From Lentisphaeria bacterium (GTDB lineage: Bacteria; Verrucomicrobiota; Lentisphaeria; Victivallales; JAADHT01), in NCBI GenBank assembly GCA_015486135.1, contig WFSE01000051.1:1-42690 (forward strand): a DNA stretch of 42,690 nucleotides. The letters are read 5' to 3'. Made by a program: the position numbers and the translations under genes. The notes under the pieces were generated by a model, which was not told the origin of the DNA, searched no databases, and was given only the letters and a program-made list of their open reading frames with translations. Position 1 is the stretch's first letter, and every line of letters begins with the position of its first letter. Of this stretch, positions 1 to 42,690 are shown piece after piece.

Positions 1-243
1 GATATTGCCTTAGGCATGAAGTCGATCGTGGAATTATTGCGGCTTCTCTCAAATCTTAAGGCAATTGTTTTGGTTGGTCGCAAGGCTCAAAGCGCGGAAA
101 AGCTTGTAAGAGAAATAGCCGAGCATCTCGCAATTTTCAAAAGCCCGCATCCGAGCCCTATGTTTATAAATCGGAAGCCTGAAAATCGTAATAAATTGCG
201 AGAGAAATGGCATGAAGTTAAGGATTATCTGGATGAAAAGTGA
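1..243 (+). CDS. C-terminal end of a uracil-DNA-glycosylase-superfamily protein (5' truncated by window)
   Basis: The frame is open from base 1 and stops with TGA at 241-243, so only about 80 C-terminal residues are present. The tail carries HPSPMFINRKPENR. The HPSP motif followed by an Asn/Arg-rich stretch is the pattern of the last catalytic loop in small uracil-DNA-glycosylase-superfamily proteins, where the His lies near the excised base. A hydrophobic strand (AIVLVGRKA) comes before it, as expected for the core beta-sheet. An internal ATG at 16 exists, but I treat it as an internal Met because the frame continues upstream. The family call rests on the C-terminal motif only; the substrate cannot be judged. 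The region is more AT-rich than the rest of the window. Confidence 0.55.
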   Translation, partial: DIALGMKSIVELLRLLSNLKAIVLVGRKAQSAEKLVREIAEHLAIFKSPHPSPMFINRKPENRNKLREKWHEVKDYLDEK

Positions 244-310
244 AAATCCGGCCTAAATCAAATCCGCGAACGCGGATATGCTCCGTAGATTTTAACGTTC
301 GGTAAATTAA

Positions 311-463
311 ATGATTTCAGCTGAGACATTCCGGAAAATAAAAAGCGATTATGGGCACTGCAGAATACCCCATTATGCGAATTACATATCAAAGGAGAAA
401 TACCGTGTTCAGGTTCTAGAAATTTTAGACAATCAAATCGCCGAGCAAGGCCGGAGGAGTTAG
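311..463 (+). CDS. Small ORF, possibly a gene relic (50 aa)
   Basis: A 50-codon frame starts at ATG 311 (MISAETFRKIKSDYGH...) and ends at TAG 461-463. Its composition looks protein-like: mixed charged and aromatic residues, and an ordinary helical tail ending EILDNQIAEQGRRS. There is no convincing ribosome binding site. I do not recognise a family. It lies in an AT-rich stretch between a glycosylase tail and a toxin gene and may be the remains of a longer gene. The rest of 244-660 shows no other gene; 464-660 holds a 22-bp sequence that recurs at 1340. Confidence 0.25.
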   Translation: MISAETFRKIKSDYGHCRIPHYANYISKEKYRVQVLEILDNQIAEQGRRS

Positions 464-493
464 CTTATATATCAGTGGCCTGCCTCGGCATGC

Positions 494-515
494 GCGCCCG
501 GCATGGGGTACTACT
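494..515. repeat. 22-bp repeat, copy 1 (partner at 1340-1361)
   Basis: The sequence GCGCCCGGCATGG followed by GGTACTACT matches 1340-1361 at 20 of 22 positions; both differences are transitions. Both copies lie outside genes and flank the PIN toxin locus in direct orientation. This suggests a degenerate dispersed repeat or relic ends of an insertion. Confidence 0.4.
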
Positions 516-660
516 TGAAGGTGGAGGTTTTTTGCGAGCGTTTGTCGGGGGAAGGTGTTAGCTGAGGGCCAGATGAGGTAGGCGGCCTTGGCTATGCGAT
601 TGGCAATAGGCAAAGCATCTGCTATATTACTGTTACTGGTTTGTGAAAATAGGTCGGAAA

Positions 661-1137
661 ATGCAGAAAATATATATAGAAACAAGCATTGTCAGCTATT
701 TAACTGCTCGTCCGTCGACTAATTTGATTATGGCAGGTCACCAATTGGTAACTAAGGATTTTTGGGGGAAATTAGATAGGGGAAATACGTTTATTTCGGA
801 ATTGGTACTTCAAGAAGCATCAAAAGGCGATGCGGAAGCAGCTAAAAAGCGACTTAGCTCAATAGATGATTTAAAGGAATTGGGAATTGACGATGACTGT
901 AAAAAGTTAGCCGAGCTTTTAATTGTCAATGAGGTAATTCCTAAAGAGTATCCTGAAGATGCTTTGCATATTTCCGTTGCCGCGGTACACGATATGGATG
1001 TAATTGTTACTTGGAATTTTAAGCATATAAATAATCCTGTTACAAGAAAAGGTATAAAAAGGGTGATTGCAAAAGCCGGCTATAATGCCCCTGAGATTTG
1101 TTCGCCAGAAGAATTTTTAGGAGACAATTATGAATGA
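661..1137 (+). CDS. PIN-domain protein, VapC-like toxin
   Basis: This 158-residue protein begins MQKIYIETSIVSYL, the first-strand motif of PIN-domain ribonucleases, with Glu in the position often held by the metal-binding Asp. Further acidic residues follow (FISELVLQEAS, PEDALHISVAA and VIVTWNFKHI), matching the usual order of the PIN acidic tetrad. Members are Mg-dependent RNases that act as toxins and are held in check by a small co-encoded partner. I chose ATG 661 because YIETS normally lies within the first ten residues; a GTG at 643 would add six residues. The gene overlaps the next small ORF by 8 bases (1130-1137), which supports a two-gene toxin-antitoxin operon. Its RNA target cannot be inferred. 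Confidence 0.75.
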   Translation: MQKIYIETSIVSYLTARPSTNLIMAGHQLVTKDFWGKLDRGNTFISELVLQEASKGDAEAAKKRLSSIDDLKELGIDDDCKKLAELLIVNEVIPKEYPEDALHISVAAVHDMDVIVTWNFKHINNPVTRKGIKRVIAKAGYNAPEICSPEEFLGDNYE

Positions 1138-1300
1138 TCCAATTGTAGAAGAAGTGAGGAAATACAGAAATGAACACGCTAAGCGTTTTAATTGCAATTT
1201 AGATGCGATATGCGCTGATCTGATTAAGCTTCAAGCTTCGCATTCCCACCGCATAGTGTATAGAAGAGAAAAATTTCGACTTGACGATTCACGCAATTAG
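1130..1300 (+). CDS. Small partner of the PIN protein, probable antitoxin (56 aa)
   Basis: An ATG at 1130 overlaps the end of the PIN gene and opens a 56-residue frame to TAG 1298-1300. The protein starts MNDPIVEEVRKYRNEHA, continues FNCNLDAICADLIKLQ and ends basic. From memory, very similar small proteins (NDPIVEEVR...EHA...DLxAIxxDL) commonly sit directly downstream of PIN-domain genes; I could not search to confirm this. The overlap implies translational coupling, as usual for toxin-antitoxin pairs, although the toxin-first order is the less common one. No DNA-binding fold is obvious. Confidence 0.6.
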   Translation: MNDPIVEEVRKYRNEHAKRFNCNLDAICADLIKLQASHSHRIVYRREKFRLDDSRN

Positions 1301-1339
1301 TCGTCCGCTACTGCTGCCGACTGATGCATGGGTGGCTGA

Positions 1340-1361
1340 GCGCCCGGCATGGAGTGCTACT
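1340..1361. repeat. 22-bp repeat, copy 2 (partner at 494-515)
   Basis: This is the second copy of the 22-bp sequence described at 494-515, with two transitions. It lies in the 222-bp gene-free stretch between the antitoxin-like ORF and selD. That stretch otherwise contains a truncated copy of the CTGAATAAT repeat at 1471-1509. Confidence 0.4.
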
Positions 1362-1470
1362 AGTGGCTGGAATTTCTTTACATGCCAGTCGGGCTTTTTT
1401 GTTCGGTTTTTATTTTTTTCCCATCTTTGAAGGTTGTTTTTGAAGCGACCTTGCCATTGCCGGCATACTC

Positions 1471-1509
1471 TAGGGCCCACTGAATAATCGGCAGGTTTCC
1501 GGCTTTTTC
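1471..1509. repeat. Truncated copy of the dispersed CTGAATAAT repeat
   Basis: The sequence TAGGGCCCACTGAATAATC is followed directly by GGTTTCCGGCTTTTTC. In the fuller copy at 29327-29409 these two blocks are separated by about 30 bases, so this copy looks internally deleted. It sits just downstream of the selD stop codon (selD runs on the minus strand). Confidence 0.55.
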
Positions 1510-1522
1510 CGCACACCCAATG

Positions 1523-2557
1523 TTAGCGAACGATTTCCACGAGGTTGGATAGGGGTTGGGAGAGTTCGCCGATCGGGGATATATTCAATCCCAGGTCCGC
1601 GATATTGGCCGCGAATTCCGCGGCGACGTCTTTTTCCACCGCCACGAGAAGGCCCCCCGAAGTTTGGGGGTCGCAGAGGATGGCCTTGTCGCGTTCGGAG
1701 GATAGGCCGCCTATTTCGCTCCCGTAGCTTTCGAAGTTCCGAAATGTTCCGCCCGGGACGCATTCCAGCGCCAGGTATTTGTCGAGATTCGGGAGCAAGG
1801 GGACGGTGTCGACGTTGATTCTAGCGGAGACCCCGCTTCCGGCGCACATTTCGCGGAGGTGTCCCAGGAGGGCAAATCCAGTGACATCGGTCATGGCAGC
1901 CACGCCGTCCATTTTCGCTATTTCCGCGCCGACGCTGTTCAATTGACACATGGTGTTGATTGCCGCTTGGATGTCATTGTCTTCCACCACCCCCATTTTC
2001 CGCGCTGTTGTGAGAATGCCGATGCCAATGGGTTTTGTGAGGAAGAGCGCGCACCCTGGCTTGGCGGTATCGTTCCGTTTGAGATGTTTTTTGTTGACGC
2101 GTCCAGTTGCCGCTAGACCGAATATGGGTTCCGGGGTATCGATAGAGTGTCCTCCCGCCAATGGTATTCCCGCCTCTTGACAGACGGCCCGTCCTCCGTT
2201 GATCACGAGCGCCGCGACTTCCGTGGGAAGCGAATTGACGGGCCAACCCAAAATAGCTACCGCCATCATCGGCTCGCCCCCCATTGCATAGATATCGCTC
2301 AGGGCGTTGGTGGCCGCGATCTTGCCGAAGATAAACGGGTCGTCGACAATTGGCATGAAGAAGTCCGTGGTGCTGAGGACGGCAGTACCGTCGCCCAGGT
2401 CGAACGCGGCGGCATCGTCCCGGGCATCGTTTCCAACGATAAGCGATGGATGGGATTGGACTTTCCCTCCAGCTAAAATCGAGTCCAAAACGACTGGGGA
2501 TATTTTACATCCGCAACCGGCGCCGTGGCTATATTGTGTCAGTTTGACGTTTTCCAT
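1523..2557 (-). CDS. selD: Selenide, water dikinase (selenophosphate synthase)
   Basis: This 344-residue enzyme makes selenophosphate from selenide and ATP, the selenium donor for selenocysteine and selenouridine. The N-terminal catalytic loop [11 protein letters not shown] carries Cys in the position that is Sec in some homologues, followed by Lys. Other family landmarks are [57 protein letters not shown] and [10 protein letters not shown]. It is complete and of normal length, and strikingly similar to the E. coli protein. It starts 16 bases after the rdgC-like stop codon, so it is probably co-transcribed with that gene, though no strong ribosome binding site is visible. It implies selenium use in this organism, although no selenoprotein or selA/selB was recognised in the window. 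Confidence 0.96.
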
Positions 2558-2573
2558 GCGAGGAGCGAGGGTG

Positions 2574-3668
2574 TCACTGGGACGCCCATTTTCTGATTTC
2601 CACCAGTTCTTTTTCCCAATCCGGAGACTTGAGGGAGTTCAGGAAAGCCGAGGCCATGGTTTCCATCGCCGTCACGAGGAATCGCATGGAATTGATTCGT
2701 TCGTCGAAGATGGAGTGTTCGTCCCCGCCTTTTTCCGTCGCGGGTAGTTTCAATCCCGTAAAATTGAATAAATCCGCATTGAACTGCCCGTCCCAATTTG
2801 CGTTGTTACTTTTGATAACGAGCTGGGATTTCTTGAGTTTTTTTCCGACACTCAAGGCGGCCTTGGCTTCCGCGCTTGACTCCGGGACACCTTTTTTCAG
2901 TGTCAACTCACCGGCTCCCTGTCCCGGACCATCGCCGACATCGACCATAGCCAGTAGCAGGGGGCCGCCCACTACCGCTTCAAATGATTCGCCTTCGCTA
3001 GTTTTGAACTTGTTGTCGCCAGTGGAGGAACGAAACCACAACCATGTGAGGAAGTCTCGTCCCGGGATGAAGCTTTCCTCAGGGGGATTTTCCATAAAAT
3101 CGACTCTTGACGGTGGCTCGTCGGTATCCCATACTCTGGAGGCAATGTCTTCGAAATCGATTTTGATTGGCTCCATTTCGAACGTTTCCATGAAGAGGGT
3201 CAGCACCGTGTCCAACTGCCTTGCCGAGGCCGAGGCTACATGTAACAGATTGGCCGCCCTGTCGACGGCGACGGGGATACCGGAAAGTCTTGGGGGGAGC
3301 ATCTTGAGATGTTTTTCCAGGACGCTTTTCGTCAAGTCCTTTTTAACGCTGACCGGGACGAAGTCGGTGGATTTTGTCCGTCTGTATTCGATTTCGCTTT
3401 CTTTGACGAGGGCTTTCAAGAGGGCCGGAGGAATAACGCGACGCGTTATTCGCATATTGAGGTGGTACGCTCCTCCCAGCATAGCGGTCTCCTCGTCGAT
3501 TCTCCGTTCCAGGAGATGTCGTCCACTCACCCATCCGATGCAATCCTCCGGCCCCGTCTCGTCGAATTTTATCGCTCTTTTCGCCGCGAACCGCTCCAAG
3601 GCATCGTCCGGGAGCTTATCCTCCAGCCTGAAAGTTGTCAGAGCCGTGCTTCCTTTTTCCAATGACAT
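2574..3668 (-). CDS. RdgC-like recombination-associated protein
   Basis: This 364-residue soluble protein has no signal peptide or membrane segment. The central signature [13 protein letters not shown] and the later stretch [14 protein letters not shown] resemble long bacterial RdgC-family proteins. RdgC is a ring-shaped double-stranded-DNA-binding protein that modulates RecA-dependent recombination. The N-terminal half (residues 1-170) contains an [15 protein letters not shown] helix, consistent with the family. The start is supported by AGGAGG 8 bases upstream of ATG 3668. It lies between the MBL-fold gene (93-base gap) and selD (16 bases), all on the minus strand. The family assignment is from motif memory and is good but not certain; I would not transfer the E. 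coli function in detail. Confidence 0.62.
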
Positions 3669-3761
3669 TGTCTATCCTCCTAGTTGAAATTTTGTCGTTA
3701 CCGCGGACATCCCGTCGGAACGCCGCGCTCTTTCAAATCGGAACCTTGTTGCCCCGAGTGA

Positions 3762-4565
3762 TTATTCGCTAGCCTCCACCCATAACGTTTCGGACGGCTT
3801 GTCTCTGGAGGCTATAGTCAAAGCCACGTCGGTCCGGCCTAATTGCTCCAATCGCTTATTGGCTAGTTCGGCGACCAGGTCTGGATCGTTGCAGTCGCCG
3901 CTGAGATGGAATAATATCAGGTGACGGGTTTTTTTATGCAGCAGCACTTCCAACGCCTCGATGGATGTTTCGTTGTTCAAATGTCCGAATCGCCCGGCGA
4001 TACGCCGCTTCAAGCTTATCGTCCTGTCGGACGCCCTTAACATAGCGACATCGTGGTTGCATTCCCAGAGCAGGGCGTCGCATTCGGCCAACCTCGCCTT
4101 GACTAGATTGTTCACGTGTCCCAAATCGGTGGCGACTCCTATCTTGGGAGAACGGCTTTCCTTTGGAGAAAGGACGAATCCGACCGGGTCCAGGGCGTCG
4201 TGCGGGACGGGAAAAGGCCTCACGCGGAAGGGGCCGGCATTAAACTCGGCCCCGGGAGAGAAGATTTCAACTTTCGCGCCGATACTGTCTTTTGAATTCA
4301 ACGCTTTGAAAGTCGGCGCCGTCACGAAAGTCACGATGCCCAAATAGTCGGCCAACACCCGCGCGCCCTTCACGTGGTCCGAGTGGTCGTGAGTAATCAG
4401 GAGAGCCGATATTTCTCCAGGATCCAAGTCCACGGCGGCCATACGCGCCAAGAGCTCTTTCCGGGAGAACCCAGCGTCTATCAGGACGCTTCCCGAAGCG
4501 TGGCGAAGCACTGTCGCGTTGCCAGAACTGCCACTGCCTAAAACCACTATTCCGACATCTTTCAT
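3762..4565 (-). CDS. MBL-fold metallo-hydrolase, YycJ/WalJ type
   Basis: The protein opens with a beta-strand, GSGSSGNATVL, typical of the YycJ (WalJ) branch of metallo-beta-lactamase-fold proteins. The zinc site is clear: THDHSDHVKG (HxHxDH), later FPVPHDALDPVGF, GVATDLGHV and LFHLSGDCND. Homologues are described as 5'-exonuclease-like enzymes linked to DNA repair or cell-wall signalling; the substrate here is unknown. I chose the ATG at 4563-4565 (MKDVGIVVLG) because the fold begins there. Upstream in-frame starts (ATG 4619, TTG 4637) would add a Cys-containing tail unusual for the family, and no start has a strong ribosome binding site. Length is about 267 residues, normal for the family. 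It sits in a minus-strand run between rfaE2 and the rdgC-like gene. Confidence 0.82.
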   Translation of the reverse strand: MKDVGIVVLGSGSSGNATVLRHASGSVLIDAGFSRKELLARMAAVDLDPGEISALLITHDHSDHVKGARVLADYLGIVTFVTAPTFKALNSKDSIGAKVEIFSPGAEFNAGPFRVRPFPVPHDALDPVGFVLSPKESRSPKIGVATDLGHVNNLVKARLAECDALLWECNHDVAMLRASDRTISLKRRIAGRFGHLNNETSIEALEVLLHKKTRHLILFHLSGDCNDPDLVAELANKRLEQLGRTDVALTIASRDKPSETLWVEASE

Positions 4566-4702
4566 ACAGCTAAAACAACCTTTACTTTTCGAGCCCGTGG
4601 CGGCGTCGCGCGGTTGCATCCCCCGCGAGACGCTCAATGGAGCGCGCCTCTTAGGATAGTCAAGCCATAGGGGCGCATAGAAATTGCGTGTCGGCCCCGC
4701 GA

Positions 4703-5200
4703 TTAGTGTTCCGACATCCGCTCGATAGTCCGCGAGGTTGAGAAGCCAGGAACGAAGTCTACAAATTCTATTCGAGCTCCCATATCGGCGAGCGCTCCCC
4801 TCTCGCCGGGATCCATCGTTTCAATGTCGTAGTCGCCTCCCTTCACGTACACGTCGGGGCGGACGGTCTCCAGCAGGGAAACGCAACGTATGGAGTTGAA
4901 CACGACCACGGCGTCGACGAAATAGAAAGCCGCTAATGTCAAGGCCCGGGCGAATTCGTCGTTGATTGGACGGCTATCGCCCTTGAGAGCACGCACGGAT
5001 TCGTCGGAATTTAGCCCTACCAAAAGGGCATCACCAAAGGAACGCGCCTTGAACAAGTATTCGACGTGACCCCGGTGTACGATGTCGAAGCAACCATTTG
5101 TAACCACAAGTTCTTTTCCCGTGGCTTTAAGTTGACTCCTCCACGCTGAGGCTTCGTCGGAAGTCAATATTTTATCTTCCGGGGACGTTGGGACTGGCAT
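4703..5200 (-). CDS. rfaE2: D-glycero-beta-D-manno-heptose 1-phosphate adenylyltransferase
   Basis: This 165-residue nucleotidyltransferase has the cytidylyltransferase-fold signature TNGCFDIVHRGHVEYL, including the HxGH catalytic motif, and LLVGLNSDESVRALKG. The later YVKGGDYDIETM and the terminal FSTSRTIERM (STS/TxI type) complete the active site. It transfers AMP from ATP to heptose-1-phosphate to form ADP-heptose for lipopolysaccharide core synthesis. The sugar-kinase domain that is fused in E. coli HldE is absent, so this is the stand-alone RfaE2 form. The start is supported by an AAAGGAA ribosome site before ATG 5200. It implies a Gram-negative envelope and heads the minus-strand run ending in selD. 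Confidence 0.93.
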   Translation of the reverse strand: MPVPTSPEDKILTSDEASAWRSQLKATGKELVVTNGCFDIVHRGHVEYLFKARSFGDALLVGLNSDESVRALKGDSRPINDEFARALTLAAFYFVDAVVVFNSIRCVSLLETVRPDVYVKGGDYDIETMDPGERGALADMGARIEFVDFVPGFSTSRTIERMSEH

Positions 5201-5367
5201 GGGATTCCTTTCCAGCTCTAGAAACCTATGGTTATACTTACCGCGCTACCGTTTTAGCCCTGCATCTCCAATACGCTACATCCGCACTTCACTCAGTCAA
5301 GTCCCCTCGGGCGCTCTCCGACCTCTTCGCATCAAATCGCCTTGCTAGAGAAGCGGTTGCGAAAAAA

Positions 5368-5415
5368 ACACAATATATTGTTGCAATGCCGCTTGCCAAC
5401 CACAACACCATGTGG
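5368..5415. promoter_or_regulatory. Pair of candidate NrdR boxes upstream of nrdD
   Basis: Box 1 (5368-5383) reads ACACAATATATTGTTG and matches the known 16-bp NrdR palindrome (acaCwAtATaTwGtgt) at 14 of 16 positions. Box 2 (5400-5415), CCACAACACCATGTGG, is weaker (10 of 16) but palindromic at its ends. Their centres are 32 bp apart, three helical turns, which is a usual NrdR spacing. They lie about 90-130 bases upstream of the nrdD start. No nrdR gene is in the window. The rest of 5201-5501 shows no gene. Confidence 0.65.
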
Positions 5416-5501
5416 TAGATTGGCATTTCAGGGCGGATATCCTCGGGGTGTTTCCGCTTGTTTTGGGAGTTGTCGGGTGTCAGTATCAGGGGAAAAACAT
5501 C

Positions 5502-7520
5502 ATGTCGGATTTAAAACCGTGCGCTCATGTGCGCAAACGCGATGGCCGCGTCGTGGAGTTTGAGGCGGAACGTATACGAATAGCCGCCGCCAAAGCTCTC
5601 CAAGCCTCGGGGATGGAAAACGAGAAGTTGTCGCGCACTATATGCAACGACGTGTTGGAAAGCCTGAGAAAAACTAATTTCAACGACGATGTTCCCGACA
5701 TAGAGCTTATTCAGGACATGGTCGAGCACGCGTTTATAAAGCGGGGATTGTCCAAAACCGCCAAATTGTTCATACTGTACCGCGAGCAGCATAAAAAGAT
5801 GCGTGACGGCAAGCGCATAATGATGGATGCCCACGACTTGGTGGCGTCTTATCTGGACCTCCATGACTGGCGCGTCAACGAGAATTCCAACGCGGGTTAT
5901 TCCTATGCCAGCCTGTTGAATCACGTCAGTGGCTCCGTCGTGGCCAATTACACTCTCTCCAACATCTATCCGGAGGAGATCGCGGAGGCCCACAAGAATG
6001 GCGATTTCCACCTGCACGATCTTTCCAGCGGAATCATAGGGTACTGCGCGGGATGGAGTCTGAGGCAATTGCTGATGGAGGGGTTCCATGGGCGCGAGGG
6101 ACGCGCTAGTGCCGGGCCGGCGAAACATTTCGACACGGCGTTGGGGCAGATAGTGAATTTCATGTGCACCCTGCAGACGGAATGGGCTGGCGCGCAGGCG
6201 TTTAGTTCGTTTGACACTTTCTTGGCTCCGTTTGTACGCGAGGACGGCTTGTCCTACAAACAAGTTAGGCAGAATCTTCAACAGTTCGTTTTCGGGCTCA
6301 ATATCGCCAGTAGATGGGGGCAGACCCCTTTCACGAACCTGACATTCGACTGGGTGGTTCCAGAGGATTTGGCGTCCAGTCCGGTGATTATCGGCGGGAA
6401 GCCCCGCGACGGGGACTATTATGCGGACTATCAAGAGGAGATGGACATAATAAACCGCGCGTTTCTCGACGTTATGAGCGAGGGGGATTGCGATGGCAGG
6501 ATATTCACGTTTCCCATCCCCACGTACAACATTACCGAAGACTTCAATTGGGACAGCGAGAACGCCAGATTGCTTTTCGAGGTCACTGGCAAGTACGGAA
6601 TCCCATATTTCCAAAATTTTATCAACAGTGATTTGAACCCGGGTGATGTTCGCAGCATGTGTTGCCGCCTGCAAATGGATATCCGCGAACTCCGCAACAA
6701 GACCGGGGGGCTTTTCGGCGCGGGCGAGCAGACGGGCTCCATAGGCGTGGCAACTATAAACATGCCGCGCCTGGGATACATCTCCAACACCGAGAACGAA
6801 TTCTTTTCTAGATTGGGATCTCTTATGGATTTGGCGCGCGACTCGCTGGAGATAAAGCGAAAAATCGTCCAAAGGCATCTGGAAGGGGATCTTCTCCCGT
6901 ACACCAAGATATATCTTGGGTCCCTTAAAAACCATTTCAGCACGATTGGATTGGTTGGCTTGAATGAGGCTTGCCTCAATTTCCTTGGTTGCTGCATAGC
7001 GGATCCGGAGGGATTGGAGTTCTCGATGAAAACCTTGGATTTCATGCGGGATCGGATTGCATCCTATCAGGAGGAGACGGGTCACATCTACAATCTCGAG
7101 GCGACACCCGCGGAAGGTACCAGTTACCGGTTGGCGAAAATAGACAGGAAAAAACATCCGGAAATTATCTGCGCCGGGGACACTTATCCATACTACACCA
7201 ATTCCTCCTGGTTGCCAGTGGGGTACACGGACGACCTTTTCGAGGCGCTTGACCTGCAAGAGCCGTTGCAGGAGAAATACACTGGCGGCACGGTGTTCCA
7301 CTCCTTTATCGGGGAGCGTCTCGACGATCCCGATCAGGTAGCGGCTCTGGTAAGGAAAATAGCGGAAACATACAAGCTTCCGTATTTCACAATAACCCCG
7401 AGCTTCAGTGTGTGCCCAGTGCACGGCTATATCCCGGGGGCGCATGAGGAGTGTCCATACGACGCGGACGCGGGCAAAGAGTCTCCGTCGGCGGGGCGGT
7501 TGAAGGAAATGAGTGCGTAA
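5502..7520 (+). CDS. nrdD: Class III anaerobic ribonucleoside-triphosphate reductase, main chain lacking its glycyl-radical loop
   Basis: This 672-residue large subunit reduces ribonucleotides to deoxyribonucleotides under anoxia. Residues 1-95 form an ATP-cone allosteric domain (VRKRDGRVVEFEAERIRIAA). The ten-stranded barrel follows, with landmarks SGIIGYCAGWSL, GQTPFTNLTFDW, TFPIPTYNIT, the active-site region RSMCCRLQMD, GSIGVATINMPR and NLEATPAEGTSYR. The zinc region begins as usual (CPVHGYIPGAHEECP), but the chain then ends with an unrelated Ser/Lys tail. The expected fourth Cys and the C-terminal glycyl-radical loop (RVxGYxRPV) are absent. That loop is encoded 80 bases downstream in another frame (7601-7753). 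I chose ATG 5502, which has an AGGGG ribosome site 8 bases upstream, over an in-frame start at 5412. It is followed by nrdG and is probably controlled by NrdR. Confidence 0.95.
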   Translation: MSDLKPCAHVRKRDGRVVEFEAERIRIAAAKALQASGMENEKLSRTICNDVLESLRKTNFNDDVPDIELIQDMVEHAFIKRGLSKTAKLFILYREQHKKMRDGKRIMMDAHDLVASYLDLHDWRVNENSNAGYSYASLLNHVSGSVVANYTLSNIYPEEIAEAHKNGDFHLHDLSSGIIGYCAGWSLRQLLMEGFHGREGRASAGPAKHFDTALGQIVNFMCTLQTEWAGAQAFSSFDTFLAPFVREDGLSYKQVRQNLQQFVFGLNIASRWGQTPFTNLTFDWVVPEDLASSPVIIGGKPRDGDYYADYQEEMDIINRAFLDVMSEGDCDGRIFTFPIPTYNITEDFNWDSENARLLFEVTGKYGIPYFQNFINSDLNPGDVRSMCCRLQMDIRELRNKTGGLFGAGEQTGSIGVATINMPRLGYISNTENEFFSRLGSLMDLARDSLEIKRKIVQRHLEGDLLPYTKIYLGSLKNHFSTIGLVGLNEACLNFLGCCIADPEGLEFSMKTLDFMRDRIASYQEETGHIYNLEATPAEGTSYRLAKIDRKKHPEIICAGDTYPYYTNSSWLPVGYTDDLFEALDLQEPLQEKYTGGTVFHSFIGERLDDPDQVAALVRKIAETYKLPYFTITPSFSVCPVHGYIPGAHEECPYDADAGKESPSAGRLKEMSA

Positions 7521-7534
7521 TTTGTAGATAAGGG

Positions 7535-7565
7535 CTCGACGCCATATGCCACCCGTGGCGCCGAG
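7535..7565 (+). promoter_or_regulatory. Intercistronic hairpin between nrdD and the glycyl-radical ORF
   Basis: CTCGACGCCA (7535-7544) pairs with TGGCGCCGAG (7556-7565), giving ten positions with one A-C mismatch and an 11-base loop. There is no T-run, so it is more likely an RNA processing or stability element than a terminator. It sits between the nrdD stop and the ribosome site of the next ORF, where it could set the ratio of the two products. Confidence 0.5.
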
Positions 7566-7600
7566 GGAGTATAGAAACCCTCTAAAAAAGGAGCGAGGAA

Positions 7601-7753
7601 ATGGCGAAGTGCGGGAGGAGAACCGAGGTGTACAGCAGGGTATGCGGCTACCATCGTCCAGTCGGCAACTGGAACAAAGGGAAGAAAGAGGAGTTTCTCG
7701 ACAGAAAGACCTATCGCCCGGAAAACAGGCGCAAGGTCGAGCGGGTGGCTTAA
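7601..7753 (+). CDS. Stand-alone glycyl-radical domain of the class III ribonucleotide reductase (50 aa)
   Basis: This 50-residue ORF carries the sequence that normally forms the very C-terminus of NrdD. The core EVYSRVCGYHRP holds the radical Gly (residue 16), and it is followed by VGNWNKGKKEEFLDRKTY. Cys4 may supply the zinc ligand missing from the nrdD chain, which ends its zinc region with CP and no final Cys. The ORF has its own ribosome site (AAGGAGCGAGG directly before ATG 7601). It lies in a different frame from nrdD, and an in-frame stop at 7583-7585 rules out simple read-through. I infer that it docks into the NrdD barrel and is activated by NrdG to form the glycyl radical, much as the separate YfiD cofactor does for pyruvate formate-lyase. 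The last 12 residues are basic. It is placed between nrdD and nrdG. Confidence 0.85.
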   Translation: MAKCGRRTEVYSRVCGYHRPVGNWNKGKKEEFLDRKTYRPENRRKVERVA

Positions 7754-7796
7754 CTACAGTCGCTACAACAAACGGCAATTTAAAAAAAGTGGGACT

Positions 7797-7816
7797 CATC
7801 CGCCGCGTGGCGGATG
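7797..7816 (+). terminator. Terminator- or attenuator-like hairpin before nrdG
   Basis: CATCCGCC and GGCGGATG form a perfect 8-bp stem with a GCGT loop, followed by GGTTTTCC. The T-run is short, so termination would be partial. It lies 20 bases before the nrdG start and could lower nrdG expression relative to nrdD. Confidence 0.5.
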
Positions 7817-7836
7817 GGTTTTCCGCTATTTGAGTT

Positions 7837-8586
7837 ATGAAGATACGTGGCCTTGTTAAATTCTCTTTGGTCGACTATCCAGGCAAGATGTCCTGTGTGC
7901 TTTTTGTCGGCCAGTGCAACTTCAGATGTCCGTATTGCCACAATCCCCACTTGGTCTTGGCTCCGGAATCCCAACCAGAGATGCGTCAAGGGGAAATTAT
8001 GGCATTTTTGGAGAAACGCAGGCGTCTTTTGGACGGTTTGGTTCTAACAGGCGGGGAGCCGTCGCTACGCCCTGGTGTGGAAAATTTCCTATCTAAAGTC
8101 AAGAGCATGGGATTTCTTGTCAAGCTCGACACCAATGGGAGCGTCCCCGACAGGGTGGTCGGAATGGTCGAGTCGGGACTTGTGGACATGCTAGGGATTG
8201 ACTACAAGGCGCCAGCGGCGTTGTACGCGGAGGTAACGTCCAGCGCCGATTCCAGCATCGCGGAAAAAGTGAGATCCCTAATAAAATTTGCCGTCGTAAA
8301 GGGAGTGCCCATGGACGTGCGAACTACCGTGCACAAGTCCATTCTTTCCCTCGAGGATCTTATAACCATGCGGCGCGAACTGGACCGACTGGGAGTGGGA
8401 AAATGGCATTTGCAGCAATTCCATAACGCCGACGTTTTGGACCCTAGCCTTCTGGAGGAGGAAACCTACTCCGACACCGAATTGCTTGGGATTGTGGCGA
8501 GGCTAGGAGGAGGAACAATGCTTAGAGGCGCAAATGTCCCCGATCGGGGGCAGTCGAAGCGTTTGGAGCCAGTGGCGGTGGCGTGA
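7837..8586 (+). CDS. nrdG: Anaerobic ribonucleotide-reductase-activating radical SAM protein
   Basis: This 249-residue radical S-adenosylmethionine enzyme generates the glycyl radical on class III ribonucleotide reductase. The N-terminus, MKIRGLVKFSLVDYPGK, is typical. The iron-sulfur motif is CNFRCPYC (Cx3Cx2C), followed by the SAM-binding VLTGGEPSLRPGVENFL and VKLDTNGS. It is longer than the short E. coli NrdG (about 150 residues) and matches the longer 'YjjW/NrdG-like' activases of anaerobes. It starts 83 bases after the glycyl-radical ORF and is the last gene of that locus. The ribosome site is weak (TTGAG). Its substrate here would be the small separate polypeptide rather than the NrdD tail. 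Confidence 0.92.
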   Translation: MKIRGLVKFSLVDYPGKMSCVLFVGQCNFRCPYCHNPHLVLAPESQPEMRQGEIMAFLEKRRRLLDGLVLTGGEPSLRPGVENFLSKVKSMGFLVKLDTNGSVPDRVVGMVESGLVDMLGIDYKAPAALYAEVTSSADSSIAEKVRSLIKFAVVKGVPMDVRTTVHKSILSLEDLITMRRELDRLGVGKWHLQQFHNADVLDPSLLEEETYSDTELLGIVARLGGGTMLRGANVPDRGQSKRLEPVAVA

Positions 8587-8645
8587 AATAATTCGAAGGG
8601 ATAAAACGGGAACAAGATATGTTGACTCGAACAAGGAGTTGTAAG

Positions 8646-11600
8646 ATGGGGTTTTCCTATTTGGCGAGAGGAGCTTGCTCGGCCGCTCTACTTTTGGCTT
8701 TTGTTCTAGCCGGATGCCGCGCGGAGCCGCCGAAGGATACGGTCGTCAAGACAAAGCCAAGGCGGGAAAAGAAGCAATGGCCAAAACCCGAGGCCGCCAC
8801 ACACAGGGACTTTTCCGCCGGCATCCTGAATCGCGGAAAGCTCCTTAAAGCTATCAAAAAGGTCGATAAGAAAAAGTATCCCAACGCCGACGAAGTCCTT
8901 GTCGATGATTACATCCTTTGCGAATACAAACCCGACGGCACTTCCGTAACATGGGACGACACTTGCCTGAAAATCCTCACCGAGAAAGGCCGACAAAACA
9001 ACCGGTCGCTCTCCTTCTACTACAGCCTCCCTTATTCCACCGTTAGTTTGAAGTTCGTCAAGGTGGTCAAACCGAACGGGCGGGTTGTCAAGGTGGATAT
9101 CGCAAAAAACTCCAAGGTGATGGTGAATTCGTATCAAATGAGCCAAAACATATACAACCCCAACGACAAAATCCTCCGCGTCAACATCCCCGAATTGCAA
9201 GTTGGCGATTCCATCCACTATCTTAGCTTTAGGCGCACCGTCAAGGCTAGAGTGCCGAACACCTGGAGCGATTACTATCTCCTCGAAGGAACATCCCCTG
9301 TCAGGCATCTCTCCATCGAGGTGGTCTCGCCAGACGAACTTCCCTTGGCGAAGAGGGTGGTCAAGGACGGCGGCAAGGGTGTCGTGAGCTATAGGGTCGA
9401 CAAACTTAAACATTCAACGGTGCACCGCTGGGATGTCTCGAATGTTCCGAGACTCTTTCCAGAGCCGAACATGCCTCCAATCCCGTCGGTGTCGCAAAGA
9501 CTCCTCGTCAGCACTATCAAAAGCTGGAAAGACGTTTCCTCGTGGTATTGGATGCTCTGCGAGCCGCACGTTAAGGCCGTCTCTCCGGAAATGCGCTCGA
9601 AAGTCGAGGAGCTGGTTGCGAAAGCCGGACCGTCGGCCATCAAACGCATGCGCGCGATTTTCAATTTCGTCTCGCAACGCGTGAGATACATTGGATTGAC
9701 CACCGAAACCAACGCTCCAGGCTACGAACCACATGACGCCAAGGATACTTTCGCCAAAATGGGAGGCGTGTGCAGAGACAAGGCGGCGCTCCTGGTCGCC
9801 ATGCTTAGGCTGGCGGGATTCGACGCTTATCCCGTGCTGATAATGGCCGGAGCAAAAAAAGACCCCGAGGTGCCCAATCCATATTTCAATCACGCTATAA
9901 CCTGCGTCGAAACCCCGGATGGCGCTAGAATCCTCATGGATCCGACTAACGAAAACTCGAAAGCGTTCCTCCCATCGTATCTCTGCGACAAAAGCTACCT
10001 GGTCGCTAAACCTGAGGGCGCCCCACTTAGAATATCTCCAGTCGTGCCCGTGAATAAAAATCTCTTGAAGATAAACACATACGCGTCCATTAACGAAAGC
10101 GGAGTGATGATCGCTGAAACCTCTTTTAGTTTTTTCGGAATCAACGACACTGCGTACAGGGGGTATTTCGCTAGGCTAAAACCATTGGAAAGAAGACGCT
10201 TTTTCGAGCGGATAGTTAAAAAAGTTGTTCCCGACGCCAAACTCGTGGAATATAGCGTGCAACCCGCCAACGTGAGGGATACCTCCAAAGCTTTGAAGGT
10301 CTACATCCGATTCGTTGCCAATGACGCCCTGGTCAAGGGATATGGAAGGGTTGTCCTGACTCCCCCTTGGTTCGGCTCTTCCATGGGAATGGCAAACTTC
10401 GTTTTGGGGAAAATGGGATTGAGGAAAAGACGTTTCCCGTTGCTCACCGACACGACGTGCGGTGTCGTCGAGCATTTCGCCATTGACATGAGCCACGCTA
10501 TCGAAGGGGTCGCCGCTATTCCCACTTCCGCTCCATTGCCGGGAAAATTCGTCTCGTGGGACCAGCACTTCAAATTCAAAAATGGCGTGTTTGAAGGACA
10601 TTCCGAGTTTCTTCTCAAGAAAACCGAATTCTCTCCAACACGTTACTTGGCCCTTAAAAAGGCCCTCCGGATGATGGAGTATAGCCGAAGGAAATCCCCT
10701 ATATTTTTGCGCAAAGGTGGACGAATGGCGGACAGAGACGCCAATTCCATTGTTCTGAACAAAAAAGTCCGTTGCGTGGTGGACGGACCGTCATCTTGGA
10801 CCACTGTCACATCGGTGAGAAGAAAAATACTCACATACGCTGGACAAAAAAAATATTCCGAGATTAAAGTCCATTATAATCCGGCTTGGGACAAGGTGCG
10901 GGTGATTGAAGCGAAAGTCGTGTTGCCCGACGGTACCGTCAAAAAGGCGGCAAAAGAAGATATGAACCTCATGGACGAATCTTGGGTCGGTGCCGCTCCG
11001 CGGTATTCTCCCGGGAAAATCCTGGTCGTCAATATTCCCGGAGTCGCCGTGGGAAGCGTAATAGAGTATAAAATCGCCAAACAACGGAAACATCGCCCGT
11101 TCTTTTTCATGACGCGCTATTTCCGAGGCTTTGACCCGTTGAACAAAATGGCTTTGGACATAGTCGTTCCCAAGGGCATGAATTTGGAGGTGTCCAACAA
11201 GGAGGGAGTGGGGGAACGCCTCTTTAAATTCTCCGTTTCCAGCGATGGACGCAAATTTTCTTGGCGAGGCGGACCGGCGGCGGCCCTGCGACGCGAGCCC
11301 GGTGCCCCGCCGTTATGGTCGTTCGTTCCCTCTTGCGTGGTCTCTTCCGGTAAGTGGAGCGACTATGCCAAGATGATTGCCAAGACGGTGGAGAAAGGCG
11401 CTTCCGCCCAAGACCACGCCGCGGCCAAGGCCGTGGCACTGACCGCGACGCTCGGAGATTCCCCCACGGAGGCGGACGAGGTGAGAGCCGTCAGGGATTT
11501 TGTCGCTAAAAACATCAAACTGGCTGGACCGGCGATAGGTTCGTTTCCTCTTTCCATGATTACTCCCGCCGATAAAACGCTAGCCGATGGATATGGCAAC

Positions 11601-12578
11601 TCTTTGGACCGAGCGGTACTCCTTTATTCCATGCTGAAAGCCGTGGGATACAAACCCGAAATTGTACTGGCCGCCAACTTCCCGGCAATTGAAGCCTTGA
11701 AACGCTTGAACGACGTTCCGCAATTGTCGGTTTTCAACAGGGTGCTGGTAAGGGTGGGAGTCGATGGCAAAGGCGATGTTTATCTTAACGACACCGACCA
11801 ATACGCCAGACTGGGCGCCACGCCGAGCACCGGCAACGCGGCTCTGTTCTGTGGTTCGGGAAAAATTGGCGAAATAAAGGTCTCCGATGGCGATCGATCC
11901 GCAACTAGCATGGCTTACAAAATGAAAATATATTCGGACGGAAGAGCGGTTATGAACGTTAAACGCGTCTTCAGAGGGACTGATTTCGGATATTGGAACA
12001 AGGCGTACTCGCAAATGACGGGAGAGGAACGACGCAGGCACTTCCAGGAACTCGTAGCCGATATCTCGCAGTCGGCCACCCCCTTGGGATCGCTTAAAAC
12101 AGACTTCTCCTCCTACCCGGGTGTCGAGAACTTTTCCGTGGAAGTCCCAAGGTTCGCGGTCCTTGAGAACAACTATCTCTACCTGAAATTGCCCCATACT
12201 ATCGGAAACGTTTTGGGATATTACGGCGACACCAGGGAAACCCCGCTTCTGGTCAGAAAGGCTAGAAGAACGTCAAAAACATATATTATGACATTCCCGG
12301 ACAAATACGCCAAGAAAATACCCATCGCTCCTCCAACCGATTCCTGGAACCTTCCATGCGGTGCCGGACGCGTCTCCCTAGTGAACGACAGAGATATTTT
12401 TGGCCCAAGCCCTAAACCCGTCATGTTTATTCAACAGGAGATGGCTCTCAATCCCGCTTTCATCTCTCCGGATGAATTCGAAATGGCTAAGATTGTCTCG
12501 GAAAAAATGACAAGCAGAAGAGCCAGTACGCTTCTTCTCGAACTTACTGAGGATAGAATAGCTTCTTTCGAGGAGTAA
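8646..12578 (+). CDS. Large lipoprotein with two DUF3857/transglutaminase-like halves, the second catalytically degenerate
   Basis: The protein has 1310 residues. It starts at ATG 8646, seven bases after AAGGAG; an ATG at 8619 lacks such a site. A signal peptide ends in the lipobox LAGC (Cys24), so it is probably a periplasmic lipoprotein. Residues about 60-330 form a DUF3857-like beta region. A transglutaminase-like core follows, with Cys376 (GGVCRDKAAL), His416 (YFNHAITC) and Asp432 (LMDPTN). A second DUF3857/transglutaminase unit occupies about 725-1200, but the aligned triad positions are Ser986 (GNSLDRA), Arg1032 (FNRVLV) and Asn1048 (YLNDTD). Only the first half is therefore likely to be an enzyme (peptidase or amidase type). 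The gene stands alone between nrdG and a decayed insertion element. Its substrate is unknown. Confidence 0.85.
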   Translation: MGFSYLARGACSAALLLAFVLAGCRAEPPKDTVVKTKPRREKKQWPKPEAATHRDFSAGILNRGKLLKAIKKVDKKKYPNADEVLVDDYILCEYKPDGTSVTWDDTCLKILTEKGRQNNRSLSFYYSLPYSTVSLKFVKVVKPNGRVVKVDIAKNSKVMVNSYQMSQNIYNPNDKILRVNIPELQVGDSIHYLSFRRTVKARVPNTWSDYYLLEGTSPVRHLSIEVVSPDELPLAKRVVKDGGKGVVSYRVDKLKHSTVHRWDVSNVPRLFPEPNMPPIPSVSQRLLVSTIKSWKDVSSWYWMLCEPHVKAVSPEMRSKVEELVAKAGPSAIKRMRAIFNFVSQRVRYIGLTTETNAPGYEPHDAKDTFAKMGGVCRDKAALLVAMLRLAGFDAYPVLIMAGAKKDPEVPNPYFNHAITCVETPDGARILMDPTNENSKAFLPSYLCDKSYLVAKPEGAPLRISPVVPVNKNLLKINTYASINESGVMIAETSFSFFGINDTAYRGYFARLKPLERRRFFERIVKKVVPDAKLVEYSVQPANVRDTSKALKVYIRFVANDALVKGYGRVVLTPPWFGSSMGMANFVLGKMGLRKRRFPLLTDTTCGVVEHFAIDMSHAIEGVAAIPTSAPLPGKFVSWDQHFKFKNGVFEGHSEFLLKKTEFSPTRYLALKKALRMMEYSRRKSPIFLRKGGRMADRDANSIVLNKKVRCVVDGPSSWTTVTSVRRKILTYAGQKKYSEIKVHYNPAWDKVRVIEAKVVLPDGTVKKAAKEDMNLMDESWVGAAPRYSPGKILVVNIPGVAVGSVIEYKIAKQRKHRPFFFMTRYFRGFDPLNKMALDIVVPKGMNLEVSNKEGVGERLFKFSVSSDGRKFSWRGGPAAALRREPGAPPLWSFVPSCVVSSGKWSDYAKMIAKTVEKGASAQDHAAAKAVALTATLGDSPTEADEVRAVRDFVAKNIKLAGPAIGSFPLSMITPADKTLADGYGNSLDRAVLLYSMLKAVGYKPEIVLAANFPAIEALKRLNDVPQLSVFNRVLVRVGVDGKGDVYLNDTDQYARLGATPSTGNAALFCGSGKIGEIKVSDGDRSATSMAYKMKIYSDGRAVMNVKRVFRGTDFGYWNKAYSQMTGEERRRHFQELVADISQSATPLGSLKTDFSSYPGVENFSVEVPRFAVLENNYLYLKLPHTIGNVLGYYGDTRETPLLVRKARRTSKTYIMTFPDKYAKKIPIAPPTDSWNLPCGAGRVSLVNDRDIFGPSPKPVMFIQQEMALNPAFISPDEFEMAKIVSEKMTSRRASTLLLELTEDRIASFEE

Positions 12579-12607
12579 CCCCACAGCATACGAATAATTG
12601 GCAAGCC

Positions 12608-12838
12608 CTACTTATCTTTCAATTGCTTTATTTTATCGTCCAATTCCTTTATCCGTTTTTTGAGGTCGCTGGTCATGCCTGTCCGCATAGCTTCTTCAAT
12701 CAGCTTTTGCTTTTTCTGATAAAGGGGTTCGAGGGCTTCGCGTTCCGCTATCCTCTTCCTTATCTCCAAGGCAGAAAGCTTGAAACTTCCAACGGTGTCG
12801 TCGCGGGAGATTTTCCGGAGAATGCATCTTCGCTTCAA
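12608..12838 (-). CDS. Small coiled-coil-like ORF of unknown function inside the ISL3 element
   Basis: A 76-codon frame starts at TTG 12838, or is the tail of a longer lost gene, and ends one base after the left inverted repeat. From about residue 20 it is highly charged and helical (EIRKRIAEREALEPLYQ, then LKKRIKELDDKIKQLKDK), with heptad-like Leu/Ile spacing. It starts 18 bases after the transposase stop on the same strand. I do not recognise a family. It could be an accessory gene, or the C-terminal fragment of a host gene captured by the element. Absence of ATG and of a ribosome site argues for a fragment. Confidence 0.35.
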   Translation of the reverse strand: MKRRCILRKISRDDTVGSFKLSALEIRKRIAEREALEPLYQKKQKLIEEAMRTGMTSDLKKRIKELDDKIKQLKDK

Positions 12839-12856
12839 AATATTCTTTTAGCCTCG

Positions 12857-13741
12857 TCACCAGAAATCATGGGTGAATTCTGGCTCCGGCAGGTCTCCTA
12901 GTTGATGATACAGGGCCGTTTCTATCACTTTGAAGGACCTGAACCCGTAAGATTTTCTAACGGTCAGTTTCATTTTCAGGTTCAATTCTTCCACAATTCC
13001 GTTGTTGTAGCGCTTCCGCACCCTGAAATAATTGAGTATTAGTTCCCGGTGCCTTCGAAGCATTTTCGCCACGTCCCTCATCGGTTCGATATTAGAGTAC
13101 ATGACCTGCCTCGTCCATGCGTCGAGGAATTTCCCCGCCCAAGTCGGACTATTGTACTCCCAGAACTTGTGGAACTGCTCTTTTAGAAGATACGCCCTAA
13201 CCGTTTTGAGGTTCATCGTCAACAGCTTCTTAAGCCTGCCTTTTTGCGTCGTGGTGAGATTTCCTATGCGCTTCAGAAAGCACCACCGCGATTTAGCCAG
13301 GACTGGAAACTCGCCCTTTTCCTTCAATCGCTTCGCTTCGGCGGCCCGGAGCTTGTCCAGAGCCTTGGAGAATTTCTGCATTATATGGCCCATTATGAAG
13401 TGCCATTGAGTGGCCCGTTTTGAAGCGCCCGTTGACAAAATAATCCGGAACCGGAGGTTGTTGCTTATTTCATATATCTCTGTCTTCTCTATTATCCGTT
13501 CCTCTGTGCCTCCAGCGCAGCGGGCATGCCACGCCGTAACTTTGTGAAGGCGGGTGGCGGGATAAATCTTATAATCTGTTCCTAGCCTCTCACGAATTAG
13601 GGCTTTCGCGGAATTGGCAAATGCCTCAAATTGAGCAGGGAACATTAGTCGTCTCCAAGGGTTTTGGAAGGGCCGCTCAAATGTGTGCGCCCAAGCGGAG
13701 CGAGGGGCGCCTTCCAAAACACACGAACGTGTGCTTGCCAA
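12857..13741 (-). pseudogene. ISL3-family transposase, 5' part lost and replaced by repeat sequence
   Basis: The last 170 residues or so are a clear ISL3 transposase C-terminus: HIMQKFSKALDKLR, GRLKKLLTMNLKTVRAYLL, a Trp-rich segment, MLRRHRELILNYFRVR, ELNLKMKLTVRKSYGFRSF and ALYHQLGDLPEPEFTHDF. The last catalytic Glu region (GIVEELNLK) is kept. Upstream of about 13412 the reading frame no longer resembles a transposase: the zinc-finger N-terminus and the first catalytic Asp are missing. The frame instead runs through a sequence repeated at 17053-17131 and a hairpin-bearing repeat (13649-13758). The apparent TTG start at 13741 lies in the right inverted repeat. I read it as a chimeric, non-functional remnant. 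Confidence 0.7.
13438..13524. repeat. Second repeat family, copy 1 (partner at 17053-17131)
   Basis: This segment (core AAATAATCCGGAACCGGAGG) aligns with 17053-17131 with scattered, mostly transition differences and one gap of about eight bases. On the minus strand both copies can encode a similar short peptide (IYEISNNLRFRII here, MYEINSNLRFLII there). Here it is fused to the truncated ISL3 transposase frame. Confidence 0.55.
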
Positions 13742-13758
13742 TTATTCAGTGAGCCCTA
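13649..13758. repeat. Hairpin-bearing copy of the dispersed repeat at the right end of the ISL3 element
   Basis: GTCGTCTCCAAGGGTTTTGG at 13649-13668 is shared with 25885-25902 (one base shorter there). GTTTTGGAAGG (13661-13671) and CCTTCCAAAAC (13710-13720) form an 11-bp perfect stem. The end GCTTGCCAATTATTCAG through 13758 is the shared repeat end. It abuts the stop codon of the CrtI-like gene. Confidence 0.5.
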
Positions 13759-13759
13759 G

Positions 13760-15196
13760 TTAGCGGAGGGCATAGGCGTTAGCCATGGAAATCCCGCTTA
13801 ACATGGCGCCCGTGATACCGAGGAACCCCTGGTCCGTGCCGCAGAGGAATAGGCCTTCGAGGGGGGTCGTTCCATCTTTGCTTTTGACAGGCGCTCCGTA
13901 AATGGCGCCGTTGAGCTTTCCAGTATAGCGCGTGATGGTCAGCGGAGTAAAGGTGTCGGTGAAAACGGCATTATCCCTCAACCCCACGATTCCCGCGACA
14001 TTTTCCGCTAGCTCCAGGGCGTTTTCGGTAAGTTCGCATTTGGCGTTGACATAGGCCTCTTTATCGAGCCCGGCCCAGGTGTCGTAGTTGGCCAGCGACG
14101 TAATCCGCACCATGGGAGGCGGTGGGCTGTCTCCCGGCTCGAACTGGAACCCTCCGGGGAAGCACACCACTCCGCTGGAGTAGTCAACCAGCTCCGCCGG
14201 CACGTCGTAGCGGAACTTCTCCGAGCGGTTGAAAAACACTATCGCCCGATCGGAGACGCGGTCCCGAAGGGAATCGTCGAGGACCGCTATGGTCTCGACG
14301 AAACCCAGTCGTCCGGGATCGCCAAGTCGCTCCTCGGGAGCGGAATCCACCAATGACATTGTCTCGTGGCGTCCAGCCGAGGAGAGAATGACTTTTGCTT
14401 GGACGATCTCTCCCGAATCGAGTTCCACTGCCGTCACCGCACCGTTTTCGGCCAGGATTCTGGCGACGCCGTTGCCAAGAAGAAGGGCCGGGGCATCGCC
14501 ATCCGGTTTAGCGCGATTTCCGCGGCGAATCTCCCCTCCGCATTCCTCGAAGCGCTCCTCAAGCAGTCGCAGGAAGCTCCCCATGCCGTCAGCCGGACGG
14601 CAGAAACCCTCGCGGAATACGCTCCTATACATGATGGAGAATTGCCCCAACTCCATATCTCCCGGGATGGCGCTACCGTAATACGACAACGGAGCGAAAA
14701 GCATATCGGTCAGTAGCGGGTCGGATAGGAAGCCGGCGACCGCATCCCGCGCCGAACGCGGGGCCGCCGAGAGGTCCAGACCGTCGTATTCCATGATAAA
14801 GCGATCAAGCGCCAAAAAGCCTTCAAGCGATTCGGGGAACGCCCTTTTTATCTCGGAGACCAAGAGGTCGAAATCGTTTGAAAACTCCAGAGTGGCCTCG
14901 GGAAAGTCAATCCTCGAGCCTTTCTGGGGGCGAAGCTCCAGCTTGTCGTAAGGGATCCTCAATTGTCGCAACAGCTTGAGCAACGGAGCGGACTTCGGCC
15001 CGTTTTTCGGGGTGAAATTCGTCATGGCGTGGAGTCCGGTATCCAACTGGATTCCGTTCCGGGCGTAGGTGGAGTTCAGCCCGCCCGTCTTCGCGTGCCG
15101 TTCGCATATCAGGACGTTTTTTCCGAAATGCGCTAGGCGAATGGCGGCCGCAAGACCCGATAATCCAGCTCCGATAACGACGCAATCTTTTTCCAT
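13760..15196 (-). CDS. FAD-dependent phytoene-desaturase/retinol-saturase-like oxidoreductase
   Basis: This 478-residue flavoprotein of the CrtI-type amine-oxidoreductase superfamily starts with a dinucleotide-binding fold (VVIGAGLSGLAAAIRLA, then VLICERHAKTGG) and LDTGLHAMTNF. It ends with the FAD-closing segment GLFLCGTDQGFLGITGAMLS. The family desaturates or saturates polyene or isoprenoid chains, but many members have unknown substrates. I chose ATG 15196, which places the Rossmann Gly motif at residue 9 and has an AAAGGA site upstream; 34 further in-frame codons upstream look non-coding. No carotenoid genes are nearby, so carotenoid synthesis should not be assumed. Its stop codon abuts the ISL3 element repeat. 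Confidence 0.78.
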   Translation of the reverse strand: MEKDCVVIGAGLSGLAAAIRLAHFGKNVLICERHAKTGGLNSTYARNGIQLDTGLHAMTNFTPKNGPKSAPLLKLLRQLRIPYDKLELRPQKGSRIDFPEATLEFSNDFDLLVSEIKRAFPESLEGFLALDRFIMEYDGLDLSAAPRSARDAVAGFLSDPLLTDMLFAPLSYYGSAIPGDMELGQFSIMYRSVFREGFCRPADGMGSFLRLLEERFEECGGEIRRGNRAKPDGDAPALLLGNGVARILAENGAVTAVELDSGEIVQAKVILSSAGRHETMSLVDSAPEERLGDPGRLGFVETIAVLDDSLRDRVSDRAIVFFNRSEKFRYDVPAELVDYSSGVVCFPGGFQFEPGDSPPPPMVRITSLANYDTWAGLDKEAYVNAKCELTENALELAENVAGIVGLRDNAVFTDTFTPLTITRYTGKLNGAIYGAPVKSKDGTTPLEGLFLCGTDQGFLGITGAMLSGISMANAYALR

Positions 15197-15266
15197 TGTT
15201 GTCCGATTCCTTTCACCCGGGGTGCCGCGTGGAGTCCGCCGAAGATATCCCGGCGGCGCCATCGGG

Positions 15267-16838
15267 TCAACCCGCGTAATTCGCGGGTTGTATTCCAAGA
15301 CGCTTGATGGCGTAGTGTATTATTCTCGGCGTGGTTTGGAGGACCCGAGCGGCGGCGGCGACATTTCCGCGGTGTCTTTTCAACGCGTCGATAATGACTT
15401 CACGTTCGTAAGAGTCCATTAGTTCCTTTAGACTGGCGTTTTCCCTTGGGATCAAGGGCGTGTTCGTCTGGTCGTCCGTCTGCAGCGATGGAGGCAGCCC
15501 ATATCCGTGTATGACATCGTCCTGACTAGTTAGCACCGCGCGTTCTATGCAGTTTTCGAGTTCCCTCACGTTGCCCGGCCAATGGTACGCCATCATCATG
15601 TTTATAGCGGCGGTGGAGATCCTACGGACATTCTTCCCATACGCCTCATTGTATTTTTGAATGAAGCTGTCGGCTAGGAGCATTATATCGGAGCGGCGAT
15701 CGCGCAAAGCCGGCAAATGGATGGGAAACACGTTTAGGCGATAATACAGGTCCTCCCGGAAAGCGCCTTCCGCCATGGCTTCCTCCAAATCGCGGCTCGT
15801 CGCCGCGATGATACGGACGTTCACGGGGATAGGCTCGTTCGAGCCGACACGCTCCACGACGCGCTCCTGCAGAGCCCTAAGCAGCCTGACCTGGACAGAT
15901 GGCGCGATATCCCCGATTTCGTCGAGGAACAGCGTGCCCCCATTGGCGGCTTCGAACCGCCCTTTGCGTTGCCGTGTCGCTCCACTGAAAGAGCCTTTCT
16001 CGTGTCCAAAAAGCTCGCTTTCTATAAGGTTTTCCGGAAGCGCGGCGCAGTTGACGCACACGAACGGGTTGGCGCGTCTTGAGCTACTGTAGTGGATAGC
16101 CCTCGCTACAAGTTCCTTTCCCGTTCCGGACTCGCCCCGGATTAGCACGGTGGCGACGCTGTCCGCGACTTGCGCGATCTGGTCGTAAACCTGCAGCATC
16201 GCGCCACATCTTCCTATCATATTCCCCGGATTGTAATGCTCACCAAGTTGCTGGCGCAGGCGGAGGTTCTCCTCCTGCAGACTTTCCCGCTCCTCGATCT
16301 CCTCGCGAATACCCGCCACCCCCTCGGCGAGTATATCGCCAATGAGCTTGAAGAAGTGGAGTTCCCGGTTTAGCGCATCCATTGTGGCGGTGGGGCGGTA
16401 TATGCTCATGGTGCCGATCACGGCCCGCTGATGGATGACCGGGACGCAAAGGAACGCCGTTTTATCCTTCGGCCGGTATTTTGTCTTGTTGAGAAAAAGT
16501 GGTTCCTTCGAGATGTCCTCGACCACAACCGGAGCGCCTGTCTCCACTACCCGCCCCACAATCCCCTCGCCAGGAGCATATTCCCCCCTACGACGCTCCT
16601 CCTCGCTCATCCCGCAAGCGGCCTCGACAACGAACACATCGCTATCGAAACGCCGCAACGCGAAAGCCGCGCGTTCGACTCCTATCTCCTCCTCGAGAAT
16701 CGACAAAACGTCATTGAGTAGCGACGACACCTCGTGCCGCCGGGCGACCCTATGGGAAATCCGGTATAAGACACTCAGCTCCCGTTCCGGATCCAACTCC
16801 AGAGCCCGCTGAATAATAGGCGAATGCTTTATTGTCAT
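15267..16838 (-). CDS. NifA-like sigma-54-dependent activator: GAF, AAA+ and Fis-type HTH
   Basis: The protein has 523 residues: a GAF sensor (about 30-190), a sigma-54-interacting AAA+ domain (about 205-430) and a C-terminal Fis-type helix-turn-helix ([20 protein letters not shown]). Walker A is GESGTGKE and Walker [12 protein letters not shown]. The sigma-54-contacting loop reads GSFSGA instead of the canonical GAFTGA. The start at ATG 16838 is supported by AGGAGG nine bases upstream; an upstream in-frame extension to 17000 is low-complexity and probably not coding. The first 13 residues and the start codon are encoded by a copy of a dispersed repeat (16801-16849). It lies divergent to amtB and the PII gene, whose promoter has a sigma-54 signature, so a nitrogen-control role like NifA is likely. 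What the GAF domain binds is unknown. Confidence 0.88.
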
Positions 16839-16849
16839 TGGGCTAACCC
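16801..16849. repeat. Dispersed repeat copy forming the start of the NifA-like gene
   Basis: Read on the minus strand, this segment contains TAGCCCAATGACAATAAAGC and then CCTATTATTCAGCGGGCTCT. It corresponds base for base with repeat copies at 29333-29375 and 25820-25866 that lie outside genes. The shared part spans the start codon and codons 1-13 of the regulator; the AGGAGG site lies just outside it. Confidence 0.65.
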
Positions 16850-16932
16850 TCCTCTTACCCTTCGCGGCCTCCGCGTCTTTGCGAGGCAATTTCTTTTTCT
16901 TTCCGTCTTTTCCAACCACCCGCATCGCTGGA

Positions 16933-17131
16933 GACACGGAGGCACTGAGAAGATGAGATCGCTGAAACGGACTCCAGTCTTCGACTGCCTTCCGTTCCAT
17001 CGATGTTCTATTTAGTTTTCTCCTCTCTTACTCTCCAATAAAGCCATGTATGAAATAATCAGGAACCGAAGGTTGCTGTTTATTTCATACATCTCCGCAT
17101 TCTCTCTTCTCCGTGCCTCTAGCGAAGCGGG
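16933..17131. repeat. Gene-free upstream region with degenerate repeats (second repeat family, copy 2)
   Basis: GGAGACACGGAGGCACTGAG at 16933-16952 resembles the 'cacggaggcac' simple-sequence repeats scattered in many bacterial genomes. 17053-17131 is a copy of the segment at 13438-13524. These lie between the NifA-like gene and amtB. An in-frame extension of the regulator through the first block is therefore judged spurious. Confidence 0.45.
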
Positions 17132-17263
17132 TGGTGAATTCTTTGGATATCCGGGGTCAGTTCCGCACTTTGACTAAAGCTTGAGTCGCCCGGATTTCGG
17201 ATTTCTTATTTCGGCTTTCCACATCCATAATGACAATTATGGCATTCCAACGACAGAATTGCA

Positions 17264-17273
17264 ACAAATTTGT
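17264..17273. promoter_or_regulatory. Palindrome upstream of the sigma-54 promoter, possible activator site
   Basis: ACAAATTTGT is a perfect 10-bp palindrome about 100 bp upstream of the -24/-12 element, the usual distance for an enhancer bound by a sigma-54 activator. A classic NifA TGT-N10-ACA site was not found. This is only a candidate. Confidence 0.3.
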
Positions 17274-17365
17274 AACATTAAATCCCGTCAAAACACAACT
17301 CGCACCCCAGAATAAAATTATAACTCCTTAATGATAAAGAAATTAAAGACACCATCCCCTCGTTT

Positions 17366-17380
17366 TGGCATGTTAATTGC
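17366..17380 (+). promoter_or_regulatory. Sigma-54 (-24/-12) promoter of amtB
   Basis: TGGCATGTTAATTGC matches the sigma-54 consensus (TGGCAC-N5-TTGC): GG at -24 and GC at -12 with exactly ten bases between them. Transcription should begin near 17392, about 95 bases before amtB. The nearby divergent gene encodes a sigma-54 activator. Confidence 0.75.
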
Positions 17381-17485
17381 GATAGGGGAGCGCATTATCG
17401 GCCGCGCCATGCCCAGCGTGTCGCGGCGTCGCCCGAATGTTGCGAAGGCATTTAGCATAGCTAGAGAAAAAAGGAGGATTGCGAG

Positions 17486-18820
17486 ATGGAGATGAGACGA
17501 GTGTGCCGGATATTGCCGATCGCCGCCGCCGCGTTGTTCGCGGGAGTTGGTGTCATGGGGGGAGATGGGAGCGCCGGGAAGGTGTCCCAGGAAATGTTCG
17601 TGGTCAACAACGCCTGGATGATGGTGGCGGTGTTTCTAGTGTTCATTATGCATCTGGGATTCGCGATGGTGGAAGTTGGGCTTACGCGGGCGAAGAACAC
17701 GGTGAACATCTTGTTCAAGAACACCGTGATCGTCGCGATAGGCCTGCTGACCTACGCGCTTGTGGGTTTCAACATGATGTATCCCCACGGGCACTGGATC
17801 GTGCCAGGAATATTCGGGCTCAACGGAGGTTTGGGGCTTTCCAATCCCGAGGGCGCGTCGGGGTTGATCGGTTATGCCGACGGCGCCTACACGTATTGGA
17901 CCGATTTCCTTTTCCAGGGGATGTTCGCGGCTACCGCGGCGACAATCGTGTCGGGAGCGGTCGCCGAGCGCGTAAAGCTTGGTCCTTTTTTGGTTTTCAG
18001 CGTCATTTACGTGGCGATCGTCTATCCGCTAGTGGGCTCCTGGGGCTGGGGTGGCGGCTGGCTTTCCGATCTGGGATTCCATGATTTCGCCGGTTCCACC
18101 TTTGTCCATTCGGTCGGCGGATGGGCGGCGTTGGCGGGAGTGATCATGCTCGGCGCCAGAAAGGGCAAATATGATGCCAACGGCAGAATCAAGCCTATCA
18201 TGGGGCACAGCATGCCACTGTTGACCATAGGTGTGTTCCTCCTATGGTTGGGATGGTTCGGATTCAACGGCGGCTCGGTGCTTTCAGCCAATCCCGGAGC
18301 CGTGTCGTATGTGCTTGTCACAACCTCCCTGGCCGCGGCCGCGGGAATCATCGGCGCCATGTCGGCGACGTGGATAGTGCACGGCAAGCCCGACCTTTCG
18401 ATGGTGCTCAACGGCTGTTTGGCGGGACTAGTAGGCGTAACCGCCGGGGCCGATGTCCTTTCCATCAAGGCGTCCGTGATAGTTGGCCTTCTATGCGGTG
18501 TTGTCGCGGTATTCGCGGTCATGGGATTCGACCGGATAAAAGTGGACGATCCCGTTGGCGCCACGACCGTGCATTTGGTATGCGGTGTCATAGGCACATT
18601 GTTCGTGGGAATAGCCTGTCCGGAGGTCAAATTCTCCGCACAGCTCATAGGAGTTCTCGCATGCGGGGCGGTGTGCTTCCCGTTGGCGCTAGTGATATTC
18701 GCCGCACTGAAGGCCACCGTGGGGATTCGGGTCAGCGAGCGCGAGGAGGTTCTCGGACTCGATATAGGCGAGCATGGGATGGAGGCGTACAACGGCTTCC
18801 AGTTCTTTACAAACATCTAA
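17486..18820 (+). CDS. amtB: Ammonium transporter, Amt family
   Basis: This 444-residue membrane channel takes up ammonium at low concentration. The cleavable or first hydrophobic segment (ILPIAAAALFAGVGVMGG) is followed by NNAWMMVAVFLVFIMHLGFA and MVEVGLTRAKN, then about eleven membrane helices. Family motifs include DFAGSTFVHSVGGWAAL with the conserved His, GWFGFNGGS, and a second pore His near DDPVGATTVHLVCG. The start has a strong AAGGAGG site eight bases upstream. It is preceded by a sigma-54 promoter and followed by a PII gene 97 bases on, the classic amtB-glnK pair in which PII plugs the channel when nitrogen is plentiful. C-terminal residues HGMEAYNGFQFF belong to the regulatory tail. 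Confidence 0.96.
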   Translation: MEMRRVCRILPIAAAALFAGVGVMGGDGSAGKVSQEMFVVNNAWMMVAVFLVFIMHLGFAMVEVGLTRAKNTVNILFKNTVIVAIGLLTYALVGFNMMYPHGHWIVPGIFGLNGGLGLSNPEGASGLIGYADGAYTYWTDFLFQGMFAATAATIVSGAVAERVKLGPFLVFSVIYVAIVYPLVGSWGWGGGWLSDLGFHDFAGSTFVHSVGGWAALAGVIMLGARKGKYDANGRIKPIMGHSMPLLTIGVFLLWLGWFGFNGGSVLSANPGAVSYVLVTTSLAAAAGIIGAMSATWIVHGKPDLSMVLNGCLAGLVGVTAGADVLSIKASVIVGLLCGVVAVFAVMGFDRIKVDDPVGATTVHLVCGVIGTLFVGIACPEVKFSAQLIGVLACGAVCFPLALVIFAALKATVGIRVSEREEVLGLDIGEHGMEAYNGFQFFTNI

Positions 18821-18830
18821 CGGAGGGCTT

Positions 18831-18863
18831 CCGCGGTTCCGGCCGCGGCCGCAGGTTCCGCGG
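18831..18863 (+). promoter_or_regulatory. GC-rich hairpin between amtB and glnK
   Basis: CCGCGG at 18831-18836 can pair with CCGCGG at 18858-18863 around the perfect palindrome GGCCGCGGCC (18841-18850). Without a T-run it is unlikely to be a full terminator. It may set the relative amounts of the transporter and PII. Confidence 0.4.
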
Positions 18864-18917
18864 CGCGCCGTAACCGTGAAACTCCGAACAGAACATAAAC
18901 TACAAGGAGAATGAAAG

Positions 18918-19259
18918 ATGAAATTGATTGTAGCATACATCCGTCCCGAAGCGTTGAATTCGGTCAAGCAGGCATTATTCAAGGCGGAAATCCACAAGAT
19001 GTCGGTGACCAACGTGCTGGGATGCGGACAACAAAAAGGCTATCACGAAACGTACCGGGGCGCGGATGTCGAAGTAAACCTCCTGAAGAAGGTCCGGATG
19101 GAGATTGCCGTGAATCAGGAGTTTGTCGAACCCACCATCGACGCCATAATAGAGGGCGCTAGGACCGGGAATATCGGAGACGGTAAAATCTTCGTTCTGG
19201 ACATGATGGAATGCGTTCGCATAAGGACTGGAGAAAGGGGTTCCGAGGCTATCGGCTGA
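18918..19259 (+). CDS. glnK: PII nitrogen-regulatory protein (GlnK type) lacking Tyr51
   Basis: This 113-residue PII protein forms trimers that bind ATP/ADP and 2-oxoglutarate and regulate AmtB. The N-terminus [16 protein letters not shown], the T-loop [18 protein letters not shown], the ATP-binding [11 protein letters not shown] and the C-terminal [10 protein letters not shown] are all present. In the T-loop Tyr46 is kept, but residue 51, the uridylylation Tyr of enteric GlnB/GlnK, is Val. Uridylylation at the usual place is therefore not possible, and control would rest on ligand binding. ATG 18918 follows AAGGAG nine bases upstream. It belongs to the amtB operon. Confidence 0.95.
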
Positions 19260-19260
19260 T

Positions 19261-19384
19261 GCCCGCCAACCAATGGTCAAGCGTTTTGCGCGCATTACGC
19301 TTGACTTGTCAAATCCAAGTTTTTCGGGGCATGTCCTCGGAAATCTTGGATTGGTTTTTATTTCACCCCTGGCGTTTGGCGGGC
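19261..19384 (+). terminator. Three-stem structured region after glnK, including an intrinsic terminator
   Basis: Three perfect 8-bp stems nest as a three-way junction. The outer stem is GCCCGCCA (19261-19268) with TGGCGGGC (19377-19384). Hairpin 1 is GTCAAGCG (19276-19283) with CGCTTGAC (19298-19305). Hairpin 2 is AATCCAAG (19312-19319) with CTTGGATT (19345-19352), followed by GGTTTTTATTT. Hairpin 2 plus the T-run is a plausible terminator for amtB-glnK. The region lies between convergent genes. Confidence 0.6.
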
Positions 19385-19405
19385 CCAAAGACGCTACGCC
19401 AGTTC

Positions 19406-21880
19406 TCAGCGGTCTTTGGTCAATCCGCAGTTCCCTCCGTCCAGCGCCGCGCCCGTCCCGGGAGAATCCGGAGCGAGACGAAAATCACCGTTCAGCTTGT
19501 CCCTGAACCGTGGACGCGCGAACAAGCAAAATTTCGTCCTCAGAAATCTCCCCAGCCGACTGGGGCTGAGAACCGCCTCCGCTTCCGACTCGTCCGCCAT
19601 CATGGCGCACAAACCCTTTTCGCCAAAGATCAGAGTATGCTCCAGAACGCATTTACGATTGGCCCGAGGCCGTTTTTGCAAAATAGCGTACCTGGCGCCG
19701 TATACGACGCTATCGACGACGGCTACCGCGTCGGTGTCCAGTGTCAACGGAGCCAAGTCGGGTCTGCCTTGAGGTGTCAGAAAAACACAGTGCCTAGCGG
19801 TTACATCGGGCGAGCCACTTACAACAAGCCCCCGGAAAAGGCAGTTTCTGAATATAGCCACCGCGTCCGACTCGACAGTAGTAACGGTATTCCGGCAAAC
19901 TATGTTCTCTACGGAGACAAGTGCGCCCCCGTTAGTGGAGAGCGAGCTATTTTCCAAAACCAGTCCGGCTAATCTCATATTTTTACCTTGGAGCGTCAAT
20001 CCGCCCCCCTCGACGACGGTATCCATTCCAGCACCGGAAATGGATATATCCTGTCCGCCCACCACCACGGGTTTCGATAGCCGGTACGCTCCAGGCTCCA
20101 AAACCACTTTCGCGCCAATCGCGAGAGAGGCTAAAGTAACAGCTAAATCCGCTCCCGGCTTGACACGCAACTCAAGAGGGGCGACATGACGCGTCCGCTT
20201 CGGTTTGCGCCGTAGTTGCGAAATATCTTTGGGAGCTTTTCCCCGCGAAATGGTGGCGGAAGAAATATCCGCGCTTCCCGCGCGCCGCACTCCCGGCCGG
20301 TTCCCGCCAACACCTTTTTCCTTTTCACGCTTGAACATATCCCGCTTCAGTTCAAAACGCCTTATAACGGCCTTCCTCTCCTCCGGGGGAAGCGAATCCG
20401 CAACCTCCTTATAACGAGCCATGGCCTCCGATGTCGCCTCGGGGTGCTTGTCGTACCACTCGTCGATAACCGAAAGCTTCTTCAAGGTTGTTACCGCGTC
20501 GTCCAAAGTTAGAACACTACTCCCGGAAAGGGGTTGGGACTGGGATGTTGACGATTCCAGCGGACGCGGCGCGACTGGCCGCTCGGCAGGCTGGATGGCC
20601 CCCTTCCGACTGTTTCGAGCGCTATTCCTAGCGAGCACGTAAATAACCACAACAAGCGCCAAGGCCGCGACGGCCACAACAAGCGCAACGATGCAGGAAG
20701 AACTCCGAGGTGTCCGAGCGGTAGATCCAGCGTCGTACACTTCCGACAACGAGCCGGGCGGAAATGTACCGACAACTTTGTCCTTGGGGATAGGCTCCGC
20801 CACGGTGCTGTCCCGTTTCCCCCCGCGCTCCGCGCCGCGCCCCCTTCCAACATGCGGCGAGCCAGTAGCCAAAGCCGTCGGCTTGTCCCGCCTACCCAAA
20901 ATTATCCGCCTACGGCCGTCCTTGGACTTCAGCCTCTTCTTGTTTCCGGCTATTCTGTCTATTCGCTCGACAACTTCGTCCCAGCTCGCCAACCGAGTGG
21001 CGAGGTTTCTCATCGCCATCAACTGCACCAAAGCGCATACTTGGTCCGAAACCTCGTGACGCAAAAATTTGACATCCAAGGCGGGCGCGCTGGGAATGTC
21101 CTTGGGAGGAATATCGACATACGGCGGAGTACCCGTCAAAAGCAGATACAGCACGCACCCTAGGGAATAGATGTCGCATCGAGGCGTGGCGCCATCCCCC
21201 TTGATGGCGAATTCCGGACTCATGTAGCGGTAATCCCAAACATTGAACCCCTGCTCCAGAAGCATCCGGTCCTCGAGCAGATACTTGGACAAACCGAAGT
21301 TCATAATCCGAACCTTCAGATTGCCGTTGATCCTGATATTCCGTGGGACGATGTTCTGATGGACTGTCCCGTACTTGTCCCAAGCATCCCTCAGGGAAGT
21401 GGCGATACGGCGCGTAACCCCCAAAGCTTCGTAAACCCCGAGTCGGCCGTATGTGTTGGTAAATTCTCCAGCGTCCAGGGATTCGAAAAACTCGAACGCG
21501 AAAAAACCGTTGCCGGCATCGGCGGAATAGTCTATCAAACGAGGAATGCGCTTGACATCCATAGTCCCGGATCTGACAACGACTTCGGCGAACCTCCCGA
21601 AATCCTCGACGCGCTTTCGGAAAAACTCGCTCGGGACTCGGAGCAACGCGTTCTTCTCAACGCCGTCGCGGGCCGTGTAGGTCGCTTTGTAGGTATGCCA
21701 GAGCATCGAAGACGCCAGCGGAAGTTCGACGACGAACCCCTGTATTTCAGTCCCGGCCCGCAACCAAGGATCGGGAACGGCAATATCCGCCCCGCAGAAA
21801 GGGCACCCAACAAACTCTCCCACATGGGCGAGGTCCGCCTGTATTTCCCGCTCGCAGTAGATACACTTAAAATTAAGCAT
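19406..21880 (-). CDS. Membrane pseudokinase: zinc ribbon, Ser/Thr-kinase-like domain, TM helix, beta-helix
   Basis: The protein has 824 residues. A zinc ribbon (CIYC at 6-9, CPFC at 26-29) precedes a eukaryote-type kinase fold (about 45-310) with YMSPEFA and CDIYSLGCVLYLLLTG clearly kept. The catalytic residues are lost: the HRD motif is HQN (174-176), DFG is NFG (194-196), and the VAIK Lys position reads ALLR (78-81). One membrane helix (395-417) follows, then a linker and a right-handed beta-helix-like region (about 570-800) of repeated short strands (MRLAGLVLENSSL, VTARHCVFLTP). It may act as a scaffold or sensor with the beta-helix on the other side of the membrane. I chose ATG 21880, with a GAGGG site six bases upstream; 59 extra in-frame codons upstream look non-coding. 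It converges with glnK. Confidence 0.85.
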   Translation of the reverse strand: MLNFKCIYCEREIQADLAHVGEFVGCPFCGADIAVPDPWLRAGTEIQGFVVELPLASSMLWHTYKATYTARDGVEKNALLRVPSEFFRKRVEDFGRFAEVVVRSGTMDVKRIPRLIDYSADAGNGFFAFEFFESLDAGEFTNTYGRLGVYEALGVTRRIATSLRDAWDKYGTVHQNIVPRNIRINGNLKVRIMNFGLSKYLLEDRMLLEQGFNVWDYRYMSPEFAIKGDGATPRCDIYSLGCVLYLLLTGTPPYVDIPPKDIPSAPALDVKFLRHEVSDQVCALVQLMAMRNLATRLASWDEVVERIDRIAGNKKRLKSKDGRRRIILGRRDKPTALATGSPHVGRGRGAERGGKRDSTVAEPIPKDKVVGTFPPGSLSEVYDAGSTARTPRSSSCIVALVVAVAALALVVVIYVLARNSARNSRKGAIQPAERPVAPRPLESSTSQSQPLSGSSVLTLDDAVTTLKKLSVIDEWYDKHPEATSEAMARYKEVADSLPPEERKAVIRRFELKRDMFKREKEKGVGGNRPGVRRAGSADISSATISRGKAPKDISQLRRKPKRTRHVAPLELRVKPGADLAVTLASLAIGAKVVLEPGAYRLSKPVVVGGQDISISGAGMDTVVEGGGLTLQGKNMRLAGLVLENSSLSTNGGALVSVENIVCRNTVTTVESDAVAIFRNCLFRGLVVSGSPDVTARHCVFLTPQGRPDLAPLTLDTDAVAVVDSVVYGARYAILQKRPRANRKCVLEHTLIFGEKGLCAMMADESEAEAVLSPSRLGRFLRTKFCLFARPRFRDKLNGDFRLAPDSPGTGAALDGGNCGLTKDR

Positions 21881-22139
21881 TTTTTCCCTCTTCGAAGGCT
21901 TTTCAAACACATCCCGCTGGGGTAGATTAGGAGTTGCGAAGAGTATTTCAACTGCGGAGCGCCGGAAAATTGCTGTTCCGCAGTGGTGATAGCCCCTCCC
22001 CTTCAAGAGAGGATAGAGGGCTTGAGGAACGAGGAATGTATAGTCTGACAATGACATCGTTAATGATTTCGATCGTGTTTCCGGTCTTTGCGCGTGTTCT
22101 GCTCACGGCGTTTCGCGGCCGTGTCAGATCCACTTTTCC

Positions 22140-22287
22140 CGCATGGGCCATACCCGCGGAGGGGACTTCGGCGCCAGTACGGGCGCCCATCGACTTGGAT
22201 TCGGGGCAAACTCCGAGCCCGTATACCACTCGGCGGACTGGTCCCGCCAGGGAAGTTCCCTGTTCGGAATTCGGCACCACGCTTGCG
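22140..22287 (+). ncRNA. ssrS: Candidate 6S RNA upstream of rarA
   Basis: The 455-bp gap between the pseudokinase and rarA holds a region that folds into a long rod. CGCATGGGCC (22140-22149) pairs with 22273-22287, with small bulges. GGGGACTTC (22161-22169) pairs with GAAGTTCCC (22252-22260). An apical arm follows: TACGGGC (22178-22184) with GCCCGTA (22217-22223), capped by TCGGGG/CTCCGA and a CAAA loop. A small hairpin (GGCGG/CCGCC, 22232-22248) lies in the 3' side of the central bubble. This is the plan of 6S RNA, the RNA-polymerase-binding regulator. Synteny supports it: 6S genes often lie beside the 5-formyl-THF cyclo-ligase gene or rarA, and both follow here. Sequence alone does not prove it, and the ends are uncertain. 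Confidence 0.42.
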
Positions 22288-22336
22288 CGGTCGGCGTGTC
22301 AGGCTCCATTCCTCGCTCCAAAACGGGAGCTAGGAG

Positions 22337-23749
22337 ATGGAAGATTTGCTGTTTGACCTGATTCCGCCCGAGTCTGGCGAGCGGTTGAAAAAGGGAGAAG
22401 ATGCCAATTTGGCGTCCGCGCCCTTGCCCGCCCGTGTGAGACCAGCGATATTCGACGAATACGTCGGGCAAGAGCATATACTGGCGCCGGGACGTTTGCT
22501 AAGGCGAGCTATCGATGCCGACCGATTTTCCTCCATAATCCTCCATGGGCCCCCAGGCGTGGGAAAAACCTCACTGGCAGAACTCATCGCCACCGTTACG
22601 AATTCGGCGTTTGTTCGGCTTTCAGGTGTCGAATCCAATGTGGCGGACATACGCCGCGAAGTCGCCACGGCAATCAAACGACGCGAGGCCTCGCGTAAAT
22701 CGACCATACTCTTTGTGGATGAGATCCACCGATTTAATAAGGCTCGTCAGGATGTCTTGCTGCCAGACGTGGAAAACGGCAACATTAGATTAATTGGTGC
22801 GACGACATTGAACCCGAACTTCTACATCGTTGGCCCGTTGCTGTCCCGCTCCCTGGTCTTCCGATTGGAGCCGCTCTCGCCGGAAGAAATAGCAAAACTG
22901 CTGACTTGGGCGGCACACCACCCAAAGGCGTTCGCGGATAGATTCAAGGTCGAAATAGAACCCGACGCGTTGGAATTCCTGGCGGAGATATGCGAAGGAG
23001 ACGCCAGAAAGGCGTTGAACGCGTTGGAGGTGGCGGTGGAAACGACCGACCCCGTGAAAGGCGTGGTTGTCGTAGACCTCCCGGTTGCGAGGGAATCGAT
23101 ACAACGCAAGTCCCCGGATTACGGTGCCGACGGCCATTACGATACCGCCAGCGCGTTCATCAAAAGCATGCGCGGAAGCGACCCGGACGCCGCCATCTAC
23201 TGGTTGGCTAAAATGCTCGTGGCGGGCGAGGATATCAGCTTCATCGCTAGAAGAATCGTTATCTTTGCGGCTGAAGATGTCGGCAACTCCGACCCTCAAG
23301 CCCTCTCGGTGGCGCTGGACGCCATGAAAGCCGCGGAGGCGGTGGGGATGCCCGAGGCCAGAATCATCCTATCGCAGGCCGTGGCGTACTGCGCTACCGC
23401 TCCAAAAAGCAACGCCTCGTACAAGGCGGTGGACGCCGCTATCGCGGATATCGAAAATGAAAGGGTGGTCCCGGTCCCGAAAGCGCTCCGGGACGCTCAT
23501 TACAAAGGCGCGGCGGACATGGGACACGGACAGGGCTATGTCTACCCCCATGACCAAGAACACCATTTCGCGGCGCAGGAATATCTCGGCGTTACGAAAA
23601 CCTATTACAACCCAACCGACTTCGGACACGAAGCCGAAATAAAAAAGCGGCTCGCGTACTGGGCGAGACTGAGGAAGGAAGCGGATAATTCCGTGCGAAA
23701 CGACAATGACACTGGAGGAACAAAAAACGGAGTGGCGAAAAAGGCTTGA
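22337..23749 (+). CDS. rarA: Replication-associated recombination protein RarA (MgsA)
   Basis: This 470-residue AAA+ ATPase of the clamp-loader type acts at stalled replication forks. Walker A is HGPPGVGKTSLAELIA and Walker B FVDEIHRFNKARQD, followed by IRLIGATTLNPNF (sensor 1), where homologues usually read GATTENPSF. The C-terminal tetramerisation part carries KSMRGSDPDAAIYWLAKML, AAEDVGNSDPQAL, EARIILSQAVAYCA and PKALRDAHYKGA. Length is normal. The ribosome site is GGAG-CTAGGAG just before ATG 22337. Its 3' end overlaps the cyclo-ligase gene by 44 bases in another frame, so the two are translationally coupled. Confidence 0.95.
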   Translation: MEDLLFDLIPPESGERLKKGEDANLASAPLPARVRPAIFDEYVGQEHILAPGRLLRRAIDADRFSSIILHGPPGVGKTSLAELIATVTNSAFVRLSGVESNVADIRREVATAIKRREASRKSTILFVDEIHRFNKARQDVLLPDVENGNIRLIGATTLNPNFYIVGPLLSRSLVFRLEPLSPEEIAKLLTWAAHHPKAFADRFKVEIEPDALEFLAEICEGDARKALNALEVAVETTDPVKGVVVVDLPVARESIQRKSPDYGADGHYDTASAFIKSMRGSDPDAAIYWLAKMLVAGEDISFIARRIVIFAAEDVGNSDPQALSVALDAMKAAEAVGMPEARIILSQAVAYCATAPKSNASYKAVDAAIADIENERVVPVPKALRDAHYKGAADMGHGQGYVYPHDQEHHFAAQEYLGVTKTYYNPTDFGHEAEIKKRLAYWARLRKEADNSVRNDNDTGGTKNGVAKKA

Positions 23750-24290
23750 TGCCAAGCGCCTCGAAATCGACCTGGAAACGATGGAACGAGCCTCGGCCAT
23801 GGTTGCGGAAAGGATCCTTGACATCGAACGTGTCGATCGCGCTGGCGTGCTAGCCGGTTATTGGCCATTAAAGGGAGAAGTTGATTTGAGGGGATTACTC
23901 AAGGGAATGTTGGCGGAAGGAAAAACGGTGTGTCTCCCTAGGAGACGCCCAAGCGGGGACGCTTTCAACTACGAGTTGATGGCGCCAAGGAGTAGGTCGT
24001 TCGACGACTCTCTCTCCAAAGGTGGTTTCGGCGTTATGGAACCAGTGGATGGGGACGTTGTCGACGAATGCGATGTCGATGTTTGGATTGTCCCGGGGGT
24101 CGGATTCGATCGCTCGGGAAACAGACTTGGAAGAGGGGGAGGAGTGTACGACATGTTGTTAGAGGGCGCTCCGGGCTTGAAGATCGGAGTGGGATTCGGG
24201 TGCCAATTGACCTCCGCGGTTCCCGCGGGGGACGGCGATAGGAAAATGGACGTTATTGTGACAGACAAGGAGACAATATGGGTAAGATAA
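23706..24290 (+). CDS. 5-formyltetrahydrofolate cyclo-ligase
   Basis: This 194-residue enzyme of the YgfA/MTHFS family converts 5-formyl-THF to 5,10-methenyl-THF using ATP. Conserved features are the start MTLEEQKTEWRKRLDAKR, AGYWPLKGEVDLRGLL, the substrate loop and the phosphate-binding GVGFDRSGNRLGRGGGVYDM, and the end GVGFGCQL. It overlaps rarA upstream (44 bases) and the RNase Y gene downstream (13 bases), which shows a tight operon. The neighbourhood (candidate 6S RNA, rarA, this gene) recalls the ssrS-ygfA arrangement. Confidence 0.93.
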   Translation: MTLEEQKTEWRKRLDAKRLEIDLETMERASAMVAERILDIERVDRAGVLAGYWPLKGEVDLRGLLKGMLAEGKTVCLPRRRPSGDAFNYELMAPRSRSFDDSLSKGGFGVMEPVDGDVVDECDVDVWIVPGVGFDRSGNRLGRGGGVYDMLLEGAPGLKIGVGFGCQLTSAVPAGDGDRKMDVIVTDKETIWVR

Positions 24291-25822
24291 TCATAGTGGC
24301 CACACTCGCTGTGGGACTCGGGATGTTTTTAGAGTGGGTTTTCCTGAAAATGCTGGGAAAATCCGTTACCATCGAGGCGGACCGTATCAAGGCTGACGCG
24401 GAAAAAGAGGCCGAGCATATCAGACGCGAGGCCAAAGTCGCCGCGAAAAGCGAAAAAATAAAGATTCGGGACGAGGTCGAGACGGAACTCGACGCCAAAC
24501 GGAGGGAACTCCAGGCGCGTGAGCAGAGAATAGAGCAGCGAGAGGAGAATGTAGAACGAAAAGCCGACGCCATAGAGGCTAGAAACGCCGCGTTGGAACG
24601 CAAGGCCTGCGAAGTCGAAACAATCCGCGAAAGAATCGCCGCGAAAGAGGAGGAACTTAGAAAAATTATCGACATGCAAGTCGATAAACTCGAAAGCGTC
24701 GCACAGTTAGACCGCGAATCGGCTAGAAAAATGATGCTGGATAATATCCGTGGGGAACTCGAAAACGAAGCCGGACAGCTCATAAGGCGGATTCAAGAAG
24801 AGGCGAAACAAAAATCGGAGCGCGAATGCCAGAAAATCATGACTTACGCCATGCAACGCTACGCTTCCGACTGCACGTACGAACGCACAACCGCCACGAT
24901 TCCATTGCCAAATGACGAGATGAAAGGCCGTATCATCGGGCGGGAAGGACGAAACATACGAGCGATAGAAGCGGCGACAGGTGTGAACATCCTCATCGAC
25001 GACACCCCGGAAGCAGTCGTCATCTCCTGTTTCGACCCAATAAGGAAAGAGGTCGCGAGGCAACTCCTGGAAAAACTAATCGCCGATGGCAGGATACACC
25101 CGACCAGAATAGAAGACCTCCTGAAAAAAATACGCAAAGAGGTCGATGACGAGGCGTACGCCGCGGGAGAGGCGGCCGTTCTGGAGACGGGCATAACCAA
25201 CGTCCCTCCCAATATGATCAAACTAATTGGACGCCTCAAATTCCGCTACAGCTTCTCCCAAAACGTCCTGAAGCATTCGCTGGAGACGGCTTATTTCATG
25301 GGAATGATCGCCGGCGAATTGGGACTGGACGAGCGGAAAGCAAAGCGTATTGGACTTCTCCACGACATAGGAAAGGCGGTGGACCACGAGGTGGAAGGAT
25401 CGCACGCCGCTATTGGCGCGGATATCCTCAAAAAACATGGCGAGGACCCGGAAGTCGTAAACGCTGTGGCAGCCCACCACGAGGAGGTGGACGCTTCGTC
25501 CATATACGCTATTTTGGCGAATGTCTGCGACACCCTCAGCGCTTCCAGACCCGGCGCCAGGAGCGAAACAACGGAGTTCTACCTGAAACGACTGGAACAA
25601 CTGGAACACATCGCCATGGATTTCCCAGGTGTCGAGTCGTGCCACGCCGTCCAAGCCGGACGCGAACTCCGCGTCGTTGTTCAGCCGGACAAGATAAACG
25701 AGGCGGCAGCGAACAGTCTCGCCCGCGAGATGTGCCATCGCATCGAAAACGAAATGAACTATCCAGGTCAAATAAAAGTCTCCGTCATAAGGGAGACCAG
25801 ATGCGTGGACTACGCTAAATAG
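24278..25822 (+). CDS. rny: Ribonuclease Y
   Basis: This 514-residue membrane-anchored endoribonuclease initiates mRNA decay. One N-terminal membrane helix (IIIVATLAVGLGMFLEWVFL) is followed by a long coiled coil (about 30-200, rich in Glu/Lys/Arg/Ala). A KH domain comes next (MKGRIIGREGRNIRAIEAATG, IDDTPEAVVISCFDP), then an HD phosphohydrolase domain with HSLETAYFMG, LLHDIGKAVDHE and AHHEEVDA. The C-terminal VVQPDKI and IKVSVIRETR segments match the family. It overlaps the cyclo-ligase gene by 13 bases. The TAG stop codon forms the first bases of a dispersed repeat (25820 onward), so the repeat abuts the gene exactly. Confidence 0.96.
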   Translation: MGKIIIVATLAVGLGMFLEWVFLKMLGKSVTIEADRIKADAEKEAEHIRREAKVAAKSEKIKIRDEVETELDAKRRELQAREQRIEQREENVERKADAIEARNAALERKACEVETIRERIAAKEEELRKIIDMQVDKLESVAQLDRESARKMMLDNIRGELENEAGQLIRRIQEEAKQKSERECQKIMTYAMQRYASDCTYERTTATIPLPNDEMKGRIIGREGRNIRAIEAATGVNILIDDTPEAVVISCFDPIRKEVARQLLEKLIADGRIHPTRIEDLLKKIRKEVDDEAYAAGEAAVLETGITNVPPNMIKLIGRLKFRYSFSQNVLKHSLETAYFMGMIAGELGLDERKAKRIGLLHDIGKAVDHEVEGSHAAIGADILKKHGEDPEVVNAVAAHHEEVDASSIYAILANVCDTLSASRPGARSETTEFYLKRLEQLEHIAMDFPGVESCHAVQAGRELRVVVQPDKINEAAANSLAREMCHRIENEMNYPGQIKVSVIRETRCVDYAK

Positions 25823-25977
25823 GGTTTTCTTAATAATTGGCAAGTGCTTTATTCTCATAGGGTTAAATTCCTTTTTAGCGGTGTCGTCTCCAAGGTTTTG
25901 GGAGCGATTCTCCCAAAAGCCTTGGAGATGAGTAACGATTTAAGGCACTTGTCAGTTCCGCGAAAGCCGGAAACGTG
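25820..25977. repeat. Long copy of the dispersed repeat, with internal hairpin
   Basis: It begins TAGGGTTTTCTTAATAATTG, sharing the rny stop, and continues with CAAGTGCTTTATTCTCATAG as in other copies. The inverted pair CAAGTGC (25841-25847) and GCACTTG (25945-25951) encloses a strong hairpin: CTCCAAGGTTTTGGGAG (25888-25904) with CTCCCAAAAGCCTTGGAG (25910-25927). It ends with GAAAGCCGGAAACGTG (25962-25977), which is the reverse complement of a block in the copy at 29379-29393. It resembles a small non-autonomous element, or a folded RNA end for rny. Confidence 0.6.
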
Positions 25978-25994
25978 TCATTCCTCCGTCGCCC

Positions 25995-26034
25995 TCCGAA
26001 TGGAGTCAAAATCCCCCTTCGGAATTTGACTCCA
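25995..26034 (+). promoter_or_regulatory. Possible H-type pseudoknot in the larB leader
   Basis: TGGAGTCAAA (26001-26010) pairs perfectly with TTTGACTCCA (26025-26034), 10 bp with a 14-base loop. Loop bases TTCGGA (26018-26023) can also pair with TCCGAA (25995-26000) directly before the stem. This gives a compact pseudoknot about 64 bases upstream of larB. It could be a regulatory RNA or chance complementarity next to the repeat. Confidence 0.4.
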
Positions 26035-26097
26035 CCGATAATAGCACTACCTCTTACAAGAGTAAACATCCTTTGGGCCCCCCATTTGGAAACTAAG

Positions 26098-26781
26098 ATG
26101 GCAAACAACAACACGTCTAGCGATATCCGATTCGACCGCGACCGCCTAGATCGATGCGGCTTTCCCGAATTTATATTCGGAGAGGGTAAGAGCATCTCGC
26201 AAATCCTGGAAATGGCAGCCTCCATACTCGATGCTGGACAAACTCTCTTCGCCACCAGGCTTTCGCACGACGCGGCTAACGCTCTGGCGGAAAAATTCCC
26301 CAAAGGCGAATGGGATGAAGTGGCCAAAACTTTCCTCCTCCTGACGAACGACACCGAGCCCCCTCGCGGTAACGTGCTTGTGGTAACAGCCGGCTCCTCC
26401 GACATTCCCGTTGCCAGAGAAGCTAAAAACACCTTGACCGCGTGCGGATGCGGGGCGTCCATCCTGGCGGACGCCGGTGTCGCGGGACTCCATCGCATCA
26501 TCGAAGAAGCCGAAACGCTACGCCATGTGGATGCGGTGGTGGTCGTGGCGGGCATGGAAGGCGCCTTGCCCAGCGTCGTTGGTGGTTTGACCGGTGTCCC
26601 GATTATCGCGGTGCCGACAAGTGTTGGATATGGTGCGGCGCTTGGCGGCCTCACCGCAATGTTCTCCATGCTAAACAGTTGCGCCAACGGTGTCACCGTA
26701 GTCAATGTTGACAATGGATTCGGCGCGGGATGCGCGGCCGCCAGAATTGTCTTGACAAAAAAACACATCCCCATTCCCTGA
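26098..26781 (+). CDS. larB: LarB-type nickel-pincer-cofactor biosynthesis carboxylase (PurE-like)
   Basis: The protein has 227 residues. LarB carboxylates and hydrolyses nicotinic acid adenine dinucleotide to make the pyridinium-dicarboxylate precursor of the nickel-pincer cofactor of lactate racemase-type enzymes. Family landmarks: PEFIFGEGKS near residue 22, FATRLSH, VVTAGSSDIPVAREA, the PurE-like core DAVVVVAGMEGALPSVVGGL, IAVPTSVGYGAALGGLTA and the end NVDNGFGAGCAAARI. I chose ATG 26098, which starts a hydrophilic N-terminus of normal length; the 41 upstream in-frame codons run through the leader structure and look non-coding. The ribosome site is weak. No larA, larC or larE is in the window, so it is an orphan here. 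Confidence 0.9.
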   Translation: MANNNTSSDIRFDRDRLDRCGFPEFIFGEGKSISQILEMAASILDAGQTLFATRLSHDAANALAEKFPKGEWDEVAKTFLLLTNDTEPPRGNVLVVTAGSSDIPVAREAKNTLTACGCGASILADAGVAGLHRIIEEAETLRHVDAVVVVAGMEGALPSVVGGLTGVPIIAVPTSVGYGAALGGLTAMFSMLNSCANGVTVVNVDNGFGAGCAAARIVLTKKHIPIP

Positions 26782-26902
26782 TTAATCCCACACCCCACCG
26801 CCACTCCGTCCGCAAAATTATGCGACACAAGCGCCATATCGCTCTTCTTCTCTTTCCTTCTTTTCTTTCCTGTTTATTTTTCTGTTTATTCCTGTTCTCC
26901 TG

Positions 26903-27063
26903 TTTAGGGACGGGTTAATTATCCTCAAACTTCCGTTGAGTTCGCTTAGGGACTCGCTTAGGGACAGGTTAATTAGGGCCTTTTTCACCAGGAAAAAACG
27001 CTTGCATGAGAACCAAGTGGTTCGACCGCGCGAAGCGCGGGGGGCCGACCCAACGCGGTCGGC
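26903..27063. repeat. Gene-free region with tandem and dispersed short repeats and a GC-rich hairpin
   Basis: The 390 bases between larB and the next gene hold two copies of TTAGGGACRGGTTAATTA (26903-26921 and 26957-26975). They also hold a perfect 12-bp tandem TCGCTTAGGGAC (26942-26953 and 26954-26965) and GGAAAAAACGCTTGC (26991-27005), which recurs at 30683-30697. CGACCGCG (27023-27030) pairs with CGCGGTCG (27054-27061) around an alternative CCGCGC-GAA-GCGCGG hairpin. No gene is seen. The region looks like accumulated mobile-element debris. Confidence 0.5.
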
Positions 27064-27171
27064 AGCGGACAAGACTCTATACACCTCGTCAACCATGTGC
27101 TAACTTATTGAAGTGCTTGGACTTAGATGGAGCGGACTGGAAAACGTGCGGCCGTGGCAGAGGAGGGCAAA

Positions 27172-28011
27172 ATGGGTGAAAACGTTGTGAAACGTTTTTC
27201 CGGGGATGAGGTCTGGCGCATGCGAAGGGGCATGAGCTCGGCGCTGAGTGTGCCCGCAGAAGACATGGAATCCCCTCCCGAGGACATAGAGCTTCTTCTC
27301 GAGAATATGGAGTTCACTCCCGAAAACTTGGAGCGCCTCCTCGATGATAGGGACTCCCCTTCCGATGGCATGAGAATATCCCCCGTCGACCCCACCAAGG
27401 TGGCGGCAAAATTGAAGGCGTTGCGTCTCAAACCCGGATTGGTTCTGCGAGGATATCTGTTCCGAGAAGGAGGAAACGGCAGTGGATTCGTCTACGCCAT
27501 GCCTGAGGACGCACCCTTCCCGGAACCCGAGGAATGCCCCACAGAAAAAGCCCCTCCCCTTGGCTTGTTCAATCCTCCACGCCCACCCGATGCTCTCGAG
27601 CATGTCATGGACGCTTTCGAAGGCGATGGATCGCCTCTCTCCTTTCTGGAGGCGTCGATACTGTTCCGCGAGCTGGAAGAGTTCGGCGCGGTATGGCACG
27701 GATGCAGTTGGAGCTGCCACACTATTTTATGTGATTACCCCGTCCGGTCGAAGATTTCTGGCCCATACGAAGTTGACACCCAACTTTTGAGCGGCTTCGA
27801 ACACTGGCCATGGAAACAACCCCAACCGAATGATTGGCGTCCAATGGTCCAAATGGAGGATGACGGAAGCGCCCGCGTAGAATTCATCACGTTTTGCGGT
27901 TTGGGGTTGGCTACCATTTTCAAGCACGTGGACACCTACCAGCCTGCCAGCTTGCGCCTGGAGAGCCAAATTATCACTATGGCGCAGGGGGAAAAAGGCT
28001 ATAAAGTATGA
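27172..28011 (+). CDS. Hypothetical soluble protein (279 aa)
   Basis: I do not recognise this protein. It starts at ATG 27172, five bases after GAGGAGGGC, in preference to an ATG at 27127 without a ribosome site. Residues about 25-75 are acidic and contain loosely repeating PEDMESPPEDIELLLENM and FTPENLERLLDD units. A proline-rich stretch follows (PEDAPFPEPEECP, FNPPRPPDALEH). The C-terminal half looks globular, with WHGCSWSCHTILCDYP, GFEHWPWKQPQPNDW and VEFITFCGLGLATIF. There is no signal peptide or membrane helix. The two Cys near HGCSWSCH could bind metal, but nothing confirms it. It lies in a repeat-rich island upstream of a DUF4143 ATPase and could be accessory DNA. Confidence 0.6.
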   Translation: MGENVVKRFSGDEVWRMRRGMSSALSVPAEDMESPPEDIELLLENMEFTPENLERLLDDRDSPSDGMRISPVDPTKVAAKLKALRLKPGLVLRGYLFREGGNGSGFVYAMPEDAPFPEPEECPTEKAPPLGLFNPPRPPDALEHVMDAFEGDGSPLSFLEASILFRELEEFGAVWHGCSWSCHTILCDYPVRSKISGPYEVDTQLLSGFEHWPWKQPQPNDWRPMVQMEDDGSARVEFITFCGLGLATIFKHVDTYQPASLRLESQIITMAQGEKGYKV

Positions 28012-28096
28012 GCGATTGCTTTGGAACGGATTAATAATCCCTTTGTAGCGTTCCCCCCTTGTGCCGCTTTGGATTTCACTGACTCTATAATCTAAA

Positions 28097-28118
28097 TAGG
28101 GCTCGCTGAATATTCGTG
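28097..28118. repeat. Solo end of the dispersed repeat
   Basis: TAGGGCTCGCTGAATATTCG matches the outer end of the repeats at 13741-13758 and 29327-29342. Nearby, TTAATAATCCCTTTG (28031-28045) is identical to 30855-30869. Both lie in the 182-bp gap before the ATPase gene. Confidence 0.45.
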
Positions 28119-28158
28119 AAGATTCGTGGCTGAAACGCAGGAAACCCGCGCAATTCGC

Positions 28159-28190
28159 TTGCAAAACAGAAATTAATTTCTATTTTACAA
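28159..28190. repeat. Hairpin upstream of the first DUF4143 ATPase
   Basis: TTGCAAAACAGAAA and TTTCTATTTTACAA form a stem with two C-A mismatches and a TTAA loop, ending three bases before the ATPase start codon. The homologous hairpin at 30694-30725 is perfect. One A-T pair here is a G-C pair there, a compensatory change that suggests selection on the folded form. Confidence 0.55.
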
Positions 28191-28193
28191 AAC

Positions 28194-29345
28194 ATGATAA
28201 ACCGAGCCGTTCAAAAACAGATAAAGGAGCGTCTGGGGGCCTATCCAGCGGTGGCTCTTCTAGGGCCGCGTCAATGCGGGAAGACCACGCTGGCTCAGGC
28301 CATAGGGGGGATTTACTTCGATCTCGAGCAAGAGTCCGACCGTTTGCGCCTAGACCTAGAGTGGGACAACCTAGTGTCTGGCGATGAACTCATCATTCTA
28401 GATGAGGCCCAGTCCTGGCCGGAAGTTTTCCCGAGGCTTCGCGGGACAATCGACGGTGACCGCGGCCGAAAAGGGCGATTCCTCCTTTTGGGCTCCGTGT
28501 CGCCATCGCTCATGCCCCACGTTTCGGAATCACTAGCGGGCCGTCTGTCTTTGGTGGAACTCTCTCCTTTCCTGTTCTCCGAGCTAACGACGGAGGAGTT
28601 CCGCCAGCGGCACTGGTTGCGCGGAGGCTATCCCGAGGGTGGCTTGCTCGATCCCAAGCGATACCCTCGGTGGCAAATCGACTACTTGGCGCTCCTGGCA
28701 CAGCGCGATCTCCCAACGTGGGGACTCCCCGCCAAGCCGCAGGTAACGGATCGCCTGCTACGAATGCTGGCCGCCTCGCACGGGCAGATATGGAACGCGG
28801 CCCAACTAGGCCAGAGTCTGGGGATATCCTATCACACGGTCAACAACTACCTCGACTACCTCATAGGAGCCTTTTTGCTGCGGCAACTCCCGGCCTACCA
28901 AACAAACGTCAGAAAACGCCTCGTAAAGAGACCAAAGCTCTACTGGCGCGACACGGGCCTCCTTCACGCGCTACTGAGCACACCCGACGAACAAGCATTG
29001 CTCATGCAACCTTGGGTCGGCGCAAGCTGGGAAGGATACGTAATCGAGCAGGTGCTGGGAGAGCTTTCCTCGCGGGGGCATAGTTTTACCGCATACTACT
29101 TTAGAACCGCGGACCAATACGAGTTGGACCTTGTTTTGGACTTCGGGAAGGACATCTGGGCTATAGAGGTAAAGCTTACCTCGTCGCCCTCGACCGATGA
29201 CATAGCGCGCCTGAACAAGACCGCCGACATCATCAAAGCCTCTCGGCGCTTCCTCCTCTCGCGGACCAAGAACCCGGCGGGAAACAATTACTGTCTTTCC
29301 TGCGACCTGCCAGACTTCCTCAACCATTTAGGGCCCGCTGAATAA
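28194..29345 (+). CDS. AAA ATPase with DUF4143 domain, copy 1
   Basis: The protein has 383 residues. An N-terminal P-loop ATPase (LLGPRQCGKTTLAQAIGG; Walker B LIILDEAQSWPEVFP; VSPSLMPHVSESLAGR) is followed by a winged-helix-like part (SLGISYHTVNNYLDYLIGAFL) and a C-terminal DUF4143/PD-(D/E)XK-like domain (YELDLVLDFGKDIWAIEVKL). The ELD...AIEVK pattern fits a nuclease-type fold, but no function is established for this abundant family. No ribosome site is seen; the start lies directly after a conserved hairpin. The final residues LGPAE and the stop are encoded inside an 83-bp repeat (29327-29409). A second full copy lies convergent at 29433-30587 and a miniature copy at 30729-30821. Confidence 0.85.
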   Translation: MINRAVQKQIKERLGAYPAVALLGPRQCGKTTLAQAIGGIYFDLEQESDRLRLDLEWDNLVSGDELIILDEAQSWPEVFPRLRGTIDGDRGRKGRFLLLGSVSPSLMPHVSESLAGRLSLVELSPFLFSELTTEEFRQRHWLRGGYPEGGLLDPKRYPRWQIDYLALLAQRDLPTWGLPAKPQVTDRLLRMLAASHGQIWNAAQLGQSLGISYHTVNNYLDYLIGAFLLRQLPAYQTNVRKRLVKRPKLYWRDTGLLHALLSTPDEQALLMQPWVGASWEGYVIEQVLGELSSRGHSFTAYYFRTADQYELDLVLDFGKDIWAIEVKLTSSPSTDDIARLNKTADIIKASRRFLLSRTKNPAGNNYCLSCDLPDFLNHLGPAE

Positions 29346-29409
29346 TTGGCAAGTGCTTTATTTTCATTGGGTTATCGGCACGTTTCCGGCTTTTTCAGTA
29401 AGCCCTAAA
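29327..29409. repeat. 83-bp MITE-like element with terminal inverted repeats
   Basis: TTTAGGGCCCGCTGAA (29327-29342) and TTCAGTAAGCCCTAAA (29394-29409) are inverted repeats matching at 13 of 16 positions; the differences are transitions. Inside are AATAATTGGCAAGTGC and TTATTTTCATTGGG, the same block that forms the start of the NifA-like gene, and CACGTTTCCGGCTTT, found inverted at 25962-25977. It contains the stop codon of ATPase copy 1. Confidence 0.65.
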
Positions 29410-29432
29410 TAATTGGCTTGCGGGCGGCGGGT

Positions 29433-30587
29433 TCAGCAGGTTTTAATCATAGTCAACATGTCTTTCAACGTGATTGCGGTTACCTTGTCCGAGAGTCTGT
29501 ATGTCTCGTCGCCAGGATACACAATATAGGCGCTGTTCAGGTTTAGGTCTTTCATGATTTCGCTCAATCCCCTGGATGGTTTCGGAGCTGGAGAGCGCTT
29601 CACCTCAATGGCAGTTAGATTCGAGGAGTTTTCAATGAGCAGATCAACTTCCGCGCCGGCGTGCGTTCGATAAAAATAGGCTTGTTGATAATCAGAATCC
29701 AAGCTCGCGCATATTTGCTCGATGACCCACCCCTCGTATGAAGCGCCGACAATGGGGTGTCCCGCTAAAGCATCCATCGAGTCGATCCGCAAAAGGACGT
29801 GCAGCAACCCAGTGTCGCGAATATAGATTTTAGGTGTTTTAACCAATCGCTTAGCGACGTTACTGAAGTATGGCTTGAGTTGCCGCACTAGAAAGGTGCT
29901 TTCCAGAATCGACAAATACCGTTTTATAGTGTGTGGGCTGACGCCGAAGTTCGACGCGTATTTCGAGGAATTCAATATTTGACCGTTGTTGTGCGCCAAC
30001 ATTTCCCAAAAACGTCTTAATTGAATGGAGGGCACCTGAACTCCCAGAGCGGGAAGATCACGCTCCAGATAGGTGGCGATAAACGCGCTCGACCAACGAT
30101 ACGCCGCCTTATCCGTCCTTGCCAAATAGCTGTCCGGGAATCCCCCCCTCAGCCAAAGTTTACTCCAATCATCCACCTCCAAACATAGAAATGGCCCCAG
30201 TATTTCATAGTAAATTCGTCCGGCAAGCGTTTCGGAACTTTGTTTCAGTAACTCGGGGCTAGCCGATCCCAGCAACAGGAAATGCCCGTTGCCTCCATAT
30301 TCGTCAACCAATCCCCTTATGACTGGAAAGAGCTCGGGTTTGCGTTGCACCTCGTCTATTATAACCAGCTTGCCTTTATGGTCGCGGAGATAATACTCGG
30401 GAGTTTCCAATCTGTTGTAGTGTTCGATGAGCTCCAAATCAAGGTATATGGAATCGGACTTGCTCAACGAGGCTATTCTTTTCGCCAAGGTCGTCTTCCC
30501 GACTTGCCTCGCCCCCAACAAGCCGACCACGGGAAATTCCGTCAACAATTCCGTAATCCTTGTTTCAGCTATCCGATTTATGTACAT
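29433..30587 (-). CDS. AAA ATPase with DUF4143 domain, copy 2
   Basis: This 384-residue homologue of copy 1 is arranged convergent to it. Walker A is LLGARQVGKTTLAKRIA and Walker B LVIIDEVQRKPELFP, followed by LLLGSASPELLKQSSETLAGR. The central part is YLERDLPALGVQVPSI and NFGVSPHTIKRYLSILEST, and the DUF4143 end is AGAEVDLLIENSSNLTAIEV-KRS. The ATG at 30587 follows GGAGGG five bases upstream, so unlike copy 1 it has a normal ribosome site. The AEVD...AIEVK residues again suggest a degenerate or active PD-(D/E)XK-type site. Such proteins are numerous in gut anaerobes and often near mobile DNA; the function is unknown. Upstream lies an inverted repeat, TTGCATT-GTG-AATGCAA (30623-30639), that may be an operator. 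Confidence 0.86.
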   Translation of the reverse strand: MYINRIAETRITELLTEFPVVGLLGARQVGKTTLAKRIASLSKSDSIYLDLELIEHYNRLETPEYYLRDHKGKLVIIDEVQRKPELFPVIRGLVDEYGGNGHFLLLGSASPELLKQSSETLAGRIYYEILGPFLCLEVDDWSKLWLRGGFPDSYLARTDKAAYRWSSAFIATYLERDLPALGVQVPSIQLRRFWEMLAHNNGQILNSSKYASNFGVSPHTIKRYLSILESTFLVRQLKPYFSNVAKRLVKTPKIYIRDTGLLHVLLRIDSMDALAGHPIVGASYEGWVIEQICASLDSDYQQAYFYRTHAGAEVDLLIENSSNLTAIEVKRSPAPKPSRGLSEIMKDLNLNSAYIVYPGDETYRLSDKVTAITLKDMLTMIKTC

Positions 30588-30622
30588 GGCACCCTCCAGA
30601 ACAACGCAATAACGTTAAAATA

Positions 30623-30639
30623 TTGCATTGTGAATGCAA
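30623..30639. promoter_or_regulatory. Palindrome upstream of ATPase copy 2
   Basis: TTGCATT and AATGCAA form a perfect 7-bp inverted repeat around GTG, 36 bases upstream of the ATPase start codon on the opposite strand. The position fits a repressor site or promoter-overlapping operator. No regulator is identified. Confidence 0.3.
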
Positions 30640-30693
30640 AAATTCAAGGAAAATAATGGAATTTATTCCAAGGCTTGCCACTGGAAAAAACGC

Positions 30694-30725
30694 TTGCGAA
30701 ACAGAAATCAACTTCTGTTTCGCAA
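30694..30725. repeat. Perfect 13-bp hairpin upstream of the miniature ATPase copy
   Basis: TTGCGAAACAGAA (30694-30706) and TTCTGTTTCGCAA (30713-30725) form a perfect 13-bp stem with loop ATCAAC, ending three bases before the ATG of the mini-copy. It is homologous to the hairpin before ATPase copy 1. Confidence 0.7.
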
Positions 30726-30728
30726 AAC

Positions 30729-30821
30729 ATGATAAACTGGCCTGTTCAAAAGCGGATAGAAGATTACCGCCTTTCCCGCGAGCTGCCGACCTTCCTCGAT
30801 CGATTGGGACATGCGGAATAA
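30729..30821 (+). pseudogene. Miniature, internally deleted copy of the DUF4143 ATPase gene
   Basis: The 30-residue frame starts MINWPVQKRIE, matching MINRAVQKQIK at the start of ATPase copy 1. It then jumps in frame to DYRLSRELPTFLDRLGHAE, matching the C-terminal NYCLSCDLPDFLNHLGPAE of that copy. About 1.06 kb of the gene body is missing, while the upstream hairpin, start codon, last 19 codons and stop codon are kept. The differences from copy 1 are mainly transitions. It cannot be an ATPase. It looks like a non-autonomous deletion derivative, analogous to a MITE, or a recombination relic. Confidence 0.7.
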
Positions 30822-30845
30822 ACTTTTGTGTGACTTAGCGTGCTT

Positions 30846-31101
30846 GGGGACAGGTTAATAATCCCTTTGGGTGGTTAGGGTTTTCTTTATGGCCCCGCAT
30901 CCACTACGTCCACCTCCCCAAAAAACGCCGCATCATTACCAATGGGTCAACCTTGAAATGGTCCCGCCAAGGGAAGGCATAATCGCGGAAGCCCGCCCGC
31001 CGAAGCGTCCGTTGCAACATGGGCGCCAACCCGCACTTGAAAAAAATTCCTGTTTTTTCCTCTTGGCGGCTTGACCGTTTCAAAATGGCCCATATTGTTT
31101 A
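30846..31101. other. Gene-free stretch upstream of rex
   Basis: The stretch starts with GGGGACAGGTTAATAATCCC (30846-30865), related to the repeats at 26903 and 28031. The rest is GC-rich with scattered inverted pieces such as GCCAAGGG. A 67-codon frame here has no ribosome site and low-complexity, proline-rich content, so I do not call it. It likely holds the upstream part of the hydrogenase operon promoter. Confidence 0.35.
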
Positions 31102-31115
31102 GTGAAAGTTTTCAC
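31102..31115 (+). promoter_or_regulatory. Rex operator in the rex-hyd promoter
   Basis: GTGAAAGTTTTCAC is a perfect 14-bp palindrome and matches the Rex half-sites GTGAA-N4-TTCAC. It sits 37 bases before the rex start, between a TTGTTT (-35-like, 31095-31100) and a GTTAAT (-10-like, 31119-31124). Rex bound here would block the promoter, giving autoregulation and NADH-dependent control of the hydrogenase genes. Confidence 0.72.
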
Positions 31116-31151
31116 AGTGTTAATCATATCACACGTCGGAGAATGCGCCCC

Positions 31152-31796
31152 ATGAACAATCTAGACGGCATTTCTGAGAGGACGATCGAGCGTTTGGCGC
31201 TCTACAGGCGCCTTTTGTCGGGCTTGCTGGAGAAGGGGTTGGAGCACATATACTCCCATCAGCTGGCCGAGTTCCTAGGAAACACGCCTGCCCAAGTGCG
31301 CCGGGACATAATGAGCATCGGCCATGTCGCGAGGTCCAAGAAGGGATACGACATCCCCGAATTGCTAACGCACATAGACTCAATCCTCTCCTCTGGCGGG
31401 GACCATAGGATAGCGTTGATTGGGATAGGGAATCTAGGCCGAGCGATACTTTCGTATTTCAATCAGCAGCATTCGGCCTTGAGGATAGTTGCGGCGTTCG
31501 ACAACGACGAGACGCGTGTGAACCGTGTAATTTCGGGGTGTCGCTGTTATCCGATGGATGAATTGAAGGAGAAGGTTGAGGGAGAGGAGATAACGCTTGG
31601 GATAATAACGGTTCCTGGCCCGAGTGCGCAAATAGTGGCCGACGCTCTGGCCGCGGCCGGAATAACCGGAATACTTAATTTCGCTCCCGTGCCGCTAAAA
31701 ACACCCGAAGACGTTTATGTGGAAAGAATAGATATTACGACAGCGATAGAGAAAGTCGCCTTTTTCGCCGGCAAGTGGCGGCAAAAAGGAACCTAA
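31152..31796 (+). CDS. rex: Redox-sensing transcriptional repressor Rex
   Basis: This 214-residue repressor leaves its operators when the NADH/NAD ratio rises. The N-terminal winged helix (SERTIERLALYRRLLSGLL, IYSHQLAEFLGNTPAQVRRDI) is followed by an NAD-binding Rossmann domain with GIGNLGRAILSYF and AAFDNDETRVNR, then the C-terminal domain-swapping helix. The start at ATG 31152 fits the family; an in-frame start at 31071 would extend through the operator and is unlikely. A weak GGAG site lies 10 bases upstream. It is the first gene of the hydrogenase cluster, 30 bases before hydC, and has a matching operator upstream. Confidence 0.94.
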   Translation: MNNLDGISERTIERLALYRRLLSGLLEKGLEHIYSHQLAEFLGNTPAQVRRDIMSIGHVARSKKGYDIPELLTHIDSILSSGGDHRIALIGIGNLGRAILSYFNQQHSALRIVAAFDNDETRVNRVISGCRCYPMDELKEKVEGEEITLGIITVPGPSAQIVADALAAAGITGILNFAPVPLKTPEDVYVERIDITTAIEKVAFFAGKWRQKGT

Positions 31797-31826
31797 TATT
31801 GTAGCAAGTAGGAGGACGTAGAGGTT

Positions 31827-32300
31827 ATGAAAAGCCAGACGGAAAAAATATTGGCGAAGTACAAAGGGGGCGGGCGAGACAGTCTGATTCCGTTGCTCCA
31901 AGAGGTACAGGAAGCGGAGGGCTACATATCCCGGGAGCGCGTGAAGGAGATTGGCGAATTACTGAATCTGCCTACGGGAAAAATCTACGGAGTCGCTACG
32001 TTCTACAATCAGTTCCGGTTCAGCGCTCAAGGGAAATACCACATCCAAGTATGCCGCGGAACGGCGTGCCACGTCAAGGGCTCCGCCAACGTCCTGCAGG
32101 CATTGGAGTCGGAAATCGGGATTGAGGCTGGCAACACCGACAGAGACGGATTGTTCAGCTTGGAGGTTGTCGCGTGTATTGGTGCGTGCGGTTTGGCACC
32201 GGTGATAAGCGTCAACGGACGGTTTCATGCCGGAGTCACGCCAGAGGAAATTCCTGAAATCATTGAAAGCTACAGAAAAGAATTCGGAGGTGCGGAATGA
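31827..32300 (+). CDS. hydC: NAD-linked [FeFe] hydrogenase, NuoE-like gamma subunit
   Basis: This 157-residue thioredoxin-like ferredoxin binds one [2Fe-2S] cluster through CRGTAC and CIGAC (Cx4C...Cx3C). The helical N-terminus (LIPLLQEVQEAEGYIS) and YGVATFYNQFRF are typical of NuoE/HydC. In trimeric bifurcating hydrogenases it relays electrons next to the flavin subunit. The start has AGGAGG upstream, and the ATGA overlap with hydB couples their translation. Confidence 0.93.
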   Translation: MKSQTEKILAKYKGGGRDSLIPLLQEVQEAEGYISRERVKEIGELLNLPTGKIYGVATFYNQFRFSAQGKYHIQVCRGTACHVKGSANVLQALESEIGIEAGNTDRDGLFSLEVVACIGACGLAPVISVNGRFHAGVTPEEIPEIIESYRKEFGGAE

Positions 32301-34246
32301 AAGACGCCGCTAACGTTAATTTGCTGCGGGAGTTGTCGCACGAATACCAATGCGGCGGAGCGGTCGCGACTCCGGAGATGATTGAGGCGGCGGCCAAATA
32401 CCGTTACGAAACGGGCGCCGACGCACCAAGAATCCTTGTCGGCGCCGCTACCTGCGGCTTGAGCGCCGGCGCGGACAAGGTATTAGAGGCGGCGGAGAAA
32501 TACGCCGCCGACACCGGGACGGAAATAGACATCATCCAGGTTGGCTGTATCGGCTTGTGCGCCGAGGAACCGATAATGGATGTCCATATCCCCGGAAAAA
32601 GACGCGTTTCGTTCAAACAAGTCACCCCGGAAGCAGTTCCAGGAATATTGTCGTCGATGATTGAGAAAAACGAGCCCGTCCGCGAAAACCTTCTCGGGCA
32701 GTTCGACGGAAAAGCCGAAGCTTGGGACGGCGTGCCTGGGATAACGGAACACCCGTTTTTCGCGCGCCAGACGCGGTGGGTTTTGGAAAATTGCGGAATA
32801 ATCGACCCGGCGTCAATCAACGAATATCTCGCCGCTGGCGGATACAAGGCGCTGGCCAAGGCGCTCCACACGAAAGTGCCGTCGGAGGTCTGCGACGAAG
32901 TCGAGGAGAGCGGGCTCCGCGGACGCGGCGGGGGCGGATTCAAGACCGGTGTCAAATGGAAATTCGCGCTCAACACGCCCAGCGACCAGAAATATATAAT
33001 TTGCAACGCCGACGAAGGCGATCCCGGGGCGTTTATGGACCGGGCGATAATAGAAGGCGATCCCCATCGACTCCTCGAAGGCCTCGCGATTGGCGCATAC
33101 GCGATCGGCGCGTCCAAGGCCTACATCTATATCCGCGCCGAATATCCCCTGGCTATAGAAAGGTTAAAAACGGCTATAGCGCAGGCGGAAGAATGCGGTC
33201 TTATCGGCGACAACATACTCGACAGCGGTTTCAACTTGAGAATCGTCGTGAAAATGGGTGCCGGAGCGTTCGTCTGCGGCGAGGAAACCGCGTTGATACA
33301 CAGCATAGAGGGCAAGCGCGGGATGCCCCGTCCACGCCCCCCCTTCCCCGCGGTCAGCGGGCTGTTCGGCAAACCGTCGATTATAAACAACGTCGAGACC
33401 TTGGCCAACGTTCCCGCGATTGTCGCGAAAGGCAAGGAATGGTTCTCCTCGCTAGGAACGGACGGTAGCAAGGGAACCAAGGTTTTCGCGCTTAGCGGTA
33501 AAATCAAGCGCACGGGATTGGTCGAAGTCGCTATGGGGACGAAGCTCCGCGAGATCATTTTCGACATCGGTGGCGGCATAGAGCACGATAACAAGTACAA
33601 GGCGGTGCAGATCGGCGGTCCCTCCGGAGGATGCATCCCCGAACAGCATCTCGACATCGAAATAGACTACGAATCCCTCAAGACAGTGGGCGCCATGATG
33701 GGCTCCGGGGGGCTTGTCGTCATGGATGAATACACGTGCATGGTTGACGTGGCGAAGTTTTTCATGGACTTCATCCAGCGGGAGAGTTGCGGTAAATGCA
33801 TCCCGTGCCGCGAGGGAACCAAACAAATGCTCGCGATACTCGAGGACATAACCAGCAAACAAGGAAAGAGCGAGACGCACAGCCCCCTGAAAAGGATGAA
33901 GGGCGTGCTCCATCTGAACCGCCTAGCGGAAGTAATCAAGGAAACGAGCCTCTGCGGGTTGGGGCAGACAGCGCCAAATCCCGTCCTCAGCACCCTGAGG
34001 TGGTTCCGCGACGAATACGACGCGCATATTTACGAGAGGAAATGCGCGGCTGGCGTATGCAAGGAGTTGATCACCTATCAAATCGAAGAGGACAAGTGCG
34101 TGGGGTGCACGGTTTGCGCTAGAAAATGCCCCACGGGAGCGATCAAAGGAACGAAAAAAGCTCCCCATTACATTGTCGAGGACAAGTGTATTGGGTGTGG
34201 AGCGTGCATGGAAGCGTGCCGTTTCGGCGCGGTCGTCATCCGTTAA
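32297..34246 (+). CDS. hydB: NAD-linked [FeFe] hydrogenase, NuoF-like beta (flavin) subunit
   Basis: The protein has 649 residues. Domains in order: thioredoxin-like [2Fe-2S] part (ATCGLSAGA, VGCIGLCAEEP, about 45-105); NADH/FMN-binding NuoF core (GLRGRGGGGFKTGVKW, CNADEGDPGAFMDR, GAGAFVCGEETALI); SLBB-like part; [4Fe-4S] site ESCGKCIPCREGT; and a C-terminal two-cluster ferredoxin (CVGCTVCARKCP, CIGCGACMEAC). It oxidises or reduces NAD and hosts the flavin of bifurcation in HydABC enzymes. The extra N- and C-terminal iron-sulfur domains are characteristic of HydB as opposed to NuoF of complex I. It overlaps hydC by four bases. Confidence 0.95.
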   Translation: MKDAANVNLLRELSHEYQCGGAVATPEMIEAAAKYRYETGADAPRILVGAATCGLSAGADKVLEAAEKYAADTGTEIDIIQVGCIGLCAEEPIMDVHIPGKRRVSFKQVTPEAVPGILSSMIEKNEPVRENLLGQFDGKAEAWDGVPGITEHPFFARQTRWVLENCGIIDPASINEYLAAGGYKALAKALHTKVPSEVCDEVEESGLRGRGGGGFKTGVKWKFALNTPSDQKYIICNADEGDPGAFMDRAIIEGDPHRLLEGLAIGAYAIGASKAYIYIRAEYPLAIERLKTAIAQAEECGLIGDNILDSGFNLRIVVKMGAGAFVCGEETALIHSIEGKRGMPRPRPPFPAVSGLFGKPSIINNVETLANVPAIVAKGKEWFSSLGTDGSKGTKVFALSGKIKRTGLVEVAMGTKLREIIFDIGGGIEHDNKYKAVQIGGPSGGCIPEQHLDIEIDYESLKTVGAMMGSGGLVVMDEYTCMVDVAKFFMDFIQRESCGKCIPCREGTKQMLAILEDITSKQGKSETHSPLKRMKGVLHLNRLAEVIKETSLCGLGQTAPNPVLSTLRWFRDEYDAHIYERKCAAGVCKELITYQIEEDKCVGCTVCARKCPTGAIKGTKKAPHYIVEDKCIGCGACMEACRFGAVVIR

Positions 34247-34272
34247 CCACATAACCACAAGGAACGCTCATC

Positions 34273-35994
34273 ATGTTTGAAATAGAAGCCAACAACAGGA
34301 CGATAAAAGCGGAAAAGGGAGACACGATTCTAGCGGCCTTGAAAAGGGCTGGCATAAACGTTCCGACGTTATGCCACATGGAGGGCCTCCCGCCTAGCGG
34401 CGCATGCAGAATTTGCGTGGTCGAAGTCGAAGGCAAGGGCCTGATCCCCAGCTGCTCTTTCCCCGCCAGCGAGGGAATGAAAATCAAAACGAACTCGCCT
34501 AAATGCATCCAAGCGAGAAAAACCATCATCGAGTTGCTTCTCGCGAACCATCCCGACGACTGCCTCTACTGCGTCAGGAATCTCAACTGCCAGCTGCAAA
34601 CCCTGGCGGAGGAATACGGAATCAGAGAACGCAGGCTAACCGCCAAACGCGAGGAGCATACCGTCGATCTGACAAGCCCCGCGATTGTCCGCGACCAGTC
34701 CAAGTGCATCCTGTGCGGAAAATGCGTCAGGGTCTGCGAGGAAATCCAAAATGTCAGCGCCATAGATTTCGCCGGAAGAGGAAGCAAAACCGTCATCTCC
34801 ACGGCATTCGACGAGAACCTGAACGTCTCAAGCTGTATCAACTGCGGACAGTGCATACTGGTCTGCCCGACCGGGGCGCTCCGCGAGAAAAGCTACATAA
34901 AAGAGGTGCGGGCGGCCCTCTCCGATCCGGAGAAGCATGTGGTGATCCAGCACGCTCCCGCGATTTCCGTCACCATCGCCGAGGAATTCGGCGCTCCAAG
35001 CGGCACAGACGCGGACGGAATGCTGGTCACCGCGCTAAAACGAATGGGTTTCGACCGCGTTTTCGACACCTCGTTCTCGGCCGACCTCACCATCATGGAG
35101 GAGGCGTCGGAACTGGTCCACCGGATAACCAACGGCGGCAAACTGCCAATGATGACAAGCTGTTCTCCAGGCTGGATCAAATACGTGGAGCAGTTCTATC
35201 CCGAAATGCGGGAGCATCTCTCGACGTGCAAAAGCCCTCAACAGATGCTCGGCGCGGTGATAAAAAGCTATTACGCCAAGCGCAACGGAATAAAACCGGA
35301 AAACATTTTCAGCGTTTCCGTGATGCCTTGCACCGCTAAAAAATTCGAGATCCAGCGCCCGGGAATGGGACGAAACAACATCTTCGATGTCGACGCCGTA
35401 CTCTCCACGCGGGAACTGGCCCGCCTTGTCAGGATGTATGGCATCGAGTTCAATAATCTCCCCGTCTCCTACGCCGACAACCCATTTGGGGAACGCACCA
35501 CTGCCGGAAAGCTCTTCGGAGCGTCGGGCGGAGTTATGGAAGCGGCTGTTAGAACCGCCCATTTCCTTATCACCGGGAAAGAGATGGACGACCTGAAGCT
35601 CGAGGCCACGCGCGGCTTGGATGGGATCAAAGAGGCGAAACTCGACATCGGCGGGAAAACGGTCGGAATCGCCGTCGTCAACGGTGTCGGCAACGCCGCC
35701 AAGCTCCTCGATCAAATCAAAGACGGCCGCGACGACCTAGTTTTTATCGAGGTGATGACATGCCCCGGAGGATGCGTCGCCGGCGGAGGACAGCCCCTCG
35801 GAACCGACAACGCTAAAATCCGCGCGCGTCTGGGAGCGCTATACGCCATCGACGAAAACGAGGAAGTGCGCGTCTCCCACGGGAACACCGAGATCAAACG
35901 CCTATACGACGAGTTTCTAGGCGAGCCACTGGGACACGAAAGCCACCGTTTGCTGCACACCTCCTACGTCGACAGGGACGAAGTGCTAAAGTAA
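34273..35994 (+). CDS. hydA: [FeFe] hydrogenase catalytic alpha subunit
   Basis: This 573-residue catalytic subunit reduces protons or oxidises H2. N-terminal clusters: a [2Fe-2S] domain (CHMEGLPPSGACRIC), a His-ligated [4Fe-4S] (HPDDCLYCVRNLNC) and two [4Fe-4S] (CILCGKCVRVCE, CINCGQCILVCP). The H-cluster motifs are TSCSPGW (L1), MPCTAKKFE (L2) and EVMTCPGGCVAGGGQP (L3), the last two fully canonical. In L1 the second Cys of TSCCP is Ser, a variant I recall from NAD(P)-linked enzymes. With hydC and hydB it makes a trimeric, probably electron-bifurcating, cytoplasmic enzyme using NADH and ferredoxin. AAGGAA lies nine bases before ATG 34273. Confidence 0.96.
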   Translation: MFEIEANNRTIKAEKGDTILAALKRAGINVPTLCHMEGLPPSGACRICVVEVEGKGLIPSCSFPASEGMKIKTNSPKCIQARKTIIELLLANHPDDCLYCVRNLNCQLQTLAEEYGIRERRLTAKREEHTVDLTSPAIVRDQSKCILCGKCVRVCEEIQNVSAIDFAGRGSKTVISTAFDENLNVSSCINCGQCILVCPTGALREKSYIKEVRAALSDPEKHVVIQHAPAISVTIAEEFGAPSGTDADGMLVTALKRMGFDRVFDTSFSADLTIMEEASELVHRITNGGKLPMMTSCSPGWIKYVEQFYPEMREHLSTCKSPQQMLGAVIKSYYAKRNGIKPENIFSVSVMPCTAKKFEIQRPGMGRNNIFDVDAVLSTRELARLVRMYGIEFNNLPVSYADNPFGERTTAGKLFGASGGVMEAAVRTAHFLITGKEMDDLKLEATRGLDGIKEAKLDIGGKTVGIAVVNGVGNAAKLLDQIKDGRDDLVFIEVMTCPGGCVAGGGQPLGTDNAKIRARLGALYAIDENEEVRVSHGNTEIKRLYDEFLGEPLGHESHRLLHTSYVDRDEVLK

Positions 35995-36013
35995 CCATCC
36001 CCTTGGAGGGATT

Positions 36014-38074
36014 ATGAGAAAGGTTTCCGAAGAGACCCTGGATAAAGCGGACAAGAGCTGTCTCAAGCTGATCACGACCATCGGCGACAGATGCAAAATG
36101 TGCTACACATGCGTCCGCGACTGTCCGGCCAAGGCCATTCGGATAATGAACGGCCAAGCGGAGGTCATCGCCGACCGGTGCGTTGGATGCGGAAACTGCG
36201 TGCGCGTCTGCAGCCAGAACGCCAAGCAGTATTACAACTCCATCGCGGCGGTGAAATCGCTCCTGGCCTCGCGCGGAAAAACCGCCGCGATTATCGCGCC
36301 GAGTTTCCCCGCCGAGTTCATGGATATCTCCCCTCCAAGATTTGTCGGTATGCTCAGAAAATGCGGGTTCGATATCGTTGGCGAAGTGGCGTTCGGCGCG
36401 GATCTCGTGTCGATGGAATACAACCGCCTCCTAGCTGACAATCCGCAGCGCCCGTATATCGGCAGCACCTGCCCGGGAATCGTCGCGTTCGTGGAAAAAT
36501 ACCATCCGGATTTGTTGGAGAATCTAGCGCCCGTGGCATCGCCCATGGTCGCCGCCGCGCGGGCCATCAAGCTCCTCCATGGCGCCAGCACAAAAGTCGT
36601 ATTCATCGGCCCGTGCATCGCCAAAAAAGCCGAGGCCCAGCGCCATCACGATGAAGACCTTATCGAAGCCGTACTGACTTTCGGCGAACTTCGAACCCTC
36701 TTCAACGAATTGCGTATATCGCGGAAAACGACCGAGGACAGCGCCTTCGATCCGCCGCGCCCGGGATTAGGCGCGCTTTACGCGCTCAGCGGCGGGATAC
36801 TACAATCCGCGGACATGCGCGAGGACCTGCTCGATTCCGAGGTTATCTGCGCCGACGGCAAAAACAACTTCGTCGAAGCGCTCGCCGAATTGGAGAACAA
36901 GTCTTTCTCGCCCAAATTGCTGGAGTTGCTCTGTTGCAAAGGGTGCATCGCCGGTGCCGGAATGAGCGCGAAAACCTCCGCCTTCGCTAGACGCAACGCC
37001 GTCAGCGCATACGTCAGAAACCGAGTCGCGGAAGACGCGCGCGGCGCGGAAGTCGCGGAAAAAACTTATGATAAAATACTCGACGAGATAAACATGGCAG
37101 TCTCTTTCGAGAACGACGACCACCGTTTGCCGGCGCCATCCGACGACGAGATCAAGGCGATCCTGAAACGTCTGGGAAAACGAACTCCGGAAGACGAGCT
37201 CGACTGCGAGGCGTGCGGATACAAAACCTGCCGCGAACACGCCATAGCCATCCACAAGGGCTTGGCGGAGAACGAGATGTGCCTCCCGTTCACCATCGAA
37301 CGCCTCAAGGACTCCCTCGAGGAGGTTCGGGTCTCGCACGACCAGCTGGAAGAAACGAAACAGGCCCTTTTCAATGCGGAGAAACTGGCGAGCATGGGCC
37401 AGCTTTCCGCGGGAATCGCGCATGAGATTAACAATCCGCTCGGCGTGATCCTACTCAACGCCAAGATCATGCTCGACTTCATGGACAATAAGAGCGAGGA
37501 TTACGAGGACATCAAACTTATCGTCGAGCAAGCCGAACGATGCAAAAAAATCGTCTCGGGCCTCTTGGATTTCGCCAGAAAAAACAAGGTTATACCCCAA
37601 GTCGTGGACATCCTGGCGTTTATCAAAAACTGCATGCGCTCGGTAATCACCGCCGACAATGTCATGATCAATGTCGATTCCTCCGCAATCAACGACCCGG
37701 TGTTCGAATTCGACAAGGACCAGATGACACAGGTCTTCACCAACCTAATCGTAAACGCCACCGAGGCGATGCAGCCCAAAGGCGGAAAAATAGACATCAC
37801 CCTCACCGACACGCCGGACCAATTAAGGATTTCGGTCGCCGACAACGGCCCTGGAATCCCCGAGGAGTATAGAAACAAGATATTCGAGCCGCTCTTCACA
37901 ACTAAGCAAATCGGCAAGGGCACCGGCCTCGGACTCGCCGTCACTTACGGCATCATAAAAATGCACCACGGACAGATAACGCTCAAATCCAACACCGACC
38001 CGGACGCCGGGCCGACTGGATCCGAATTCATAATCTCAATCCCTAGAAAAGGAGATAACACAAATGCGGGATGA
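36014..38074 (+). CDS. Sensory [FeFe]-hydrogenase-like protein fused to a histidine kinase
   Basis: The protein has 686 residues and no membrane segment. Order: two [4Fe-4S] clusters ([23 protein letters not shown]; about 28-75); an H-cluster-type domain (about 85-360) with divergent motifs STCPGIVAF (L1), GPCIAKKAE (L2) and [13 protein letters not shown] (L3); a further [4Fe-4S]-type motif CEACGYKTC plus a later Cys (about 397-425); a coiled linker; and a histidine kinase ([19 protein letters not shown] with the phospho-His, [29 protein letters not shown]). The cluster-binding Cys are kept, but catalytic surroundings are changed, as in group C/D sensory hydrogenases. It probably senses H2 or redox state and signals to the next two proteins. 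TTGGAGGG precedes the start. Confidence 0.9.
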
Positions 38075-38474
38075 AAAAATCAGATACGACGGCAAGCGGG
38101 CTCTGCTCGTCGACGACGACATCGATTTCCTCGAACAACACAAATTCGGCCTCGAAAGCATCGGATTCGATGTCATCACCGCCGAATCGCAGGCGGACGC
38201 CGAAAAACTCATCGACACCGAACGCTACGACATCGCCGTCTTAGACCTCATGATGGAAAACGAGGATAGCGGCTTCGTCCTAGCCTACAAAAGCAAGAAA
38301 AACAACCCGGACACGCCCGTAATCATCGCCACCTCGGTAACCAACGAGACCGGGATGAAATTCGATGCCGTGACCGAGGAGTCGCGCGACTGGGTCAAAG
38401 CTGATATAATGCTAGATAAGAATCTTCGATTCGAGCAACTCGAAAGGGCGATAAACACCCTTTTGCCGAAATAG
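38064..38474 (+). CDS. Single-domain response regulator (receiver only)
   Basis: This 136-residue CheY-like receiver has an acidic pocket LLVDDDIDFL, phospho-acceptor Asp in AVLDLMMENED, switch region VIIATSVTNE and conserved Lys in MLDKNL. There is no output domain. It overlaps the hydrogenase-kinase gene by 11 bases and has AAAGGAG upstream, so it is the likely phosphate acceptor of that kinase. It may act as an intermediate in a relay or bind a protein partner. Confidence 0.9.
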   Translation: MRDEKIRYDGKRALLVDDDIDFLEQHKFGLESIGFDVITAESQADAEKLIDTERYDIAVLDLMMENEDSGFVLAYKSKKNNPDTPVIIATSVTNETGMKFDAVTEESRDWVKADIMLDKNLRFEQLERAINTLLPK

Positions 38475-38541
38475 TCCGTACGCGTGCGGTATATGGACAC
38501 CGCGCGGACAATCGGAGAAAAATTTTGACGGAGGCCATATT

Positions 38542-39699
38542 ATGACTACGCTAAAGGTGCTGGCCATCGACGACGAACCCGGAATGCGCCGGGGAGTTGT
38601 TAAGACCCTCAAAAGATTCTCCGTCGAACTACGCGAACTCGACATCACCGTTGGATTCGAGGTTGCAGAGGCCGAAAATGGCTCGGAGGCCCTCGAGGCC
38701 CTCGAAGCCAACGCCTTCGACATCGTCCTCCTCGACTACAAACTACCCGATATCAACGGTCTCGAAATCCTGAACAAAATAAAAGAGAAAAAATACGACC
38801 TCCTCACAATCATGATGACCGCCTACGCCTCGCTCGAAGTCGCCGTCAGCGCCACCAAAAACGGCGCGTTCGACTTCCTGGCGAAACCATTCTCCCCGGA
38901 CGAGCTCAGGGCGGTAACCCGAAAGGCCGCTTCCGCCCTCATGCTCCTGCGGCACGCGCGGAAACTCGACGAAGAAAAGAAGCAAATCCGGTTCCAGTTC
39001 CTTTCGGTCTTGGCGCACGAACTCAAGGCCCCGCTAAACGCCATCCAAGGATATCTGGATATCATGGACGACCGCATCGCCGGAGACGACATCGAAAAAT
39101 ACGACAAAATGATCAAGCGCTCTCTTATTCGCATCAACGGAATGCGCAAACTTATCTTCGACCTCCTCGATCTCACCCGAATCGAGTCCGGAAAGAAAAA
39201 ACGCGACATCCGCGAAATCGACATCCTGGACGCCGCGCACAGCGCCATCGAAAGCGTCGCGCCGCTCGCGAAGGAACGGAACATCACCGTCAATCTCAAC
39301 GCGGAACCGCCCGTCCAGTTCCAAGGCGATATCGGCGAATTCGAAATCGTCTTCAACAACCTCGTGTCGAACGCCGTCAAATACAACAAGGAAGGCGGCA
39401 AGGTCGATATCGACATCACTAAAACCGACGACGACACGGTGGAAATCAAAGTCGCCGATACCGGCATCGGGATGAACGAGGAGCAGCTCTCGAAGCTTTT
39501 CAGGGAGTTCGTCCGGTTCAAAAACGAGAAAACACGTGGCGTGGAAGGCAGCGGCCTCGGACTATCCATACTGCAACGCATCGCCAAGCTCTACAACGGC
39601 GATGTCAAGGTCGAAAGCGAGGAGGACGCGGGCACGACGTTCACTTTCACCGCGAAATCCGCGGAAACACAGGCGGACAACAAGGAACAATCGACATGA
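38542..39699 (+). CDS. Hybrid regulator: N-terminal receiver plus histidine kinase
   Basis: The protein has 385 residues. Residues 1-130 form a receiver (VLAIDDEPGMRRG, IVLLDYKLPDINGLEIL, MMTAYASLEVAVSAT, FLAKPF). After a coiled linker comes a HisKA domain (FLSVLAHELKAPLNAIQGYL) and a HATPase (NLVSNAVKYNKEGG, VADTGIGMNEEQ, GSGLGLSILQRI). It has no sensor or DNA-binding domain, so it is an inner element of a phosphorelay. It follows the single receiver gene by 67 bases and overlaps hydG by four bases, which places it in the hydrogenase operon. GGAGG lies upstream of the start. Confidence 0.92.
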   Translation: MTTLKVLAIDDEPGMRRGVVKTLKRFSVELRELDITVGFEVAEAENGSEALEALEANAFDIVLLDYKLPDINGLEILNKIKEKKYDLLTIMMTAYASLEVAVSATKNGAFDFLAKPFSPDELRAVTRKAASALMLLRHARKLDEEKKQIRFQFLSVLAHELKAPLNAIQGYLDIMDDRIAGDDIEKYDKMIKRSLIRINGMRKLIFDLLDLTRIESGKKKRDIREIDILDAAHSAIESVAPLAKERNITVNLNAEPPVQFQGDIGEFEIVFNNLVSNAVKYNKEGGKVDIDITKTDDDTVEIKVADTGIGMNEEQLSKLFREFVRFKNEKTRGVEGSGLGLSILQRIAKLYNGDVKVESEEDAGTTFTFTAKSAETQADNKEQST

Positions 39700-41105
39700 C
39701 AAAGCGTGAACTATCGGAAAAATGCGTCGATTTTATAAACGACGACAAACTTGACAGCCTCGCCGCGAAAACCGCGGAAGACCCGGCGCGCGTCAGGGAC
39801 GCCATCGCCAAAAGTATGGCGAAAGAACCCCTCGACACAACGGAAACCGCCGCGCTTCTAGCGGTCCGCTCGGAAGACCTGCTCGAGGAGATTTTCGAGG
39901 CCGCCAGGAAACTCAAACGCGACGTTTACGGAAATCGAATCGTTATCTTCGCACCGCTCTATATCGGCAATTTCTGCGTCAACGATTGCAAATACTGCGC
40001 CTTCAGACGCTCGCTCAGGGAGACGGTCCGGAAAAGCCTCGACGACAACGAAATCCGCCAACAGGTCGAGGCCCTCGAAGATGCCGGGCACAAACGACTT
40101 ATCCTCGTTTACGGCGAACACCCCGACTACACCCCGGAATACATCGCCCACACCGTCCGGGAAGTCTATTCCGTCAGAAAAGGACACGGCGAAATCCGCA
40201 GAGTCAACATAAACGCTGCCCCGATGGACCGCGAGGGATACAAAATCGTCAAGGACGCCGGAATCGGCACATACCAGATATTCATGGAGACATACAACCA
40301 CGAGGCGTATAAAAAGTTCCATCCGACGAACACGCACAAAGGTGATTACCTCTACCGCTTGGACGGACTCACAAGAGCCTACGAGGCGGGATGCGACGAC
40401 GTCGGCATCGGCGCCCTTTTCGGACTCTACGACTGGCGCTTCGAAGTCCTCGCCATGGTCGAACACTCGCGGTTCCTGATGGACCGTTTCGGTTGCGGCC
40501 CACATACCGTCAGCTTCCCGAGAATCAGACCGGCGCACGGCGTCCAACTCGATGAACGCTACATGGTCTCCGACGACGATTTCAAAAAACTCGTCGCCAT
40601 ACTTCGGCTGTCCATCCCATACACGGGAATGATCCTCACCGCCCGCGAAACCCCGGAAATCCGGCGCGAAGTAATGGAGTTCGGCGTCTCTCAAATCGAT
40701 GCCGGCACTAGAATCGAGCTCGCGGGATACACAAAAGACACCCCGCAGAAACTCAACGAGGAGCAGTTCAGCATCGGCGACACCAGAAGCATGGATGAAA
40801 TCCTCCGCGAACTCCTCCAAAACGGATACATCCCGAGCTTCTGCACCTCCTGCTACCGCCAAGGCCGTACCGGAGAGCAGTTCATGGAATTCGCCATCCC
40901 GGGATTCATCGAACGATTCTGCACCCCGAACGCCCTCCTCACCCTCGAGGAATATCTGCTTGACTACGCCTCCGACGAGACGCGGGCCATAGGCGAAAAA
41001 CTCATACAGCGGGAACTCGAACGCTACGAGCATCCCAACAGGGACAAATTAATCGAGAACCTAGATAAAACTAAAACCGACAATCAAAGGGATCTCTACT
41101 TTTGA
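39696..41105 (+). CDS. hydG: [FeFe] hydrogenase maturase HydG (tyrosine lyase)
   Basis: This 469-residue radical SAM enzyme cleaves tyrosine to supply CO and cyanide ligands as an iron-cysteine synthon for the H-cluster. The radical SAM motif is CVNDCKYCAF (Cx3Cx2C). The C-terminal auxiliary cluster motif CTSCYRQGRTGEQFM is intact, which separates it from ThiH. NINAAPMDREGYKIVKDAGIGTYQIF and HTVSFPRIRPAHG are family stretches. It overlaps the upstream kinase gene (ATGA) and hydE downstream, so it is co-expressed with the structural genes. Confidence 0.96.
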   Translation: MTKRELSEKCVDFINDDKLDSLAAKTAEDPARVRDAIAKSMAKEPLDTTETAALLAVRSEDLLEEIFEAARKLKRDVYGNRIVIFAPLYIGNFCVNDCKYCAFRRSLRETVRKSLDDNEIRQQVEALEDAGHKRLILVYGEHPDYTPEYIAHTVREVYSVRKGHGEIRRVNINAAPMDREGYKIVKDAGIGTYQIFMETYNHEAYKKFHPTNTHKGDYLYRLDGLTRAYEAGCDDVGIGALFGLYDWRFEVLAMVEHSRFLMDRFGCGPHTVSFPRIRPAHGVQLDERYMVSDDDFKKLVAILRLSIPYTGMILTARETPEIRREVMEFGVSQIDAGTRIELAGYTKDTPQKLNEEQFSIGDTRSMDEILRELLQNGYIPSFCTSCYRQGRTGEQFMEFAIPGFIERFCTPNALLTLEEYLLDYASDETRAIGEKLIQRELERYEHPNRDKLIENLDKTKTDNQRDLYF

Positions 41106-42190
41106 AACATATCGTTGAAATAGATAAAAAGGTCGTGGCCAGAGCCAAACAGCTCCTGGCGATGGACTCCGCGGATGCCGCGGCGGACCTCTTCCGACAG
41201 GCGTACGGCGTCAAACTCGACACCGTGGGCCCCACCGTCTATCTCCGCGGACTGGTCGAATTCAGCAATATCTGCTCCCGCAACTGCCTCTACTGCGGCA
41301 TCCGGAAAAGCAATCGCAACACGCCACGGTTCCGCCTCTCAAAAGAGGAGATACTGGACGCGGCCCGGTGGACCTACCAAAACCAATACGGCTCGCTGGT
41401 ACTCCAGTCCGGCGAACGGAACGACGACGAATTCATCGACTTCGTCGAGGATACCCTCCGCGAAATCAAAAAAATCGGCGGCGGCGCGCTCGGTGTCACA
41501 ATCTCCCTCGGAGAACAGACACGCGAAACATATCAACGCTGGTTCGACGCCGGCGCACACCGATACCTGCTCAGAATCGAAACCACGAACCCGACCCTTT
41601 ACGCCATACTACACCCGGACGGCGACAACCTCGAGAAACGAGCGCGCTGTCTGACCGCCCTCCGAGATGTAGGCTACCAAGTCGGCACCGGGGTCATGAT
41701 CGGGCTGCCCGAACAGACTATCGACGACTTGGCGCGCGATATCGCGTTCTTTAAAGCCATGGATATCGACATGATTGGCATGGGGCCGTTTATTCCGCAC
41801 CACGACACCCCGCTCGCGGATCTCGCGGAATCCTTCGACCCCGAAAAACAGTTCAACTTGGCGCTCAGAATGATCGCCGCCACAAGAATCATCCTCGAAG
41901 ACGTGAACATCGCCGCCGCCACCGCCCTCCAAGCGCTGAAAGAGGACGGACGCGAACGGGCCCTCAAGGCCGGCGCGAACATCATCATGCCGAACGTAAC
42001 CGCCACGAAATACCGGAGAGCCTACCAGCTATACGACAACAAGCCTTGCCTCGACGAGAATTCCAACCAGTGCAAGACATGCCTCGCCAACCGCATCCTC
42101 TCGCAAGGCGAATCCATCGGTTTGGGACAGTGGGGCGACGCCCCCCATTTCGCCGCGCGCGTGAACCCCGAAAAACGGAAGCTGTCATGA
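41102..42190 (+). CDS. hydE: [FeFe] hydrogenase maturase HydE
   Basis: This 362-residue radical SAM protein processes the HydG product on the way to the di-iron subcluster. The cluster motif is CSRNCLYCGIRKSN. Further landmarks are VLQSGERNDDEFIDF, LSLGEQTRE-type TISLGEQTRETY, YLLRIETTNPTLYAILHP, IGMGPFIPHHDTPLA and ATKYRRAYQLYDNKPC. The start is TTG at 41102, overlapping the hydG stop by four bases; an ATG at 41162 would remove conserved N-terminal residues. The ATGA overlap with the next gene shows translational coupling. Confidence 0.95.
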   Translation: MKHIVEIDKKVVARAKQLLAMDSADAAADLFRQAYGVKLDTVGPTVYLRGLVEFSNICSRNCLYCGIRKSNRNTPRFRLSKEEILDAARWTYQNQYGSLVLQSGERNDDEFIDFVEDTLREIKKIGGGALGVTISLGEQTRETYQRWFDAGAHRYLLRIETTNPTLYAILHPDGDNLEKRARCLTALRDVGYQVGTGVMIGLPEQTIDDLARDIAFFKAMDIDMIGMGPFIPHHDTPLADLAESFDPEKQFNLALRMIAATRIILEDVNIAAATALQALKEDGRERALKAGANIIMPNVTATKYRRAYQLYDNKPCLDENSNQCKTCLANRILSQGESIGLGQWGDAPHFAARVNPEKRKLS

Positions 42191-42690
42191 AAAATCAACG
42201 CGTCGAAAAAGACATGATTGGAGAAATGGCGATTCCGGAAAACGCCCTCTACGGCATCCATTCCGCCCGCGCCGCCGCGAATTTCGCGGCCGCCGGAAGA
42301 CCTGTGGCGCCGGAGTTGATCCACGCGTTCGGATTCGTCAAACTGGCGTGCGCCATTACGAACCACGACCTGGGCTTCATCGACGACCCGACCTTCCAAG
42401 CCATACAACAGGCCTGCGAGGAACTCGCGGAAGGCGAACTCGACGAGCACTTCGTAACCGACGCCCTCCAAGGCGGCGCCGGAACCTCCACCAATATGAA
42501 CGTCAACGAGGTCATCGCCAACCGAGCCCTCCAAATCCTAGGGAAAAACCCCGGCGACTACGACGCCATACACCCCATCGAGACCGTCAATCTGCACCAG
42601 TCCACCAACGACACCTACCCTACCGCGCTCAAAGTCGCCGCGATATTCGCGATTAAGGAACTCGAGAAAAAACTCGTCGCGCTCATCGAA
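42187..42690 (+). CDS. aspA: Aspartate ammonia-lyase (3' truncated by window)
   Basis: The first 168 residues of a fumarase/aspartase-superfamily enzyme that deaminates aspartate to fumarate and ammonium are present. The start is MKNQRVEKDMIGEMAIP, then NALYGIHSARAAANFA, the substrate-binding GGAGTSTNMNVNEVIANRA and LHQSTNDTYPTALKVAA. TSTNMN favours aspartase or fumarase C; GEMAIPENALYGI and the hyd context favour aspartase. The signature loop GSS...P lies beyond the window. The ATGA overlap with hydE places it in the maturation operon, a neighbourhood I recall from clostridial hyd operons. It may supply ammonium for the H-cluster bridgehead amine (inference). Confidence 0.88.
   Translation, partial: MKNQRVEKDMIGEMAIPENALYGIHSARAAANFAAAGRPVAPELIHAFGFVKLACAITNHDLGFIDDPTFQAIQQACEELAEGELDEHFVTDALQGGAGTSTNMNVNEVIANRALQILGKNPGDYDAIHPIETVNLHQSTNDTYPTALKVAAIFAIKELEKKLVALIE

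Follow-up and report, generated by a model that had tools for sequence, protein, structure and literature searches.

A kinase-bearing sensory [FeFe] hydrogenase encoded with a lone receiver and a receiver-kinase in a hydrogenase operon: a candidate phosphorelay with HydABC as its probable target

The locus lies towards the end of a 42,690-nucleotide stretch of DNA from a Lentisphaeria bacterium (the window, in the following), which derives from a 3.0 Mb MAG of 195 contigs, and forms a plus-strand operon in the order rex-hydC-hydB-hydA-sensor-REC-REC-HK-hydG-hydE-aspA. It opens with rex (31071..31796), which codes for a redox-sensing transcriptional repressor (NCBIfam NF003995, 205.7 bits, above the cut-off), likely starts at a later position near 31143 and is also the first gene in many related operons. 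Pattern search detected a palindrome resembling a Rex operator, TAGTGAAAGTTTTCACAG, at 31100..31117 on the plus strand with two mismatches to TTGTGAANNNNTTCACAA; matches of this type with up to three mismatches occur in the window at chance level (two observed as compared to 1.55 expected), and it is only the position before rex that weakly suggests an operator. The consensus TTGTTAANNNNTTAACAA gave one match in the window, also at chance level, and was rejected as a Rex site. Rex may control transcription of the operon independently of the relay described below and, since it carries no receiver domain, it is not a phosphorelay output. Immediately upstream of the operon lie two convergent genes for AAA_14/DUF4143 ATPases (28194-29345, plus strand, and 29433-30587, minus strand), and 14 kb upstream a GAF-sigma54-Fis activator without a receiver is encoded (15270-17000, minus strand).

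The hydrogenase genes comprise hydC (31827..32300), coding for a NuoE-like [2Fe-2S] subunit (PF01257, 171 bits), hydB (32297..34246), coding for a NuoF-like FMN/FeS subunit (PF01512, PF10589 and Fer4), and hydA (34273..35994), coding for the catalytic subunit of a trimeric [FeFe] hydrogenase (NF040763, 834.6 bits, above the cut-off), the best solved relative of which is HydA1 of T. kivui HydABC (8a6t). The L1 motif of HydA reads TSCSPGW, with Ser at the position of C300 of CpI, beside Pro, a variant shared by 53 of 113 related HydA proteins and by HydA1 of A. woodii. In three related loci (L005:4946-8218, L008 and L020) HydB is a protein of about 1090 amino acids fused to a GltD-like half (Fer4_20 and Pyr_redox_2), which resembles the published sub-type I BfuB.

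The ORF check of the window places three further plus-strand genes between hydA and hydG: the sensor gene (36014..38074), whose product combines, according to Pfam and motifs, 2[4Fe-4S], an H-domain, a C-terminal FeS domain, a coiled coil, HisKA (H470) and HATPase_c; the gene for the lone receiver REC (38064..38474), with phospho-acceptor D61 and PF00072 alone; and the gene for the receiver-kinase REC-HK (38542..39699), with an N-terminal receiver (D65), HisKA (H159) and HATPase_c. Pfam thus agrees with the domain reading of the original prediction, and the ORFs lie exactly where it had placed them. Its description of the genes as overlapping or close is borne out by junctions ranging from -11 to 67 bp: a gap of 19 bp between hydA and the sensor gene, an overlap of 11 bp between the latter and REC, a gap of 67 bp between REC and REC-HK, and overlaps of 4 bp each for REC-HK/hydG and hydG/hydE. 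The window scan detected no terminator-like sites on the plus strand between these genes, and a membrane anchor is not suggested for any of the three relay proteins (highest 19-residue hydropathy 1.41).

The operon continues with the H-cluster maturase genes hydG (39696..41105; TIGR03955, 486.6 bits) and hydE (41102..42190; TIGR03956, 341.9 bits). The earlier remark that co-expression with HydG and HydE would ensure cluster insertion into the sensor carries little weight, given that these maturases serve every [FeFe] hydrogenase in the cell and that a number of sensor/REC-HK pairs are located away from hydEFG. The last gene, aspA (42256..42690, truncated by the window end; PF00206), codes for aspartate ammonia-lyase and recurs within hydEFG maturase clusters (L008, L020, L154, L178 and L248); the enzyme might supply ammonia for assembling the H-cluster. 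The hydF gene of the host is found on another contig (G000 C75, locus L240:694-2356), with the gene for another lone receiver of this family directly downstream, and a receiver is located near hydF in other relatives too (L147).

In the sensor, Pfam recognized Fer4 twice, Fe_hyd_lg_C, FeS (PF04060), HisKA and HATPase_c, with 162 bits for the H-domain (PF02906), and Foldseek matched its model to solved [FeFe] hydrogenases at E ~1e-21. The domain set is identical in 55/55 sensor homologues, all of which possess PF04060, and the domain scan found a PAS domain in none of the 55. Binding of an H-cluster is predicted from the retained cysteine ligands, as C153, C201, C308 and C311 of the H-domain are invariant in these 55 sensors. 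The position of CpI C299 is taken by T152 (S, T or D in most homologues) and that of CpI M353 by G199, replacements expected of sensory enzymes (PMC10055695; PMC8163306). The C-terminal FeS motif is exactly Cx2Cx4Cx16C (residues 398-423) with all four cysteines invariant and, in the AF2 model (pLDDT 87), a single helix (residues 424-489) leads from this domain into the DHp, which makes it a plausible signal path to the kinase. As the C-terminal cluster of TamHydS is not reduced by H2 (PMC13104023), the signal is possibly conformational. The H-domain could also be degenerate, acting as an FeS/redox sensor of the ferredoxin/NADH state and not directly of H2, so that the cassette would couple electron load to the hydrogenase. 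The exchanges T152 and G199, the retention of the C-terminal cluster and the report of group C1 proteins of Hydrogenedentota without recognisable H-cluster motifs (PMC11406978) are compatible with this, whereas the four invariant H-domain cysteines and the finding that TmHydS, despite comparable changes, still turns over H2 (PMC10055695) argue against it, and we regard a purely redox-sensing H-domain as somewhat unlikely.

Judged by its sequence, the sensor belongs to a type already described, the group C sensory [FeFe] hydrogenases (PMC11406978; PMC5037454). It shares with TmHydS the N-terminal 2[4Fe-4S], an H-domain changed at the C299 and M353 positions, the C-terminal Cx2Cx4Cx16C cluster and an operon shared with a group A hydrogenase. 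However, TmHydS (group C M2f) has a PAS domain after the FeS domain, where the model of the window sensor has the helix 424-489, and the window sensor differs further in its complete fused kinase and the downstream relay genes; as PAS is absent from 55/55 sensors, it was not filed as TmHydS-type. A counterpart by published description is BfuT, the kinase-bearing sensor encoded beside bfuA in sub-type V bifurcating hydrogenase clusters, with Caldithrix as example (PMC11406978): here, too, the sensor has a histidine kinase domain, with its gene adjoining bfuA, the same cluster type occurs in Calditrichota (our loci L041 and L048 are from Caldithrix sp., and Caldithrix abyssi reportedly has it), and some Bacteroidota have a second sensor upstream, as in L012 and L047. 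Kinase-bearing BfuT was filed as C3 (PMC11406978), whereas HydDB calls the kinase-linked class C1 and the phosphatase-linked one C3 (PMC5037454). The main text of the BfuT paper contains no mention of a response regulator or receiver, and REC, REC-HK, their wiring and the linkage of REC to hydA are absent there (PMC11406978).

The two proteins encoded downstream of the sensor are Response_reg only (REC) and Response_reg, HisKA and HATPase_c (REC-HK). REC, whose AF2 model has a pLDDT of 90, bears the signature DSGF and TGxxF...W(V/I)KAD; D18, D19, D61, G70 and K119 are invariant in 50 homologues, and D61 and K119 are kept in all 66 sensor cassettes. In REC-HK, D65, K115, H159, N273/N277, G308/G310 and G336/G338/G340 are invariant (50 homologues). 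All four phospho-residues of the relay, H470 of the sensor included, and the kinase boxes are present and invariant or nearly so. Domain scans of 55 sensors, 50 lone RECs and 50 REC-HKs found no DNA-binding or other output domain, and no conserved DNA-binding regulator stands beside the cassette in the loci examined. The claim of a relay lacking a DNA-binding output hence holds for the three relay genes; the operon itself starts with a DNA-binding gene, rex. In loci L024 and L029 (records titled Sumerlaeota and 'bacterium') two separate genes take the place of REC-HK: the one downstream of the sensor codes for a receiver alone, and the one upstream of it for a DHp-only protein, HisKA without ATPase (L024:9685-9990; L029:9697-9969). 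The DHp-only proteins are candidate stand-alone histidine phosphotransferases: lacking an ATPase, they would be limited to handing on phosphate, in keeping with a role in phosphotransfer. An assembly error is not favoured, as two separate records share the layout.

The cassette is conserved. A scan of GTDB genomes yielded 51 loci, mostly at about 50% identity, under record titles including Kiritimatiellota, Lentisphaerae, Calditrichota, Planctomycetes/Phycisphaerae, Aminicenantes, Bacteroidales, Fermentibacteraceae, Hydrogenedentota, Sumerlaeota, Neomarinimicrobiota and others; the closest relative by sensor is locus L003, titled Kiritimatiellota, with a sensor 69% identical. After more genomes and flanks were added, hydA, sensor, REC and REC-HK were contiguous in 60 loci from many phyla, which answers the call of the original prediction for a check of gene-order conservation. 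REC lies 3' of the sensor in most loci; the minority with REC between hydA and the sensor comprises L008, L020, L154, L155, L177 and L179. The module is uncommon, a full-length sensor being present in 12/289 genomes of the window's own phylum and in 2/395, 20/392 and 20/347 genomes of three other groups. The recurrence of the same gene set across many phyla at about 50% identity shows that the arrangement is not due to chance.

The order of phosphotransfer was approached via co-divergence, using partial correlations of domain divergence over 52 cassettes with alignment-based slices and with all other domains and hydA held constant. The REC-HK receiver tracked the DHp of the sensor most closely (partial r 0.47, 5-95% 0.40-0.53) and not the DHp to which it is covalently joined (0.02). 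The lone REC tracked the DHp of REC-HK most closely (0.43, 0.32-0.59), as compared to 0.20 with the sensor DHp, 0.07 with the REC-HK ATPase and -0.10 with hydA. The ranking on the full set was robust to the use of BLOSUM distances and of rank-based correlation. Within the core clade, REC still paired best with the REC-HK DHp, with less certainty; within the non-Bacteroidales subset the link of sensor DHp to REC-HK receiver alone persisted, the signal between REC and the REC-HK DHp being gone, and the Bacteroidales-like subset of nine cassettes was too small. Residue-level mutual information (66 cassettes, effective n about 43) gave no decisive pairing of DHp and receiver. The co-divergence supports a predicted wiring from the sensor DHp to the REC-HK receiver and from the REC-HK DHp to the lone REC. 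Together with the lack of output domains it also lends support to a protein as the target of the relay, one of the two end points that had been proposed.

The lone REC goes with hydA. It was found in 64/64 sensor loci with adjacent hydA and was absent from 18/20 without (Fisher 2e-16, with loci treated as independent although they are not). In the genomes of L150 and L153, where hydA is located on a divergent operon, REC stands directly behind hydA, as predicted before the flanks were fetched, and in L010, where hydA is 7.7 kb from the sensor, hydA is followed by REC and then REC-HK. A sensor-less search, in which the REC family was sought in the window's own phylum and Planctomycetota and hydA was sampled regardless of REC, detected hydA-REC without a full-length sensor, at the thresholds used, in eight genomes (L228, L233, L234, L236, L237, L248, L249 and L294). 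These relatives retain hydC-hydB-hydA-REC, mostly with rex first, and the absence of the sensor corresponds to about four separate losses on a hydA tree shown without support values. In 6/8 of them REC has Glu or Ala instead of Asp61 and an altered acid pocket; the D(S/A/G)GF loop is kept, as is the greater part of the (T/S)G..F...W..AD..R surface. Five of the six belong to one family, so that this decay happened about twice. The phospho-site is intact in L248 and L294, hence loss of the kinases does not always lead to decay of REC. The fact that REC stays with hydA after loss of the phospho-acceptor in six genomes points to a use other than carrying phosphate: the role of the receiver at the hydrogenase seems to outlive phosphorylation, with phospho-control apparently tied to the relay. 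A lone REC in all HydABC-type operons was considered and rejected, as distant hydA operons sampled regardless of REC lack it; in that sample only L294, from the hydA clade of the window, had REC.

From the domains, intact phospho-residues, conserved cassette and REC-hydA linkage read in the sequences of about 100 genomes, and from the statistics behind the wiring, we infer H2 sensing, phosphotransfer and a HydABC target, and we lean, by a little, towards an H2-responsive cytoplasmic His-Asp-His-Asp relay that ends on the receiver of the hydrogenase operon and probably acts on HydABC by contact. Following this, we propose that the H-domain of the sensor would sense H2 or its redox consequence, that the C-terminal FeS domain and the one long helix would set the activity of the sensor's own kinase, and that phosphate would pass from His470 to Asp65 of REC-HK, from there to His159 of REC-HK itself, through phosphotransfer or because its receiver turns that kinase on, and subsequently to Asp61 of the lone REC. 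The lone REC is most likely the output, and would contact HydABC to tune the enzyme to H2/electron load without transcription. In the absence of co-divergence between REC and hydA, this contact is proposed from gene linkage and surface conservation only. That phosphorylated REC binds HydABC and shifts its activity or direction, and that REC serves as a phosphate-independent accessory subunit in sensor-less lineages, is put forward tentatively, with somewhat less than even confidence. A comparable logic is known from the regulatory [NiFe] hydrogenase system HoxBC-HoxJ-HoxA (HydDB group 2b), in which an H2 sensor feeds a histidine kinase controlling a hydrogenase. Both start from a hydrogenase-like H2 sensor and proceed via a histidine kinase to hydrogenase control; however, HoxA is a DNA-binding NtrC-type regulator, whereas the window cassette holds receivers and kinases only, and the cofactor is of the [FeFe] type.

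Alternatively, the relay might end on an orphan DNA-binding regulator, with transcription of the hydrogenase operon as target and the lone REC as a Spo0F- or DivK-like shuttle or phosphate sink. In L166, L185 and L186, REC-sigma54-Fis regulators are encoded next after divergent sister sensors, which shows that a transcriptional output is possible in this sensor family. Of the roughly 40 receiver domains encoded by the host genome, several belong to proteins whose length would allow a DNA-binding output, and sigma-54 activators are encoded as well. Contrarily, REC is kept with hydA in genomes without sensor and kinase, six times without its phospho-acceptor, and the loci examined hold no conserved regulator beside the cassette; we judge an orphan regulator to be unlikely. 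Still less can be said for REC as a feedback inhibitor of a kinase with REC-HK or another partner as the real output: FixT, a stand-alone receiver without output domain in a gas/redox two-component circuit, does inhibit FixL (PMC7078487) and an inhibitor would co-diverge with the REC-HK DHp as REC does, but FixT binds an FeS cluster, its four-cysteine motif is absent from the window REC, a cysteine-free protein linked to hydA and not to a kinase, and REC persists without kinases and is missing from sensor/REC-HK pairs without hydA, which makes a FixT-like role very improbable.

The signal's onward path from sensory [FeFe] hydrogenases is an open question in the cited literature, and for the kinase-bearing type the cassette names candidate partners, wiring and an end point. 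The searchable literature, outside which most subscription journals lie, appears to hold no description of the REC and REC-HK partners, of their wiring or of the end point linked to the hydrogenase. If HydABC is the end point, phosphorylation of a small receiver would let H2 tune the hydrogenase complex quickly, a route of hydrogenase control for which the same literature, again with most subscription journals outside it, held no report. As the cassette is encoded together and its proteins are soluble by prediction, the complete chain is amenable to purification and testing.

Receivers also accompany other HydABC-type operons (L229, L232, L252, L253, L257, and L230, L235, L256), in which genes for a Cache-HAMP or GAF kinase and for one or two lone receivers occur and a DNA-binding regulator was not seen, as if receiver-only control of HydABC-type hydrogenases arose or spread more than once.
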